Of a DNA stretch of 64,000 nt, positions 1 through 64,000 are shown piece by piece. The translations under genes and the position numbers were made by a program. The stretch's first letter is position 1. Each line of letters starts with the position of its first letter. The DNA comes from Thermopolyspora flexuosa (GTDB taxonomy: Bacteria > Actinomycetota > Actinomycetes > Streptosporangiales > Streptosporangiaceae). The stretch is from assembly GCF_006716785.1 (NCBI RefSeq), contig NZ_VFPQ01000001.1, forward strand, positions 1,302,001 through 1,366,000. Reading direction: 5' to 3'. The notes under the pieces were generated by a model that ran no database searches, was not told the DNA's origin, and saw only the letters and a list, made by a program, of their open reading frames with translations.

Positions 1-1
1 C

Positions 2-1453
2 CGGGTGGAGAGCCCGTACGTGGCGACCGTGCTCGACGCCGACCTCTCCGGCGACCGGCCGTACCTGGTGATGGAGTACATCGAGGGCGACACGCTGCTC
101 GAGACGGTACGGCGGGACGGCCCGCTCGGCGACGCCGAACTGCTCGCCCTCGCGCACGGGCTCGCCAGCGCGCTCGCGGTGATCCACGCGGCCGGGGTGG
201 TGCACCGCGACCTGAAACCGGCGAACGTGATCCTCTCGTCGCGCGGGCCGGTGCTCATCGACTTCGGCATCGCGCACGTGGTGGACGCCACCCGGGTGAC
301 CGACACCGGGGTCTTCCTCGGCACCCCCGGGTACGCGGCGCCGGAGCTGTTCGCCGGGGAGCCGGTGGGTGAGGCAGCGGACCTGCACGCCTGGGGCGCG
401 ACCGTGGCGTTCGCGGCGACCGGGCGGCCCACCTTCGGCCGCGGGTCGGCCGAGGCGCAGATGTACGCGATCCTGCACGGCCAGGCCGACCTTGCGGGCG
501 TGCCCGCGGCGCTGCTGCCGCACATCCGGGCGGCGCTGCACCGGGAGCCGGACAAGCGCCCGGCGGCCGCGCTGCTCGCGTCCCGGCTCGACCGGCTCAT
601 GCGGGCCTCCACGCCGCAGTCCCGCGCGGTGGTGCGGGGCCGCCGCAGGCCGCCGCAGATCGCCCGGGCCCGCGGCGCGGGCGCGCGGGCGGACGCGGAC
701 GTGGCCTCCCCGCCGGACGGTCCGCGCGCGGCCGAGGGGGCGCTGGAGGGCGTGCGCGCGGCGGGGCCGCGCGAGGCCGGGGCGCGTGACGCGGACGTGG
801 CGCGGGAGCCGGGGGTCCGGGACGCCGGTCCGCGGGAGCCCGGTGGGCCGCGGGGCGCGGGGCGCATGCGGCTGCGGCGCCGTACCGGCCACGGGCCGCC
901 GGGGGAGGCGGTGGACGAGCCCCGGTCGCCGGAGCGCTCCTCGGGCGGCGTCGCGGCGCTGTTGCTGCTGGCGCTGCTCGCGGTGCCCGGCGTGGCCGCG
1001 TCGGTGGTGTGGGCGCCGGCCACCTTCCTCGTCACCGCCGGCTTCGGCGTGCTCGCCCGCGCGCTGTGGAGCGGTCACGCGCTGGTGCGCGGGCGCAGGC
1101 CGGGCTGGGGCCGGGCGCTGCTGCGGCTGGCCACCTTCCCGCTGATGCTGGCGGTCTCCGTGGTCACCGCGGTGGTCTGGCCGGGCCTGGTGGCGGGCGC
1201 GAGCGCGGCGCTGAGCCTGTGGCTCGCCTCGGGCCTGCGCGAGCCGCAGGACTGGTGGAGCCTGCCCGGGCCGATCACGCTCGCCGGGGTGGTGTTCGGC
1301 ATCGTGTGCGGCGGCATCATCGACCGCGAGGTGGATCGCGCCGGGATGCGCATGCCCGAGCTGCGCAGGGACGTGCTGCGCGCCCTCGCGCTGCTCGGCG
1401 GCTTCGTCGCGATCTGCGCCGCCGCGGTACGGGCGGTGGTGGTGTTCCTCTGA
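2..1453 (+). CDS. Serine/threonine protein kinase, membrane-anchored, 5' end cut by window
   Basis: Hanks-type protein kinase that should phosphorylate Ser/Thr residues of target proteins at the inner face of the membrane. The reading frame is open through the first base of the window, so the ATP-binding P-loop and the lysine that contacts ATP lie outside. Counting from the GTG at 5, the catalytic HRDLKPAN is at 67-74, DFG at 86-88 and the activation-segment end GTPGYAAPE near 108-116. After the kinase lobe comes an Arg/Ala/Gly-rich linker (about 200-310), then several hydrophobic segments filling the last 160 residues. There is no PASTA-type extracellular domain; the membrane part forms most of the C-terminus. 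Kinase identity is certain; substrate and signal are unknown. Confidence 0.93.
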   Translation, partial: RVESPYVATVLDADLSGDRPYLVMEYIEGDTLLETVRRDGPLGDAELLALAHGLASALAVIHAAGVVHRDLKPANVILSSRGPVLIDFGIAHVVDATRVTDTGVFLGTPGYAAPELFAGEPVGEAADLHAWGATVAFAATGRPTFGRGSAEAQMYAILHGQADLAGVPAALLPHIRAALHREPDKRPAAALLASRLDRLMRASTPQSRAVVRGRRRPPQIARARGAGARADADVASPPDGPRAAEGALEGVRAAGPREAGARDADVAREPGVRDAGPREPGGPRGAGRMRLRRRTGHGPPGEAVDEPRSPERSSGGVAALLLLALLAVPGVAASVVWAPATFLVTAGFGVLARALWSGHALVRGRRPGWGRALLRLATFPLMLAVSVVTAVVWPGLVAGASAALSLWLASGLREPQDWWSLPGPITLAGVVFGIVCGGIIDREVDRAGMRMPELRRDVLRALALLGGFVAICAAAVRAVVVFL

Positions 1454-1528
1454 CCCGCCGCATGCGGGGATGCGTCCGGGCGGACCCGCCGTGCGTCCGC
1501 CCGGGGACGGGGTTCCGGCTTCCGGCGG

Positions 1529-2551
1529 TCAGCCGGTCCGCCGGGCGAAGCGGTTGAAGATGCGCTCGCCCGCGCTCACCGCGCTCTCCGCGACGTCGCG
1601 GAGCACGCCGATGAACGGGTCCTGGGACTGCGACCAGGACTCGCGGTAGGCGCGCGCGGCCTCCTTGATCTCCTCGCTGATCCGCACGTTCCGGTCGTCC
1701 TCGCGGCGCGGGTAGTCGCCGCTCAGGATCGCCTCGTACGCGCCGCTGCGGCGCCACCGGTCGAGCTCGGCGACGCGGACCACGGCGAACGGGTGGGTGG
1801 TGCCGAGCAGGTTGAGCACCTTCAGCAGGCCGTCGCGCACGTCCCCGGCGGTGTCGTACTCGCGGGCCTGGTCGAGGAACGCCTCGATGTTCATCTCGTG
1901 CAGGCGGGTGCCGCCGGCGAGCTTCATCAGCGCGCGCATCGCGGCGTCCGGGTCCTGGCCGCACAGCAGGCCGCCGCGGTCGCACGACAGCTCGGACTTG
2001 CGGAACCACTCCTCGAGCCCGGCGACGATGGCGCGCAGGCCGATGTAACCGAGCGGGATCCACGCCACCCGGGTGGCGAGCCGGGTGAGGATGAGCAGCA
2101 TGGTGCGGTAGACCGCGTGCCCGGAGAGGATGTGCGCGGTCTCGTGCCCGATGACGAAGCGCAGCTCCTCCTCGTCGAGGAGGTCGAGCGTGCCCGTGGT
2201 GACCACGATGAACGGGTCGTCGAACCCGATCGCCATCGCGTTCACCGACGGATCCTGCTGGACGTAGATCTCCGGGATCCGCGGCAGGTCGAGGATATAG
2301 GCGGCGTCCCGCCCCATCTCGTGCAGCGACCGGAACTGGGTGTCGCTCGTGCGCACCGCCGAGGCGAGCCGCATCAGGCGCAGCCGCCGCTCGCTCACCA
2401 GGCCGGAGAGCTGCTTGAGCACCGAGTCGAAGCCGCTGAGCGAACGCATCGCGACCAGCGCCGACCGATCGGCGGGATGTTCATAGGCCCGGGAGCTGAT
2501 GCCGGGGAGAGGGACGCGTCTGCGATCCGGAATGGTCGTCATGGTCGGCAT
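1529..2551 (-). CDS. M48 family zinc metallopeptidase
   Basis: Peptidase of the M48 (HtpX/Ste24-like) family, expected to cut proteins at or near the membrane. The zinc-binding HETAH lies inside [14 protein letters not shown], and a third ligand is offered by the glutamate of SELSCDRGG downstream, which fits the family's ExxxD signature. One hydrophobic segment follows the active site (around [13 protein letters not shown]). The protein is 340 aa, usual for actinobacterial M48 proteins. Two ATG codons, at 2551 and 2542, could each start it. It is transcribed towards the kinase gene and divergently from nadD. Confidence 0.9.
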
Positions 2552-2771
2552 GCTACGTCCGCATTCGGGGCTCCGCGCGGTTCGCGGAAACCTCGCCGAA
2601 ACCGGACGCCGACCCTGGCGAGGGCATGCCGGCCCGGCGCACGGTCACGCAGCGTGGCCGGGAGGCGGGATCGGCGGGGCCGCCGCGGGCGGGCCGTACC
2701 GTGCCGGAGGGCGGGCGGCGAGGCCGGGGGTGGCTGCGGATCACGGTTCGCCGGGGGTTATCGTCAAAGTC

Positions 2772-3383
2772 ATGAGAAATGGGGCGGAGATCAGGCGTCT
2801 CGGCATCATGGGTGGGACGTTCGACCCGATCCACCACGGGCACCTGGTCGCGGCGAGCGAGGTCCAGCACCACTTCCAGCTCGACGAGGTGGTGTTCGTG
2901 CCGACCGGGAGACCCTGGCAGAAGGCGGACCGGGAGGTGTCGGACCCGGAGGACCGCTACCTCATGACGGTGATCGCCACGGCGTCCAACCCGCGCTTCT
3001 CGGTGAGCCGGGTGGACATCGACCGCCCGGGCCCGACCTACACGCTGGACACGCTGCGTGACATCGCGGCGCTGTACGGGCCGGACGTGGAGCTTTACTT
3101 CATCACGGGTGCCGACGCGCTCGCCCAGATCCTTAGCTGGCGGAACGCGGAGGAGATGTTTAAGATCGCGCACTTCGTCGGCTGCACCCGCCCGGGGCAC
3201 GTGCTCAAGGATCCGGGGCTGCCGGAGGGCAAGGTGAGCCTCATCGAGATCCCCGCCCTCGCCATCTCCTCGTCCGAATGCCGCCAGCGCGTCGCCGCAG
3301 GTGAGCCGATCTGGTACCTGGTGCCGGACGGGATCGTGCAGTACATCAACAAGCGTCACCTCTACCGGCGGAAGCAGGGGTAG
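2772..3383 (+). CDS. nadD: Nicotinate-nucleotide adenylyltransferase
   Basis: NadD transfers AMP from ATP to nicotinate mononucleotide, making deamido-NAD in NAD synthesis. The nucleotidyltransferase signature [11 protein letters not shown] is at residues 14-24, and the second motif SSSECR lies near the end ([13 protein letters not shown]). The frame is open much further upstream, but starting at ATG 2772 gives 203 aa, the normal size, and puts the signature in its usual place. rsfS and a histidine phosphatase follow, an order common in Actinobacteria. About 117 bases separate it from rsfS, so a second promoter there is possible. Confidence 0.95.
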
Positions 3384-3500
3384 CTGTTCATCCCGATTAC
3401 GCTGGTGACAAACGGGGTTGTACCAACGGGGGGACAGTGGGCACCCTGAAGGGGTAGACACCCGCAGGGGTTCGCTCACCCAGGAGGACGAAACCGCATC

Positions 3501-3908
3501 GTGGCCGCATCCCAGAGATCACTCGAGCTGGTGAGGGTCGCCGCCGAGGCCGCGGCGGACAAGCTGGCCGACGACATCATCGCCTACGACGTCAGCGAAC
3601 AGCTCGTCATCACCGACGCGTTCCTGCTCTGCTCGGCGCCGAACGACCGGCAGGTACGCGCCATCGTCGACGAGATCGAGGAGCGGATGCGGGTCAGGGC
3701 GGACGCCAAGCCCGTACGCCGGGAGGGTGAGCGCGAGGGCCGCTGGGTGCTGCTCGACTTCGTCGACGTCGTCGTGCACGTGCAGCACGAGGAGGACCGC
3801 GCCTACTACGCCCTCGAGCGGCTGTGGAAGGACTGCCCGGTCATCCCGCTCCCCGAGACGGTGGCGCAGCTCGCGGCACAGCGGGCGCGCGGGGGAGCGG
3901 CCTCGTGA
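3501..3908 (+). CDS. rsfS: Ribosomal silencing factor RsfS
   Basis: RsfS (Iojap family) binds ribosomal protein uL14 on the large subunit and blocks joining of the subunits when nutrients are short. The 135-aa protein has the family core: DDIIAYDVSEQLVITDAFLLC, here residues 24 onward, and the GRWVLLDFVDVVVHV strand region towards the C-terminus. It starts with GTG behind a good CAGGAGGA ribosome-binding site at 3481-3488. Its stop overlaps the start of the next gene as GTGA, implying translational coupling. Confidence 0.95.
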   Translation: MAASQRSLELVRVAAEAAADKLADDIIAYDVSEQLVITDAFLLCSAPNDRQVRAIVDEIEERMRVRADAKPVRREGEREGRWVLLDFVDVVVHVQHEEDRAYYALERLWKDCPVIPLPETVAQLAAQRARGGAAS

Positions 3909-4540
3909 GCCGGCGGGTGGTCTGCTGGCGGCACGGTCAGACCAGGTGGAACGTCGAACACCGTTTCCAGGGGCACACCGACATCGAGCTCGACGAGACC
4001 GGGGTGGCGCAGGCCGCCCGGGCGGCCTCGCTGCTCGCCTCGCTGAAGCCGTCCCTCATCGTCTCCTCCGACCTGCGGCGCGCGTACGACACCGCGGCGC
4101 ACCTCGCCCGGCTCACCGGGCTTGACATCAACGTCGACAAGGACCTGCGGGAGCGGTCCGGAGGCGACTGGGAAGGGCTCACCAGCCAGGAGATCAAGGA
4201 GCGCTGGCCGCACGAGTACGCGATCTGGTCGATCCCGAACGGCGAGCCCGCATCGGCGGTCGCGACGCGGGTGGCCGACGCGATCCGGCGCTGGGCCGAG
4301 CGGATCGAGGAGGACCAGGTGCTCGTCGTGGTCTCGCACGGCGCGGCGATCCGGTTCGGCCTCGCCCACCTGCTCGGGCTGCCCGAGGAGCTGTGGCACG
4401 CGCTCGGCGGGTTGAGCAACTGCTCCTGGTCGGTGGTCGAGCAGGGCCGGTCCGGCTGGCGGCTCATGGAGCACAACGCCGGCACCCTGCCCGAGCCGGT
4501 GCGCAGCGACGACATCGCGGTCCAGACCGAGGAAACCTGA
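3905..4540 (+). CDS. Histidine phosphatase (phosphoglycerate mutase-like)
   Basis: Member of the histidine phosphatase superfamily, which uses a phospho-histidine intermediate to remove phosphate from small molecules or proteins. The catalytic RHGQTRWN motif is at residues 9-16, with the second core histidine in VVSHGAAIRFGLAH. The frame runs open upstream, but the GTG at 3905 overlaps the rsfS stop and places the RHG motif right at the N-terminus, as is normal. Protein is 211 aa. Actinobacteria commonly keep such a gene after nadD-rsfS; its substrate there (possibly glucosyl-3-phosphoglycerate or another sugar phosphate) cannot be read from sequence. Confidence 0.92.
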   Translation: MSRRVVCWRHGQTRWNVEHRFQGHTDIELDETGVAQAARAASLLASLKPSLIVSSDLRRAYDTAAHLARLTGLDINVDKDLRERSGGDWEGLTSQEIKERWPHEYAIWSIPNGEPASAVATRVADAIRRWAERIEEDQVLVVVSHGAAIRFGLAHLLGLPEELWHALGGLSNCSWSVVEQGRSGWRLMEHNAGTLPEPVRSDDIAVQTEET

Positions 4541-4554
4541 CCGGGGACCCGGTC
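4539..4554 (+). terminator. Short GC hairpin at the end of the nadD operon
   Basis: GACCGGG-GA-CCCGGTC overlaps the stop codon of the phosphatase gene. It forms a 6-7 bp stem with a very small loop and no U-run. It could be a weak factor-independent terminator, or may be chance in GC-rich DNA. Confidence 0.3.
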
Positions 4555-5136
4555 CTCCGGGGCACCCAGGGCCTTCTCGGCCCGTGGTTCCGCAGGGGTC
4601 CGGCCGCCGCATGTCCTCGAAGCTCCTAGGGGGAACCACGTCGTTGGGCGGCGGCACGTCCCTTCGCGCCGGTGCCGCGGGAACCGCGAAACGCGCCGCA
4701 CGGTCGAGGGTCCCTGCGTGCCGGGCACCGCTTGCCGTGCCTGGGCGGCGTGCCGTGGCCCACGAGGTCCGGCTTGTTCATTTCTCGTCGGTTGTGCCCG
4801 TCGCTGGGCCGAGGGTGGTTCGCTCGGCTTGAGACCGGCCTGCCCGCACACGGATGGTGTCGTGCGGCCTCCGGCGGCCCCGGAGCCGGATAGCCGCGCG
4901 GAGGATCGCATGAGCCGGTCGGGCCAGGACGCGAAGGTGCCCTTGGTGGCCCGCCGGGCCGCGTGGCAGCGGCGTGTGCGACGGTAGCGCCTGCGGAAGC
5001 CCGTCGGCGCTCCTTCGTCACGCGACGGGCCGGGGTGAACACGGGACGTCGCCGGGTGGATTGTCCGGTCGAATACCTTTTTGCGATAACTTCGCGAACT
5101 CCGAAGTGTGCGGGTGGATGCGGGTATTTCTCCCGC
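4541..5136. other. 596-base intergenic region, no convincing gene
   Basis: Open frames on both strands here encode only Arg/Pro/Gly-rich shadow proteins without domains. The last 70 bases before the carboxylate-amine ligase are AT-richer (GAATACCTTTTTGCGATAAC near 5071-5090) and likely hold its promoter. I see no tRNA or riboswitch fold. Confidence 0.5.
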
Positions 5137-6240
5137 ATGGATTACAACGTCGCAGTAGGGATCGAGGAAGAATTCCACATCGTCGATCTCGCCACACGCG
5201 CTCTGGTGCCACGCGCCGGTGAGGTACTCGAGCGTCTGTCGGGCGGGCGCTACGCCGCCGAGATGCAGCGTTCGGTGGTGGAGACGAACACCCTGCCGTG
5301 GCTCTACCTCGCGGACCTGCGCAAGGACCTCACCGAGCTGCGGGCGAGGCTGATCGAGGCCGCCCGGCCGCTCGGCCTCGCGCCCGTGGCGGCGGGCACC
5401 GCCCCGCTCACCGATCCGGACGCCTACGCCTTCACCGAGGGGGAGCGGTACGGGTTCCTGCGCGACCGCTACCAGCTGCTCGCCTGGCAGCAGATGGTGT
5501 GCAGCATGCAGGTGCACGCCGACGTCGCGGACCGCGACCTCGCCGTCGCCGTGGCCCAGCGGGTCCAGCCCTACTTACCCGTGTTCCTCGCACTCAGCGT
5601 CAGCTCGCCGTACTGGATGGGCCGGGACAGCGGATATCTGAGCAGCCGGACGATGGCCTGGCAGCGCTGGCCCACCGCCGGACCGGCCGGTCCGTTCGCC
5701 AACGCCGCCGAGTACGACCAGGCGGTGGCGGATCTGGTGCGGGCGGGCGCGATGCTCGACGCCGGGATGATCTACTTCGACGTGCGGCCGTCGGCGCACG
5801 TGCCGACCGTGGAGCTGCGCGTCTGCGACGCCACGCCGCTGATCGAGGACGTGATCCTGATCGCGGCCCTGTTCCGCGCCCTCGTCATCAAGGAGTGCGC
5901 GGCCGCCGCCGCGGGCGAGCCCCTTCCCCCGGTACGGCCGGCCCTGGCCCGGGCGGCCGCGTGGCGGGCGGCCCGGTACGGCCTCGAGGGCGACATCGTG
6001 ACCGTGCTCGACCCGGTGCCGGTGCCCGCGCGGGAGCGGGTGGAGAGCCTGCTGGAGGAGCTTCGCCCGATCCTCGTCGCGCTGGGCGACTGGCCGACGG
6101 TGCGGGAGCTCGCCGACGCCGCGTTCGCGCGGGGCAGCTCGGCCGCGCGGCAGCGCGCCGCCTACGCCGAGCGCGGGGAGCTCGCCGACGTGGTCGACCA
6201 GCTGGTGGCCGAGACCGCGAGCTGCCTCGGCATGCCGTGA
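5137..6240 (+). CDS. Carboxylate-amine ligase, glutamate-cysteine ligase type 2 (YbdK) family
   Basis: Member of the GCS2/YbdK family, ATP-grasp-like ligases joining a carboxylate to an amine; characterised relatives make gamma-glutamylcysteine weakly. The family start VGIEEEFHIVD is at residues 6-16, where the glutamates bind magnesium. Later conserved stretches include QVHADV, SSPYWMG and DVRPSAHVPTVELRVCDA. ATG 5137 is chosen because it gives the 367-aa family length; the frame is open upstream but codes for nothing similar. In actinomycetes such proteins may serve mycothiol- or ergothioneine-related chemistry, but no such partner gene is adjacent, so the substrate is uncertain. Confidence 0.88.
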   Translation: MDYNVAVGIEEEFHIVDLATRALVPRAGEVLERLSGGRYAAEMQRSVVETNTLPWLYLADLRKDLTELRARLIEAARPLGLAPVAAGTAPLTDPDAYAFTEGERYGFLRDRYQLLAWQQMVCSMQVHADVADRDLAVAVAQRVQPYLPVFLALSVSSPYWMGRDSGYLSSRTMAWQRWPTAGPAGPFANAAEYDQAVADLVRAGAMLDAGMIYFDVRPSAHVPTVELRVCDATPLIEDVILIAALFRALVIKECAAAAAGEPLPPVRPALARAAAWRAARYGLEGDIVTVLDPVPVPARERVESLLEELRPILVALGDWPTVRELADAAFARGSSAARQRAAYAERGELADVVDQLVAETASCLGMP

Positions 6241-6282
6241 GCCTTCCCCGATCCGGCCGGTCCACGTACCTAGCATGGGTGC

Positions 6283-7284
6283 GTGGCGGCGCTGACCAAA
6301 CGACTGACGCACTACGCGACGGGCGGCGGATGTGCGTGCAAGATCCCTCCAGGGGAGCTGGAGGACGTGCTGGCGGGCCTCGGGGTGGCCGCGCCGGCGA
6401 ACGCGCCCGGTGAGATCGTCGTCGGCCTTGAGAACGGGGACGACGCGGCGGTGGTCAGGGTTGCTGGCGACAACGCCGTCGTCAGCACCGTCGACTTCTT
6501 CACCCCCGTGGTGGATGATCCGTTCGACTGGGGCAGGATCGCCGCCGCCAACGCGCTGTCGGACGTCTACGCGATGGGCGGCAGGCCCGTCGTCGCGGTG
6601 AACCTGCTGTGCTGGCCGCGTGACGTGCTCCCGTACGACGTGGCCGTGGAGGTGCTGCGCGGTGGCGCGCAGATGGCCGCGCAGGCCGGATGCCACGTCG
6701 CGGGCGGCCACAGCGTGGACGACCCCCAGCCGAAGTACGGCCTCGCGGTGACCGGCCTCGCCGACCCCGACCGCCTGCTCCGCAGCGACGCGGGAGAGCC
6801 CGGCATGCCGCTGTCGCTCACCAAGCCGCTCGGCCTGGGCGTGCTGAACAACCGCCACAAGGCGACCGGCGAGGTGTTCCCCGAGGCGATCGCCACGATG
6901 ACCCGCCTCAACGACGAGGCGTCCGCCGCCGCGCTCGCCGCGGGCATCCGCTGCGCCACCGACGTCACCGGCTTCGGCCTGCTCGGCCACGTCTACAAGC
7001 TCGCCCGCGCCTCCGGCGTCACCGCGGTCATCGACGCCGCGGCCGTGCCCTTCCTCGAGGGCGCCCGCGAGGCGGTACGCGACGGCTACGTCCCGGGCGG
7101 CACCCGCCGCAACCTCGCCTGGGTGACCCCGGTGACCGACTTCGGCACCACCGACGAGGAAACCCGCCTCCTCCTCGCCGATGCCCAGACCTCCGGCGGC
7201 CTCCTCCTCGCCGGCGAGATCCCCGGCGCCCCCGTCATCGGCGAACTCCGCCCACCTGGCCCGCACGCCGTGGTGGTGCGCTGA
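6283..7284 (+). CDS. selD: Selenide, water dikinase (selenophosphate synthetase)
   Basis: SelD makes selenophosphate from selenide and ATP, the selenium donor for selenocysteine tRNA and for selenouridine. The catalytic segment YATGGGCACKI places Cys17, Cys19 and Lys20 at the same numbers as in the E. coli enzyme, so the active-site residue is cysteine here and no recoded UGA is needed. The ATP/metal region NGDDAAVV and GGHSVDDPQPKYG, and the late TSGGLLLA motif, are all present. Start is GTG 6283; 333 aa is standard. selA, selB and tRNA-Sec are not in this window, so the fate of the selenophosphate cannot be judged. Confidence 0.95.
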   Translation: MAALTKRLTHYATGGGCACKIPPGELEDVLAGLGVAAPANAPGEIVVGLENGDDAAVVRVAGDNAVVSTVDFFTPVVDDPFDWGRIAAANALSDVYAMGGRPVVAVNLLCWPRDVLPYDVAVEVLRGGAQMAAQAGCHVAGGHSVDDPQPKYGLAVTGLADPDRLLRSDAGEPGMPLSLTKPLGLGVLNNRHKATGEVFPEAIATMTRLNDEASAAALAAGIRCATDVTGFGLLGHVYKLARASGVTAVIDAAAVPFLEGAREAVRDGYVPGGTRRNLAWVTPVTDFGTTDEETRLLLADAQTSGGLLLAGEIPGAPVIGELRPPGPHAVVVR

Positions 7285-7329
7285 TCGCTGCGAATCTCGC
7301 GGGTCGGCCCGCCAGGGGGCAATCAAGGA

Positions 7330-7580
7330 GTTCCGCTGGCCGGTTAACTGGAAGTTGTCTTGTTTCAGAGGGATTCTCTTGACGATCTCGACCCAGGCGG
7401 CGACGACCGTGAAATCAACGGCCAACAGGAGGAACAGGAGCTGACCACTCCGGCCTACCACCGAGGCCGGCTCCAATTTCGAACAGCGTCGCGAACCCCC
7501 ACAGCATCGGCGGCAGCACCCACCCTTGCCTGCTCAAGGGCCGCGATCGCAGTGCTCGCCTGATCATCAGGCCCAGTTTG
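7330..7580 (-). pseudogene. Possible frameshifted remnant of a small membrane protein
   Basis: Between selD and the recQ stop the minus strand carries two hydrophobic peptide stretches in different frames that abut near 7450-7470. One frame reads [20 protein letters not shown]; the next reads SGQLLFLLLAVDFTVVAAWV. Joined by one frameshift they would make a two-helix membrane protein. It overlaps the unusual tail of RecQ in another frame. Base composition is less GC-rich than in the neighbours. No family is recognised, and chance hydrophobicity is possible. Confidence 0.25.
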
Positions 7581-9587
7581 CTGCGTTTCCGTTGGTCCGT
7601 CTGGCCCGTCGCCGAACAGGGTGGCTCCAACCTCTGCAGTGGGTGGGGTACAGCTGGAATCATGGCGGCCGGAGGAGCCGGGGCAAGGTGAGTCCGGCGC
7701 GGTGCCGGTGGTGATGGCGAGGATCTGCTCGCCGTACTTGTTGAGCTTGTTCTCGCCGACGCCGCTGATCTCGGAGAGCGCGGCCAGGGTGGTGGGGACG
7801 TGCAGGGCGATCTCGCGGAGGGTGGCGTCGTGGAAGACGACGTAGGCCGGGACGCCCTGGGCCTTGGCGGTGGCGGCGCGCCAGGCGCGCAGGCGCTCGA
7901 ACAGGTCCCGGGCCTCCTCGGGGAGGTCGGTGGTCGCGGCGCGGCGGGCGTCGGAGCGGGTGGCGCGAGCGGTGGTCTCGGCGGGAGCGGAAGCCGCCTG
8001 GCGAGCCGGGCGGCGAGGGTCGCGGCGTAGCCGGACCTCGCGGCGGCCGCGCAGCACCTCGGCGCTCGCCTCGGTGAGGGTGAGCACGCTGTAGTCGCCG
8101 TGGACGGCGAGCAACCCCTGGGCGAGCAGCTGGCGGACCACGGCGCGCCACTCGGCCTCCGTCAGCTCGGTGCCGACGCCGAAGACGGTGAGGGTGTCGT
8201 GGCCGTACTGGGCGACCCTCGGCGTGCGGCGGCCGAGCAGGATGTCGATGACGTGGCCCGCGCCGAACTGCTGGCCGCGTTCCCGGCGCAGCCGGTACAC
8301 GGCGGACAGCAGCTTCTGCGCGGCGATCGTGCCGTCCCAGGACTCGGGCGGATCGAGGCAGGTGTCGCAGTTGCCGCACGGGCCGTCGAACCGCTCGCCG
8401 AAGTAGCCGAGCAGCCCTTTGCGGCGGCACTCGACGGTCTCGCACAGCGCGAGCATCGCGTCGAGCTGCGCGGACAGCCGCCGCCGGTGCGCCTCGTCGC
8501 CCTCGGAGGCGTCGATGAGCTTGCGCAGCTGCACCACGTCCTGCAGGCCGTAGGCGAGCCAGGCGGTGGACGGCAGGCCGTCCCGGCCCGCCCGGCCGGT
8601 CTCCTGGTAGTAGCCCTCGATCGACTTGGGCAGGTCGAGGTGGGCGACGAAGCGCACGTCCGGCTTGTCGATGCCCATGCCGAACGCGATCGTGGCGACC
8701 ATGACGAGCCCGTCCTCGCGCAGGAACCGGGCCTGGTGCTCGGCCCGGGTGCGCGCGTCCAGCCCGGCGTGGTACGGCAGCGCGGTGATGCCGTTGGCGA
8801 CGAGGAACGCGGCGGTCTTCTCCACCGAGGCCCGGGACAGGCAGTAGACGATGCCCGCGTCGCCCGGGTGCTCGGTGCGGATCAGCCGCAGCAGCCGGCG
8901 TTTGGGGTCGGACTTGGGCTCGATGCGGTACCGGATGTTGGGCCGGTCGAACCCGGCGACGAAGTGCCGGGCCCGCTCCAGGTCGAGCCGGGCGGCGATC
9001 TCGGCGCGCGTGGCGGGCGTGGCCGTGGCGGTGAGCGCGACGCGCGGCACGTGCGGCCACCGCTCGTGCAGCGCGGACAGCTCGAGGTAGTCGGGCCGGA
9101 AGTCGTGCCCCCACTGGGCCACGCAGTGCGCCTCGTCGATGGCGAACAGCGCGATCTCGCCCCGGTCGAGCAGCCGCAGCGTCGCCTCCGAGCGCAGCCG
9201 CTCCGGGGCGAGGTAGAGCAGGTCGAGCTCGCCGCCGAGGAACTGCGCCTCGACGAAGTGCCGCTCGTCGAGGTCCTGGGCCGAGTTGAGGAACCCGGCG
9301 CGCAGCCCCAGGTCGGTGAGCGCGTCCACCTGGTCCTGCATGAGCGCGATCAGCGGCGAGATCACCACCCCGGTGCCCTTCCGGACCAGCGCGGGGATCT
9401 GGTAGCAGAGCGACTTGCCGCCGCCCGTCGGCATGATCACGAGCGCGTCGCCGCCCGCGATCACGTGCTCGATGATCTCCTGCTGGCCCGGCCGGAAGGA
9501 GTCGTAGCCGAAGACGCGGCGCAGCACGCGGGCGGCCTCGCCGGGCGGGGCCCCGGCGCCGGTGGTGGCGGTCTCTGGGGAGGTCAC
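7455..9587 (-). CDS. recQ: ATP-dependent DNA helicase RecQ
   Basis: 3'-5' DNA helicase of the RecQ family, acting in recombination and fork repair. Helicase motif [13 protein letters not shown] starts at residue 52 and the DEAH box is at 151-154 followed by [10 protein letters not shown]. The RecQ zinc-binding region ([14 protein letters not shown] then CGNCDTC) follows motif VI ([10 protein letters not shown]). A HRDC domain with the [13 protein letters not shown] motif ends near residue 625. After that comes an odd 80-residue low-complexity tail that overlaps a probable gene remnant, suggesting loss of the original stop. GTG/ATG context supports the start at 9587. Confidence 0.95.
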
Positions 9588-9638
9588 CCGGCCACTCTAT
9601 GGGGCGGCCGCGCGCCGCCGGGCCGTACCGCGCCCGCC

Positions 9639-9667
9639 TGTGGATAACTCGCGCCGCCCGTCCACAA
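9639..9667. promoter_or_regulatory. DnaA-box-like pair upstream of the esterase gene
   Basis: TGTGGATAA at 9639-9647 is a perfect TTATCCACA box on the minus strand. CGTCCACAA at 9659-9667 contains the TCCACA core on the plus strand. They sit between divergent recQ and the esterase gene. The match is to the known DnaA consensus; binding is inferred. Confidence 0.35.
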
Positions 9668-9783
9668 ACCGGCCGCCCGTGGCCCCGCCCCGCCGCCGTC
9701 GGCCCGACGATGACCACAATGACCTACAGGAGGAGACTCGTGGTGCTCGGCAGGGAGCCGGCGACGGGTAGGAGGCAACGAGC

Positions 9784-11043
9784 GTGTGTCCTGACCAAGG
9801 GCAACGGATCGGGGATCGGGAGCCTTCGACCGGAACGCCGCACGGCGGCGGCGATCGGGAGGCCCCGCCCAGGGCGCTGCGGGACGGCGGCGACGACCGG
9901 CCGCCGGGGGCGCGGACCGAGGAGGCCGCGCAGGGCCCGCCGGAGGCACCGCCGGACGCCGCCGGGCGGCCGGGCCGGGGCCGATGGGTACGGCGCCTGG
10001 CCGCGCCGGTGGCCGCGGCGGCGGTCGGCGCGGCGCTCGCCGTCGGCGGCGTCCCGGCCGGCCTGTACGACCCGCTCGCCTGCGCGGTCGCCGAGATCGC
10101 CTGCCCGCCGAGCCAGGACAACGGCGAGATCCCGGTGCTCCGCCCGATGAGCGCGGCCGAGGTGGCCACGGCCGGCGCGTACGTCGGGCTCGGCGACTCC
10201 TACTCCTCCGGCGAGGGCGCGTTCGGCGAGCAGGACGAGCAGGCGCCGGTCAACCCGGGCGCCACCGCGTGCCGCCGGTCCCGGGAGTCCTACGTGCCCC
10301 AGGTCGGCGAGGCGTACCGGTTCCCGGAGGGCGTGGAGTTCTGGGCGTGCGGCGGGGCCACCACCCGCGGGGTGCTGCGCGGCCAGCACGGGCACACCCC
10401 GCAGATCGAGCGGATCGGCCCGGCCACCAGCCTCGTCACGCTCACCCTGGGCGGGAACGACGCCGGGTTCTCCCCGGTGCTCACCGAGTGCTTCACCCGG
10501 GTGACCTGGTCCGACGCCTGCGTGCGGCAGGAGCCCGAGGTACGGCGGCGCATCGAGCGGCTCGGCCACGACCTGTACGAGGTGATCGCCGAGATCCGCC
10601 GTCGCGCGCCGCGCGCCCGGATCATCGTCGTCGGCTACCCCCGCCCGTTCCCGAAGAGCCCCGCCGAGGAGGTGCGGGGCCTCGGCCCGCTGCCCGCGGT
10701 GAGCCTCACCCCCGATGACCAGCTCTGGCTCAACCGCATGACCAAGGAGCTCGACGACCAGATCGCGCGGGTGGCGAACGGCATCGACCGGCTGATCGCC
10801 GCGTTCCGCGGCCAGGGCAGCGTGGAGTACCTCGACGCCTACGACGCGTTCGACGGCCACGAGGTCGGCACCGCGCAGCCGTACCTGAACGGCCTCGTGC
10901 TCGAGCTGGGCGTGCCGCCGGTCAATCCGCACAGCTTCCACCCCAACCGGGACGGCTACCGCCGCCTCGGCGAGCTGGTCAAGCAGCGCGTCGCGCAGGG
11001 CCCGGACCGGCCGCTGTACAACTACCGCGTCGAGACCCGCTGA
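9784..11043 (+). CDS. Secreted or anchored SGNH/GDSL esterase-lipase
   Basis: Serine esterase of the SGNH hydrolase superfamily, close to the actinobacterial secreted lipase type. The nucleophile motif GDSYSSGEG has its serine at residue 139; the oxyanion residues lie in GGNDAG, and the catalytic histidine in NPHSFHPNRDGY near the C-terminus. A 70-residue polar N-terminus precedes one hydrophobic segment (71-93) after RWVRR, so the enzyme is exported and perhaps membrane-tethered. GTG 9784 has an AGGAGG site at about 9770-9776. A second strong AGGAGG at about 9729-9734 precedes GTG 9740 in another frame, which does not encode the enzyme. Confidence 0.9.
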   Translation: MCPDQGQRIGDREPSTGTPHGGGDREAPPRALRDGGDDRPPGARTEEAAQGPPEAPPDAAGRPGRGRWVRRLAAPVAAAAVGAALAVGGVPAGLYDPLACAVAEIACPPSQDNGEIPVLRPMSAAEVATAGAYVGLGDSYSSGEGAFGEQDEQAPVNPGATACRRSRESYVPQVGEAYRFPEGVEFWACGGATTRGVLRGQHGHTPQIERIGPATSLVTLTLGGNDAGFSPVLTECFTRVTWSDACVRQEPEVRRRIERLGHDLYEVIAEIRRRAPRARIIVVGYPRPFPKSPAEEVRGLGPLPAVSLTPDDQLWLNRMTKELDDQIARVANGIDRLIAAFRGQGSVEYLDAYDAFDGHEVGTAQPYLNGLVLELGVPPVNPHSFHPNRDGYRRLGELVKQRVAQGPDRPLYNYRVETR

Positions 11044-11105
11044 CCTGCGCCGGCGCACCGGTACGACATGGCATGCGGCGGCGGCCGCCCGGGTACACGC
11101 GGCAT

Positions 11106-11822
11106 ATGCCGAGCCGACCGCCGTCCGCCGACCGCCTCGCCCTGCGCGACCGGTTCCTCACCGAGGCCGCCCGGGACCTGCTCGCGCACGACCGCCGCCT
11201 CGCCGGGCTGGCGGTCGAGGTGACCTTCGACGGCGGGGTTGCGCACGTGCGCGGCGAGGTCGCCGACGAGCGGCCGCTCATGCTGCTGCGCGAGCTGATC
11301 GGGCGGCTCGACGGGGTCTACGCGGTGTGGGACTGGGTGCGCGTCGCGGGCCGGGAGCCGGTCGTGCTCGACCTCGGCTGCGGCGAGGTGAAGCAGGATC
11401 CCGCGCACATCGGCGTTGACGTGCGGCCGACCAAGGCGGTGGACGTGGTCGCCGACGTGTCGGCCGGGCTGCCGTTCCGCACCGGGTCGGCCGACCGGGT
11501 GTTCGCCGTGCACGTGCTCGAGCACCTGCCCGACTACCTGCCGCTGCTCGCCGAGATCCGGCGGGTGCTGCGGCCGGGCGGCCTGCTGCACGTGCTCGCC
11601 CCGTGGTGGCGGCACGTCAACGCGGTCGCCGACCCGACCCACGTGCGGCTCATCGACGTGCAGACGATCAAGAACATCTGCCGCATGGCCTCGTTCCGCG
11701 CACTGCACGCCGGGTGCGACGGCGCGACCGTCTTCGCCGACCTGCAGCCGGTCGGCGACCGGCACGGCCCCGCGTGGGACGCCGAATGGGAGGCCGTGCA
11801 CCTCAGCCGGTTCTTCGACTGA
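11106..11822 (+). CDS. BON domain fused to a class I SAM-dependent methyltransferase
   Basis: Two-domain protein of 238 aa. Residues about 20-80 look like a BON domain: alternating strand-helix with AVEVTFDGGVAHVRGEV, then a helix and the GVYAVWDWVRV strand. Residues 85-238 are a class I methyltransferase with motif I VVLDLGCGE (86-94), an acidic post-motif HIGVDVRPTK and the LRPGGLLHVLAPWW region. BON domains usually bind lipid or act at envelopes, so it may bring the enzyme to a membrane or ligand; this is inference. ATG 11106 is preferred, with an upstream in-frame ATG/GTG at 11073 possible. The substrate is unknown. Confidence 0.8.
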   Translation: MPSRPPSADRLALRDRFLTEAARDLLAHDRRLAGLAVEVTFDGGVAHVRGEVADERPLMLLRELIGRLDGVYAVWDWVRVAGREPVVLDLGCGEVKQDPAHIGVDVRPTKAVDVVADVSAGLPFRTGSADRVFAVHVLEHLPDYLPLLAEIRRVLRPGGLLHVLAPWWRHVNAVADPTHVRLIDVQTIKNICRMASFRALHAGCDGATVFADLQPVGDRHGPAWDAEWEAVHLSRFFD

Positions 11823-11899
11823 TCCGGGCCCGGGACGGGACCGGGCCGCCGAGCGGATACGCTACATCGCGTGTGGTACGCCCTCGACCGGATAGCGCC

Positions 11900-12262
11900 A
11901 TGATCGGCTCGCTGGCGACCGGAATCATCATCGCCTCGCTGGTGGTCGCGCTCATCGCGCTGATCACCACGATCCGCAACCGGCCCGTCGGCCTGGTGCA
12001 GCTCGTGGGCCTCGGACTGCTCGAGGTGGCCCTGCTCGTGCAGGCGGTCATCGCGATCGCCAAGCTGATCTCCGGCGTGGAGATCGGCCAGACCGTGGTG
12101 TTCCTCGGCTACCTCGCCAGCACGGTCGTGATCCCGATCTTCGGCGCGTACTGGGGCATGATCGAGCGCACCCGCTGGGGCAGCGGCGTCGTCGCGGTCG
12201 CCTGCCTCGCGCTCCCGGCGCTCGTCGGGCGGCTCCTCCAGCTGTGGCAGGTGGTGGGGTGA
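11900..12262 (+). CDS. Small integral membrane protein, four helices
   Basis: Unrecognised 120-aa membrane protein with about four hydrophobic helices (residues 4-23, 30-52, 60-82, 95-115) and short loops. ATG 11900 gives a start right before the first helix; GTG 11873 in frame would add nine residues. Its stop overlaps the start of the next membrane gene as GTGA, so the two are translated together and may form a complex. No catalytic motif is visible. Confidence 0.75.
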   Translation: MIGSLATGIIIASLVVALIALITTIRNRPVGLVQLVGLGLLEVALLVQAVIAIAKLISGVEIGQTVVFLGYLASTVVIPIFGAYWGMIERTRWGSGVVAVACLALPALVGRLLQLWQVVG

Positions 12263-12720
12263 GCATGGACGGGACGCCGAAGCCCTCGGGCGCGAAGGCC
12301 CCCGAGCGCAACCCCGCGCCCACGAAGGGCCCCGAGGCGACCGGCGTGGGCACCGGCCCCGGCCGGGTGCTCGTGGCCGTGTACGCGTTCTTCTCCCTGG
12401 CCGCCGGGGCACGGGCCGGGGTGCAGCTCGCCACCCGGTTCGCCGAGGCGCCGGTCGCCTACTCGCTGTCCGCGTTCGCCGCGCTCGTCTACGTCATCCT
12501 CACCGTGGCGCTGATCCGCGGGGCCCGCCGTACCGCGCTCGTGGCGTGCCTGATCGAGCTCACCGGCGTGCTCGTGGTGGGCACGCTCAGCCTGTTCGTG
12601 CCGGAGGCGTTCCCGCGGGCCACCGTCTGGTCCGCCTACGGCGGCGGGTACCTGTTCATCCCGCTCGTGTTGCCGGTCCTCGGCCTCTACTGGCTGTTCC
12701 GCAACCGCTCGGCCGGGTGA
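12259..12720 (+). CDS. Integral membrane protein with polar N-terminal tail
   Basis: Unrecognised 153-aa protein: about 35 residues rich in Pro, Lys and Glu, then four hydrophobic segments spaced like a four-helix membrane bundle. It starts at GTG 12259, overlapping the stop of the upstream membrane gene; ATG 12265 two codons later is an alternative. The pair resembles partner proteins commonly found together in actinomycete genomes, but no function can be assigned. A strong hairpin follows it. Confidence 0.78.
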   Translation: MSMDGTPKPSGAKAPERNPAPTKGPEATGVGTGPGRVLVAVYAFFSLAAGARAGVQLATRFAEAPVAYSLSAFAALVYVILTVALIRGARRTALVACLIELTGVLVVGTLSLFVPEAFPRATVWSAYGGGYLFIPLVLPVLGLYWLFRNRSAG

Positions 12721-12735
12721 CGCGCGCCGCCCGAT

Positions 12736-12762
12736 CGCCGGTACGGCCGTGCCGTACCGGCG
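12736..12762 (+). terminator. Strong hairpin terminator with 12-bp stem
   Basis: Arms CGCCGGTACGGC (12736-12747) and GCCGTACCGGCG (12751-12762) are perfect complements with a three-base loop. It lies just after the two membrane genes. There is no U-run, as is usual in actinomycetes. The stem contains the recurrent GGTACGGC word. Confidence 0.75.
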
Positions 12763-12862
12763 GCCGGACGCCCGTGATCTTTCCGTGATCCCGGGACGGC
12801 GGGCGCACGCCCGGGGCAGACTGGCGGGCGAAGTCCGGCAAACGAGCGGAAAGAGCGATTGC

Positions 12863-13771
12863 ATGGCGCATGTCGCCTACAACGTCTCCGGCCTGTCCAA
12901 AACCTTTCCGAAGCAGCGGCGGCCCGCCAACGACGACCTCACCTTCGAGATCCACGAGGGCGAGATTTTCGGGTTGCTCGGCGACAACGGCGCCGGGAAG
13001 ACCACCCTCGTCCGGCAGCTGGTCAACCTGCTGCGGCCGGACCGGGGGACGATCGAGCTGTTCGGCAGGGACGTGGCCAAGGACCCCGGCTTCGTCACGA
13101 TGACCGTGGGCTACATGCCGCAGCGCGGCTCCGCGCTCAACCGGCTCACCGTCGCCGAGGCGCTCTACCTCACCGCGCACCTGCGCGGCCTGAGCCGCAG
13201 GCAGGCCGCGGCCGAGCGCGACCACCTGCTCGAGCTGCTGCGGCTCACCGGTATCCGCAACCGGTCGAGCGACCGGCTCTCCGGCGGACAGCGCAGGCTC
13301 GTCCAGCTCGCGGTCGCGCTGGCGGGACGGCCGCCGGTGCTCATCCTCGACGAGCCCACCAACGAGCTCGACCCGGCCAACCGGCGGTACGTCTGGGACG
13401 TGCTGCGCGACTGGAACGAGCGGCACCGCACCACGATCGTGCTCATCACCCACGACGCGATCGAGGCCGAGAGGGTGATCGAGCGGGTCGGCATCATGCG
13501 CGAGGGCCGGTTCGTCGCGCTCGGCCGGCCGTCCGACCTGAAGCGGGCGATCTCCCCGCGGCGGCACGTGGCGCTGTCGTTCCTCCCGGGCAAGGAGCCC
13601 GCGCTGCCGGACGGCATCGTCCCGTGGCGGCGCACCGAGGACACCTGGTGGCTCACCGTCGACCACGGCCGGGTGCCGGAGCTGCTCGCCGCGCTCGACT
13701 TCACCACCGTCACCGACATCCGGCTGCACTCGGCCACCCTCGAGGACCTCTACCTGCACTATGTCTCCTGA
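12863..13771 (+). CDS. ABC transporter ATP-binding protein
   Basis: ATPase subunit of an ABC-2 type exporter. Walker A is GDNGAGKTT near residue 41, the signature is LSGGQRRLVQLA, and Walker B/D-loop is VLILDEPTNELDP. A C-terminal extension of about 90 residues beyond the ATPase fold is typical of drug- or antibiotic-export ATPases. ATG 12863 gives a conventional N-terminus (AYNVSGLSKTF) although the frame is open further upstream. It overlaps the permease gene by 11 bases, so the two are one operon. What it exports is unknown. Confidence 0.92.
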   Translation: MAHVAYNVSGLSKTFPKQRRPANDDLTFEIHEGEIFGLLGDNGAGKTTLVRQLVNLLRPDRGTIELFGRDVAKDPGFVTMTVGYMPQRGSALNRLTVAEALYLTAHLRGLSRRQAAAERDHLLELLRLTGIRNRSSDRLSGGQRRLVQLAVALAGRPPVLILDEPTNELDPANRRYVWDVLRDWNERHRTTIVLITHDAIEAERVIERVGIMREGRFVALGRPSDLKRAISPRRHVALSFLPGKEPALPDGIVPWRRTEDTWWLTVDHGRVPELLAALDFTTVTDIRLHSATLEDLYLHYVS

Positions 13772-14537
13772 CGCACCGATCGCGGGCCGGCGTCCCCCGA
13801 CCCGGCGCGCCCAGTTCGTCGACCTGCTGCTCATCCAGCTGTCGAACCACCGCTGGTCGTGGCGCGGGATGATCGTCACCGGCATGGCGGTGCCGCTGGT
13901 GAACATGCTCGCGCTCGGCCTCGTCGGCAGGCCGTACGGGCAGGAGTACCTCGTCCACGTGCTGGCGGGCTCCATCGTGGTGGCGCTGCTGTTCCAGAAC
14001 CAGAACAACGTCGCGGCGAACTTCGCGTATATGCGGGCGATGGGCACCCTCGACTTCTTCGCCACCCTGCCCGTCCACCGCTACCTGCTCGTCCTCGCCA
14101 CGGTGATCGCGTTCTTCCTGCTGTCGGTGCCCTCGATCGTGGTGACCCTGCTCGCCGGGGCGCTCGTGCTCGGCGTGCCGGTGCAGGTGCACCCGCTGGC
14201 GCTGCCGGTGCTCCCGCTGTGCGCCGTCCCGCTCGCCGGGATCGGCGCGTTCGTCGGCGTGTCCGCCCGCACCCCCGAGATGGCCGGCTCGGTCACCCTG
14301 CTCATCACGATCGCGCTGCTGCTCATCGGCCCGGTGGTGGTGCCGCCCGCGCTGCTGCCGGACTGGGTGGTCCACACCGGGTACGCGAGCCCGGCGACCT
14401 ACGCCTCCTCCGCGGTCCGCCAGGTGCTGTTCGGGCCGGTGACCGGGCGGCTGTGGCTCGACGTCGGCGCGCTGGCGGCCCTGTCGTGCCTCACGCTGTG
14501 GTTCGCGGGCCGACGTGTGCAATGGCGGGAGCGCTGA
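13761..14537 (+). CDS. ABC-2 type transporter permease
   Basis: Membrane subunit partnering the ATPase immediately upstream. The 258-aa protein has six predicted helices, with an ABC-2 style layout: helix, short loop, helix (VLAGSIVVALLFQNQNN), then four further helices including the LLITIALLLIGPVVVPPALL segment. The motif YMRAMGTLDFFATLPVHRY before helix 3 is typical of this exporter family. The 11-base overlap with the ATPase gene supports coupled translation. Confidence 0.92.
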   Translation: MSPDAPIAGRRPPTRRAQFVDLLLIQLSNHRWSWRGMIVTGMAVPLVNMLALGLVGRPYGQEYLVHVLAGSIVVALLFQNQNNVAANFAYMRAMGTLDFFATLPVHRYLLVLATVIAFFLLSVPSIVVTLLAGALVLGVPVQVHPLALPVLPLCAVPLAGIGAFVGVSARTPEMAGSVTLLITIALLLIGPVVVPPALLPDWVVHTGYASPATYASSAVRQVLFGPVTGRLWLDVGALAALSCLTLWFAGRRVQWRER

Positions 14538-14656
14538 TCACCAAGACATGGCATGCTGGTCGTCGGCGAATACGCGGCCGACGGCCGGGATGCCGTCCTG
14601 TTTCGCCACCCCGGTCACAGGAGCCCGTGTTCGTTCTGTTATTCTCATGACAGTCA

Positions 14657-14677
14657 TCCCATGATTCCATCATGGGA
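14657..14677. terminator. Hairpin TCCCATGAT/ATCATGGGA
   Basis: Nine-base perfect arms separated by TCC. Located downstream of the ABC permease gene, it may act as its terminator, or as a protein-binding dyad. Confidence 0.5.
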
Positions 14678-14880
14678 CTGCAAGACGTACCGGCCTGATC
14701 GCCGTGGAGTCACGGCGAGGGGCACCGACGTCGTACGGCACCGCCTTCCGGGCCGCCATTCCGTAGTCTTGCCGCCGACGTGACCGGACCGTGTCGGCGC
14801 AATGAGCCGGAGCGGTGAGGGGGACGTGCCGACGCCGACCGGGCCATACGCACAGGCCGGATGGGCACGACTCGGGGGAA

Positions 14881-14933
14881 GGCGAGCGGACCGCCGTGGA
14901 AACGCTCGCCAATGGTACGGCGCAAGCCGTACC
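14881..14933. terminator. Two adjacent hairpins between convergent genes
   Basis: First: GGCGAGCG (14881-14888) pairs with CGCTCGCC (14903-14910). Second: GGTACGGC (14914-14921), loop GCAA, GCCGTACC (14926-14933); GCAA is a stable GNRA tetraloop. They lie 3' of the minus-strand GNAT gene and probably end its transcript. Confidence 0.65.
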
Positions 14934-14983
14934 GCCCCGGGGCCGGACGCGCCACCGGGCCGGTGGGCGGAGACGGCCGGGGG

Positions 14984-15523
14984 TCACTTCTCGCGGCGGA
15001 CGAGGTCGCCCACCTCGCGCCGGTACCGTGTCTCGGTGAGCGGGAAGCCGCGGCTGTCGTCCACCTTCACCGTGCCGTCGCAGCGCCATCCGGTGGCCTC
15101 GTAGAAGCGCCGCGCCCGCACGTTGCCGTCGAGGACCCACAGGGCCGCCCGCGGGTAGCCGGCCGCGGCGAGCCGGGCCAGCGCGGCGGCCATGAGGCGC
15201 CGTCCGATGCCCCGGCGCCAGACGCCGGGGTCGAGGTAGAAGGCCGCGATCTCGCCGTACACCGCGGGATCGAGGTCCTCGTCGCGAGCCGGGAGGATCG
15301 ACGCGAAGCCGACGATCCGGTCGTCGAGCTCGGCGACGAGCGTGCCCGCGCGCGGCCGGCGGTCGTCGGCGAGCAGCGCCGACCAGCGGTCCCGGCGCTC
15401 GGCCGGGTCGAGCCCGTCGAGGTGGTGCTGCGGGACCAGCCCGCGGTAGGCCGCCCGCCACGACCGCACGTGCACCTCGGCGATCCCCGCCGCGTCGGGC
15501 ACGGTGGCCTCCCTGATGCGCAT
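14984..15523 (-). CDS. GNAT family N-acetyltransferase
   Basis: Acyltransferase using acetyl-CoA, 179 aa. The N-terminal MRIREATVPDAAGIAEVHV strand and helix, and the acetyl-CoA loop VWRRGIGRRLM (residues about 102-112), are standard. It ends with the typical RRFYEATGW motif. The W-R-A-A-Y-R-G-L motif early in the protein resembles the RimI/ribosomal or antibiotic acetyltransferase subset, but the substrate is open. Thirteen bases separate it from the dehydrogenase gene upstream, so they are probably one operon. Confidence 0.88.
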   Translation of the reverse strand: MRIREATVPDAAGIAEVHVRSWRAAYRGLVPQHHLDGLDPAERRDRWSALLADDRRPRAGTLVAELDDRIVGFASILPARDEDLDPAVYGEIAAFYLDPGVWRRGIGRRLMAAALARLAAAGYPRAALWVLDGNVRARRFYEATGWRCDGTVKVDDSRGFPLTETRYRREVGDLVRREK

Positions 15524-15536
15524 GCCGCGGCCGCCG

Positions 15537-16532
15537 CTAGGGCCGCAGCAGGATCTTGCCGGTGGCGGGGTCGGCGAGTAGCCGCATCGCCTCGCCGTAC
15601 TCCTCGAGCGGCAGCTCGTGGGTGACGAGCGCGCGCAGGTCGAGCAGGCCCGCGTTGTAGGCGCGCACCGCGTGCGCCCAGGCGGCGGAGTTCGCCCCGG
15701 CGACCGCGTGGACGGTGAGCTGGCGGGCGACGAGGTCGCCCGGCGCGAGCGGCGTGCCGGGGCCGGCGGGGTGGCCGGCGAGCACGAGGGTGCCGCCGCG
15801 GCGGGTGAGCAGCATGGCCTCGTGCGCGCCGGCCGAGCCGCCCGCGGCCTCGATCACGACGTCGAACTCCTCGCCCGCGGCGCCGGGCGCCACGAGCGCG
15901 GCCGCCCCGGCGGCCACGGCCGGCTCGGCGCGGGACTCGCGCGGGTCGACGGCGACCAGCCGGGCGGGGGAGCAGGCGGCGAGCAGCCGGATGGCGAGCA
16001 CGCCGACCGTGCCCGCGCCGACCACGGCCACCCGGTCGCCGGGCCGTACCCCGGCGCGCAGCACGGCAGCGGCGGCGTGCGCCGCCGGGTGGAGCAGCGC
16101 GGCCGCGGCGAGGTCCGCCTCCGGGGCGATGCGGTGGAGCAGCCGCGCGGGGACGACCAGCCGGTCGGCGAACGCGCCGGGCTCGGTGAACCCGAACTCG
16201 CCGCCGGCGCCGGTGCACAGGTTGGTGTCGCCCTCCCGGCAGCGGTCGCACACCTGGCAGTTGCGCAGCACCTCCCCCGTCACGGCCACGCCGACGAGCC
16301 CGCGGTCGACCCCGGGGCCCGTGTGCAGCACGGTGCCGGACCACTCGTGGCCGGGCACAAGCGGGTAGGCGCGCGGATCCACCCCGGCGCCGCCCTCGAA
16401 CAGGTCGCGGTCGGTGCGGCAGACGCCCGCCGCCTCGACCCGCACCAGGACCTCACCCGGCCCCGGATCCCGCAGATCCGTCGTGACGATCCGCCACGAA
16501 CCCGGCTTCTCCAGCAACAGCGATCGGCTCAC
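15537..16532 (-). CDS. Zinc-dependent alcohol dehydrogenase (MDR family)
   Basis: Medium-chain dehydrogenase/reductase, 331 aa, oxidising an alcohol or polyol with NAD(P). GHEWSGTV marks the catalytic zinc site with Cys in AGVCRTD and His in GHE; the structural zinc cysteines are C-x2-C-x2-C-x7-C in NCQVCDRCREGDTNLC. The nucleotide fold has the glycine motif VVGAGTVGVLAIRLL. The protein is slightly short but complete. It is probably co-transcribed with the GNAT gene. Substrate is not readable from sequence. Confidence 0.9.
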   Translation of the reverse strand: MSRSLLLEKPGSWRIVTTDLRDPGPGEVLVRVEAAGVCRTDRDLFEGGAGVDPRAYPLVPGHEWSGTVLHTGPGVDRGLVGVAVTGEVLRNCQVCDRCREGDTNLCTGAGGEFGFTEPGAFADRLVVPARLLHRIAPEADLAAAALLHPAAHAAAAVLRAGVRPGDRVAVVGAGTVGVLAIRLLAACSPARLVAVDPRESRAEPAVAAGAAALVAPGAAGEEFDVVIEAAGGSAGAHEAMLLTRRGGTLVLAGHPAGPGTPLAPGDLVARQLTVHAVAGANSAAWAHAVRAYNAGLLDLRALVTHELPLEEYGEAMRLLADPATGKILLRP

Positions 16533-16681
16533 CGCGACGCACCTCTGCCCGTAGCCCTACCTGTGGCCCCGCCGGCCCGCCGCCGGCCTGGGCCGTCGCA
16601 CCGGAGATTACCGAGGATCCCCGCCGGTCAGGGTGCACATATCCGGACGATCAGGATTTGTCGCCCAGAATTCGGTCGCGG

Positions 16682-17254
16682 TCAGGGTTCCTTGCGCTCG
16701 CCGGCGAAGACCCGCAGCTGGAGGGCGAGCGTGGCGTAGTAGCCGACGAGGGTGGTGAGCTCGAACAGGCCGCGTTCGCCGAGGGCCGCGACGGCCTCGC
16801 CGTACTCGGCGTCGGTGAGCGTGCCCGCGCCGGCGAGGGCGGCGGTGGTGCGGACCGCGGTGCGCTCGGCGGGGTCGGCGAGCTCGGGGACGCGGCCCTC
16901 GCGCAGGGCGGCGAGCTCGGCCTCGGTGAGGCCGCAGGCGCGGCCGACCGCCTCGTGCGCCTCCCGCTCGAACCGGCTGCCCCAGTGCGCGGCGACCACG
17001 AGGATCGCCATCTCGCGGATCCGGTCGGACAGCACCGAGCGGTACCGCACGGCCGCGCCCAGCTCCTGCAGCGCGCCGCCGAGCGGCGGGCTGAGCAGCA
17101 TCGCGTTGAACGGCCCGCGCAGCCGCCCCTGCTCATCGGTGAGGGCGAACGCCTGCGGGCCGGTGCCGCGCGGCCCGCCGGTGATCGCCCGGTACAGCCT
17201 CGCCTGCTCCTCGTCGAGCTCCTCCGGCCTCAGGCCGGGCAGTCGCTGGGTCAT
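16682..17254 (-). CDS. Carboxymuconolactone decarboxylase (CMD) family protein
   Basis: CMD/AhpD-like helical protein, 190 aa. The core helices REMAILVVAAHWGSRFEREAH and LFELTTLVGYYATLALQL match the family, but the AhpD redox pair CxxC is absent; the position reads like HWGSRFE. So it is a CMD-type decarboxylase or hydrolase-like relative and not a peroxidase reductant. ATG 17254 is preceded by GGAGGAGG in ideal position, which rules out the longer frame. Confidence 0.83.
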   Translation of the reverse strand: MTQRLPGLRPEELDEEQARLYRAITGGPRGTGPQAFALTDEQGRLRGPFNAMLLSPPLGGALQELGAAVRYRSVLSDRIREMAILVVAAHWGSRFEREAHEAVGRACGLTEAELAALREGRVPELADPAERTAVRTTAALAGAGTLTDAEYGEAVAALGERGLFELTTLVGYYATLALQLRVFAGERKEP

Positions 17255-17363
17255 GCGCCTCCTCCGGTGCTCGGGCATGGGGCGGCCGGTCCCGTGGCCT
17301 TGCGCGCGGGCGCCGCCTTCCGGGTACAGCGTGCCCGCCGTACGGCCGGGCGGCACCCGCCGG

Positions 17364-18224
17364 TCAGCCCGCGAACCGGGCGGTGGGCAGGCCCGCCCCG
17401 GCGCCGGGCACGACGAACAGCGCGCCCGCGAGCGGCTGGGTGGCGAGCACCTCCTCGCCGAGGCCCTCGGAGGCGGTGGTGACGTACAGGTCGGTCAGGT
17501 CCGGGCCGCCGAACGCGCACGCGGTGACGTGCGAGACGGGCAGCTCGACCACCCGGTCGAGCTCGCCCTCGGGGGTGTAGCGGTGCACCGCCCCGCCGTC
17601 CCACAGCGCCACCCAGACGCAGCCGTCCGCGTCCACGGTGAGCCCGTCCGGCTGGCCCCGGGTCACCGCGGTGAGGGTACGGCGGGCCGTGACCAGGCCG
17701 GTCTCGCCGTCCACGTCGAAGACGTCGACGCGGCGCAGCGGGGTGTCGATGTAGTACATGCGCGAGCCGTCCGGGCTCCACCCGATGCCGTTGCTGATCG
17801 TGACGCTGTCGAGCACGGTGACGAACGAGCCGTCCGGCTCGACCCGGTTGAGCCGTCCCCCGCCCGGGCGGATGTCGTAGGCCATGGTGCCCGCCCACAG
17901 CCGCCCGGCGGCGTCCACCGCGGCGTCGTTGCCCCGCACGCCCTCGACCGGCCACTCGACCAGCCAGCGGAAGCCGCCGTCCGGGTCGAGCAGGCCGACG
18001 CCGTCGCGCAGGTTGAGCACGAGGCCGCCGCCCTCGCGCGGCTTGGCCGCGCCCACGTGCTGCGGCGTCTCGACGACCGTGTCGGCCCCGGTGGCGGGGG
18101 AGTAGGTGTGCACGCGGCGGGCGAGGATGTCCACCCACAGCAACGTGCCGGTGCGGTCGTCCCAGGTCGGGCCCTCGCCCAGGATGGCGCGGGCGGGCAG
18201 TGCGACTTCGGCCGCCAGGGGCAT
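17364..18224 (-). CDS. SMP-30/gluconolactonase family sugar lactonase
   Basis: Six-bladed beta-propeller hydrolase, 286 aa, that opens sugar lactones using a divalent metal. Family marks are the early ILGEGPTWD with its metal-binding glutamate, the central RGNDAAVDAAGRLWAGTM with the asparagine-aspartate ligands, and SNGIGWSPDG with the next asparagine, then QPDGLTVDADGCVWVA. ATG 18224 gives the usual N-terminus. It is divergent from a GH51 arabinofuranosidase, so L-arabinonolactone is a plausible substrate; that is inference from context. Confidence 0.9.
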   Translation of the reverse strand: MPLAAEVALPARAILGEGPTWDDRTGTLLWVDILARRVHTYSPATGADTVVETPQHVGAAKPREGGGLVLNLRDGVGLLDPDGGFRWLVEWPVEGVRGNDAAVDAAGRLWAGTMAYDIRPGGGRLNRVEPDGSFVTVLDSVTISNGIGWSPDGSRMYYIDTPLRRVDVFDVDGETGLVTARRTLTAVTRGQPDGLTVDADGCVWVALWDGGAVHRYTPEGELDRVVELPVSHVTACAFGGPDLTDLYVTTASEGLGEEVLATQPLAGALFVVPGAGAGLPTARFAG

Positions 18225-18377
18225 GGTGGTGTCCTTCGGTCGTCCTGCGGTCGGGAAGGCCCCGGCGGGTCGTGCACGGCCGGTGCGGGCGTCCCCGTGC
18301 CGCACGCCACGGGCCGCAACGATGGTAGACGAGACGATCTCCGATTACCGGGCGAAGAGTAAAGAGGCGGAGTAGCG

Positions 18378-18391
18378 CGACCGATCGGTCG
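18378..18391. promoter_or_regulatory. Perfect 14-bp palindrome, candidate operator
   Basis: CGACCGATCGGTCG lies between the divergent lactonase and arabinofuranosidase genes, where a shared operator would be expected. Symmetry is perfect. A LacI-like half site GAAACGCTCC at about 18411-18420 is nearby. The regulator is not in this window. Confidence 0.45.
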
Positions 18392-18499
18392 TTGTGGGTG
18401 AAGGGTGGATGAAACGCTCCCGCCTGCCCGGAGATGCCGGGTCTGCTCTAGGCTCCCCCGGATGGACCAGGTACGTGCGTACCGTGACGGGAGGTCGGA

Positions 18500-19981
18500 T
18501 TGACGCACGCAACCCTCACCCTCGACCCCGCCTTCACGATCGGGACCGTCGATCCGCGGCTGTTCGGGTCCTTCGTGGAGCACCTCGGCCGGTGCGTGTA
18601 CACCGGCGTGTACGAGCCGGGACACCCCACCGCCGACGAGCACGGACTCCGCCGTGACGTGCTGGAACTCGTGCGCGAGCTCGGCGTGACCGTGGTGCGC
18701 TACCCCGGCGGCAACTTCGTCTCCGGCTACCGCTGGGAGGACGGGGTCGGGCCCGAGCGCCCGGTCCGGCTCGACCCGGCGTGGAAGTCGATCGAGCCGA
18801 ACGCGTTCGGCCTGGGGGAGTTCATGATCTGGACCCGGCGGGCCGGGGTGCAGCCCATGCTCGCCGTCAACCTCGGCACCCGCGGCGTGCAGGAGGCCTG
18901 CGACCTGCTCGAGTACGCCAACCACCCGGGCGGCACCGCGCTGTCCGAGCTGCGCGCGTCGCACGGCGCGCGCGAGCCGTACGGGATCCGGATCTGGTGC
19001 CTCGGCAACGAGATGGACGGGCCCTGGCAGACCGGGCACAAGACCGCGCACGAGTACGGCCGGCTCGCCGCGGAGACCGCCCGCGCCATGCGCATGATCG
19101 ACCCCGACCTGGAGCTCGTGGCCTGCGGCAGCTCGGGCGCGGGCATGCCGACCTTCGGCGCGTGGGAGGCCACCGTGCTCGAGGAGGCGTACGACCAGGT
19201 CGACTACATCTCCCTGCACGCCTACTACGAGCCGCTCAACGGCGACCTTGAAACTTTCCTCGCCTCCGGGGCGATGATGGAGGCCTACATCGAGGACGCG
19301 ATCGCCACCTGCGACCACGTGCGGGCCAAGCTCAAGCGGGACAAGCGCATCCACCTGTCGTTCGACGAGTGGAACGTCTGGTACATGTCCCGCCACCAGG
19401 CCGACCCGCCCACCGAGTGGCGGCACGCCCCGCGCCTGCTCGAGGACCACTACAACGTGCTCGACGCGGTCGTCGTGGGGAGCCTGCTCATCGCCCTGCT
19501 CCGGCACGCCGACCGGGTGAAGATGGCCTGCCTCGCCCAGCTCGTCAACGTCATCGCCCCGATCGTCACCGAGCCGGGCGGACGCGCCTGGCGGCAGACC
19601 ATCTTCCACCCGTTCGCCCAGGCCAGCCGGTACGGCCGCGGCACCGTGCTGCGGGTCGAGCCGAACGCGCCGTACGCGGGGGACGTGCCCGCCCTGCACG
19701 CCACCGCGGTGCTCGCTGAGGACGGCACGCTCACCCTGTTCGCGGTCAACCGCTCGCTCACCGACGCGCTCGAGCTGCACGCCACGGTCCGGGCGTTCGG
19801 CGAGCCGCGCATCCTCGAGCACTCGGTGCTCTCCGACCCCGACCTCGAGGCGCGCAACACCGCCGACGACCCGGACCGGGTACGGCCGCGCCCCGTCGGC
19901 ACGTCCGCGATCGGCGACGGCACGCTGCACGCGATGCTGCCGCCCGCGTCGTGGAACGTGATCCGGCTCGCCACCCGGTGA
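18500..19981 (+). CDS. Alpha-L-arabinofuranosidase, glycoside hydrolase family 51
   Basis: GH51 enzyme removing terminal L-arabinofuranose from arabinan or arabinoxylan fragments; intracellular, as no signal peptide is seen. It has 493 aa, normal for the family. The acid/base is Glu171 in WCLGNEMDGPWQ and the nucleophile Glu290 in SFDEWNVWY. The family's RYPGGNFVSGYRWEDG motif spans about 67-82. The start is TTG 18500 with a GGGAGG site at about 18489-18494. The gene is divergent from the SMP-30 lactonase across a possible operator. Confidence 0.95.
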   Translation: MTHATLTLDPAFTIGTVDPRLFGSFVEHLGRCVYTGVYEPGHPTADEHGLRRDVLELVRELGVTVVRYPGGNFVSGYRWEDGVGPERPVRLDPAWKSIEPNAFGLGEFMIWTRRAGVQPMLAVNLGTRGVQEACDLLEYANHPGGTALSELRASHGAREPYGIRIWCLGNEMDGPWQTGHKTAHEYGRLAAETARAMRMIDPDLELVACGSSGAGMPTFGAWEATVLEEAYDQVDYISLHAYYEPLNGDLETFLASGAMMEAYIEDAIATCDHVRAKLKRDKRIHLSFDEWNVWYMSRHQADPPTEWRHAPRLLEDHYNVLDAVVVGSLLIALLRHADRVKMACLAQLVNVIAPIVTEPGGRAWRQTIFHPFAQASRYGRGTVLRVEPNAPYAGDVPALHATAVLAEDGTLTLFAVNRSLTDALELHATVRAFGEPRILEHSVLSDPDLEARNTADDPDRVRPRPVGTSAIGDGTLHAMLPPASWNVIRLATR

Positions 19982-19990
19982 GCGGTCCGG

Positions 19991-21166
19991 TCAGGCCGCC
20001 GCGCGGCCTACCCGTGACCCCGGCGCGCGCACCGCGGCGAGCGCGAGCTCCGCGGCCCGCAGCGCGCTGTTCACCGACACCTCGCTGAGCAGGCCGGGTG
20101 CGGCCACCGCGTCGCCGGCGAGCCAGACCCCGTCGCCCCGCTCGATCGCCGGACGGTCCCGCCAGGTGAACCCCGGCAGGTCCAGGGCGCCGGTACGGCC
20201 CCGCGCCACCGCGTCCCGCCGCCGGCTCAGCCGCTCGCGCCAGCCCGGGACGGCCAGATCGGCCAGGCGCTCCACCCGGGCGAGCGCGTCCGCACGGGAC
20301 TCGCCGTCCCGCATCGGCATCATCAGCTGGACCAACGTCTCCCCGTCCGGGGCGAGCGACCGGTCGAGCAGGCCGTACTGCTCGGCGAAGCCGCCCTCGT
20401 CCAGGTCGGACAGCAGGAACAGGTCGCCCGCGCCGCGCCGTACGCCGAGGTCGAGCAGCACGGCCCGGCCGCTCTCCCACTGCAGGCGCTCGTCGCCGAG
20501 CAGCGTGCGCGCCGCGTCGAGCGAGGTGGCCACGATCGCGGGCGTGCCCGGCAGCTCGTGCACCCGCGCCCCGGTCTCGATCCGCACGCCGAGCCGCCGC
20601 GCGCAGGCGGCCATCCGGCCGATCACCGCGCCCCAGCCGCCCCTGACGTACCGGACCGCCGGGTACTTGGGCGCGGTCACCCGCAGCAGCCGCTCCCACA
20701 CGAACGCCGCCGACAACCGGCCCGGATCGGCCTCGTAGGTGATCACGCCGACCAGCCCGGCCGCCGCCTTCGCGGCCTGCTCGCCGAACCGCTCCGCCGC
20801 CCAGGAGCCGAAGTCGCGGTCGACCGGCGCCCGCAGCCGCCGGTGCGCGACCATGCGCAGCAGCGGGCCCGGCGGGAGCCCGCACCTGCCCTGCCAGCGG
20901 AACCGCGCCCGCCGCAGCGCCCGCCAGCCGGGCCGCGCGTACGGCCGGACCAGCCCGCGGGCCGCCAGCCAGCGCCACGGCGCGCCGTCCGAGTAGAAGG
21001 CGTGCGGGCCGTCGTTCGCCACGTACGGCCCCGCGGTCGACCGGGCCCGGCCGCCGAGCGCCTCGTGCGCCTCGTACAGGGTCACCTGCGCGCCTCCCTC
21101 GGCGCAGGCGATGGCGGCGGTCAGCCCGGCGAGCCCGCCGCCGATGACGGTGATGTGCGGTCTCAT
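19991..21166 (-). CDS. FAD-dependent oxidoreductase, phytoene desaturase/amine oxidase-like
   Basis: Flavoprotein of 391 aa with the dinucleotide-binding motif VIGGGLAGLTAAIACAEGG at residues 6-24 and the FAD glutamate in LYEAHEALGGRAR. The C-terminal WLAGDAVAAPGLLSEVSVNSALRAAE motif is typical of carotenoid desaturase and amine-oxidase relatives. Its start overlaps the stop of the sigma-factor gene (ATGA at 21163-21166), so it is translated with it. Being shorter than true phytoene desaturases, its substrate is uncertain. Confidence 0.88.
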   Translation of the reverse strand: MRPHITVIGGGLAGLTAAIACAEGGAQVTLYEAHEALGGRARSTAGPYVANDGPHAFYSDGAPWRWLAARGLVRPYARPGWRALRRARFRWQGRCGLPPGPLLRMVAHRRLRAPVDRDFGSWAAERFGEQAAKAAAGLVGVITYEADPGRLSAAFVWERLLRVTAPKYPAVRYVRGGWGAVIGRMAACARRLGVRIETGARVHELPGTPAIVATSLDAARTLLGDERLQWESGRAVLLDLGVRRGAGDLFLLSDLDEGGFAEQYGLLDRSLAPDGETLVQLMMPMRDGESRADALARVERLADLAVPGWRERLSRRRDAVARGRTGALDLPGFTWRDRPAIERGDGVWLAGDAVAAPGLLSEVSVNSALRAAELALAAVRAPGSRVGRAAA

Positions 21167-22107
21167 GTCCTTGCGGACGCATCCCGCCCGTCCCGGCGTG
21201 ACATCGCCAGCGGGGCGAGCTTGTCCGGGTTGGCGATCAGGTAGACGGTGGTGACCAGGCCGTCCGCCACCACCGGCGAGATCAGCACGACGGGCACCCC
21301 GGCGGCCCGCCCGACGATCGCCGGGCCGCCGTTCACCTCGTCGATCTCCACCGCGATCGCGGCCGACTCGGGCAGGCCGAGCAGGGCGAGCTGCCGGCGC
21401 GCCCGCTCCGGCTTGGCGATCGCCAGCAGGAACCGGGCCACCTTCACCGCGCCGCGGATCACCCGCAGCGGCGCCGGGGCCTTGCCGCCGCCGTCGCCCA
21501 CCAGCGCCGCGTCCGGGGCGAGCAGCGCGACCAGCCCGTCCAGGTCCCCGCCCGCCGCCGCCGCGAGGAACCGCTCGGTCACCCGCCGCCGCTCCGCCCG
21601 GTCCACCGCGAACCGCGGCCGGCGCGCCTGCACGTGCTCCCGCGCCCGGCGGGCGAGCTGCCGTACCGCGGGCTCACTCCGCCCGATCGCCGCCGCGATC
21701 TCCGCGTACGGCAGGCCGAACGCCTCCCGCAGCACGAAGGCCGCCCGCTCCAGCGGCGACAACGTCTCCAGCACCACCAGCAGCGCCAGCTCCACCGAAT
21801 CGGCCAGCTCGGCCTGCGCGGCCCCGTCCGGCCCGGTCCGCAGCGGCTCGGGCAGCCACGGCCCCACGTACTCCTCCCGTCGCGCCCGCACCCGCCGCAG
21901 CCGGTCGATCGCGAGCCGGGACGTCACCCTGATCAGAAAGGCCCGGGCGTCCTCGACCTTCGCGGCGTCGACCCCCGGCCACCGCAGCCACGCCTCCTGC
22001 ACCACGTCCTCGGCGTCGGCGACGCTCCCCAGGATCCGGTAGGCCACCCCCACCAGCACCGCCCGATGCTCCTGGAAGACCGCGTCCCTCTCCTCCTCGT
22101 TCGCCAT
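21163..22107 (-). CDS. SigJ-like ECF RNA polymerase sigma factor with SnoaL-like C-terminal domain
   Basis: Extracytoplasmic-function sigma factor of the SigJ (ECF41) type, 314 aa. Region 2 (residues about 8-75) contains YRILGSVADAEDVVQEAWLRW; region 4 (about 112-165) contains LSPLERAAFVLREAFGLPY and a helix-turn-helix. The C-terminal 130 residues form an NTF2/SnoaL-like domain (AAAAGGDLDGLVALLAPDA and VYLIANPDKL) that in ECF41 factors tunes activity in place of an anti-sigma factor. ATG 22107 is used. It is the first gene of an operon with the FAD oxidoreductase; ECF41 factors often adjoin a CMD or oxidoreductase gene that they control. Confidence 0.9.
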   Translation of the reverse strand: MANEEERDAVFQEHRAVLVGVAYRILGSVADAEDVVQEAWLRWPGVDAAKVEDARAFLIRVTSRLAIDRLRRVRARREEYVGPWLPEPLRTGPDGAAQAELADSVELALLVVLETLSPLERAAFVLREAFGLPYAEIAAAIGRSEPAVRQLARRAREHVQARRPRFAVDRAERRRVTERFLAAAAGGDLDGLVALLAPDAALVGDGGGKAPAPLRVIRGAVKVARFLLAIAKPERARRQLALLGLPESAAIAVEIDEVNGGPAIVGRAAGVPVVLISPVVADGLVTTVYLIANPDKLAPLAMSRRDGRDASART

Positions 22108-22192
22108 ACCGAGAACGACGCTCCCCACCCGCCCCGACGTGACATCCCGGCCCGCCCCGATTATCCGTTCCCGACCACCCCCGCAGATCCGA

Positions 22193-22198
22193 TACACT
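22193..22198 (+). promoter_or_regulatory. -10 box of tRNA-Ala copy 1
   Basis: TACACT lies 14 bases before the tRNA. The same word precedes the second tRNA-Ala copy, within a similar GATC..TACACTGG context. No good -35 is seen. Confidence 0.5.
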
Positions 22199-22211
22199 GG
22201 CTCCGTCCAAC

Positions 22212-22284
22212 GGGGCTATAGCGCAGTTGGTAGCGCGCCTCCATGGCATGGAGGAGGTCTGGGGTTCGAATCCCCATAGCTCCA
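22212..22284 (+). tRNA. tRNA-Ala(GGC), copy 1
   Basis: 73-base cloverleaf. Acceptor GGGGCTA pairs with TAGCTCC and includes the G3-U70 pair that identifies alanine tRNA. The anticodon arm CCTCC-ATGGCAT-GGAGG presents anticodon GGC. The T arm GGGG-TTCGAAT-CCCC is standard; discriminator base is A. CCA is not encoded. Identical to the copy at 37293-37365. Confidence 0.98.
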
Positions 22285-22293
22285 CTCTCTCGG

Positions 22294-22314
22294 CCCACCG
22301 GATCATCCGGTGGG
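22294..22314 (+). terminator. Terminator of tRNA-Ala copy 1
   Basis: CCCACCGGAT and ATCCGGTGGG form a hairpin, followed by CTTTCG. It begins about ten bases after the tRNA. Confidence 0.75.
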
Positions 22315-22378
22315 CTTTCGCGTTTCCCGCCGCGGCCGTGCCGTCCGCCGACGGAAGGAGTTCCGCCGGGCGGTGGAA

Positions 22379-22510
22379 ATGCGGGGAACATCCACCAACG
22401 ATCCCTCAGGGCTCGTCTGGGAGGACCTCACAGCCGAAAAGATCGCGGCCATCCCCATGGTGGCCGCGCAGGCGGCTGCGCGGGCGACCCAAGCCGACGG
22501 AGGCTCCTGA
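22379..22510 (+). CDS. Small hypothetical protein, 43 aa
   Basis: Unrecognised short reading frame starting at ATG 22379. Third codon positions are mostly G or C, as in real genes of this genome, and the peptide has a plausible alternation of acidic and Ala-rich parts (DPSGLVWEDLTAEKIAAIPM). Upstream the frame is open without meaning. The ribosome-binding site is weak. It could also be a remnant. No homology is recognised. Confidence 0.35.
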   Translation: MRGTSTNDPSGLVWEDLTAEKIAAIPMVAAQAAARATQADGGS

Positions 22511-22804
22511 TCTGTCATCGATCCGTGGTGCGTGGGGTATCGGGTATCCGGGCATACCGTTGGCGGTCGCACATCGCTGGTCACGGCGCTGTCGGCGAGA
22601 CGCTTCGATCGCTCGATCATCCTGCTCGTAAGGCCGCGGACCCATCCGGCCACGGGGAAACGGCCGCCGCTGTGTCAGGGGGCGAGTATCAGCGAGGGCC
22701 GCTCGCCGGTCACCGCCTCAGCCGCGTTGTCCGGACGCGAGGCGGTGGAAGGCCCAGGAAGGCCCGCATTCCGTGGCGGGGCGGTCGCGGGTGAGGAGGT
22801 GATC

Positions 22805-23248
22805 GTGGGTACGTACGCGGGTGGTCCGGGCGCGGAGGCGGACGACCGATACGGGAAGTACGGGGCCGTGTTTCTCGGGCGGCTCAGGGCGGCGGGTTTC
22901 CTCGTCGAGGAGTGCGCCGAGGCGGGGAGGTACGTCGTGACGGCGTCGCCGGGTGGGCCGTTGCCGCTGCGGCCCCGGCTGCACCTGCCCGCATCCCTGC
23001 TCGACGAGTACGTCGCGCGGCTGGCGGATGAGGAGGGGAGCCTCGAGGGGGCGCTGGGGCTCATGCTCGTCCACGTCGAGGAGGATCTCGAGAGCGTGAG
23101 CGTGGACGGGCGCAACCACACGGTCGCGCTGGGCGTGGAGCGCGCGGCGGACGGGCGGGCCGCGTGGTTCGTGCAGGCCGAGCCGGTCGACGTGCCGTCC
23201 TGGCTGGCAGAGGGAGAGTACGAGTGGCGGGCCTACCCGGAGGGGTGA
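22805..23248 (+). CDS. Hypothetical soluble protein, 147 aa
   Basis: Unrecognised, acidic, no signal or membrane segment. GTG 22805 sits five bases after AGGAGG (22794-22799), which fixes the start against the long open frame upstream. The sequence has a regular alpha/beta pattern, for example SLLDEYVARLADEEGSLEGA, then paired strands LESVSVDGRNHTVALGV and RAAWFVQAEPV. It lies convergent with the XRE regulator gene. No function is assigned. Confidence 0.7.
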   Translation: MGTYAGGPGAEADDRYGKYGAVFLGRLRAAGFLVEECAEAGRYVVTASPGGPLPLRPRLHLPASLLDEYVARLADEEGSLEGALGLMLVHVEEDLESVSVDGRNHTVALGVERAADGRAAWFVQAEPVDVPSWLAEGEYEWRAYPEG

Positions 23249-23413
23249 TCGGCACGGTCGGGCGCGGAGGCCGCCGTCACCGTGCTCGTGGGCTGCGGTG
23301 ACCGGTGCGACGAGATACCGAAGCGTGGTGCCGGGCGAGTTCGGCGCGATCGGCATGATGAGGGTCGGCACCACGCCCCGGATGCGCGGCGGTTCTCGAT
23401 GGGGAGCCTGCGC

Positions 23414-24724
23414 TCACGTGCGTGCGGAGACGAGAAGGTCCCGGAACTCCGTGACGGCGGGCTCGGCACGCCGCTGCGCCGGAACGGCCGCGAGGACCTG
23501 GTTCGCCAGGTGGTCGATCATCGTGGTCCGCTGCTCGGGCGGGTGGTTCTCGTAGCCCCTCCGAGCGTGCCGTACGCCCTCGGTGACGTCGCCCGCGCGG
23601 ACGTGGCCGATGCCCTGGATGAGCGCCAGTTGGGTGGGCGACCGAAGGTCGTTCGCCGGAAGGGCGGCCGTCGCGCGCCGGGCGTTCTCGTCGGCCGCTT
23701 CGGCCCTGCCCGCGTAGGCATGGACCCAAGCCGTGGTGTAGAGCAGTCGGTCCTCACCCCAGCCGAAGAGGGACTCGCGATTCTTGATGACCGAGTCGGG
23801 CAGTTTATCGGCCACTGCGCGTAGGTCACGGATCGCGGCGATCGCCTCGTCTGTACGGCCTTCACGCACGAGGGCCTGTGCACGCGCGGAGTGGAGGCTC
23901 GTGAGGCCGGCGCAGGGGACGGCCGGGTACCGCTCACGAACCTCGTCGGCCTTGGCGAGCACCATCCGCGTCGGCCGCTCCGCGTAGAGCGCACGGATGA
24001 GCCCTTCCCCGGCGACGGTGAGGCTGAGCTTCGGGTCGCCCGACCGGTCGGCCGCCGACTGCGCGGTGGCCCACCAGCGGCGCGCCTCCGCCTGATGACC
24101 GAGGTTGGACAGCGTTTTCGCAGTGAGCAGGGACAGCATCGACATCACGCCGCACCATTCGGGGAACTTGCGGTCGCCGGTGCCGATGCGCGCCATGGTC
24201 TGCTGCACCGTGTACACGTCGGCCGAGAGTTCCGAGATCAGCCGTTCCGGAGGCAGCGTCAGATAGCGGGAGCCGTACTCGGCGATCGCCTCGTTCCACT
24301 CGTCGAGGTGGGTGCCCTCGTCCCTGCCGAGCGCGCGATCGACACCGTCCCTGATGCTCTGGATCGCATCGAGTGGCGGGGCGAGGGCGGGAACTCCGAG
24401 CGTGGCGAGCGCCTGCAGCAGTCTGCGTCGTTCCATGTCGTCGCCCTCCCCATGATTTCTCTCCGGGCTCTCTTGGGAGAATAGGCACTTTACGTCGATT
24501 TCAAACGCTGTCGAATAGGCGCGAGCCCAGTCACGCGGGAAATGTCTCCCTTTTTCCCAATCGCGAATCTGGCGGACGAGACTGTCCAGCGACCCGTGTG
24601 TGTAGCCCGCGGCCAGGAGTAGCCTCCGGGCCATCTCCTTCCTGCTCCACTCCCGGTTCTCCCGCTCGGCCTGAAGCCTCACCGCCCACGCCGGCCGCTG
24701 CTTTTCGATCATCCTTTGCCCCAT
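23414..24724 (-). CDS. XRE-type regulator with TPR-like helical repeats
   Basis: DNA-binding protein of about 436 aa. Residues about 15-85 form a lambda-repressor-like helix-turn-helix (WSRKEMARRLLLAAGYTHGS, then RQIRDWEKGRHFPR). The rest is a long array of helix pairs, such as AEARRWWATAQSAADRSGDP and RTDEAIAAIRDLRAVADKLP, consistent with tetratricopeptide repeats that sense a peptide or partner. This two-part form is widespread in actinomycetes. ATG 24724 is used; ATG 24712 is possible. Targets are unknown; the small upstream genes at 22.4-23.2 kb face it. Confidence 0.82.
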   Translation of the reverse strand: MGQRMIEKQRPAWAVRLQAERENREWSRKEMARRLLLAAGYTHGSLDSLVRQIRDWEKGRHFPRDWARAYSTAFEIDVKCLFSQESPERNHGEGDDMERRRLLQALATLGVPALAPPLDAIQSIRDGVDRALGRDEGTHLDEWNEAIAEYGSRYLTLPPERLISELSADVYTVQQTMARIGTGDRKFPEWCGVMSMLSLLTAKTLSNLGHQAEARRWWATAQSAADRSGDPKLSLTVAGEGLIRALYAERPTRMVLAKADEVRERYPAVPCAGLTSLHSARAQALVREGRTDEAIAAIRDLRAVADKLPDSVIKNRESLFGWGEDRLLYTTAWVHAYAGRAEAADENARRATAALPANDLRSPTQLALIQGIGHVRAGDVTEGVRHARRGYENHPPEQRTTMIDHLANQVLAAVPAQRRAEPAVTEFRDLLVSART

Positions 24725-25018
24725 TTCGTCCGAGCAGGCGGGAGCGGGAGATCGATTTTTCCCCCAGTTCTCCGCGCCTATCCACTGCCGCACGCAACCC
24801 CAGGGCTTTACGTTCCGTGACCGGATGTTACCGGCCGCTTTCCCTGTGGACATCCGGAATTCGAGAAATGGGGTCTCCCATGCCGCAAAGCAGGCGGACG
24901 AGTTCATACGTCGGCCCGAATGATCCGCGTACTTCCGCGTTCGGCGCCGACATTCCCGGCCGACGGCGGGATCCGGCCGGTCGGAACCGTACGGTCGGCC
25001 GTCGCGGTCCGGGCGTGG

Positions 25019-25657
25019 TCAGGCCAGGCCGGCGTCGCGGACCTTCATGGCGACCTGGACGCGGTTGTCGGTGCCGAGCTTGGCGAAGATGCGGGAGATG
25101 TTCGCCTTGACGGTCGCGACACTCATGTGGAGGCGTTCGGCGATCTCGGCGTTGGAGCTGCCGCGGGCCACCTCGATGGCGACCTCGAGCTCGCGTTCGG
25201 TGAGCCGGGACAGCTCCTCGCGGGCCTCGGGGCGGCGGGCGCCGGTGGCGGCGGCGATCACCTGGTAGGTGACGCTGGGGGAGAGCGCGGGCTCGCCGCG
25301 GGCCACGGCGCGGACCGCCTCGATCATCTTCGGTGGCGGGGTGTCCTTGAGCAGGAAGCCGGAGGCGCCGAGGCGCAGCGCCCGCAGCACGAGGTCGTCG
25401 GCGTCGAACGTGGTGAGCACGAGCACGCGAGGCGGGTTCGGCTCGGCGAGCAGCTGCTCGGTGGTGACCAGGCCGTCCTGGACCGGCATGCGGATGTCCA
25501 TCAGCACCACGTCCGGCCGTACCGTGCGGACCACCTCCACGGCCTGGCGGCCGTCCCCCGCCTCGCCGGCCAGCTCCAGATCGGGCGCGCCGCCGAGGAT
25601 GAGCCGCAGCCCGGTGCGCACCATCGGGTCGTCGTCCACGATCACAATGCGGGTCAC
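25019..25657 (-). CDS. NarL/LuxR-family response regulator
   Basis: Two-component response regulator of 212 aa. The receiver domain has acidic pocket VDDD near residue 8, the phospho-acceptor aspartate in DVVLMDIRMP (about 53) and the conserved lysine in FLLKDTPP. The C-terminal LuxR-type helix-turn-helix reads LTERELEVAIEVARG then NAEIAERLHMSVATVKANI. It starts at GTG 25657, four bases after the histidine kinase stop, so it is co-translated with its kinase. The divergent ABC exporter is its likely target. Confidence 0.93.
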   Translation of the reverse strand: MTRIVIVDDDPMVRTGLRLILGGAPDLELAGEAGDGRQAVEVVRTVRPDVVLMDIRMPVQDGLVTTEQLLAEPNPPRVLVLTTFDADDLVLRALRLGASGFLLKDTPPPKMIEAVRAVARGEPALSPSVTYQVIAAATGARRPEAREELSRLTERELEVAIEVARGSSNAEIAERLHMSVATVKANISRIFAKLGTDNRVQVAMKVRDAGLA

Positions 25658-25661
25658 ACCG

Positions 25662-26834
25662 TCAAGCCTCCCACGGCAACCGGACATCAAGGACGAACCT
25701 GTCGTCTTCGATGGCATGTGACATCGTGCCTCCGGCCATCCGGACCCGCTCGGACAGGCCCACCAGCCCCAGGCGCGCGCCGGGACCGGCGGGCGTGCCG
25801 GGCAGCACCGGGTTGCTCACCCGGATGCGCAGGCCCTCGCCGGGCCGCCCGTCGAACTCGGCGGTCACCCGGCTGCCGGGGGCGTGCTTGCGCGCGTTCG
25901 TCAGCGCCTCCTGCACGATGCGGTACGCGTGCCGGCCGGTCTGCGTCGGCAGCGCCTCCCGGTCGCTCAGCCGGTCGTGCACCTCGAGCTTCTGCCCGGC
26001 GGCGCGGACCTCGTCGTACAGCTTCTCCAGGTCGGCGAGGGTGGGCTGCGGGGGCGTCACGGCGGCGTCGCCGTCCCGCTCGGGCGCCGCATCGGCCCGG
26101 AGCGTGCCGAGCACGGCGCGCAGCTCGGTGAGCGACTGGTGCGCGTTCTCCTGGATGAGCTGCGCGGTCGCGCGCATCTCCTCCGGGCTGAGGTCGGTGC
26201 GGTACGCCAGGCCGCCGGCGAGCATCGACAGCAGCGAGATCCGGTGGGCGAGCACGTCGTGCATCTCCTGCGCGATCTTGGCGCGTTCCGCGAGCCGGGC
26301 CTGTTCGATGCGCTGCCGCTGCTCCCGCTCGGCGGCGAGCGCGGCCGCACGCTGCGAGGCGGCGACCTCGTCGCGGCCCCGCAGGTACAGGGCGACGCCG
26401 GTGAGGCCCAGGTAGAAGGCGGTGCCGGCGAGCAGCGAGATGTAGGTCTGCTGGGTGATCCCGGTGGTGACCAGCTGTGACGCCATGCACACCCAGGTCA
26501 GCGCGGCGACCGCGAAGAACCGCCGGAGCGGGCGGCGCCTGGCGAGCGACACGTACGCCACGGCGGCCGGGCCGGTGGCGGTGGTGGAGACGAGCGTCAT
26601 CAGCACGGTCACCACCGCGATGAGCACGGGCAGCCGCCGTCGCAGCGCGAGCAGGCCGAGCGCGACCAGGCCCAGCGCCACATCGGACAGCCCGTTCCAC
26701 AGGAAAGCGGGATCCCGGAGGGCGACCCAGACCAGCACGCCGCCGAAGAACACCATCGGCGGCAGGGCGCACAGGTACGGCACTATGCGGCGGATCCACT
26801 CCGATCGCGCCAGGGTTTCCGCGCTCGGGGGCAC
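25662..26834 (-). CDS. NarL-family sensor histidine kinase
   Basis: Membrane histidine kinase, 390 aa. The first 150 residues hold about five hydrophobic helices with little outside sequence, typical of sensors of membrane damage or lipophilic compounds. The HisKA_3 dimerisation helix contains the phospho-acceptor histidine in IAQEMHDVLAHRISLLSML. The ATPase domain is compact: YRIVQEALTNARKHAP (N box) and GARLGLVGLSERV (G box). It is cotranscribed with the response regulator, and divergent from an ABC exporter. Confidence 0.92.
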   Translation of the reverse strand: MPPSAETLARSEWIRRIVPYLCALPPMVFFGGVLVWVALRDPAFLWNGLSDVALGLVALGLLALRRRLPVLIAVVTVLMTLVSTTATGPAAVAYVSLARRRPLRRFFAVAALTWVCMASQLVTTGITQQTYISLLAGTAFYLGLTGVALYLRGRDEVAASQRAAALAAEREQRQRIEQARLAERAKIAQEMHDVLAHRISLLSMLAGGLAYRTDLSPEEMRATAQLIQENAHQSLTELRAVLGTLRADAAPERDGDAAVTPPQPTLADLEKLYDEVRAAGQKLEVHDRLSDREALPTQTGRHAYRIVQEALTNARKHAPGSRVTAEFDGRPGEGLRIRVSNPVLPGTPAGPGARLGLVGLSERVRMAGGTMSHAIEDDRFVLDVRLPWEA

Positions 26835-26996
26835 GTCACCAGCCTAGGAACCGCCGTCGCGCCTCCGGTAGCGACCAGGGTCGATGCCGGGATGGCCGAA
26901 GGTCGATGTCGACCGGCCAAGGTCGAGACCGGAGGACGGCGGGAGTGGACCGCGGGCCGATGATGCGGAGGGGCGACCTCCGGTGCACTGGATCCC

Positions 26997-27710
26997 GTGA
27001 TCGAGTTCACGTCTGTGGTCAAGGACTACAAGGGGGTCAGGGCACTCGACGAGGTGTCCTTCACCGTGGAGCCCGGCAGCGTCACCGGGTTCCTCGGGCC
27101 GAACGGCGCCGGGAAGACCACGGCGCTGCGCATCCTGCTCGGGCTCTCCCGGCCCACCTCGGGCACCGCCACGATCTTCGGCCGGCCGTACCGCGAGCTG
27201 GAGGCGCCCGGGTGGCAGGTGGGCGCGCTGCTGGATGCGAACGCCCAGCACCCGGGGCGCACCGGCCGGGAGATCCTCACGTTGGGCGCGATGACGCTCG
27301 GCCTGCCCCGGTCGCGGGTCGACGAGGTGCTCGAGCTGGTCGGCCTCACCGAGCGGGAGGCGCGGCGGACCTTCCGCGGCTACTCGCTCGGCATGCGGCA
27401 GCGGCTCGGCATCGCCCACGCGCTGCTCGCCCGGCCGCGGGTGCTCGTCTTCGACGAGCCCGCCAACGGGCTCGACCCGCAGGGCATCCACTGGCTGCGC
27501 GGGCTGCTGCGCGAGCTCGCCGACGCGGGCTGCGCGGTGCTGCTCAGCTCGCACCTGCTCGCCGAGGTGGAGCGCATCGCCGACCGGATCGTGGTGATCG
27601 GCCGGGGCCGCGTGCTCGCCCAGGGCACGCTCGACGAGCTCGGCCGGGGCCGCGACCTGGAACGGGTCTTCCTGGAGCTGACCGCGGAGGCCGATCGGAG
27701 GGCGGCATGA
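26997..27710 (+). CDS. ABC transporter ATP-binding protein
   Basis: ATPase subunit, 237 aa, of an ABC exporter. Walker A GPNGAGKTT is near residue 36, signature is YSLGMRQRLGIAH and Walker B is VLVFDEPANGLDP. The LGM signature and G-x-x-DPQG D-loop are typical of bacitracin-type (BcrA) resistance exporters. GTG 26997 starts it. The permease start overlaps its stop as ATGA. The two-component system across the divergent promoter likely controls it; these exporter/TCS sets usually guard against cell-wall antibiotics. Confidence 0.93.
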   Translation: MIEFTSVVKDYKGVRALDEVSFTVEPGSVTGFLGPNGAGKTTALRILLGLSRPTSGTATIFGRPYRELEAPGWQVGALLDANAQHPGRTGREILTLGAMTLGLPRSRVDEVLELVGLTEREARRTFRGYSLGMRQRLGIAHALLARPRVLVFDEPANGLDPQGIHWLRGLLRELADAGCAVLLSSHLLAEVERIADRIVVIGRGRVLAQGTLDELGRGRDLERVFLELTAEADRRAA

Positions 27711-28492
27711 GCGACGTCACCGTGCAGGGCGCGGCGCGGACCGCGTGGGATCGGGGCACCCCGGCGCCGGTGCCGTTCGGCCGGCTGCTGCTCGTGGAGG
27801 CCCGCAAGATGGCCGACACCCGCAGCGCCATGATCATGTTCGGGCTGCTGGCCGCGATGACCGTGGTGTCGATCGCGGCGCGCGGCGTGGTCGCGGGCCC
27901 GGAGCTGGCCCGGCTGACCACCACCGCCGGGATCGGGTACGGCACGCTGCTGCCCGCGATCGCGATCCTCGCGGTGACCGGCGACTGGACCCACCGCAGC
28001 GCGCTCACCACGTTCACCCTGGAGCCCCGGCGCGGCCGGGTGCTCGCCGCGAGGTGCCTGCCGCCGCTGGCCGCGACCGTGGTCGCCTCGCTGTTCGCGC
28101 TGGTGGTCGCGGTTCCGGCGACCGCCGTCACCGCCGCGGTGCAGGGTGTCCCGGCCGAGTGGGACATCACGGTGCCCCGGATGCTCGGCTGGACCGCGAC
28201 GAACGTGCTGCTGATCGCGATGGCGATCGCGTTGGCCATGCTGCTGCTCCACCCGGCCGCGGCGATCGCGACCTACTTCGTCCTCAGCACCCTGTGGAAC
28301 CTGGTCCGCAACCTGAGCGAGACCGGGCGGGAGATCGCCCGCTGGGTGGACCTCGGCACCGCGGTCGGACCGCTCGCCACGGCCGAGCTGACCTGGATGG
28401 ACGCGGCGCGCCTGGGCACCGCCCTGCTCTGCTCGGTCGCCCTGCCCCTGGCGATCGGCGTGGTGCGCGCGCTCCGGGCCGAGGTGCGCTGA
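27707..28492 (+). CDS. ABC transporter permease
   Basis: Membrane partner of the upstream ATPase, 261 aa, with six hydrophobic helices. A long amphipathic start (LLLVEARKMADTRSAMIMF) is typical of ABC-2 permeases of the BcrB/NatB group. ATG 27707 overlaps the ATPase stop (ATGA), showing translational coupling. The frame is open upstream through the ATPase gene, but that part is a shadow. Confidence 0.9.
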   Translation: MSDVTVQGAARTAWDRGTPAPVPFGRLLLVEARKMADTRSAMIMFGLLAAMTVVSIAARGVVAGPELARLTTTAGIGYGTLLPAIAILAVTGDWTHRSALTTFTLEPRRGRVLAARCLPPLAATVVASLFALVVAVPATAVTAAVQGVPAEWDITVPRMLGWTATNVLLIAMAIALAMLLLHPAAAIATYFVLSTLWNLVRNLSETGREIARWVDLGTAVGPLATAELTWMDAARLGTALLCSVALPLAIGVVRALRAEVR

Positions 28493-28547
28493 CGCCCGGC
28501 GGGCACGTCCGCGCGCCGCGTCGCCGCGCCGTACGGCTCGCCGCCGG

Positions 28548-28572
28548 GCCCGGCCGCCGTGCGCGGCCGGGC
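28548..28572. terminator. Hairpin between convergent genes
   Basis: GCCCGGCCGC (28548-28557) pairs with GCGGCCGGGC (28563-28572) over a five-base loop. It serves the ABC permease and the racemase gene from opposite sides. Confidence 0.7.
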
Positions 28573-28578
28573 GCCCGC

Positions 28579-29700
28579 TCAGAACGGGATCCACTCGGTG
28601 GCGGTGGTCACCTCGTCGAGGATCTCCGGGATCGGGGCCACGCCCAGCCCCGGGCCGGTCGGGACCGCCAGGTGGCCGTCCTCGAGTTCGAACGGCTCGG
28701 TGATGTCGGCCTTGTAGTAGCGGCGCGAGGCCGAGGTGTCGCCGGGCAGGGTGCAGCCGGGCAGCGCGGCGAACGCCACGTTCGCGGCCCGGCCGAGCCC
28801 GGTCTCCAGCATGCCGCCGGTCCAGGCGGCCACCCCGTGCGCGCGGCACAGGTCGTGCACCCGCAACGCCTCCAGGTAGCCGCCGACCCGGCCGGGCTTG
28901 ATGTTGATCACCGAGCAGGCTCCGAGCGAGATCGCGGCGGCGGCGTGCGCGGCCGACTCGATCGACTCGTCCAGGCAGATCGGGGTGCGCAGCCGCCGGG
29001 CGAGCCTGGCGTGCTGGACCATGTCGTCCTCGGCGAGCGGCTGCTCGATCAGCAGCAGGTCGAAGTCGTCGAGCTTGGCCAGATGGTTGGCGTCGGCGAG
29101 GGTGTAGGCGGCGTTGGCGTCCACCTGCAGCGCCAGGTCGTCGCCGAAGCGCTCGCGGACCGCGCGGACCGGCTCGACGTCCCAGCCCGGCTCGATCTTC
29201 AGCTTGATCCGCACGTAGCCGTCGTCGAGGTAGCCCGCCACGGCGTCGAGCAGCTCGGGGATGGAGTTCATGATGCCGACCGACACCCCGCACGGCACCC
29301 GGTCCCGGGTGGCGCCGAGGTAGGAGGCGAACGAGCGGCCCGAGGCGCGCAGCTCGGCGTCGAGCACGGCCATCTCGAGGGCGGCCTTGGCCATCCGGTG
29401 GCCGCGGATCGGGCCGAGCAGGTGGCCGACGAGGTTCGCGTCGAACCGGGCCGGGGTGTCGGCGAGCCGCGCCCGCAACGCCGGGATCATGAAGCGGCGC
29501 AGCACGTCGGCCGCGCCGTCGACGTACTCGGGCGAGTACCGCGGCTCGCTCATCGCCACGCACTCGCCCCAGCCCTCCGCCTGCGGGGTGACCACCCGCA
29601 CCAGCAGCACGTCCCGCTCCGTCTCGGTGTGGAACGAGGTGCGGAACGGCGACACCAGCGGCATCGCGATCCGGCGCAGCTCGATTCCCTCGATCTTCAC
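28579..29700 (-). CDS. Enolase-superfamily N-succinylamino acid racemase / o-succinylbenzoate synthase
   Basis: Muconate-lactonising subgroup enzyme of 373 aa. The KxK catalytic motif is at 166-168 (IKLKIE); metal ligands are Asp194, Glu219 and Asp244; the opposite-face catalytic lysine is Lys268 (NIKPGRVGG). From memory, these lie at a constant +5 offset from Lys163, Asp189, Glu214, Asp239 and Lys263 of the Amycolatopsis NSAR/OSBS enzyme. Start is GTG 29700. Ten bases upstream is a GNAT gene, the pairing known for D- to L-amino acid conversion through N-succinyl intermediates. It might instead, or also, make menaquinone precursor. No desuccinylase gene is adjacent. Confidence 0.9.
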   Translation of the reverse strand: MKIEGIELRRIAMPLVSPFRTSFHTETERDVLLVRVVTPQAEGWGECVAMSEPRYSPEYVDGAADVLRRFMIPALRARLADTPARFDANLVGHLLGPIRGHRMAKAALEMAVLDAELRASGRSFASYLGATRDRVPCGVSVGIMNSIPELLDAVAGYLDDGYVRIKLKIEPGWDVEPVRAVRERFGDDLALQVDANAAYTLADANHLAKLDDFDLLLIEQPLAEDDMVQHARLARRLRTPICLDESIESAAHAAAAISLGACSVINIKPGRVGGYLEALRVHDLCRAHGVAAWTGGMLETGLGRAANVAFAALPGCTLPGDTSASRRYYKADITEPFELEDGHLAVPTGPGLGVAPIPEILDEVTTATEWIPF

Positions 29701-29710
29701 CTGTGACCCC

Positions 29711-30481
29711 TTAACGTTCGACCACGTAGTACGCCTTGTCGTGGAAGCCGGTGACCCTCGCACCCGCGCCGAGCAGCCCGCCGAGCGCCTCGCGCAGCGC
29801 GTGCCGCCACGCCCGCGCGGCGTCCGGGTCGGTGCGGCGCAGCGTCTCGATGTCCGGGGGCACGGCCACCAGCAGCGTGGCCGCGTCGGTCCGGCCCGCC
29901 ACCGGCCGCCCGTCCACGCACTCCAGGGCCACCGCCGCCTCCTCGGGCACCGTGGCCGGGTACGGCTCGCCGCGTGCGGCCGCGGCCACGTGCGGGGCGT
30001 CGAGCCGCCACACCGCGAGCACCCGGTCGGACTCGTCCCCGGCGTTGATCACGTCCTCCATCGGCCCGTAGAACCGCGGCAGGTACTCCTCCGGCCGGGC
30101 GCCCAGCTTGACCAGGTTGAAGTGGGCGTTGCGCCGTACCAGGGGATCGAAGGTCCAGGTGACGCGGGTGATGCCGCGGGCCAGCGCCCATTCGCGCTGG
30201 TGCCGCTTGAGCGCGAGCCCGACGCCGTGGCCGGCCGCCTGGGCGCCGGTGATGTGCGAGTGCAGCACCCGGCCCGCGGGCATGCCGAGGAACGCCACCG
30301 ACGCCCCGACGAGCCGGTCCCCCTCGTAGGCCCCGGCGACGTAGTTCCCCGAGTGCGCCAGGGCGCGCAGCAGCTCGATCGTGACCGGCGGCGGGTTCAC
30401 GCCCCAGATGCCGCCGAACAGCCGCACGACCTGCCGGAGCTCCTCGATCTCGTGCAGCTCCAGCACCTTGATCGCGCTCAT
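29711..30481 (-). CDS. GNAT family acyltransferase, probable amino-acid N-succinyltransferase
   Basis: Acyltransferase of 256 aa with the GNAT core in its first 160 residues: LRQVVRLFGGIWG start, SHITGAQAAGHGVGLALKRHQ acyl-CoA loop and ALARGITRVTWTFDPLVRRNA. The C-terminal part (MEDVINAGDESDRVLAVWRL and on) is a fixed feature of the subfamily found beside NSAR enzymes. ATG 30481 is chosen as the frame upstream is shadow. The tight spacing to the racemase gene suggests it succinylates D-amino acids as the racemase substrate; this is inference from genome context and the described Geobacillus pathway. Confidence 0.85.
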   Translation of the reverse strand: MSAIKVLELHEIEELRQVVRLFGGIWGVNPPPVTIELLRALAHSGNYVAGAYEGDRLVGASVAFLGMPAGRVLHSHITGAQAAGHGVGLALKRHQREWALARGITRVTWTFDPLVRRNAHFNLVKLGARPEEYLPRFYGPMEDVINAGDESDRVLAVWRLDAPHVAAAARGEPYPATVPEEAAVALECVDGRPVAGRTDAATLLVAVPPDIETLRRTDPDAARAWRHALREALGGLLGAGARVTGFHDKAYYVVER

Positions 30482-31001
30482 GGCCGGACTTCCGGCCCGG
30501 CGCCGCACACCACGGCGCGGTGATGCGCGCACGTCCTCATGGCCTCGCCTCGTCTCCGCGCTCGCCCGTGCGGCCCAAAATACCGCTCGCGCCGCCCTCC
30601 GGACCCGGCGGGGCGGGGCCGTACCCGGGCCGCCGGCTGCGGGGGTCGCGGGGCGCGGTGAGATCACGCCCGCGCTGCGCATGCCCCGGGTGCACGGGAT
30701 AATGGAAGAACCGATTGGCGGAGCCGCGGTCCCCGGATGGGGACCGGTGCGGCGGACTACCCGCCCCGGCACGCGGCGAGAGGCGCTTGGCCGCGACCGG
30801 TGCCGCGCCCGGATCAGGGCGTGGCGGACGACCACGCCATGACGGTGGCGGGCACCCCCTCCGCGGTGACCTCGCCGGCGTGTCCACCACGTTTCGCCGT
30901 CCCGTCGGTACGGCACGGCGGACGGCGAGCGACCTGCGGGCCGCCGGCCGGTCCGGGACGGTCGACGGCCCGCAGGTCACCCTCCTTCGCGGGCTGCACG
31001 G
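30482..31001. other. 520-base region with no supported gene
   Basis: Frames on both strands give only Arg/Pro/Gly-rich shadow peptides. The promoter for the GNAT/racemase operon should lie here. An ATAAT-containing patch occurs at 30698-30703. No repeat or RNA is recognised. Confidence 0.5.
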
Positions 31002-31460
31002 TCACGGGTTCTCCGGCCACACGTACGGCAGGTCGTCGGGGACCTGCGGGAACAGCGGCCGGTAGTGCTCGGGGTCCTTGCGGACCAGCGCCGACCGGTG
31101 GGCGCGGTGGAAGTCCGGATCGCCGAGCCACGGCGGCAGCGCGCCCGCCGCGGCGAGCTCGTCCTGGTCCCGCGGGTCGTCGATGCCCTTCGCCGCGCGC
31201 AGCTCGGCCACGAGCAGGCCGGTGCAGGTGTCCCGGTGGCCCGCGGCGCGCCACACGCGGCAGATCTCCAGGCCGTAACGGGTGAGCGCCTCCTCGTACC
31301 CCCGCCACATGCGCACCGCCGGGTGGTGGCGCCAGCCGTACCCGGGGACGGTGAGGCCGCGCAGGATCTGCAGGGCCTCCACGCGCTGCTTGCCGAGCCG
31401 CCGCTGGTCGAGCACCTTGGCGGTCTCGGCGAAGTCGGGGTACGGCAGGAAGGTCTGCAT
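31002..31460 (-). CDS. MSMEG_6728 family protein
   Basis: Protein of 152 aa of the conserved MSMEG_6728 family, distantly like pyrimidine-dimer DNA glycosylase folds. The family start MQTFLPYPDFAETAKVLDQR is exact in form, followed by RRLGKQRVEALQILRGL and the RHHPAVRMWRGYEEALTRYG motif. The function is not proven; a nucleic-acid role is only a fold-level guess. It stands alone between intergenic spaces. Confidence 0.85.
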   Translation of the reverse strand: MQTFLPYPDFAETAKVLDQRRLGKQRVEALQILRGLTVPGYGWRHHPAVRMWRGYEEALTRYGLEICRVWRAAGHRDTCTGLLVAELRAAKGIDDPRDQDELAAAGALPPWLGDPDFHRAHRSALVRKDPEHYRPLFPQVPDDLPYVWPENP

Positions 31461-31637
31461 GCGCGGCGGCTCTCTCCGGGTTGTCCCTCCTGCCAGGGTA
31501 CGAGATGACTTCCGCCGCTACGGTGCCTTTGACCTGCGGAGATATGAGGATTGCCCTCCCCCGGGCGGTGGCGCGGACGATGCCGGCCAGGCCGGGTGAC
31601 GATCGTCGGGCGCGGTCGATGTGACCGATGTCCCGCG

Positions 31638-33407
31638 TTACCGGGCCGGCCGGGAGCCGAATGCGGCGAGGAAGCGGTCACGGAACGCGTCCATCGGCCA
31701 GACCGGCGCCGTGGGGCCGGGCTTGAGACCTTCCTGCCAGCCCCAGCCGGAGATCCGGTCGAGTACCGCTGGGTCCTTGGCGAGGATCGTGATCGGCACG
31801 TCCCGGCTCGCCCCGAAGCCGGTGATGATCGGCGCGGGCTGGTGGTCGCCGAGGAACACGACCACGAGGTCGTCGTCGCCGTAGGTCTCCACGTAGGACA
31901 GCAGGCCGGCGAGCGAGTACTCCACCGACCGGCGGTACTCGCCGCGCACCCGGCCCACGTCGCTCCACACCTCGTCGAGCGAGCCCTGCCCGCCGGGGGC
32001 CGACCGCCGGACCGAGTGGTAGACGCTGCCGTCGCCGAGCTTGTCCCAGTCGAGCAGCCGCGGCACCGGGGTCCACGGCGCGTGGCTGGACACGAGCGGG
32101 ATCTCCGCCATCACCGGGGTACGGCCGGCCCGGTCGCGCTCGAACCGCTGGAACGCGGCGAGCGTGTACTGGTCGGGGATGGTTCCCCAGGTGAACCCGG
32201 GGCCGCGGTAGCCGAGGTCGCGGGCGGCGTACACCCGGTCGTAGCCGTAGAACGCACCCTCCGGCCAGTCCCGGTGGATGCCGGGCATCACGCCCACGGT
32301 GCGCCAGCCCGCCTTGCGGAACGCGCGGTTGAGGGTGAGCCGGTCGCTCGCCACCAGGTCGGCGTACCGCTGCTGGTGGTCGACCCACACGCCGGACAGC
32401 AGCGTGGCGTGCGCGTACCAGCTCCCGCCGCCGGACGTCGGCGAGGTGAGGAACGCGCTGCGGGCGGAGAACCCGGCCGCGCGCAGCCGCCGCTCGGCGT
32501 CCGCGAGCACCGCGCCCACCCCCGGGGCGAAGTCCGGGTTCTCGATCGCGTCGCGGCCGTAGCTCTCCACGAAGGCGACGATCACGTCCTTGCCGCGCAG
32601 CGCGGTGAGCAGGTGCTCGCCCGGCACGTTCGCGTACGCGTCGTCGGCGAGCCGTGCGGCGAACGCCTCCCGGTCGGCGAGGCTCGTCGGCACCTGGAGC
32701 ACCCGGTCGTAGGCGAGCGCGGCCACCGGCACCCCGGGCACGAGCTGCGCGCCGAGCAGCGCGCAGATAACCCACGCCACGCCGAGCGCCCCGGCCGCGC
32801 CCGCGGCCGCCCTGCGGTGCCGGGTCACGAGGCGGGTCAGCCGCAGCAGCGCCAGCGTCATGAGCGCGAGCACGCCGCAGGCGAGCAGCACGACGCCGGC
32901 GACCGTGGCGACCGCGCCGGCCCGGCCGATCGAGGTGTGCAGGAACTCCACGCCCGCGCTCAGCAGCGACCAGTCGTAGACGAGGTTGAACGGCCGGGCG
33001 AGGACGGCGTCGAACCCCAGGTCGACGAGCTTCACGATGGCCAGCAGGCCGAGCGGCACGCCGCCCGCCACGGCCACCACGCGGCGGGCACGGGACGGGA
33101 GCAGCAGGAGCAGCGCCACCCCGAGCACCCCCTCGGCCGGGATGCGGACGAGCCCCGCCGGGGTGAGGTGGGCCACCTTGGCCGGGGCGACCAGGGCGAA
33201 CAGCACGAGACCGAAGGCGAGCACGCTGAGCAGCGGCGATCCGGCCCGCCGCAGGCCCCGCCGGATGTGCCCGCCGCCGGGCCGATCGGTGCGCCCGCCG
33301 CCGTGTTCCCGGCCGCCGGTGGACGCCGCCCGCCGCTCCTCGCCGGTCGGCGCGCTCTCGGGCGAGCCGTCGAGGCCGGTGCTGATCGACCCGCTGCTGA
33401 TCGTCAA
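31638..33407 (-). CDS. Membrane sulfatase-domain protein (LTA synthase-like)
   Basis: Alkaline-phosphatase-superfamily protein with an N-terminal membrane part. About 50 polar residues precede five hydrophobic helices (roughly 50-215), then a sulfatase domain outside the cell. Domain marks are FVESYGRDAI with a metal-binding glutamate, the nucleophile region TSPTSGGGSWYAHATLLSG, SSHAPWTP and VFLGDHQPAP. Such enzymes move phosphoglycerol or phosphoethanolamine to wall or lipid glycans. The open frame extends to 33512, but TTG 33407 has a strong AGGAAAGG site (33415-33422) seven bases away; it gives 589 aa. The acceptor is unknown. Confidence 0.85.
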   Translation of the reverse strand: MTISSGSISTGLDGSPESAPTGEERRAASTGGREHGGGRTDRPGGGHIRRGLRRAGSPLLSVLAFGLVLFALVAPAKVAHLTPAGLVRIPAEGVLGVALLLLLPSRARRVVAVAGGVPLGLLAIVKLVDLGFDAVLARPFNLVYDWSLLSAGVEFLHTSIGRAGAVATVAGVVLLACGVLALMTLALLRLTRLVTRHRRAAAGAAGALGVAWVICALLGAQLVPGVPVAALAYDRVLQVPTSLADREAFAARLADDAYANVPGEHLLTALRGKDVIVAFVESYGRDAIENPDFAPGVGAVLADAERRLRAAGFSARSAFLTSPTSGGGSWYAHATLLSGVWVDHQQRYADLVASDRLTLNRAFRKAGWRTVGVMPGIHRDWPEGAFYGYDRVYAARDLGYRGPGFTWGTIPDQYTLAAFQRFERDRAGRTPVMAEIPLVSSHAPWTPVPRLLDWDKLGDGSVYHSVRRSAPGGQGSLDEVWSDVGRVRGEYRRSVEYSLAGLLSYVETYGDDDLVVVFLGDHQPAPIITGFGASRDVPITILAKDPAVLDRISGWGWQEGLKPGPTAPVWPMDAFRDRFLAAFGSRPAR

Positions 33408-33675
33408 GGTGGCACCTTTCCTGAGGATCCGCCGGAGACCACTGGTTCGCGCGGGGGCGTCCCGCGCCACGGCGCTGACAGGTCGTACGGTCCACCGCCC
33501 CGGCGGGTTCACCGCCGCGAGCCGTGCCGTACCGGTTCACATCCCACCAGATCGCCGCCTCCGGTGAGCGTCACCGGACCGAATCGGTTATGTGCGGAAC
33601 GCGACAGCGGGGAGTGTCGGCCCAGGTGAGACCGCCGCGGCAGGACCGCCGCCCCGGGAGACGAGGATCCGCGGC

Positions 33676-33703
33676 GCTATATAGGTTGTATTCCTAGCTA
33701 TGT
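33676..33703. promoter_or_regulatory. Imperfect dyad, candidate PadR operator
   Basis: CTATATAGG (33677-33685) faces CCTAGCTATG (33693-33702) with a seven-base spacer. It covers the -35 and spacer of the predicted promoter of an operon that encodes a PadR repressor, which suggests self-control. Confidence 0.5.
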
Positions 33704-33714
33704 CGCGCTAACTT
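33686..33714 (+). promoter_or_regulatory. Promoter of the CPBP-PadR-HAAS operon
   Basis: -35 TTGTAT (33686-33691), 17-base spacer, -10 TAACTT (33709-33714). The gene start is 36 bases on, after an AGGAGG site at 33738-33743. Confidence 0.55.
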
Positions 33715-33749
33715 ATAAGTGGCTCCAGGACATAGATAGGAGGTCAGAG

Positions 33750-34433
33750 GTGCTGGGTATCGCGTTCGCCGCAGGGCTTGTCGGTTACGTGGCCGTGGTA
33801 CGGCCGTGGCTGGGCCGGCTCACCTACGACCGCCTGGTGACCGGCGACGGGGCCAAGGGTCGCCTGTCCTGGTCGGCGAGCCTGTGGCTGCTCGTCGGAC
33901 CGTGCGCGATCGCCGTCAACGCCACCGACCTCGGGCCGGGGCAGGCCGGCTTCTCGCTCGGCGCCGACCCCGCCTTCACCGTCGCCGTCGCCGGCGCGAT
34001 GGTCCTCGTCACGGCGGCGATCGCCGTGGCCGAGCGGCTGGGCGTGCGGATTCCCGCCTGGGCTCCCGAGGCGGCGGCGCCGCCGCGCACGGCGCGGGAG
34101 CGGCGCGGCGCCCTGGCCACGGCCGTGGTCGCGGGCCTCCTCGAGGAGGTCATCTTCCGCGGTGTGTTCGTCGGGCTCTTCGCGTACGGGCTGGGGCTGC
34201 CGCTGCCCGTCGCCGCCGGGCTGTCCCTCGCCGTCTACGTGCTCTGCCAGTTCCTTCGCGGCGGGAAGGCCATGCTCATGCTGACCCTGGGCGGGGCCGT
34301 GCTCACCGCCGCGTACCTGCTCACCGGGAGCCTGCTGCTGCCGGTGGTGATGCACCTCCTGCTCGACGCCCGCGCCCTGCTGGCGCCGCAGGCCCGCGGC
34401 GGGCAGGAGGCGCCGGCGCCTGTGCGAGGATGA
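33750..34433 (+). CDS. CPBP family intramembrane protein
   Basis: Membrane protein of the CPBP (CAAX protease/bacteriocin-processing) family, 227 aa with about six helices. The family EExxxR motif is LEEVIFRGVF in the middle; later TM histidines are less clear, the MHLLLDARA segment being the best candidate. GTG 33750 follows AGGAGG. Its stop overlaps the PadR start (ATGA). It may cut or sequester membrane proteins or peptides; bacteriocin-immunity roles are known for relatives. Substrate unknown. Confidence 0.82.
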   Translation: MLGIAFAAGLVGYVAVVRPWLGRLTYDRLVTGDGAKGRLSWSASLWLLVGPCAIAVNATDLGPGQAGFSLGADPAFTVAVAGAMVLVTAAIAVAERLGVRIPAWAPEAAAPPRTARERRGALATAVVAGLLEEVIFRGVFVGLFAYGLGLPLPVAAGLSLAVYVLCQFLRGGKAMLMLTLGGAVLTAAYLLTGSLLLPVVMHLLLDARALLAPQARGGQEAPAPVRG

Positions 34434-34777
34434 GGCTCATGACGGCCGACCGACGCGCGAGCTGGCTCAAAGGGGTGCTCGATCTGCTGGTGCTGGCGAG
34501 CCTGAGCGAGGGGGAGAGCTACGGCTACGAGATCGCCAAGACCCTCGCCGACGCCGGCCTCGGGCAGATCAAGGGCGGCACCCTCTACCCCGTGCTGAAC
34601 CGGCTCGAGGAGGCCGGACTGCTGGCGACCGAGTTCCGCGCCGCCGAGCGCGGGCCCGGTCGCCGCTACTACCGCCTCACCGACGAGGGCCGTCGCACGC
34701 TCGAGGAAGAGGGGGCCCGGTGGCTCGCCTTCGACGAGTCGGTGCGGGCCGTACTGACCAAGGGACGATCCCGATGA
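34430..34777 (+). CDS. PadR-family transcriptional regulator
   Basis: Winged helix-turn-helix repressor of 115 aa. The PadR core LDLLVLASLSEGESYGYEIA and the recognition/wing segment GGTLYPVLNRLEEAGLLATE with YYRLTDEGRRTL are typical. Starts at ATG 34430 overlapping the upstream stop; ATG 34439 is possible. Its stop overlaps the next gene as ATGA. PadR proteins often bind small hydrophobic compounds or are encoded with HAAS-domain membrane proteins, as here. It likely represses its own operon. Confidence 0.93.
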   Translation: MRLMTADRRASWLKGVLDLLVLASLSEGESYGYEIAKTLADAGLGQIKGGTLYPVLNRLEEAGLLATEFRAAERGPGRRYYRLTDEGRRTLEEEGARWLAFDESVRAVLTKGRSR

Positions 34778-35520
34778 GCGGCTACTTCGACGAGCTGACC
34801 GCGCGGCTGCGCGAGGCGGGGGTGCCCGCCTCGCGCATCGCCGTGACCGTGGACGACCTGCGCGCCTACCTCGCCGACAGCGGCGGTGACCCCGAGGAGG
34901 AGTTCGGCCCGGCCGCCGCCTTCGCCGAACAACTCGCCGCGACGGCCGGCCAGGCGGCCGGCGAGGCCGCGTCGGGCGAGCGGTGGACGTGGACCGCCGA
35001 CATCTTCACCGACCAGCAGCGGCTCAACGAGTTCGGCGAGCAGGGGTGGGAGGTGCAGGGCATCGACCGGCTCGGCCGGTTCGTCTGCACCCGCAGCGAG
35101 GAGCATCCGCAGTGCTGGGAGTACCGCCGCGAGGTCGTCCCGCCGGCCGACCGGGACGCGCTCACCGAACGGCTCGCCCCCGATGGCTGGGAGCCCTGCG
35201 GCACCTGGTTCTTCTACGCCTACTACAAGCGGCCCAAGGCCGCGCTCGTCGGCCCGGAGGCGGAGATCGCCAGCCCGCCGCCACAGCCCGGCCGCCGGAT
35301 CTTCTTCAGCCCGGCGCTGTACGGCTTCGTCGTCGTCGCCTTCGCCGCCGCGGTGGCGCTCGGGCTGTTGAGCCTCGGCATGCTGGACCGGGTGGACGAC
35401 GACGATCCCATCGCCTCCACGCTGTTCGGCATGCTCGTCGGCGCGATCAGCGCGATTCTGGTCATGGGCGCGATCGGCGGGGCCGCCGTCCTCGTCGGGC
35501 GGCGGCGCCGGCGGCGCTGA
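34774..35520 (+). CDS. HAAS-like and DUF2812-like membrane protein
   Basis: 248-aa protein cotranslated with PadR (ATGA overlap at 34774). Residues 1-60 form a helical HAAS-like segment (DELTARLREAGVPASR, then a DPEEEFGPAAAFAEQLA stretch), the domain that links PadR regulators to membrane partners. Residues about 70-150 resemble DUF2812: RLNEFGEQGWEVQGIDRLGR and CWEYRREV, repeated as LTERLAPDGWEPCGTWFFYA. Two membrane helices end the protein (about 170-190 and 207-230), then a tail of arginines. It probably works as the sensory partner of PadR. Confidence 0.75.
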   Translation: MSGYFDELTARLREAGVPASRIAVTVDDLRAYLADSGGDPEEEFGPAAAFAEQLAATAGQAAGEAASGERWTWTADIFTDQQRLNEFGEQGWEVQGIDRLGRFVCTRSEEHPQCWEYRREVVPPADRDALTERLAPDGWEPCGTWFFYAYYKRPKAALVGPEAEIASPPPQPGRRIFFSPALYGFVVVAFAAAVALGLLSLGMLDRVDDDDPIASTLFGMLVGAISAILVMGAIGGAAVLVGRRRRRR

Positions 35521-35533
35521 GCCGTACCGGGGC

Positions 35534-36232
35534 TCACGGCGGGGTGGTGAGCAGCGGGGTGGCGTCGTGCTCGGCCACCGGCGGCGGCTCGGCCACCCCG
35601 TGGATCGCGAGCACGGCCGCGTGGCCGGGGCGCGGGGCCAGGGCGCACAGCGCCATGACCAGGCCCGGGCGGCCCGCGAAGGCGAGCAGCGCGGGCGGCT
35701 CGTGCGGGGCGGAGACCGTCACCCCGCGCAGCGGGGCGCGCAGCCCGTCCCCGGTCGCCTTGAGCACCGCCTCCTTGCGGGTCCAGTACGCGATCAGCGC
35801 GGCCGCGCGCTCCGCCTCCGGCAGCCGCGCGTAGGCCTCGGCCTCGGCCGGGGCGAGCACGGCCTCGGCGAGCTCGGCGGCCCGGGCCGCGTGCCGTTCC
35901 ACGTCGATCCCGACCGGGCCGAGGTCGGTGACCGCGACCGCCACCCAGTCCCCCGAGTGGGACACCGACAGGTGGTACTCCCCGCCGGGCAGGTACGGCC
36001 TGCCGTGCGGGCGCCCGCAGCCGGCGCAGTCCCGGCGCAGCGGGACCTTCTCCGGCGGCAGGCCGAGCAGGCGGCCGAGCACGATCCGGCTCGTCGCGCA
36101 GCCGACCGTGAACCGGTCGCGGTCCTCGGGGCGCCGGTAGGCGTCCGCCCGGGCGCGCTCCTCGGCGGTGAACAGCTCCCGGTGCCACGGGCGGGCGGCC
36201 TCCGGCCGCGCCCACCAGACCTCGCAGACCAT
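35534..36232 (-). CDS. 4'-phosphopantetheinyl transferase
   Basis: Sfp-type enzyme that moves the phosphopantetheine arm from CoA to carrier proteins of fatty-acid, polyketide or peptide synthases. The magnesium-binding VGIDVERH and the WTRKEAVLKATGDG motif are both intact, and HLSVSHSGDWVAVA is the third family box. ATG 36232 gives 232 aa, the usual size; the frame continues upstream without similarity. No carrier-protein gene is close, so it likely serves enzymes elsewhere. Confidence 0.93.
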   Translation of the reverse strand: MVCEVWWARPEAARPWHRELFTAEERARADAYRRPEDRDRFTVGCATSRIVLGRLLGLPPEKVPLRRDCAGCGRPHGRPYLPGGEYHLSVSHSGDWVAVAVTDLGPVGIDVERHAARAAELAEAVLAPAEAEAYARLPEAERAAALIAYWTRKEAVLKATGDGLRAPLRGVTVSAPHEPPALLAFAGRPGLVMALCALAPRPGHAAVLAIHGVAEPPPVAEHDATPLLTTPP

Positions 36233-36365
36233 GCTCGTTTCGTACCACAGGCCCTCCGCCTGCCCCGCGCACCCTGCCCGCCCGGTCGCGCGTCCGGTGA
36301 CCTGGTCATACGCCGATAGGGTGACTAAGGTCAGAACTTCGGTCACGCCGCTTTAGGAGCCGAAG

Positions 36366-37163
36366 GTGGACGCGCAAGCCCTGGAGCAGATCACCGCCAT
36401 CGCCGATCCCATCGAGCGCGCCCGCGCCATCAGCCGGGCGATCGCCGCCGAGCAACGCATGGTCACCGAGCTCGCCCGGCTGCGCCGCGAGGCGATCGCC
36501 GAGGCCCAGTCCGCGGGCATGCGCCAGGACGAGATCGCCCGTCTGCTCGGGGTGTCGCCCGGCCGGGTGTCGCAGATGCGGCCCGCCACGGCGCGGGGCG
36601 CGAACGGGCAGCCGCCGCCGGTGGTCGTGCAGCGGGCGCTGCCGACCGACCCGGCGGTGCGCGGCTCGGCCTCCCTCTTCGTCACCGAGGCCGAACGCCA
36701 GGGCATCCGCGCCGACCGGCGCATGCTCTACGTCGGCCCCGAGCCCGCCACCGCCCCCGTCGCCGAGGCGCTCGGTGTGGCGGCCGGCGCCGACGTGCTC
36801 GCCCGCCGCAAGCTGCTGCTCGCCAACGGCGTCCCGGTGCGCGTCGCCACCAGCTTCTTCCGCCTCGACCTGTTCGGCGGCACGCCGATCGCCGAGGCCG
36901 GCGACTTCGTACGGCCCAGCCTCCAGTCCGCCATCGAGGCCCTCGGCTACCGGTTCGGCCACGCCGAGGAGTACCTGGTCGCCCGGCCGCCGGGCGAGAC
37001 CGAGGCGGAGACGCTGCGCCTCGACCCCGGCGAGTGGGTGGTCGAGGTGCTGCGCACCTCCTTCGCCACCGACGGCACGCCGGTGCACACCCTGCAGACC
37101 GTCTGCGCCGCCTCGCGGCACGTCTTCCCGATCGGCCAGGTGGCCGGGGCCGACGAGTTCTGA
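36366..37163 (+). CDS. Transcriptional regulator: helix-turn-helix plus UTRA effector domain
   Basis: 265-aa regulator. Residues about 10-75 are a simple helix-turn-helix (AEAQSAGMRQDEIARLLGVS then PGRVSQMR) close to sigma-like or XRE-like folds. Residues about 95-255 look like a UTRA ligand-binding domain: APVAEALGVAAGADVLARRK, SFFRLDLFGGTPIAE and LRLDPGEWVVEVLRTSFATD. UTRA normally follows a GntR winged helix, so the N-terminus here is unusual. GTG 36366 follows TAGGAGCC. The gene is divergent from the phosphopantetheinyl transferase gene. Effector is unknown. Confidence 0.78.
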   Translation: MDAQALEQITAIADPIERARAISRAIAAEQRMVTELARLRREAIAEAQSAGMRQDEIARLLGVSPGRVSQMRPATARGANGQPPPVVVQRALPTDPAVRGSASLFVTEAERQGIRADRRMLYVGPEPATAPVAEALGVAAGADVLARRKLLLANGVPVRVATSFFRLDLFGGTPIAEAGDFVRPSLQSAIEALGYRFGHAEEYLVARPPGETEAETLRLDPGEWVVEVLRTSFATDGTPVHTLQTVCAASRHVFPIGQVAGADEF

Positions 37164-37250
37164 GCGGGCCGTCCCCGGGCGCGCGGCGCCGCGTCCCCGC
37201 CGCTCCGGCCGGGCCGGACCCTCCGGTTCGGTTTTTTCGCGGATCTCCTA

Positions 37251-37256
37251 TACACT
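37251..37256 (+). promoter_or_regulatory. -10 box of tRNA-Ala copy 2
   Basis: TATACACTGG context, the same TACACT word as before copy 1, 37 bases before the mature tRNA. A run of T at 37230-37237 lies upstream. Confidence 0.5.
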
Positions 37257-37292
37257 GGCGTGGCGCCGCGCGGGCGAGGAACCCGCAGGCAC

Positions 37293-37365
37293 GGGGCTAT
37301 AGCGCAGTTGGTAGCGCGCCTCCATGGCATGGAGGAGGTCTGGGGTTCGAATCCCCATAGCTCCA
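37293..37365 (+). tRNA. tRNA-Ala(GGC), copy 2
   Basis: Identical in all 73 bases to the copy at 22212-22284, with G3-U70, anticodon GGC and discriminator A; CCA is not encoded. Confidence 0.98.
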
Positions 37366-37369
37366 CGGT

Positions 37370-37412
37370 CCGGCCTGGTCCGCCCACCATCCGGTGGGTA
37401 CGCCAGGCCGTT
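37370..37412 (+). terminator. Terminator of tRNA-Ala copy 2
   Basis: Nested hairpin: outer arms CGGCCTGG and CCAGGCCG, inner arms CCCACC and GGTGGG, followed by TTTCG. The inner hairpin matches that of copy 1 in sequence, so the flank as well as the tRNA was duplicated or kept. Confidence 0.7.
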
Positions 37413-37847
37413 TCGTTTTCCGGGCGTCCGGGGCGGCCGGGGCCGTGCCCGCCTCGCCGTACCGGGCGGAGCGGAGCGGGGGAGCGGGCCGCGGGGTGGG
37501 CGCCCCGGGGCGAAGAGGGTTATTCCTGCGGCGGGGATTGGCGAGATCAGACAAAGGAAGCGCGCTTTCGCGGGCATTCTTTCCACGTTCAACTGTCAAA
37601 TTTTTTCGCATTCACCTGCCAAGGTGTCGGCAGGGTCCGCCGGATCCGATCGGCGGGTATTGCCGGCCGCTTCCGGCCTCGCGCCGGCCGGGCCGCGGGG
37701 CGGGCGAGGAGGCCGGTGACGGCGGGTTTCGCGGTTGCGGGCGATCGGCGGGCGCCGGTGACGCGGTGCCGCGCGAATCCTCTGGGGGCATTAGCGCGCG
37801 CAGGTGTGCGTGTTACCGGAAAGCGATTTCGTGATGCAGGTCAACTC
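37413..37847. other. Region upstream of the conservon, no gene
   Basis: About 430 bases, with an AT-rich patch around 37575-37610 (CTGTCAAATTTTTTCGCATT). A small inverted repeat CCTGCC..GGCAGG lies at 37615-37634. Frames crossing it are shadows. Part may be regulatory for cvnA. Confidence 0.5.
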
Positions 37848-37876
37848 TTGAAGTGGCCGTGACGCGTGGGCATAGT
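37848..37876 (+). promoter_or_regulatory. Promoter of the cvnABCD operon
   Basis: -35 TTGAAG (37848-37853), exactly 17 bases, -10 CATAGT (37871-37876). Transcription would begin near 37884, inside the upstream part of the open frame, which argues for the ATG at 37974 as start. The palindrome CAACCTAGTTG follows at 37881-37891. Confidence 0.6.
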
Positions 37877-37973
37877 GGAGCAACCTAGTTGTAACACCCC
37901 GTCGTCACCATTTGGGGCCGAACCCGCCCCTACGGCTGTCAGTGCCCACAGTCGCACGAATGGACTTGGACCG

Positions 37974-40862
37974 ATGCACTCCCCCCCGCCGATCCGTACC
38001 AAGCTACTCCGGATCCTGCTGGTACCGCTGATCTCGATGGTCGTCCTGTGGGGGTTTATCGCCTTCTCGAACGCTGACGAACTCGTCGGTGCCAACGATT
38101 TCGACGACCGCTGGATGTCCACCGGCGCCCCCGCCCTGCGGCTCGTCGAGGAGCTGCAGAAGGAGCGCCGGCTCACCGCCGAGAGCCTGGGGAGCCCCTC
38201 GCCGGAGCTGGCCGGCCAGCGGAAGGCTACCGACGAGGCGGTGGAGCGGCTGCGGCAGGCGGTCACCTCGGACAGCGCCCTGACCGAGTCCGCCAAGACG
38301 ACCGCGGCGCGCATGCGCGAACTGCTGCGCCCGCTGGAGCTGCTGCGGCAGGTGCGGTCGCAGATCGACGAGGGGCGGCTCACCTCGCCCCACCGGATCG
38401 TCGAGGTCTACAGCAACCTGATCGACGAGGCGTACCGGCGCCTCGCCAACCGCGACCCCGGCAGCGCGGTGGCGAACGTCCCCGACATCCGCGGCGCCAC
38501 CGCGTACGGCGACAGCGCCGAGTACCTGGCGCGGGAGTACGCGCTGGTCGCCGCCGGGCTCCGGGTCGGCGCGATGACCACCACCGACCGGGCCGCGTTC
38601 GTGTCCGCGTTCACCGCCCGCCGCGACGCGCTCTCCGCCGCGCTGCGGGACGCCGGGCCGCGGCTGCGCCCGACCGTGGAGGAGCTGACCGCCAGCGTGG
38701 CGTACAAGCGGATCACCCAGGTGGAGGACCGCATCTTCAGCTGGAACTCCACCGGCCGGCCTCCGGTCAACGGCTCGCAGCTGCGGGACGACGTCGACGC
38801 CGTGGTCACGGCGATCCAGCAGGACAGCACGCGGGAGCTGGCGCGCGCCACGGACGAGCAGGAGGTGCTGCGCACCCGCGCCGCGGTGGTCGCGAGCCTG
38901 ATCCTGCTGCTCGGCGCGGGGGCCGTCGCCCTGTCGGTCTTCCTCTCCTACCGCTTCGGTAACTCGATGATCGCCGAGTTCCGGCGGCTCCAGGAGGCCG
39001 CCGCGCACATGGCGCGGGAACGGCTGCCGCGGGTCGTCGAGCGGCTGCGCAAGGGAGAGGACGTCGACGTCGAGGAGGAGGCGCCCGCGCTGCCCCCGGC
39101 GGACACCGCCGAGTTCAACGAGGTCGTCAAGTCCTTCTCCGCGGTGCAGCGCACCGCGGTCGAGGCCGCGGTCGGCCAGGCCACGCTGCGCAAGGGCATC
39201 GCCCAGGTCTTCCTCAACCTCGCCTGGCGCAACCAGGTGCTGCTGCAGCGGCAGCTCTCCCTGCTCGACACGATGGAGCGCCGGGTCGAGGAGCCGGAGA
39301 TCCTCGAGGACCTGTTCAAGCTCGACCACCTCACCACCCGTATGCGCCGCCACGCGGAGAACCTGATCATCCTCTCCGACGCGGCGCCCGCCCGCCGCTG
39401 GCGCGACCCGGTGCCGATCTACGACCTGGTCCGCAGCGCGGTGCTCGAGGTCGAGGACTACACCCGGGTCACGGTGTCCCCCATGCCCGACGCGCCCATG
39501 CTCGTCGGCTCGGCGGTCACCGACGTCATCCACCTCATCTCCGAGCTCGTGGAGAACGCCACCGTGTTCTCCCCGCCCGACACCACGGTGATGGTGCGGA
39601 GCACGAAGGCGGCGAACGGGTTCGCGCTGGAGATCGAGGACCGTGGCCTCGGCCTCAACCCGACCATGCTGGAGGAGCTGAACCAGCGGCTCGCCGACCC
39701 GCCCGAGTTCAACCTCGCCGACAGCGACCGGCTGGGCCTGTTCGTGGTGGCCCGGCTCGCCAACCGGCACAACATCAAGGTGCAGCTGCGGCCGTCGCCG
39801 TACGACGGCACCACCGCGATCGTGATGCTGCCCACCACGCTGCTGGTCACGCCGGAGACGCCCGGCTTCAACGCCCCGGCGCAGACCGCCGAGCCGGGCC
39901 GGGACCTGCGGGTGAACCGGCCGCTGCGGGCGCTGAGCACGGTGCCGGAGACGCGGGCCGCCACGGTCACCGCCGCCCCGCCCGCGCCCGCCGAGGCCGC
40001 GCCGATCGGCCTGTCCACCGACACCGCCATCCCCAAGGTGAGCCCGGTGACCGGGTCGCCGATCGGCTCGGCGGCCGGGCCGTTCGGCGGGTCCTCCGGG
40101 CCGCTGCGGCAGCCGTACGCGGCGCCGGTCGGGCCGTCCCCCTCGCCGGTCGCCGCCCCCGGCACCGGCGGGGCCACGGGGCCGTCCGGCGGTGAGCCGC
40201 CGCGGATCGCCGGCGCCGCCGCGCCGCCCGCGTCGGGCAGCGGGTCCGGACCGGCGTCCGCGTTCGCCCCGCCGTACGGCTCGGGCGCGCCCACGGCCGC
40301 CTTCCCGGCGCCGCCCGCCCCGGCGCAGAGCGGCGGCCCCGCCGCGGAGCCGGCGGACTCCGGCTACCGCTCGCCGTGGTTCGACCGGGAGCGGCCGGAG
40401 CCGAAGACCCCCTCCAGCGTGTTCACACCCCCGCCACCGGCTCCCGCGATGCCGCCGCCCGCGTCGCGACCGGCCGCCACCCGGCCGCCGGCGCCGGAGC
40501 CGGTGGACGACGATGACGACGACCTCGACGGGCTGCCGCGGCGGATCCCGCAGGCAAGCCTCGCGCCGCAGCTGCGCAAGCGGCTCGGCCAGGAGGAGGT
40601 CTCGACGCGATCGCCGGAAGAGCTGAAGAACCTGATGTCGTCCATGCAGCGCGGCTGGCAGCAGGGCCGCAGGCTGGTCGAGCAGGCGACCGGCCAGGCG
40701 CCCGGCCCGGAGACCGGCCGGGGGATCGGCCACCCCGTGTCCCGGCCGGGGGCCTCCGGCGAGGGATACGGCCAGCCCGAGCGGCGACGCGGTCAGACCG
40801 AGCAGGGACACGACATGTGGATTCGAAAGGACGGCAACCCCGATGTCCGACCCCAGAACTGA
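37974..40862 (+). CDS. cvnA: Conservon sensor-like histidine kinase ATPase with nitrate-sensing domain
   Basis: First gene of a conservon. About 962 aa: a membrane helix near residue 8-30 (LLRILLVPLISMVVLWGFIA), an extracytoplasmic helical nitrate/nitrite-sensor-like domain up to about residue 300, a second helix (AAVVASLILLLGAGAVALSV), a HAMP-like linker, and a GHKL ATPase with N box ISELVENATVFSPPD and G box EDRGLGLNPTMLEEL. No canonical phospho-acceptor histidine box is obvious. The last 320 residues are Pro/Ala/Gly-rich and end in a helix (LKNLMSSMQRGWQQGRRLVE). The frame is open to GTG 37866, but the promoter lies there. It overlaps cvnB by 20 bases. Confidence 0.92.
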   Translation: MHSPPPIRTKLLRILLVPLISMVVLWGFIAFSNADELVGANDFDDRWMSTGAPALRLVEELQKERRLTAESLGSPSPELAGQRKATDEAVERLRQAVTSDSALTESAKTTAARMRELLRPLELLRQVRSQIDEGRLTSPHRIVEVYSNLIDEAYRRLANRDPGSAVANVPDIRGATAYGDSAEYLAREYALVAAGLRVGAMTTTDRAAFVSAFTARRDALSAALRDAGPRLRPTVEELTASVAYKRITQVEDRIFSWNSTGRPPVNGSQLRDDVDAVVTAIQQDSTRELARATDEQEVLRTRAAVVASLILLLGAGAVALSVFLSYRFGNSMIAEFRRLQEAAAHMARERLPRVVERLRKGEDVDVEEEAPALPPADTAEFNEVVKSFSAVQRTAVEAAVGQATLRKGIAQVFLNLAWRNQVLLQRQLSLLDTMERRVEEPEILEDLFKLDHLTTRMRRHAENLIILSDAAPARRWRDPVPIYDLVRSAVLEVEDYTRVTVSPMPDAPMLVGSAVTDVIHLISELVENATVFSPPDTTVMVRSTKAANGFALEIEDRGLGLNPTMLEELNQRLADPPEFNLADSDRLGLFVVARLANRHNIKVQLRPSPYDGTTAIVMLPTTLLVTPETPGFNAPAQTAEPGRDLRVNRPLRALSTVPETRAATVTAAPPAPAEAAPIGLSTDTAIPKVSPVTGSPIGSAAGPFGGSSGPLRQPYAAPVGPSPSPVAAPGTGGATGPSGGEPPRIAGAAAPPASGSGSGPASAFAPPYGSGAPTAAFPAPPAPAQSGGPAAEPADSGYRSPWFDRERPEPKTPSSVFTPPPPAPAMPPPASRPAATRPPAPEPVDDDDDDLDGLPRRIPQASLAPQLRKRLGQEEVSTRSPEELKNLMSSMQRGWQQGRRLVEQATGQAPGPETGRGIGHPVSRPGASGEGYGQPERRRGQTEQGHDMWIRKDGNPDVRPQN

Positions 40863-41268
40863 GCTGAGCTGGCTGCTCGACGACCTGACCAGGCGAGTTC
40901 CGGGCATCCGGCACGCGATCGTGCTCTCCGCCGACGGGCTCGCCATGGGCGGGTCCCGCAACCTCACCCTGGAGGACGCCGAGCACCTGTCCGCGATCGC
41001 CGCGGGCAGCCACAGCCTGGCGCTCGGCGCGGGGCGTCACTTCGGCATGGGCGGTGTGCGGCAGACCATCATCGAGCTCGAGGGTGGTTTCCTGTTCATC
41101 ACCGCGGCCGGGCAGGGCGCCCGTCTCGCCGTGATCGCGGAGGCCGACGCCGAGCTCGGCATGATCACCTATGAGATGGCGTTGTTGGTGAAGCGTGTCG
41201 GCGAGCACCTGTCGACCCAGCCGCGGGTCGCTGCGCCGGCCCCGGCCTGGAACGGCGCACAGCAGTGA
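40843..41268 (+). CDS. cvnB: Roadblock/LC7 domain protein of the conservon
   Basis: Second conservon gene, 141 aa. The roadblock/LC7 fold is clear: ELSWLLDDLTRRVPGIRHAI, then VLSADGLAMGGSRNL and FLFITAAGQGARLAVIAEAD. Such proteins bind small Ras-like GTPases and act as regulators (GTPase-activating or guanine-exchange) of the CvnD GTPase; this is family knowledge. It begins within the end of cvnA and overlaps cvnC as GTGA, so the four genes are translated as a unit. Confidence 0.95.
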   Translation: MSDPRTELSWLLDDLTRRVPGIRHAIVLSADGLAMGGSRNLTLEDAEHLSAIAAGSHSLALGAGRHFGMGGVRQTIIELEGGFLFITAAGQGARLAVIAEADAELGMITYEMALLVKRVGEHLSTQPRVAAPAPAWNGAQQ

Positions 41269-41615
41269 CCATCGAGGGTCCCGGGCCGCTCATCAGGCTC
41301 TTCGGCCTCACCAAGGGCCGGGCGCGCCCGGTCGGTGAACCGATCGACCTGGTGGCCATCGTCACCACGCTCCGCATGCCGGTGGAACCCACCGACCTGA
41401 TACCGGAGCAGATGGAGGTGCTGAGGATGTGCCGCAGGCCCACGCCGGTGGCGGACGTGGCGGCACAGCTCAAGCTGCCGCTCAACGTGACCCGGGTGAT
41501 CCTCGGCGACCTGCGGCGTGAGGGACTGGTGGCCATCGATCGTCCGCGACCGGTGGCTCAGTCGATCGACGAACGTATCTACAGGGAAGTGCTGCATGGA
41601 CTTCGCAGCCTCTGA
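41265..41615 (+). CDS. cvnC: DUF742 protein of the conservon
   Basis: Third conservon gene, 116 aa, DUF742. It has a predicted winged-helix character: EQMEVLRMCRRPTPVADVAA then QLKLPLNVTRVILGDLRREG. The GTG start overlaps the cvnB stop. DUF742 proteins always sit between roadblock and GTPase genes; DNA binding is suspected from fold but unproven. It overlaps cvnD by 20 bases. Confidence 0.95.
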   Translation: MTIEGPGPLIRLFGLTKGRARPVGEPIDLVAIVTTLRMPVEPTDLIPEQMEVLRMCRRPTPVADVAAQLKLPLNVTRVILGDLRREGLVAIDRPRPVAQSIDERIYREVLHGLRSL

Positions 41616-42201
41616 AGCGAGTGCGACCACGGCCCCGCCGGCCCTGGCGATCAAGATTCTCATCGCCGGGGGCTTCGGCGTGGGGAAGACCACCCTGGTC
41701 GGGACGATCAGCGAGATCCGGCCGCTGCACACCGAGGAGTTCCTCAGCGATCGCAGCATCGGCATCGACGACACCTCGGGTGTGGAGGGCAAGGTCACCA
41801 CGACGGTGGCGCTCGACTTCGGCCGTATCACCATCCGGGAAGGGTTGTGGCTCTACCTGTTCGGCACCCCCGGACAGGACCGGTTCTGGTTCATGTGGGA
41901 CGAGCTGGCGGTGGGGGCGCTCGGCGCCGTCGTGCTCGCCGACACCCGCCGCCTGCAGGACTGCTTCCCGGCGGTCGACTACTTCGAGCAGCGCGGCATC
42001 CCCTTCGTGGTGGGGGTGAACTGCTTCGACGGAGCCCGCCGTTACGAGGTGAGCAAGATCCGCAAGGCGCTGGGCATCGCCCCGCAGATCCCGATCATCC
42101 TGTGCGACGTGCGCGAGCGCGAGTCGGTCAAGGAGGTGCTCACCACACTCGTCACCTACGCGGTGAAGGGTGTGCCCGTCGACCCCCATCCCGTGGGCTG
42201 A
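41596..42201 (+). CDS. cvnD: Conservon ATP/GTP-binding GTPase
   Basis: Fourth conservon gene, 201 aa, a Ras/Rab-like small GTPase. The P-loop is GGFGVGKTT at 25-33; switch I region includes TVALDFGRI; switch II is FGTPGQDRFWFMW, with the catalytic glutamine position occupied by Gln as in Ras DxxGQ. The NKxD-equivalent reads VNCFDG, a known variation of this family. ATG 41596 lies inside the end of cvnC. It should report the state of the CvnA/CvnB complex, as in Streptomyces conservons. Confidence 0.95.
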   Translation: MDFAASEASATTAPPALAIKILIAGGFGVGKTTLVGTISEIRPLHTEEFLSDRSIGIDDTSGVEGKVTTTVALDFGRITIREGLWLYLFGTPGQDRFWFMWDELAVGALGAVVLADTRRLQDCFPAVDYFEQRGIPFVVGVNCFDGARRYEVSKIRKALGIAPQIPIILCDVRERESVKEVLTTLVTYAVKGVPVDPHPVG

Positions 42202-42563
42202 CCAGGGCACCCGCGGACCCCGGCGACGTCCCAGGGCGCCCGGATGCCGGGACGGCCCGGCACCGGTCCCGGCGAGCCGGACGCGTGCCGTACCCGAGCC
42301 GGCGCGTCCGGCCCTGCGGCCCGGGGTACGGCACGGCCGCCTGCGCGCCGCCGGACGCCCGCGGGCGAAGCGGGCCGACCGGATGAACCGAGCCCGTGGC
42401 GTCGATCCTCACCCGGCGCCAGGGGCTCGGTCGTCGCGCCTTAGAGCGCTTTATGCGCATTTCTGGTGATACGTACTGCTATTGACCGATCACGCATTGT
42501 CAGTGGCCGGTAATACTCTGAAAGGGCCCTGCACGGCGGGCCGCCCCGGGCGGTCCCTCATCG
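42202..42563. other. 362-base spacer after the conservon
   Basis: Holds one long terminator hairpin, then an AT-rich patch at 42440-42520 with GGTAATACT at about 42509-42517, a likely -10 region for the ABC exporter operon. No gene. Confidence 0.55.
42284..42335 (+). terminator. Terminator of the conservon operon
   Basis: CGTGCCGTACCC (42284-42295) and GGGTACGGCACG (42324-42335) are perfect 12-base complements; the 28-base loop contains a smaller GC hairpin. It again contains the GCCGTACC word. Confidence 0.7.
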
Positions 42564-44318
42564 GTGAGGAGCGTGGTCGAGTCGAGTTCGCTATGGCGTC
42601 TTAAGTCGTACCTGCGCCCGCATCTGTGGGCGCTCGTGCTGATCTGGGTCGCGGCGACCGCTGGCATCGCGGTCGGCATCGTGATCCCGCTGGTGAGCAA
42701 GGAGATCATCGACGGGCCGGTGCGCCACGGCGACGCGGGCGCGCTGCTCCCGCTCGGCCTGCTCGCCCTCGGCCTCGGCGTGGCCGAGGCGTTCCTCATC
42801 TTCCTGCGCAGGTGGACCCAGGTGCGGCCGGTGCTCGGCATGGAGACCGCGCTGCGCGACGACCTCTACCGCCACCTGCAGCGGCTGCCGATGAGCTTCC
42901 ACGACGAATGGCAGTCGGGCCAGCTGCTCTCCCGCGCCACCACGGACCTGTCCACGATCCGGCGCTTCTTCGGGTTCGGGCTGCTGTTCCTCGTGATGAA
43001 CGTGGTCCAGCTCGGCACCGTGACCGCGCTGCTGCTGCACATGCACTGGCCGCTCGGCCTGCTCGTGCTCGCCACCGCGGTGCCGATCATCGTGCTGTCG
43101 GTGCGGTTCGAGCGGCGCTACCGCAAGGTCTCCCGGCAGGTCCAGGACGAGCAGGGCGACCTCGCCACCCTGGTCGAGGAGTCCGCGCTCGGCATCCGCA
43201 CGATCAAGGCGTTCGGCCGGCGGCACCACGTCTACGAGGGCTACGACGAGGCCGCCCGCCGGGTGCGCGGCACGATCATGCACAAGGTGCGGCTCTCCTC
43301 CCGGTTCTTCACCCTCGTGGAGGTGATCCCGAACGTCACGCTCGCCCTCGTGCTGCTGCTCGGCGCGCTCGCCGTGGGCGCGGGCGGGCTCACCGTCGGC
43401 ACCCTGGTCGCGTTCACCACGCTCGTGCTGCAGCTCGGCTGGCCGATCTCCTCGCTCGGCTACATCCTCGCCCTCGGCCAGGAGGCGATGACCGCCGCCG
43501 ACCGGGTGCTGGAGGTGCTCGACACCCGCCCGGCGATCGTCGGCGGCCCGATCGTGCTCGAGCGGCCGCGCGGCCACGTGCGGTTCGAGGGCGCCGGGTT
43601 CCGCTTCCCCGGCGCCGACCGGCCGGTGCTGCACGACGTGTGGCTCGAGGTACGGCCCGGCGAGACGCTCGCCGTGGTGGGCGCGACCGGATCCGGCAAG
43701 ACCACGCTCACCGCGCTCGTGCCCCGGCTGCGCGACGTCACCGAGGGCCGGGTCACCATCGACGGCCACGACGTGCGCGACCTGACGCTGCCCACGCTGC
43801 GCTCGGTGGTCGCCACCGCCTTCGAGGAGCCCACGCTGTTCTCGATGAGCGTGCGGGAGAACCTCATGCTCGGCAACCCGCACGCCACCGAACGGGAGCT
43901 GCGCGAGGCGCTGGAGATCGCCCAGGCGACCTTCGCCTACGACCTGCCGTGGGGGCTCGACACCCGGATCGGCGAGCAGGGCATGTCGCTGTCCGGCGGG
44001 CAGCGGCAGCGGCTCGCGCTCGCCCGGGCCGTGCTCGCCCGGCCGCGGGTGCTCGTGCTCGACGACACGCTGTCCGCGCTCGACGTGGAGACCGAGGCGC
44101 TGGTGGAGGCGGCGCTGCGGGAGGTGCTCAGCGACGTGACCGGCATCGTGGTCGCGCACCGGGCCTCCACCGTGCTGCTCGCCGACAAGGTCGCGCTGCT
44201 CAGCGGCGGCACGGTGACCCACGTCGGCCGCCACCAGGAGCTGCTCGCCCGGGTGCCCGAGTACCGCGCGCTGCTCGCCCAGGACGCCGACCTCGACCCC
44301 GAGGGGGTGCTGCGATGA
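42564..44318 (+). CDS. ABC exporter half-transporter with degenerate ATP site (subunit 1)
   Basis: Type IV ABC exporter half, 584 aa: six membrane helices over residues about 15-300, then an ATPase. Walker A is GATGSGKTT, signature LSGGQRQRLALAR, Walker B VLVLDDTLSALD and H-loop VVAHRAST. The residue after Walker B is Asp where a catalytic Glu is usual, so the site formed with this Walker B is degenerate. This is the pattern of heterodimeric exporters such as BmrCD or TM287/288. It starts near GTG 42564 with no ideal ribosome-binding site; GTG 42573 is possible. The next gene overlaps its stop. Confidence 0.92.
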   Translation: MRSVVESSSLWRLKSYLRPHLWALVLIWVAATAGIAVGIVIPLVSKEIIDGPVRHGDAGALLPLGLLALGLGVAEAFLIFLRRWTQVRPVLGMETALRDDLYRHLQRLPMSFHDEWQSGQLLSRATTDLSTIRRFFGFGLLFLVMNVVQLGTVTALLLHMHWPLGLLVLATAVPIIVLSVRFERRYRKVSRQVQDEQGDLATLVEESALGIRTIKAFGRRHHVYEGYDEAARRVRGTIMHKVRLSSRFFTLVEVIPNVTLALVLLLGALAVGAGGLTVGTLVAFTTLVLQLGWPISSLGYILALGQEAMTAADRVLEVLDTRPAIVGGPIVLERPRGHVRFEGAGFRFPGADRPVLHDVWLEVRPGETLAVVGATGSGKTTLTALVPRLRDVTEGRVTIDGHDVRDLTLPTLRSVVATAFEEPTLFSMSVRENLMLGNPHATERELREALEIAQATFAYDLPWGLDTRIGEQGMSLSGGQRQRLALARAVLARPRVLVLDDTLSALDVETEALVEAALREVLSDVTGIVVAHRASTVLLADKVALLSGGTVTHVGRHQELLARVPEYRALLAQDADLDPEGVLR

Positions 44319-46222
44319 GCGCGTCCCGCGGGCCGGCCCCGGCCTCCCCGCCCGGCCCGGGCGCCACCGGCACGCGGGGGCCGTCCGCGGCGGCGGACGG
44401 CTGGCGGGGCGTGGCCGCGGAGCAGGAACCGGACGAGCCGGGCGGCCGGGCCGCGCTCCTGCTGGACCGTGCCGGCCGCTCCCGGCGGCTGCTCGGCTCG
44501 CTGCTGCGGCCGCACCCCGCCCCGATCGCGCTGCTCGTCGTGCTCATCGTGGTGTCGGGCGCGGCCGGGCTCGCCATCCCGTACCTGGTGAAGGTCGGCA
44601 TCGACACCGGCATCCCGCCGCTGGTGGCGGGCCGCGGCCCGGGCACCCTGCTGCTCGTGGTCGGCGGCGTGCTCGGGGCCGCGCTGCTGCAGGGGATCAC
44701 CCGGCAGGCGTTCCTGCGGCTGTCCGGCCGGGTCGGCCAGGACATCCTGCTCGAGCTGCGCCGCCGGGTGTTCACCCACTTCCAGCGGCTGTCGCTGTCG
44801 TTCCACGAGCGGTACACCTCGGGGCGGGTGATCGCCCGGCTCACCTCCGACGTCGAGGCGATCTCGGAGATGCTCGGCTCCGGGTTCGACCGGGTGGTCA
44901 CCGCCGTGCTCACCCTCGCCGGCACCGCGGCGATGCTGCTCGTGCTCGACGCCCGGCTCGCCCTCGTCGCGCTGCTGCCGCTCCCGGTGCTGGTGCTGCT
45001 CACGCTGTGGTTCCGGCGCGAGTCCACCATCGCCTACCGCCGCACCCGGGAGGCCGTCGCGCTGGTGATCGTGCACTTCGTCGAGTCGATGACCGGCATC
45101 CGCGCGGTGCAGGCGTTCCGCCGCGAGGACCGCAACCAGGAGATCTTCGCGCGGCTCAACGCCGACTACCGCGACGCGAACCGGCGCAGCATGCACCTGA
45201 ACGCGCTGTACATGCCGGGCACCAAGCTGATCGGCAACGTCACGGTCGCCCTCGTGCTGCTGTACGGCGGGTGGCTCGCGCTGCGCGGCACGGTCACCGT
45301 CGGCGTGCTCGCCGCGTTCCTGCTCTACCTGCGGCAGTTCTACGAGCCGATGCAGGACCTGTCCCAGTTCTACACGTCGGTGCAGTCGGCCGGCGCCGCG
45401 CTGGAGAAGCTCGCCGGGGTGCTGGAGGAGCGGCCCGCGGTGGCCGAGCCGGCCCGCCCGGTGCCGCTCCCCGCCGGGCCGGGGCCGCGGGGCGCGGTGC
45501 GGTTCGAGGGCGTGGAGTTCCGGTACGGCGACGGCCCGCCGGTGCTGCACCGGCTCGACCTGGCCATCCCCGCCGGGCAGACCGTGGCCGTGGTCGGCCC
45601 GACCGGGGCGGGCAAGACCACGATCGCCAAGCTCATCGCCCGGTTCTACGACCCGGTGGCCGGGCGGGTGCTGCTCGACGGGGTGGACCTGCGCGACCTC
45701 GACGAGGCCACGCTGCGCCGGAACGTGGTGATGGTGACCCAGGAGAACTTCCTGTTCTCCGGCACGGTGGCGGACAACATCCGGTTCGGGCGGCCGGACG
45801 CCACCATGGCCGAGGTGGTCGCGGCGGCGAAGGCGATCGGCGCGCACGAGTTCATCGCCGCCCTGCCCGACGGCTACCACACCCGGGTGGGCAAGCGCGG
45901 CGGGCGCATGTCGGCCGGGCAACGCCAGCTCGTGGCGTTCGCCCGGGTGTTCCTCGCCGACCCGGCGGTGCTCATCCTCGACGAGGCCACCTCCAGCCTC
46001 GACGTGCCGAGCGAGCGGCTGGTGCAGCGGGCGATGGCCACCGTGCTCGCCGGCCGTACCGCGCTGATCATCGCGCACCGGCTGTCCACGGTGGAGATCG
46101 CGCAGCGGGTGCTCGTCGTGGAGGACGGCCGCATCGTCGAGGACGGGCCACCGGACCGGCTCATCGCCGCGGCGGGGCGGTTCGCCGCGCTGCGGCGGGC
46201 CTGGCTCGACAGCATCGCCTGA
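44315..46222 (+). CDS. ABC exporter half-transporter with catalytic ATP site (subunit 2)
   Basis: Partner of subunit 1, 635 aa, with a 70-residue polar N-terminal extension before the six-helix domain. Walker A is GPTGAGKTT; Walker B VLILDEATSSLD keeps the catalytic Glu; H-loop is IIAHRLST. Its own signature is altered: MSAGQRQLVAFAR, where SGG is expected, as is often seen in the partner of a degenerate half. ATG 44315 overlaps the subunit 1 stop as ATGA; the open frame extending upstream is shadow. Together they likely export a lipid, peptide or drug. Confidence 0.93.
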   Translation: MSASRGPAPASPPGPGATGTRGPSAAADGWRGVAAEQEPDEPGGRAALLLDRAGRSRRLLGSLLRPHPAPIALLVVLIVVSGAAGLAIPYLVKVGIDTGIPPLVAGRGPGTLLLVVGGVLGAALLQGITRQAFLRLSGRVGQDILLELRRRVFTHFQRLSLSFHERYTSGRVIARLTSDVEAISEMLGSGFDRVVTAVLTLAGTAAMLLVLDARLALVALLPLPVLVLLTLWFRRESTIAYRRTREAVALVIVHFVESMTGIRAVQAFRREDRNQEIFARLNADYRDANRRSMHLNALYMPGTKLIGNVTVALVLLYGGWLALRGTVTVGVLAAFLLYLRQFYEPMQDLSQFYTSVQSAGAALEKLAGVLEERPAVAEPARPVPLPAGPGPRGAVRFEGVEFRYGDGPPVLHRLDLAIPAGQTVAVVGPTGAGKTTIAKLIARFYDPVAGRVLLDGVDLRDLDEATLRRNVVMVTQENFLFSGTVADNIRFGRPDATMAEVVAAAKAIGAHEFIAALPDGYHTRVGKRGGRMSAGQRQLVAFARVFLADPAVLILDEATSSLDVPSERLVQRAMATVLAGRTALIIAHRLSTVEIAQRVLVVEDGRIVEDGPPDRLIAAAGRFAALRRAWLDSIA

Positions 46223-46335
46223 CGGGCTTCACCCGGCTTGTCCCGTGTCGAACGAATATGCGGAAAGAGTCTCGTTCCCGAAGTGTGATGGGTAATTAGC
46301 ACCTGGCTCGGGTGAAGTGTCGTACGCTCCGGATC

Positions 46336-47400
46336 GTGTCGTATGGGGAGGATGGGAGCGATGGGACTCGTGCGGTCCCGTCCTACATAGCGGCCGAGGC
46401 GGAGACCGTACCGATCCCGAAGATCGTGGTGCCGCGGCCGCCCGCTCCGCCGCCGAAGCAGTCGCTGTGGCAGCGGCTGGGCGACCTGCCGATGCGGGTG
46501 ATCTACCGATTCGCGGCCGGCGCCGCGGCCGTGATCGTCCTGGCCGCCGGCGGCGTGACCTACTGGGTGACCCGGGACGACGAGAGTCCCACCTCGGCGG
46601 TCGCCGCCCCGGGGAGCACGCCCACCGCCACCACGGCGCCCGCCTCGCCGTCGCCGAGCTCCGTCTCCGCCCTCGCGCCGGGGGACGCGACCCCGGCGCC
46701 CTCGGCGTCCCCGGACGGGGCGACGGCCACCGCGCCCGCGACCGTGGAGCCCGCGTCCGCGGGTACCGGCTCGCCCGCCGCCACGGCGGAGCCGACCGCG
46801 ACGCCGACGGATCCGGCCACGCCGGACAAGCGGCTCAAGCCGATCGAGGCCGCGCTCGCCGACCCCCGGATCCCGGGCCGGCCGAAGACGAAGAGGCTCG
46901 GCAAGCTGCCGGGGCGTCCGGTCAAGGTCACCCGGTGGATCACGGACCGCCGGTCCCGCATCGCCGTACCGCGGCTGCCGGGGAAGTGGCGTACGGCGCA
47001 GCCCAAGCCGTTCGCGACCCGCCAGGTGCTGCCCCGCGCCAAGGGTGCGGGCCACCGCGCGCTGCTGGTCTCGTGCCCGGTGCCGATCCTGGTCCAGGAG
47101 CGGCTCAAGGACACCGCGCTGCTCGCCGCCCGCTGGTCGCTCAACCACCAGCCCAAGGGCGCGACGATCAAGTGGGTCGCCTCCCAGCCGCGCAAGGTGG
47201 GCAAGCGGGACGCCTGGCTCATCGCCTACCAGGTGAAGTACAAGGTCAAGGGCAAGAAGCGCAGCTCCATGGCCGCCGTGCTGCTGACCGAGGTGCCCAG
47301 GAGCAAGCCTGCGCTGGTGTTCGTCTCCATCCCGGACGGCCAGAAGCGGTACTGGCGGCACATCAACACGATCGTGTCCAAGGTACGGACCGTGAGGTGA
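46336..47400 (+). CDS. Membrane-anchored protein with Pro/Ala/Thr-rich linker, unknown function
   Basis: About 354 aa, unrecognised. A proline-rich cytoplasmic start ([17 protein letters not shown]) leads to one helix (about 60-78, [20 protein letters not shown]), then 100 residues rich in Ala, Thr, Pro and Ser, a spacer typical of wall-spanning proteins. The outer domain (about 175-354) is basic and folded-looking: [20 protein letters not shown] and [20 protein letters not shown] 46336 is preferred; GTG 46312 is eight codons earlier. A strong hairpin follows. Confidence 0.72.
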
Positions 47401-47408
47401 AACGTTCC

Positions 47409-47446
47409 GGGCGGCGCCGCCGGGCATCCGGCGGGCGGCGCCGCCC
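47409..47446 (+). terminator. Strong hairpin terminator, 13-bp stem
   Basis: GGGCGGCGCCGCC (47409-47421) pairs with GGCGGCGCCGCCC (47434-47446). It lies nine bases after the preceding stop and just before maf. Confidence 0.75.
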
Positions 47447-47476
47447 GTCTCCGCCCCGCCAGTAGGCTGGGGCGAC

Positions 47477-48073
47477 ATGAGTGAGATCGTGCTGGCTTCC
47501 GCGTCCCCGGCCCGGCTCGCGGTACTGCGGGGCGCCGGGCTCGACCCCAAGGTCGTGGTGAGCGGGGTCGACGAGGAGGCGATCAGCGCCGACACCCCGG
47601 CCGAGCTGTGCCTGGCGCTGGCCCGGGCGAAGGCGGCCGCCGTGGCCGGTGGGCTGACCGGCGGGCTCGTCATCGGCTGCGACTCGGTGCTGGAGCTCGG
47701 CGGTCGCGCGTACGGCAAGCCCGCCTCGGCGGACGACGCGATCGCCCGGTGGCGGATGATGCGGGGCCGTACCGGTCGGCTGCTCACCGGGCACTGCGTG
47801 ATCGATGCGGCCACCGGGCGGGAGGCGGCGCGGGTGGCGTCCACCGTGGTGCGGTTCGGGCGGCCGTCGGACGAGGAGATCGCGGCGTACGTGGCGACGG
47901 GGGAGCCGCTGCGGGTGGCCGGTGCGTTCACCCTCGACGGGTTCGGCGGCTGGTTCGTCGAGGGCATCGACGGCGACCACGGCAACGTGCTCGGCATCTC
48001 GCTCCCGCTGCTGCGCGAGCTGTTCGCGGAGCTCGGCGTCCCGGTCACCGCGCTGTGGCGACCGCCCTCCTGA
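47477..48073 (+). CDS. maf: Maf-family nucleoside triphosphate pyrophosphatase
   Basis: Maf hydrolyses non-canonical or selected pyrimidine nucleoside triphosphates to the monophosphate and is linked to halting septum formation. The 198-aa protein starts with the family P-loop-like [17 protein letters not shown] and contains [20 protein letters not shown] with the catalytic acidic residues, then [11 protein letters not shown] and the [14 protein letters not shown] end. ATG 47477 gives the exact family start. It is directly upstream of an EI24 membrane gene. Confidence 0.94.
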
Positions 48074-48171
48074 ACGCCCGCCCCGGCCGGGCTCCGGCGG
48101 TGCCGGTGTGTCCGGATGCCAGCGACTTATGATCACTGCGCGGTTGGCGGCGAATCGGTAGGGTTCCCGGC

Positions 48172-48999
48172 ATGAGCCGCGAGATCACGCAGGGAGTCGG
48201 CAAGGGGATGGGCGGGGTCGTCGCCGGGGCTCGGAGCTTCCTCGCCGGGCTGGGGTGGGTCGTCCGCAACCCCCGATGGTGGTTCCTCGGGCTCGTCCCG
48301 GCCCTTCTGGCGCTCGTGCTGTACGTCCTCGCGTTCGTGCTGCTCGCACTGTACGTCGGGGACCTGACCAGGTTCTTCACCCCGTTCGCCGAGGGGTGGC
48401 CCGAGGGGCTGCGGGGCGTGTTCCGGTTCCTCGTGGGCGTCGTGATCTTCGGGTTCGGCCTGCTCGTCGCGATCAAGACGTACGTCTCGGTCACGCTCGT
48501 GATCGGCGACCCGTTCTACGAGAAGCTGTCCGAACGGGTGGAGCTGGACATGGGCGGCCTGCCCAAGGCGCCCGACGTGTCGCTGTGGCGGTCGATCCTC
48601 CGCTCGCTGCGGGACAGCGTGGTGATCGGGCTGCAGGTCGCCGCGCTGACGATCCCGCTGTTCGTGCTCGGCTTCGTGCCGGTGATCGGGCAGACCGTGG
48701 TGCCGGTGCTCGGCGCGCTGGTGTCGGGGTTCTTCCTCGCCGTCGAGCTCACCGGCCTGCCGATGGAGCGGCGCGGGCTGCTGCGCGCCGACCGGTTCCG
48801 GATCCTGCGGCGGAACATGGGGGCGGCGCTCGGCTTCGGCGTGCTCGCCTTCCTCATCTTCCTGATCCCGCTCGCCGTCGTGGTCACGATGCCCGCCGCG
48901 GTGGCCGGATCCGTGGTGCTGGTGCGCACGCTGGTGCCCGCGCCCGACCCCGCCGCGTCCGCGGACGACGAGCCCGCCCTCCCGCCGGAGCCGCGCTAG
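48172..48999 (+). CDS. EI24/CysZ-like membrane protein
   Basis: 275-aa membrane protein of the EI24 family, which includes the sulfate transporter CysZ. Five or six hydrophobic segments are visible (WFLGLVPALLALVLYVLAFV, FLVGVVIFGFGLLVAIK and others), with the family loop IGDPFYEKLSERVEL between them and the segment FVPVIGQTVVPVLGALVSGFF. Whether it carries sulfate is uncertain; no sulfur-assimilation gene is near. It is probably a single gene. Confidence 0.85.
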   Translation: MSREITQGVGKGMGGVVAGARSFLAGLGWVVRNPRWWFLGLVPALLALVLYVLAFVLLALYVGDLTRFFTPFAEGWPEGLRGVFRFLVGVVIFGFGLLVAIKTYVSVTLVIGDPFYEKLSERVELDMGGLPKAPDVSLWRSILRSLRDSVVIGLQVAALTIPLFVLGFVPVIGQTVVPVLGALVSGFFLAVELTGLPMERRGLLRADRFRILRRNMGAALGFGVLAFLIFLIPLAVVVTMPAAVAGSVVLVRTLVPAPDPAASADDEPALPPEPR

Positions 49000-49054
49000 C
49001 GGGTCCCGGTCGCCCGCAGCGTCGGGGAGCGAACGGCGGTTGGTCGTCCCTCGG

Positions 49055-49080
49055 TTGTCCACAGGTCGTGGTTGTCCACA
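49055..49080 (+). promoter_or_regulatory. Two consensus DnaA boxes
   Basis: TTGTCCACA at 49055-49063 and again at 49072-49080, same orientation, 17 bases start to start. This is the consensus reported for high-GC actinomycete DnaA. They lie about 55 bases upstream of the DUF4192 gene, in its presumed promoter region. Confidence 0.6.
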
Positions 49081-49133
49081 GATCGCGGTTAGGTGGACAT
49101 GCGGCCGCCCGTCGAAGGGCACGCTCATGGGCC

Positions 49134-50246
49134 ATGAGCATCGACGAGAAGCCCCGGATGGTGCTGGCCTCGCCCACCGACCTGCTCTGCGCCCTGCCCT
49201 ACCTGCTGGGGTTCCATCCCACCGACAGCCTCGTGGTCGCCGGGTTCGCCGGGCGCCCACCGGACGGGCGGCTGCGGCTCACGGCGCGGTGGGACCTGCC
49301 CCTCGCGGCCGGTGCGACGGCCCGGCTGGTGCCGCTGCTCACCCGGGAGGAGGTCACGCGGGTGGCCCTGGTCGGCTACGGCCCGGGCCCGCGCGTCACC
49401 CCCGCGGTCGACGAGGTGATCGCCGCGCTGCGGGACGCGGGCGTGGCGGTCCTCGAGGCGCTCCGCACCGACGGTGCCCGCTACTGGTCGTACCTGTGCC
49501 GGAACGTCCGCTGCTGCCCGCCCGAGGGCGTGCCGTACGACGTGGGAGCGAGTCCGGTCGCGGCCCAGGCCACCCTCCACGGCATGGTCGCCCTCCCCGA
49601 CCGGGAGGCGTTGGAGCGAACGCTCACCCCCGTCGACGGCCCGGTACGGCAGGCCATGCGCCGGGCGACCGCGCGGGCCGCGGCCGAGTTCCGCCGCCGC
49701 CTGCTCGCGGCCGAGCGCCCCGACGACTTCGCGGTGGACTTCGTGACCGCCGGCCTGGAGCGGGTGCGGAACGCGGTGCGCCTCTATCAACGCGGCGACC
49801 GGCTCTCCGACGACGAGGCCGCGCGCCTCGGCCTCGACCTCGCCGTCATCCGCGTCCGGGACGAGGCGTGGACGCTCATCGACGACGACACCATCGCCGC
49901 CCATCTGGCGCTCTGGCGGGACCTCACCACCAGACTCGAGCCACCCTTCACCCCGCCCGCCGCGTCCCTCCTCGGCGTCACCGCCTGGCGCAACGGCGAC
50001 TGCACCCTCGCGAACATCGCGATCGACCGCGCCCTCGCCGTCGACCCCGGCTACACGATGGCCCGCCTCCTGTCGGAGGGCCTCTGCCGCCTCATCCCAC
50101 CCGACGTCCTCCGCTCCGGCCCGACCTCGAAAGAAATCGATGAACAGATGGGCCGCCCGACCGTGGCGTGGCTGCTCCCCCTCTGCGGCCTACTCGACAC
50201 CGTCGGCCTCGCCCATTCCGCCCCGAGGTGCCTGGAGCCGCCGTGA
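49134..50246 (+). CDS. DUF4192 family protein
   Basis: 370-aa protein of DUF4192, common in Actinobacteria and without known role. The family start LASPTDLLCALPYLLGFHPTDSLV is exact in form; later parts include RYWSYLCRNVRCCPPEG, with its paired cysteines, and LLGVTAWRNGDCTLANIAIDRAL. ATG 49134 gives this N-terminus; the open frame upstream, running through the EI24 gene, is a shadow. The DnaA boxes upstream suggest growth- or replication-linked expression. Confidence 0.9.
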   Translation: MSIDEKPRMVLASPTDLLCALPYLLGFHPTDSLVVAGFAGRPPDGRLRLTARWDLPLAAGATARLVPLLTREEVTRVALVGYGPGPRVTPAVDEVIAALRDAGVAVLEALRTDGARYWSYLCRNVRCCPPEGVPYDVGASPVAAQATLHGMVALPDREALERTLTPVDGPVRQAMRRATARAAAEFRRRLLAAERPDDFAVDFVTAGLERVRNAVRLYQRGDRLSDDEAARLGLDLAVIRVRDEAWTLIDDDTIAAHLALWRDLTTRLEPPFTPPAASLLGVTAWRNGDCTLANIAIDRALAVDPGYTMARLLSEGLCRLIPPDVLRSGPTSKEIDEQMGRPTVAWLLPLCGLLDTVGLAHSAPRCLEPP

Positions 50247-50316
50247 CCGCACGAGGAACACCGACACCTGTCCAATGTCCGCGGCGGGGTAGGGCTGCCG
50301 CCGGTCATGCGGTGCG

Positions 50317-50547
50317 CGGATCCGGGCCCGGCTCGGGGTGCGCCCGCAGCTCGACACCCTCGGCGAGGATCTGACGGTACGCGAGAACCTGATCACCGAC
50401 GCCCGCTACTGCGGGATCCCCGGCGGGAGGCACGGCGGCGGGCGGACGCGCTGCTGGAGGCGGACGCGCTGCTGGAGTTCGTGCAGCTCGCCGACCGTGC
50501 GGGTGGCAAAGTCGCACGTCTGGGCCGGCGGGATGAACGGCACATTG
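50317..50547 (+). pseudogene. Frameshifted remnant of an ABC transporter ATPase
   Basis: Three reading frames in order spell the middle of a NodI/DrrA-type ATPase: RIRARLGVRPQLDTLGEDLT and TVRENLITDARYCGIP, then REARRRADALLE and FVQLADRAGGKVARL, then WAGGMNGTL for the LSGGMKRRL signature. So there are two frameshifts. Walker A and Walker B are missing. An 18-base unit GCGGACGCGCTGCTGGAG is duplicated in tandem (50442-50459, 50460-50477), giving ADALLE twice. The rest of the gene has decayed or been deleted. Confidence 0.85.
50442..50477 (+). repeat. 18-bp tandem duplication inside the ABC pseudogene
   Basis: GCGGACGCGCTGCTGGAG occurs twice in a row without change. It is in frame, adding six residues, so it does not itself cause the frameshifts. 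Confidence 0.9.
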
Positions 50548-50997
50548 CAGCAACCCTTTGGGGTTCTGCGCCACCGAGGTTCGCGCGAAATCCGCGTTTC
50601 GTCGCGGCGATAGATCGACGTTCGCCTGGGACTTGCACCGCGTTAGATCCGCATCGCACTGCGAGGGCCGCAACGACGAGCCGGCGAACCGCCACGGTAT
50701 TCAAGGGGCCGGGGCCCATCGCTCTTGGGAGAGGTCGCAATGCAACACGTGGCGCCGTATCACGCCGCGGGCGTACCGCATCGGCGGGGCGGTGGAAGGT
50801 GAGACAGAGCCGCAGCGGTGTGTGTCGTGGCCGGGGTGTGCGCGTTCCGGTCTGATCAGGCGTGTGTGTCCGGCCCGGGCGGGTTCGCGCAGTGCGCCAG
50901 GCAGGGGTGATGCCCGCGTCCGGCGCAGGCCGACCGTGGACGGGGTTTCCGTCCTCCTCCGGGCTGAGGAGTGGTGTTCGTGCGGGACGAGGGTGGG
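50548..50997. other. 450 bases of decayed-looking DNA
   Basis: Less GC-skewed at third positions than the rest, with no coherent frame on either strand. It looks like degraded coding or foreign DNA continuing from the ABC remnant. No repeats or RNA recognised. Confidence 0.5.
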
Positions 50998-51342
50998 TCA
51001 GAGGCTGTTGCCCTCGGCCTTGCGGCGTTCGTTGTAGGCGCGCATCCGGGCGGGGTAGCCGGTGAGCTGGACGTCGTAGACCGGGAGGGCGAGGTCTCGG
51101 GCGACCTTGTGGATGACCTGCGGGGAGCCGACCCGTCTGCGGGTCCACTCGCCGTCGTGGGCCACCGCGACCGCGGTGGTGTCGGTGGCGAACGTCTCGG
51201 GCTCGACGTAGAACTCCACGCCGCGGCGTGACTTGGCGAAGGCGATGAGGGCCTCGATGTCGGCGTCGGTGGCCTCACGATCGAATTTGGCGACCTTGCG
51301 CCCGCGCCATCGCCTGATTCCGTAGCGATCCCGCCATCTCAT
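50998..51342 (-). CDS. Conserved hypothetical protein, 114 aa
   Basis: Unrecognised small basic-start protein (MRWRDRYGIRRWRGRKVAKF) followed by a compact alpha/beta domain: DADIEALIAFAKSRRGVEFY, FATDTTAVAVAHDGEWTRRRV, and a tail LTGYPARMRAYNERRKAEG. Starts at ATG 51342 with GTATACAAGGG just before it, giving AAGGG as ribosome-binding site. Clean coding statistics contrast with the decayed DNA downstream of it. Function unknown. Confidence 0.7.
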   Translation of the reverse strand: MRWRDRYGIRRWRGRKVAKFDREATDADIEALIAFAKSRRGVEFYVEPETFATDTTAVAVAHDGEWTRRRVGSPQVIHKVARDLALPVYDVQLTGYPARMRAYNERRKAEGNSL

Positions 51343-51506
51343 AACCCTTGTATACCTTTCTTGACCCTGACTTGGGCAGCGCCATCGGGGTCGGGTCGGG
51401 GAAGGCTCGGGGTTTTTCCCGATGGACGGCGTCCGCGGCCGGGCGCACGATGGAACGGCACCCACGAAAAGGCTGATTTCACGCGCCAAACGGGCGGCCG
51501 GAGAGG

Positions 51507-52106
51507 ATGAGGCATATGCAGGCTGCGGTACCTCGGGGGCCCGGCGGCCGGGTCGTCCCGCACCCTCAGCTCCGCGTCACCGACCAGGACCGGGAGCAGG
51601 TGGTCGAGCGCATCAAGACGGCGTTCGCCGAGGGGCGGATCGACAAGGACGAGATGGACCTGCGGCTCGACCGCGCGATGACCGCCCGCACGCACGGCGA
51701 GCTGGCACCGGTGGTGCAGGACCTCTATCCCCAGGAATACGTCCCGCGGCCCGCGCCGGCCCACGCGTACCCGCCGCCGTACCCGGGCGCGCCCGACGCG
51801 GCCGAGCGGATCGGCGCCTCGGCGGCGCACCTGCTGGCGCTCACCGGGCTGATCGTGATCGGCCCTCTGATCATGATGCTCGTCATGGGGAGGAGATCCC
51901 CGTACGTGCGGCGGCACGCGGTGGAGGCGCTCAACTGCCACCTCACCATGCTCGGGGCGACGATCCTGCTGCCGTTCACGGTGATCGGCGTCGCCCTCAT
52001 CCCGGTCATCTGGGTCGTCGGGCTGATCCTGTGGATCCTCGGCGGGATCGTCGCGCTCGGCGACAGCGACTTCCGCTATCCGATGACCGTGCGGCTGGTC
52101 AAGTAG
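51507..52106 (+). CDS. DUF1707 and DUF4870 membrane protein
   Basis: 199-aa protein. Residues about 22-75 form DUF1707, a short SHOCT-like helical unit (RVTDQDREQVVERIKTAFAE, EMDLRLDRAMTARTHGEL). After a Pro/Tyr-rich linker, the rest is DUF4870, with three or four helices around YVRRHAVEALNCHLTML. Such proteins are thought to be membrane sensors or scaffold parts; no function is proven. ATG 51507, or ATG 51516 with better spacing from GAGAGG, starts it. Confidence 0.85.
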   Translation: MRHMQAAVPRGPGGRVVPHPQLRVTDQDREQVVERIKTAFAEGRIDKDEMDLRLDRAMTARTHGELAPVVQDLYPQEYVPRPAPAHAYPPPYPGAPDAAERIGASAAHLLALTGLIVIGPLIMMLVMGRRSPYVRRHAVEALNCHLTMLGATILLPFTVIGVALIPVIWVVGLILWILGGIVALGDSDFRYPMTVRLVK

Positions 52107-52192
52107 CCGGGGAGACCGCGCGAGGCCGGGCCATGCCACGCCGCCCGTCGGATCGAGGCGCCGAACGGCGGGCGCTCGGCGCATGCGGCCGC

Positions 52193-53734
<1,542 letters not shown>

Positions 53735-53886
53735 CACGCGGCCGACGTTTCCCAAGACCCGCCCCGGCGGCCGCCGTACCGGTGGGCCTGCGGCCCCTGC
53801 GCCACGGCGGGCGGCGCGGGGCCGCGGCGGGCGCCGGAAAGGCCACGGGCGGCGGGGCCGCCCGCCGCCCGACGGCCCGGTCCGGC

Positions 53887-54261
53887 TCAGCGCACCCCGA
53901 GCAGGTCCACCACGAAGATGAGCGTCTCGCCGGGCTTGATGATGTTGCCCGCGCCACGGTCGCCGTAGCCGAGGTGCGGCGGGATGACGAGCTTGCGGCG
54001 GCCGCCGACGCGCATGCCGGCCACGCCCTGGTCCCACCCGGCGATGACCTGGCCCGCGCCGAGCGAGAACCGCAACGGCTGCCCGCGGTTCCACGACGCG
54101 TCGAACTCCTCGCCGGTGGAGTACGCCACGCCCACGTAGTGGACGTCCACCGTGTGCCCGGGCTTCGCCTCCGGGCCGTTCCCCTCGACGATGTCGACGA
54201 TCTGCAGGTCCGCGGGCGGACGCCCCTCCGGAAAATCGACTTCCGGCTTCTGTAGTGCCAT
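53887..54261 (-). CDS. FKBP-type peptidyl-prolyl cis-trans isomerase
   Basis: Single-domain FKBP of 124 aa, cytoplasmic as there is no signal peptide. Family residues are clear: [40 protein letters not shown] and [12 protein letters not shown]. It speeds proline isomerisation in protein folding. ATG 54261 starts it with GGAGTAGC upstream. It is a monocistronic gene downstream of guaB1 in the same direction. Confidence 0.96.
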
Positions 54262-54568
54262 TGGCTACTCCTGTCCGGCTTGCGTGTGGGCCGGCCGTAC
54301 CCCGGCCGACCGCACGACTCTACGGCCTCGCGGCCGCCTCCGCGCACCGGCCGCGCGGCGCCCGCCGGGTTCCGCGGGACGGACGTCGTCGCAACGGCCG
54401 CCACAAGGACACGCAACGACCGGACCGCCTACCCGGGCCACGCACCGGTATGCCGGAATCCCTCAGGGCCACCCTCGCCGTCAACGATCCCGGCGGCGGC
54501 CCGGACCGTCCGAGCCGCCGCCGGTCGCCTTCGTCACGCCATCGCCGGACGCGACGGCCCGCGCCGGC
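54262..54568. other. 307-base spacer between guaB1 and the FKBP gene
   Basis: No gene or strong hairpin is seen. It should contain the FKBP promoter on the minus strand. The frames crossing it are shadows. Confidence 0.5.
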
Positions 54569-56489
<1,921 letters not shown>

Positions 56490-58097
56490 GTGAACGAGGT
56501 CCACCCGGGGAATCCCGCCGACTCCGCGCGACCGGGGGACGCGCCGCGGCAGGCGGACACGCAACCGGGGGAGACGCTGTACCTCAGGGACGCGGTGGAG
56601 CACCTGGAGCCGGGGCGCGCGGGTGGCACGCCGCCGGCGGCGGAGCCGGGGTATCCGGACCAGGGCCCGGCGTTCCCCGGTGGTCCCCGGGGCGGTGGAG
56701 CGGAGTACTCCGGTGAGGGGGCGGGGTATTCCGGGGAGACGTTGTATCTGCGGGACACGGTCGGTCAGGGTGATCCGGGGCGTGCGGGGGGCGTGTCGGG
56801 TCCGGCGACGGACCCGGGCTATCCGGCCGTGGGCTCGGGCTACGCGGACGATCCGCGGTATTCGGGGGGTGCGCCGCGTCCGGGGGCGGAACCGGGGTAC
56901 GGGGACGCGCCGCGCGGCAGTGGGGCGGAGTACTCCGGTGAGGGGGCGGGGTATTCCGGGGAGACGTTGTATCTGCGGGACACGGTCGGTCAGGGTGATC
57001 CGGGGCGTGCGGGGGGCGTGTCGGGTCCGGCGACGGACCCGGGCTATCCGGCCGTGAGCCCGGGCTACGGCGACGATTCGCCGTATCCGGGAGGTGCGCC
57101 GCGTCCCGGACCTGATCCGGGGTACGGGGACGGGCCCCGAGGCGGCGGCCCGGGCGGCCCGGGATACTCCTCCGGGGAGACGCTCTACCTCGGCGACACG
57201 GCCGGCCAGGGCGACCCGGGGCGTGCGGGAGGCGTGCCGGGGCCCGCGACCGATCCCGGCTATCCCGCCGTGGGCCCGGGGTACGCCGATGGCTCGCCGT
57301 ACCCGGTGACCATGCCGCCGGCCGCGGGCGATCCCGGGCGGCCCGACGACGGGCGGTACACCGGGGACCCGTACTCGGGGGGCACCTACGTCGGCGGCGG
57401 ATACGGGGGAGAGACGTACTCCGGCGACACGTATCCCGGTGGCTCCTATTCCGGAGAGCCCTACTCCGGCTCCGGCGACACGTACCCGGGCTCCGGGGAC
57501 GCGTACCAGGGCGACCCGTACTCCGGCGGAGAGTACATCGGCCAACCGGTGTACACCGGACCCGAGCCGCGCGCCGAGGAGCCGGGCCCGTCCGCCGAGA
57601 CCGGGCAGAACACGGCGCCGGTCACCCCGTTCACCATCGTCGAGCGGCCCGAGATGCTCGTGGTGGGGTACGCGGTCCGCACCTCGCCGGCGATCGAGGC
57701 GGACCCGTCCCGCGCCCAGCTCCCGGCCCTGTGGCGGCGGGCCGGCGCGCCCGGCGCGTTCGCCCACGTGCCCGCCCGCGTCGACGAGAACCTGTACGCG
57801 GTGCTGACCGACTACGAGAGCGACCACCGCGGCGCCTACACGCAGGTCGTCGGCATCGCCGTGCACACCGCCGCGCGCCTGCCCGAGGGCATGGTCGCGG
57901 TCCGGGTGCCGGGCGTGCCGGTGATGAAGCTGGAGGCGCGCGGGCCCATGCCGCAGGCGCTCATCGAGGCCTGGCAGCAGGTGTGGAAGCACACCGAGTC
58001 CGGGGCGAGCCCGGCCCGTGCCTTCACCACCGACGTCGAGGTGCACCATCCGGACGGCGCCGACCTCTACATCGCCGTCCTGATGCCGCCCTCCTGA
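56490..58097 (+). CDS. GETLYLRD-repeat protein with C-terminal GyrI-like effector-binding domain
   Basis: 535-aa two-part protein. The first 370 residues are disordered-looking and rich in Gly, Pro, Tyr, Ser. GETLYL begins at about residues 27, 82, 157 and 229 (RDAV, RDTV, RDTV, GDTA following), each trailed by GDPGRAGGV and DPGYPAV. Then a Tyr/Gly stretch (TYVGGGYGGETYSGDTYPGG). Residues about 375-535 match GyrI-like/AraC effector-binding domains: VVGYAVRTSPAIEADPSRAQ, YTQVVGIAVHTAARLPEGMV, VMKLEARGPMPQALIEAWQQ. GTG 56490 has GGAGGAG at 56478-56484. The domain may bind a small amphipathic ligand. Confidence 0.85.
   Translation: MNEVHPGNPADSARPGDAPRQADTQPGETLYLRDAVEHLEPGRAGGTPPAAEPGYPDQGPAFPGGPRGGGAEYSGEGAGYSGETLYLRDTVGQGDPGRAGGVSGPATDPGYPAVGSGYADDPRYSGGAPRPGAEPGYGDAPRGSGAEYSGEGAGYSGETLYLRDTVGQGDPGRAGGVSGPATDPGYPAVSPGYGDDSPYPGGAPRPGPDPGYGDGPRGGGPGGPGYSSGETLYLGDTAGQGDPGRAGGVPGPATDPGYPAVGPGYADGSPYPVTMPPAAGDPGRPDDGRYTGDPYSGGTYVGGGYGGETYSGDTYPGGSYSGEPYSGSGDTYPGSGDAYQGDPYSGGEYIGQPVYTGPEPRAEEPGPSAETGQNTAPVTPFTIVERPEMLVVGYAVRTSPAIEADPSRAQLPALWRRAGAPGAFAHVPARVDENLYAVLTDYESDHRGAYTQVVGIAVHTAARLPEGMVAVRVPGVPVMKLEARGPMPQALIEAWQQVWKHTESGASPARAFTTDVEVHHPDGADLYIAVLMPPS
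56700..56831 (+). repeat. 132-bp direct repeat inside the repeat-protein gene, copy 1
   Basis: Identical base for base to 56925-57056, 225 bases (75 codons) away. It encodes EYSGEGAGYSGETLYLRDTV onward. The copies share rare codons such as TTG TAT and GAT, so the copying is recent or gene conversion maintains it. Confidence 0.9.
56925..57056 (+). repeat. 132-bp direct repeat inside the repeat-protein gene, copy 2
   Basis: Identical to 56700-56831. The outer two GETLYL units (near 56570 and 57176) code similar peptides with different codons, so they are older. Confidence 0.9.
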
Positions 58098-58194
58098 CCG
58101 TGACGCCGCGGCGACGGGCACCGAGGGTACGGCCCGGCCCGAAACGCCGCGGCGGCCCCGGCCCGTCACCCGGGGAAGGCGCGGCGGGCCGGGG

Positions 58195-58434
58195 TCACTT
58201 CCTCGCCTCGCTGCCCAGCCGGGGGAACGGGCGCAGGGAGAACACCGCCTCGATCGGCACCTCGAAGTACTCGGCGATGCGCAGCGCCAGGTGGAGGCTG
58301 GGGCTGTACTCGCCGCGCTCCAGGTAGCCGATCGTCTGGTAGTGCACGCCGAGCGCCTCGGCGAGCTCCCGGCGCGAGATGCCGCGATCGGCCCGCAGCA
58401 CGGCGATCCGGTTGTAGACGACGCCGTCGGCCAT
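58195..58434 (-). CDS. Small XRE-family helix-turn-helix regulator
   Basis: 79-aa protein that is almost only a lambda-repressor-like helix-turn-helix: RIAVLRADRGISRRELAEAL, GVHYQTIGYLERGEYSPSLH and a closing helix. Such YozG-like regulators are typically encoded beside a short multi-helix membrane protein. Here that partner is 58806-59339, in the same direction but 371 bases upstream. ATG 58434 follows AGGGTGAACG. Confidence 0.9.
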   Translation of the reverse strand: MADGVVYNRIAVLRADRGISRRELAEALGVHYQTIGYLERGEYSPSLHLALRIAEYFEVPIEAVFSLRPFPRLGSEARK

Positions 58435-58805
58435 CGTTCACCCTGCCCGTCGCGTGTGTACGGCCTGCCGCGTGTGTCCGCGTGCGGCGCGGGTACGGCG
58501 CGCGCCGCGCCCGGCTGCCCGTGCTCCCGGGGACGTCGCCCCGCGGGTTCCGCAGATCTCCGTCATGCCGGTGATGCCTGCCACTGCTCCCGAGGTTCCG
58601 CCGTCGGCCGCGGCGCCGGTCGCGCCGTGTCGGCCCGCGCCCGCCGATGCCGGTGCGGCCGGGGCCGCCCCGCCGTACCGGTGCCGCAGGCCGGGCCGGG
58701 ACCGCGCCGGGCGTCGTGGCGCGGCGACGGCGAGAGAACACTATCGGTGATCGCGCGCCGTGGCGGAACGGCACCGCCGTGGCGGCGGGTGTGTTCCGTC
58801 ATCGG
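58435..58805. other. 371-base gap between the regulator and membrane genes
   Basis: No good frame. The pairing of these two genes normally leaves little space, so a gene may have been lost here, or the regulator has its own promoter. Confidence 0.4.
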
Positions 58806-59339
58806 TCACTCGTCCGGGGACGGTGGGTCGGGCATGCGCCAGGCGGCCACGAAGAGCGGCAGGATGAGGTGGGTCATGCCGAGGGCGTAGAGGATGAGGA
58901 TGACCGCGAAGGCGGGCACCTCGCCCTCGGGGCCCTGCCGGAACGTGGCGAGGAAGACCCCGGTGGTGGCGAGCGCGATCAGCACGAGGGTGATCCGGTT
59001 GGCCACCGAGTGCGCCCGCAGCCGCTCGCCGACCTGCCGCTCGTCGAGATACCGTTCGGCGAGGCTGGTGATGCCCCGGGTCGCCGCCTTGAGCAGGACG
59101 ATCACCGGAGCGGCCACGACCGACGCGGCGACGAGCAGCGCGTAGTGCACGGTGAACATCCTGGTGTCGGGGGCGAGCACCCACGCCGCGACCGCGTCGG
59201 CCCAGAACACGGACATGGCGGCGAGGCCGACCGTGGCGAGCGCGCGCCGCCGTCCCCGGGTGGCGTACCAGGACGGCAGCACGTCGATCTCCATCCGTCG
59301 CCGCGCCCGTTCCCGGGCCCGCTCGACGTGATCCTGCAT
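58806..59339 (-). CDS. Four-helix membrane protein next to the XRE regulator
   Basis: 177-aa protein. About 30 basic residues (MQDHVERARERARRRMEIDV) precede four helices at about 33-52, 65-85, 115-133 and 143-163. The layout is like DUF2178-type partners of small XRE regulators. No catalytic motif. AT-rich DNA upstream (59371-59411) likely has its promoter, with TTGCTT at 59402-59397 on the minus strand as a possible -35. Confidence 0.8.
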   Translation of the reverse strand: MQDHVERARERARRRMEIDVLPSWYATRGRRRALATVGLAAMSVFWADAVAAWVLAPDTRMFTVHYALLVAASVVAAPVIVLLKAATRGITSLAERYLDERQVGERLRAHSVANRITLVLIALATTGVFLATFRQGPEGEVPAFAVILILYALGMTHLILPLFVAAWRMPDPPSPDE

Positions 59340-59524
59340 CGCTCACCTGCCGACTGCGTGGGGACGGCCTTCAGGTAGATAGCAGACATACTACATAAGC
59401 AAGAAGGAATGCTGTCTTCCTGGAAGATGACAGGGCACGGCGAACCGGAGGCGAAGCGAACGGCCCGGCAGGACGGCCACCGGGCGGTGCCGCCGTGACC
59501 GCGGTCGCCGGGCGCCGGGGCGTG

Positions 59525-60667
59525 TCAGGCGAGCACGCCCTCGTCGCGCAGCGCCCGTGCCGTCTCCGCGTCGATGCCCCAGGACGACAGGTCGTGCAGG
59601 CGGGTCGCCGGGGCGAGGTCGCCGTGCCCGCCGCCGAGCAGCCGCGGGGCCGGGGCCGGCTGGAGCCCGCCGCCGACCTCGACGAAGGTGCCGCGGGCGC
59701 GGTTGTGCGGGTGCCGCGGGGCCTCGCTCATCGTCAGCACGGGAAAGACGCAGGCGTCCGAGCCCTCGAAGATCTTCTCCCACTCGGCCCGGGTCCGCGA
59801 CCGGAACGCCTCCGCCAGCCGGGCGCGGATGGCCGGCCAGTTCGCCCGGTCGTTGCGGTCCGGCAGGTCCTCCAGCCCCAGCCGCGCCACGAGCTCGTCC
59901 CAGAACCTCGGCTCCAGCGCGCCCACGGCGACGTAGCCGCCGTCCGCGGTCTCGTAGGTGTCGTACTGCGGCGCTCCCGTGTCGAGCAGGTTCGTGCCCC
60001 GCTCGCCCCAGCCGGCGAGCGGCCCGCCGTCCGGCCCCGGCCGGAGCAGCGGGGAGAACAACGCGAACAGCAGCGCCGCGCCGTCCACCATCGCCGCGTC
60101 GATCACCCGCCCGCGGCCGGTGCGCTCCCGCTCGAACAGCGCGAGCACGATGCCGTACGCGAGCATCAGGCCGCCGCCCGCGAAGTCACCGAGGATGTTG
60201 ATCGGCGGGGTGGGCTTCTCCCCGGCCCGGCCGAGCATCGACAGCACCCCGGAGATCGCGATGTAGTCGATGTCGTGCCCGGCCCGCCCGGCGAGCGGCC
60301 CGTCCTGGCCCCACCCGGTCAGCCGCCCGTAGACGAGCCGCGGGTTGACCGCGTGCAGGTCGTCGGGCCCGATGCCGAGCCGCTCGGCGACCCCGGGCCG
60401 GAACACCTCGATCACCACGTCGGCCTGCGCGGCGAGCCGCTTGAACGCCTCGACCCCGCGCGGCGACTTCAGGTCGAGCCCGATGGTGCGCTTGCCCCGG
60501 TCGAGGGCGGTGCCGTGCGGCCGGTCGCCGAGCGCCCGCACCGTCTCCACCCGGTCGACGCGCAGCACCTGCGCACCGTGGTCGGCGAGCATCATCCCGG
60601 CGAACGGCCCCGGCGCGAGCCCGGCCAGCTCCAGCACGCGCACCCCGGCCAGCGGCCCATTCCCCAT
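59525..60667 (-). CDS. CaiB/BaiF family CoA transferase, probable alpha-methylacyl-CoA racemase
   Basis: Family III CoA transferase or racemase of 380 aa. The start GPLAGVRVLELAGLAPGPFAGMMLADHGAQVLRVDR and the catalytic aspartate region AGHDIDYIAISGVL are close to alpha-methylacyl-CoA racemase (AMACR/MCR), with the His and Asp of HDIDYIA as proton-transfer residues. LGDFAGGG is the later family box. Racemase rather than transferase fits these motifs best. It lies near the methyl-branched fatty acid genes tmsAB, which may be relevant since AMACR inverts 2-methyl acyl-CoA. Confidence 0.88.
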   Translation of the reverse strand: MGNGPLAGVRVLELAGLAPGPFAGMMLADHGAQVLRVDRVETVRALGDRPHGTALDRGKRTIGLDLKSPRGVEAFKRLAAQADVVIEVFRPGVAERLGIGPDDLHAVNPRLVYGRLTGWGQDGPLAGRAGHDIDYIAISGVLSMLGRAGEKPTPPINILGDFAGGGLMLAYGIVLALFERERTGRGRVIDAAMVDGAALLFALFSPLLRPGPDGGPLAGWGERGTNLLDTGAPQYDTYETADGGYVAVGALEPRFWDELVARLGLEDLPDRNDRANWPAIRARLAEAFRSRTRAEWEKIFEGSDACVFPVLTMSEAPRHPHNRARGTFVEVGGGLQPAPAPRLLGGGHGDLAPATRLHDLSSWGIDAETARALRDEGVLA

Positions 60668-61020
60668 CGTCCGGCACCTCCCGGTACGGCGGCGGCAAAG
60701 CGGTCAATATGGTCCCGATCCGCCTAGTAGAACAAGATTCGGCCGGCGTTCGCAACCGCCGTGTCCAGGCGCGACGGGAGCCCGTGCGGCCGTGCCGTAC
60801 CTCCGGCCGCCAATGGCCTAGACCGGTTGTTGACCTGGGCTTCGGTGTGTCGTCACGGAGTTTTCCGGCCGCGCCGCTTAGAATTTCTTGTCGGCCTCTA
60901 CCGGTTTCGGGGACCCGCTGAGTTTTCGCACGTTTAACGTGTCTAGTCTGGTCCGGGGTTATTGAAGGAGATACCGTCACGTAGAGGCGAACTCCGCTAA
61001 CAAATCGTGGGGGTGATGGC
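60668..61020. other. 353-base divergent region upstream of tmsA
   Basis: Carries the promoter of tmsAB. AT-rich patches occur at 60885-60900 and 60923-60950. A perfect palindrome is listed separately. No gene. Confidence 0.6.
60929..60941. promoter_or_regulatory. Palindrome CACGTTTAACGTG, candidate operator
   Basis: Six-base arms CACGTT and AACGTG around one central T, 80 bases upstream of tmsA. TAGTCT at 60944-60949 could be a -10 next to it. Possible site of a fatty-acid-responsive regulator. Confidence 0.45.
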
Positions 61021-62427
61021 ATGCCCGGACGCGGGACCGGTTCCTCAGTGGTGAGGACCCGCCCCTCCGAGCCCCGCATGGCGGCGCACCAGAGGGCCGT
61101 CGAGCAGATCAAGGCGTCGTACGCCGAGCTGCCCGAGGGCGCGCCGCCGCGGCTCGCCAAGGGCACGACCAACCTGTTCCGGTTCCGCCCCCCGGCCCGT
61201 CAGGCGAAGCTCTCCGCCAAGGACCTGGACCAGGTGATCTCGGTCGATCCGGAGACCCGGACCGCCGAGGTCCAGGGCATGACCACCTACGAGACCCTGG
61301 TGGACGCCACGCTGCCGTACGGGCTCATGCCGTACGTGGTGCCGCAGCTCAAGACGATCACCCTCGGCGGCGCCGTCACCGGCCTCGGCATCGAGTCCAC
61401 CAGCTTCCGCAACGGCCTGCCGCACGAGTCGGTCGAGGAGATGGAGATCCTCACCGGGGACGGCCGCGTGGTCGTCGCCCGGCCCGACGGCGAGCACGCG
61501 GACCTGTTCCGCGCGTTCCCCAACTCCTACGGCACGCTCGGCTACGCGCTGCGGCTGCGGATCAAGCTCGCCCCGGTGAAGCCCTACGTACGGCTGACGC
61601 ACCTCCGCTTCACCGACGCGCACAAGTGCATGCTGGCGATGCAGGAGATCTGCGAGGCCGGCGACCTCGACGGCGAGACCGTGGACTTCGTCGACGGCGT
61701 CTTCTTCGCCCCGGACGAGCTGTACATCACCGTGGGCCGGTTCGCCGACCGGGCGCCGTACACCTCGGACTACACCGGCATGCGCATCTACTACCAGTCG
61801 ATCCGCCGGCGCGGCCGGGACTGGCTCACGGTGCGCGACTACCTGTGGCGGTGGGACACCGACTGGTTCTGGTGCTCGCGCGCGTTCGGCGTGCAGCAGC
61901 CGCTGGTGCGCTCGCTCGTGCCGCGCCGCTGGCTGCGCTCGGACGTCTACCGGAAGCTGGTCGGCCTCGACAAGCGCTTCCAGATCACCGCGCGGGTGGA
62001 CCGCTGGCTCGACCGCCCGGTGCAGGAGTCGGTGATCCAGGACGTGGAGATCCCGGTCGAGCGCGGCGCCGACTTCCTCGCCTTCTTCCACGAGAAGGTC
62101 GGCATGACGCCGGTGTGGATGTGCCCGCTCAAGGCACAGGAGCACTGGCCGCTCTACCCGATGGAGCCGAACCGGCTGTACGTCAACTTCGGCTTCTGGG
62201 GCATGGTCCCGCTGCCCCGCGGGCAATACGACGGGTACTACAACCGCCTGATCGAGAAGGCCGTGCACGATCTCGAGGGCCACAAGTCGCTGTACTCCAC
62301 GTCGTTCTACCCCCGCGAGGAGTTCTGGCGCCTCTACAACGGGGACGCCTACTGGCCGGTCAAGCGGGCCTACGACCCCGACGGCAGGCTTCTCGACCTC
62401 TACGACAAGTGCGTCCGGGGGCGTTAG
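61021..62427 (+). CDS. tmsA: FAD-dependent reductase for 10-methyl fatty acids (TmsA/BfaA type)
   Basis: 468-aa flavoprotein of the PCMH/vanillyl-alcohol-oxidase fold, related to DHCR24 sterol reductase. FAD region is VVPQLKTITLGGAVTGLGIE (about 109-128), with LTGDGRVVVARPDGEHADLF and NSYGTLGYALRLRIKLAPV following. In mycobacteria and other actinomycetes the homologous gene partners a methyltransferase: the pair turns oleoyl phospholipid into 10-methylstearoyl phospholipid, this enzyme reducing the 10-methylene intermediate. tmsB follows 13 bases later. ATG 61021 is used; ATG 61078 is also possible. Confidence 0.88.
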   Translation: MPGRGTGSSVVRTRPSEPRMAAHQRAVEQIKASYAELPEGAPPRLAKGTTNLFRFRPPARQAKLSAKDLDQVISVDPETRTAEVQGMTTYETLVDATLPYGLMPYVVPQLKTITLGGAVTGLGIESTSFRNGLPHESVEEMEILTGDGRVVVARPDGEHADLFRAFPNSYGTLGYALRLRIKLAPVKPYVRLTHLRFTDAHKCMLAMQEICEAGDLDGETVDFVDGVFFAPDELYITVGRFADRAPYTSDYTGMRIYYQSIRRRGRDWLTVRDYLWRWDTDWFWCSRAFGVQQPLVRSLVPRRWLRSDVYRKLVGLDKRFQITARVDRWLDRPVQESVIQDVEIPVERGADFLAFFHEKVGMTPVWMCPLKAQEHWPLYPMEPNRLYVNFGFWGMVPLPRGQYDGYYNRLIEKAVHDLEGHKSLYSTSFYPREEFWRLYNGDAYWPVKRAYDPDGRLLDLYDKCVRGR

Positions 62428-62440
62428 GAGGTTTCACCGG

Positions 62441-63703
62441 ATGACCACACTCGCGCGGATCTTCGAGAGGATCGTGGGCGACGACGTCGGGGTCGCGTTC
62501 TCGGCCTACGACGGCAGCAAGGCGGGTCCGGACGACGCCGACATCAGGATCGAGGTGAAGTCCCCCATCGCGGTGGCCTACCTCGCCCAGGCGCCGGGCG
62601 AGCTGGGCCTCGCCCGGGCGTACGTGTCCGGCCACATCGACGTGCACGGCGACCTGTACACGCTGCTGTCGCGCATGTGGTCGCTCACCCTCAACGACCT
62701 GCCGCTGCGCGAGAAGCTCGACGCCATCCGGTCGCTCGGGGTCAAGCCGCTGCTCATGCGGGTGCCCCCGCCGCCGCAGGAGGTACGGCGCAGCGCCCTG
62801 GCCCGCCTCGGCAGCCGGCACGCCAAGCAGCGGGACGCCAAGGCGATCAGCCACCACTACGACGTCTCCAACCGGTTCTACGAGTGGGTGCTCGGCCCCT
62901 CCATGACCTACACCTGCGCGGTGTTCCCCAAGGAGGACTCCACCCTGGAGGAGGCCCAGTACACCAAGCACGACCTGGTGGCCAGGAAGCTCGGCCTCCG
63001 GCCCGGGATGCGGCTGCTCGACGTCGGCTGCGGCTGGGGCGGCATGGTGATGCACGCGGCCGAGAAGTACGGCGTCAAGGCGCTCGGCGTGACGCTGTCC
63101 CGGCAGCAGGCCGAGTGGGCGCAGAAGGCGATCGCCGAGCGCGGGCTCGGTGACCTCGCCGAGGTCCGGCACATGGACTACCGCGACGTGACCGAGACCG
63201 GCTTCGACGCGATCAGCTCCATCGGCCTCACCGAGCACATCGGCAAGGACAACCTGCCGTTCTACTTCCGCTTCCTCAACTCCAAGCTCAAGCCGGGCGG
63301 GCGGCTGCTCAACCACTGCATCACCCGGCCCACCGGCAAGGAGAAGACGATCAACACCGGCGGGTTCATCAACCGCTACATCTTCCCGGACGGGGAGCTG
63401 GAGTCGGTCGGCTACCTGATCCGGCAGATGGAGGACAACGGCTTCGAGATCCGGCACGAGGAGAACCTGCGCGAGCACTACGCCAAGACGCTGCGGTTCT
63501 GGTGCGCCAACCTCGAGGAGCACTGGGACGAGGCGGTGCAGGAGGTCGGCCGGGCGATCGCCCGGATCTGGCGCCTCTACATGGCCGGGTGCATCGTCGG
63601 CTTCGAGCGCAACAAGGTCCAGCTCCACCAGGTGCTCGCGGTGAAGCTGGAGTCCGACGGCACCTCGCACGTGCCGCTGCGGCCCGCCGTCGACTGGCCC
63701 TGA
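62441..63703 (+). CDS. tmsB: SAM-dependent fatty-acyl phospholipid methyltransferase (TmsB/BfaB type)
   Basis: 420-aa member of the cyclopropane fatty acid synthase family. SAM motif I is LLDVGCGWGGMVMHAA; the acyl-site and bicarbonate-type residues are in SNRFYEWVLGPSMTYTCAVF and SIGLTEHIG, and CIVGFERNKVQLHQVL is at the end. Next to the TmsA reductase gene this protein is expected to methylenate the double bond of oleoyl chains at C10 rather than form a cyclopropane. It begins 13 bases after tmsA, with AGGAGG across the tmsA stop, so it is coupled. Confidence 0.9.
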   Translation: MTTLARIFERIVGDDVGVAFSAYDGSKAGPDDADIRIEVKSPIAVAYLAQAPGELGLARAYVSGHIDVHGDLYTLLSRMWSLTLNDLPLREKLDAIRSLGVKPLLMRVPPPPQEVRRSALARLGSRHAKQRDAKAISHHYDVSNRFYEWVLGPSMTYTCAVFPKEDSTLEEAQYTKHDLVARKLGLRPGMRLLDVGCGWGGMVMHAAEKYGVKALGVTLSRQQAEWAQKAIAERGLGDLAEVRHMDYRDVTETGFDAISSIGLTEHIGKDNLPFYFRFLNSKLKPGGRLLNHCITRPTGKEKTINTGGFINRYIFPDGELESVGYLIRQMEDNGFEIRHEENLREHYAKTLRFWCANLEEHWDEAVQEVGRAIARIWRLYMAGCIVGFERNKVQLHQVLAVKLESDGTSHVPLRPAVDWP

Positions 63704-63719
63704 CCGAGCCTCGGACACG

Positions 63720-63759
63720 GGTACGGCCCGCCTCGGCGACGCGGAAGGCGGGCCGTACC
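63720..63759. terminator. Bidirectional hairpin terminator, 14-bp stem
   Basis: GGTACGGCCCGCCT (63720-63733) pairs with AGGCGGGCCGTACC (63746-63759) over a 12-base loop. It separates the convergent tmsB and acyl-CoA synthetase genes. Confidence 0.8.
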
Positions 63760-63823
63760 GGGACGGACGCGGATCCGGCCGCGGGCCGGTCCCAGCTCGG
63801 GGTCGGGACCGGGCCGTCGGCCG

Positions 63824-64000
63824 TCAGCCGCGCAGCTCGCGCTTGAGGATCTTGCCGGTGGCGGTCATCGGCAGCGAGTCACGGAACTCGACGATGCGCG
63901 GGTACTTGTAAGCGGCCATGTGCTCCTTGGCCCAGGCGATCAGCTCCTCCTCGGTGATCTTCGCGCCCGGGTTGAGGATCACGTACGCCTTGATCTCCTC
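63824..64000 (-). CDS. Acyl-CoA synthetase (AMP-forming), C-terminal end only
   Basis: Translated from the minus strand, the 58 visible residues are the C-terminal lid domain of an ANL-superfamily enzyme: EEIKAYVILNPGAKITEEEL, WAKEHMAAYKYPRIVEF and the catalytic lysine in MTATGKILKREL. It makes acyl-CoA from a carboxylic acid and ATP. The rest lies beyond the window. Chain-length specificity cannot be read. Its position facing tmsAB fits lipid metabolism. Confidence 0.93.
   Translation of the reverse strand, partial: EEIKAYVILNPGAKITEEELIAWAKEHMAAYKYPRIVEFRDSLPMTATGKILKRELRG

Follow-up and report, generated by a model that had tools for sequence, protein, structure and literature searches.

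What do two adjoining genes, one for a FAD-binding oxidoreductase and one for a methyltransferase of the CMAS family, produce in Thermopolyspora flexuosa? Both lie in the window, by which we mean the whole stretch of 64,000 nucleotides that was analysed. The original prediction read them as a tmsA-tmsB pair and expected 10-methyl-branched fatty acids. Gene anatomy, family membership, clade placement, retained active-site residues and genome context lead us to the same reading: by analogy with characterised systems, we give a probability of about 0.95 to a tmsAB (bfaAB) operon that makes 10-methyl fatty acids. TmsB would use SAM to methylate a delta-9 monounsaturated acyl chain, giving a 10-methylene intermediate, and TmsA, with FAD and NADPH, would reduce this intermediate to the saturated 10-methyl acid. 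The most likely product here would be 10-methyl-heptadecanoic acid, together with its C16 and C18 relatives. Substrate, cofactors and both chemical steps would thereby follow those of the published homologues.

The anatomy of the pair is simple. The genes tmsA (61021–62427, 468 aa) and tmsB (62441–63703, 420 aa) lie on the + strand, contain no internal stop codon and are separated by exactly 13 bases, just as first described. A likely ribosome-binding site for tmsA, GGGGGTGAT, was read from the sequence at 61009–61017 (+ strand). The corresponding site for tmsB, AGGAGG at 62426–62431 on the same strand, overlaps the tmsA stop codon (TAG, 62425–62427) and stands 9 bases 5' of the tmsB ATG. Both calls follow what we take to be the ribosome-binding consensus. 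The overlap with the stop codon is compatible with coupled translation of tmsB without proving it. Close spacing is usual rather than fixed, since the distance from A stop to B start ranges from −19 to 88 bases in 29 relatives, two values below −4 being dependent on a mechanically chosen start codon. The exact position of the tmsA start codon is uncertain: the alignment begins at residue 15 or later in 17 of the 29 relatives and at residues 1–11 in the other 12, and residues 1–15 of the TmsA model have pLDDT values below 50. A promoter scan of 60400–64000 was uninformative, with no sigma-70-like site (0.1 in shuffles) and one terminator-like site against a shuffle mean of 1.3.

TmsB matches the Pfam family CMAS (2e-101), to which E. 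coli Cfa also belongs. The methyltransferase could in principle be a true cyclopropane fatty acid synthase, with the FAD gene as an unrelated neighbour. Consistent with this alternative, CfaB is the best NCBIfam match of TmsB, though its 335 bits fall well short of the 650 required there, and all five residues of the Cfa bicarbonate site are present: C159, E265, H292, I294 and Y347 of TmsB align with C139, E239, H266, I268 and Y317 of E. coli Cfa, the numbers that we take to define this site. These five positions are identical in 111/111 tmsA-linked rows of the alignment, as in Cfa, so that conservation of the site, which bfaAB-type enzymes share, cannot alone separate the two chemistries. The overall identity of TmsB to E. 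coli Cfa, on the other hand, is 37%, and the annotated neighbours of E. coli cfa (punC, ribC and mdtK) include no FAD partner, unlike those of tmsB.

Phylogeny separates the two groups clearly. In a large tree of 151 rows, 112 TmsB rows fall on one side of a branch with an SH-aLRT value of 99; this clade takes in one locus (L071) whose upstream side is lost at a contig end. Outside it are E. coli Cfa and two genes annotated as cfa, the short CMAS proteins of a presumably mycobacterial genome (G031), a group of 12 CMAS proteins, six of which carry the motif GMAEH or GMSEH, and further CMAS groups. A careful tree of 53 of these rows, hand-picked for spread, splits 32 tmsA-linked rows from the 21 others with a bootstrap of 100 and an SH-aLRT value of 99. 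The program flagged several long outgroup branches in this tree, which affect the relations among the outgroups more than the tmsA-linked split. Three − strand fragments from a Prescottella plasmid (L162) were left out of the trees, and the link from the trees to experimentally tested BfaB enzymes runs through genus or family and operon structure. Placement among the cyclopropane synthases, which would have spoken against the original prediction, is not seen: in both trees TmsB groups with the tmsA-linked enzymes. Both trees reject a cyclopropane synthase identity for TmsB.

Three further positions are signature residues that tell tmsA-linked from other CMAS rows in the alignment. Leu263 is found in 109/111 tmsA-linked rows and 0/38 others, Thr264 in 107/111 and 0/38, and His339 in 111/111 and 1/38. 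In these counts L071 and a divergent locus, L138, were left out of both sides; L162 was entered as tmsA-linked, although its TmsA homologue is split in two and lies on the opposite strand, and two Variovorax loci (L164 and L165) were entered as other, although a TmsA homologue adjoins each. The Leu-Thr signature is partly circular among the loci from named genomes, since these were fetched with a pattern that held [IV]SSIGLTEH; it also holds in 29/29 relatives fetched without that pattern. We infer that Leu-Thr beside the conserved Glu may steer the TmsB reaction to a methylene product instead of a ring. With the trees, the signature residues and the regular tmsA partner described below all against it, a cyclopropane synthase beside an unrelated FAD gene is a very unlikely description of this pair.

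The partner protein TmsA matches Pfam FAD_binding_4 (7e-12), and its best NCBIfam match is DprE1, below the curated cut-off. Among the solved structures, the predicted fold (mean pLDDT 80.6, pTM 0.83) comes closest to DprE1 and cytokinin dehydrogenase; 657 fold matches were obtained, and the 50 of them that were listed have TM-scores of 0.54–0.63 normalised by the model. The model thus presents TmsA as a FAD enzyme with a fold that we take to be of the VAO/PCMH class. The original prediction had called the reductase DHCR24-like; no DHCR24 (delta-24-sterol reductase) chain occurred in two sets of sequence matches (26 and 41) or in those 50 fold matches. One might imagine that the pair is functional but that its pathway ends at the methylene stage or leaves the expected route there, as it could if the substrate of TmsA were a sterol or an isoprenoid. 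The sequence matches to DprE1 and cytokinin dehydrogenase leave room for such a substrate: they cover part of the length, around the FAD domain, so that the substrate of TmsA cannot be read from its solved relatives. Against it, TmsA shares 56–83% identity with 18 further TmsA proteins from such operons (an alignment of 19 proteins, with L110 and L139 left out), and PMC7791843 reports NADPH-dependent reduction of the methylene acid by crude extract containing T. curvata BfaA. We consider a halt or branch at the methylene stage hardly credible and predict that TmsA reduces the 10-methylene intermediate with NADPH.

The pairing itself is strongly conserved. We searched 41 genomes including the host, 25 of which (host included) carry the host's family label, and 35 had a TmsB match at E ≤ 1e-20. 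A TmsA homologue lies directly 5' of tmsB on the same strand in 29/29 relatives for which loci were returned, and the nearest relative is 86% identical in TmsB and 84% in TmsA. Judged from these alignments, the match of tmsAB to its relatives is far beyond chance. A scan of named genomes gave at least 572 coding relatives in at least 592 stretches; among the best 80 that were kept, tmsA stands directly 5' of tmsB in 78, across many actinobacterial families. The two exceptions are L071, which begins at the contig end, and L138, with 2.7 kb upstream and no tmsA. Among the matches listed, the nearest named TmsB relatives come from Microbispora, Planobispora and Acrocarpospora (79–82% identical), and the homologues in Nonomuraea gerenzanensis are 82.1% (TmsB) and 81.5% (TmsA) identical. 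No TmsA homologue (E ≤ 1e-10) was detected in the stretches of a few kb from the comparison loci L141–L160, L166–L173 and L175.

Several unusual arrangements came to light in these searches. The TmsB relative of L138, from the Actinomycetes MAG nzgw101, is 49–51% identical, carries Met, Ser and His at positions 263, 264 and 339 with the motif GMSEH, and branches next to the 112-row clade of the large tree as sister to the whole TmsB clade. L141, L142, L144, L145 and L146 hold adjoining pairs of two different CMAS-family genes, from two clades apart from TmsB. In the Betaproteobacteria Variovorax paradoxus (CP063167.1, L164:3689–6263) and Variovorax sp. PDNC026 (L165), the order is reversed: a homologue of TmsA, with 50% and 47% identity respectively, lies directly behind a CMAS-family gene, which it overlaps in the former. 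The CMAS-family protein of these two loci sits on a long separate branch of the tree and has the motif SIGTLEHAG, and the loci may combine a TmsA-type reductase with a different methyltransferase in a further kind of pair. The 38-kb plasmid NZ_CP130944.1 of Prescottella sp. R16 (L162) encodes a TmsB relative alongside the two-piece TmsA homologue, two TetR and two Rieske genes and fragments of further methyltransferase-like sequence. In Tsukamurella tyrosinosolvens, a 67-kb record labelled as a plasmid (NZ_LR134445.1) holds an SRPBCC gene, tmsA and tmsB between recR/YbaB and the gene for DNA polymerase III gamma/tau; these surroundings look chromosomal, and the supposed plasmid may be part of the chromosome.

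The pair resembles the bfaAB/tmsAB operons of M. chlorophenolicum, T. curvata, T. fusca and M. smegmatis (MSMEG_6283–6284) in gene order, with the oxidoreductase gene directly 5' of the CMAS-family gene, in both protein families, in its Cfa-type active-site residues and in its near-contiguous placement on one strand. It differs in lacking, within the 16-kb stretch taken for this locus, a homologue of the SRPBCC gene that precedes tmsA in Tsukamurella, which we took to be the third gene bfaC; such a gene stands 5' of tmsA in 28 of the best 80 of at least 572 named loci. The gamma-proteobacterial ten-methyl-palmitate operon tmpBA also combines a methyltransferase with a flavoprotein, but with the order B-A and an unrelated reductase, as PMC7791843 describes it. 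With the mycolic acid cyclopropane synthases and MmaA, TmsB shares the CMAS catalytic domain; two short CMAS proteins of G031 are 38% identical to it over 266–276 residues and form a separate clade.

The host genome offers a plausible setting for the predicted reaction. TmsB is its only full-length CMAS-family match, while partial matches occur at five other places, two of them over the Pfam cut-off. A search for desaturases of families PF00487 and PF03405 found one PF00487 gene and no PF03405 gene; the former had no NCBIfam match at 1e-20. Its histidine-rich motifs resemble what we take to be those of a delta-9 acyl desaturase, and if the protein is of this type it would supply the substrate of TmsB. 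In published work, the same three-gene logic of a desaturase plus the pair is set out for T. fusca (PMC9198275), bfaAB of M. chlorophenolicum proved functional as two genes in E. coli (PMC5660069), and bfaAB of M. smegmatis, R. opacus, T. fusca and T. curvata were functional in E. coli (PMC7791843). Table 1 of the same report lists product from four of 11 bfaAB operons in E. coli and none from the other seven; the authors also report that methylene acids are degraded by acid. Three further papers state that the M. smegmatis cfa gene is required for tuberculostearic acid (PMC10127668), that Nonomuraea composti contains 10-methyl-C17:0 in a pattern like that of N. gerenzanensis (PMC11091084), and that this acid occurs in all Microbispora species but two (PMC7338456). 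The 10-methyl product first predicted from the two genes is thus supported by the tree, the tmsA partner, the gene order and spacing, the desaturase gene and the chemistry of relatives.

The original prediction went further and placed the pair in a local fatty-acid cluster, naming an AMACR-like gene and an acyl-CoA synthetase as neighbours. Both genes are indeed there. The ORF at 59525–60667 (− strand, CoA_transf_3) is divergent from tmsA and outside the operon. Its best PDB matches are AMACR/MCR (E ~1e-107), and the racemases score 334–364 bits against 143 bits for the next group of class III CoA transferases, which makes it a strong AMACR homologue. At 63824–64000 (− strand), convergent with tmsB, lie the last 58 codons of a FadD-like acyl-CoA ligase that continues past the window; in the host genome its longest ORF extends to 65605 in window coordinates. 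Farther upstream, at 56448–58097, a 549-aa ORF combines an N-terminal part rich in Gly, Pro and Tyr with a C-terminal Cass2/GyrI-like effector-binding domain, and at positions 56691–57306 within it a 225-base unit recurs in tandem (2.8 copies).

Could tmsAB, the racemase and the ligase act together as a functional cluster for the synthesis and recycling of 10-methyl acids? Degradation of such an acid by beta-oxidation would lead to a 2-methylacyl-CoA, the type of substrate used by AMACR. Moreover, all 10 near relatives with long flanks (L047–L052, L061–L064) have a divergent AMACR homologue no more than about 4.2 kb from tmsA, and a FadD gene is nearby in 8 of these 10. But both neighbours are on the strand opposite to tmsAB, and in two relatives inspected, a kinase-like and a dehydrogenase-like gene (named by reading), both seemingly unrelated, stand between AMACR and tmsA. 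In 18-kb stretches from seven more distant relatives AMACR is absent throughout; FadD is present in five. General synteny may suffice to explain the linkage of AMACR and FadD to tmsAB, since leuS (5 of 13 stretches) and lexA (3 of 13) are also near. The neighbours named in the original prediction therefore stand, whereas the cluster drawn from them is weak, and we regard a single functional unit as unlikely.

The tmsAB operon is a sound and correctly read find, and an ordinary one: pair, mechanism and presence in the chemistry of the group are all expected from the published tests of homologues and the reports of 10-methyl-C17:0. The possible racemase link is the sole part of potential specialist interest. 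It seems improbable that the host, Microbispora, Planobispora, Acrocarpospora and their kin have kept tmsAB, a divergent racemase and a convergent ligase together for synthesis and recycling. If the idea were true, beta-oxidation of the 10-methyl chain would leave a 2-methylacyl-CoA for which the racemase is required. A limited set of literature searched for methylacyl-CoA racemase jointly with tuberculostearic acid yielded nothing. The pair itself raises no new question and gives a clear genetic basis, in one more genome, for the long-used chemotaxonomic marker 10-methyl-C17:0.
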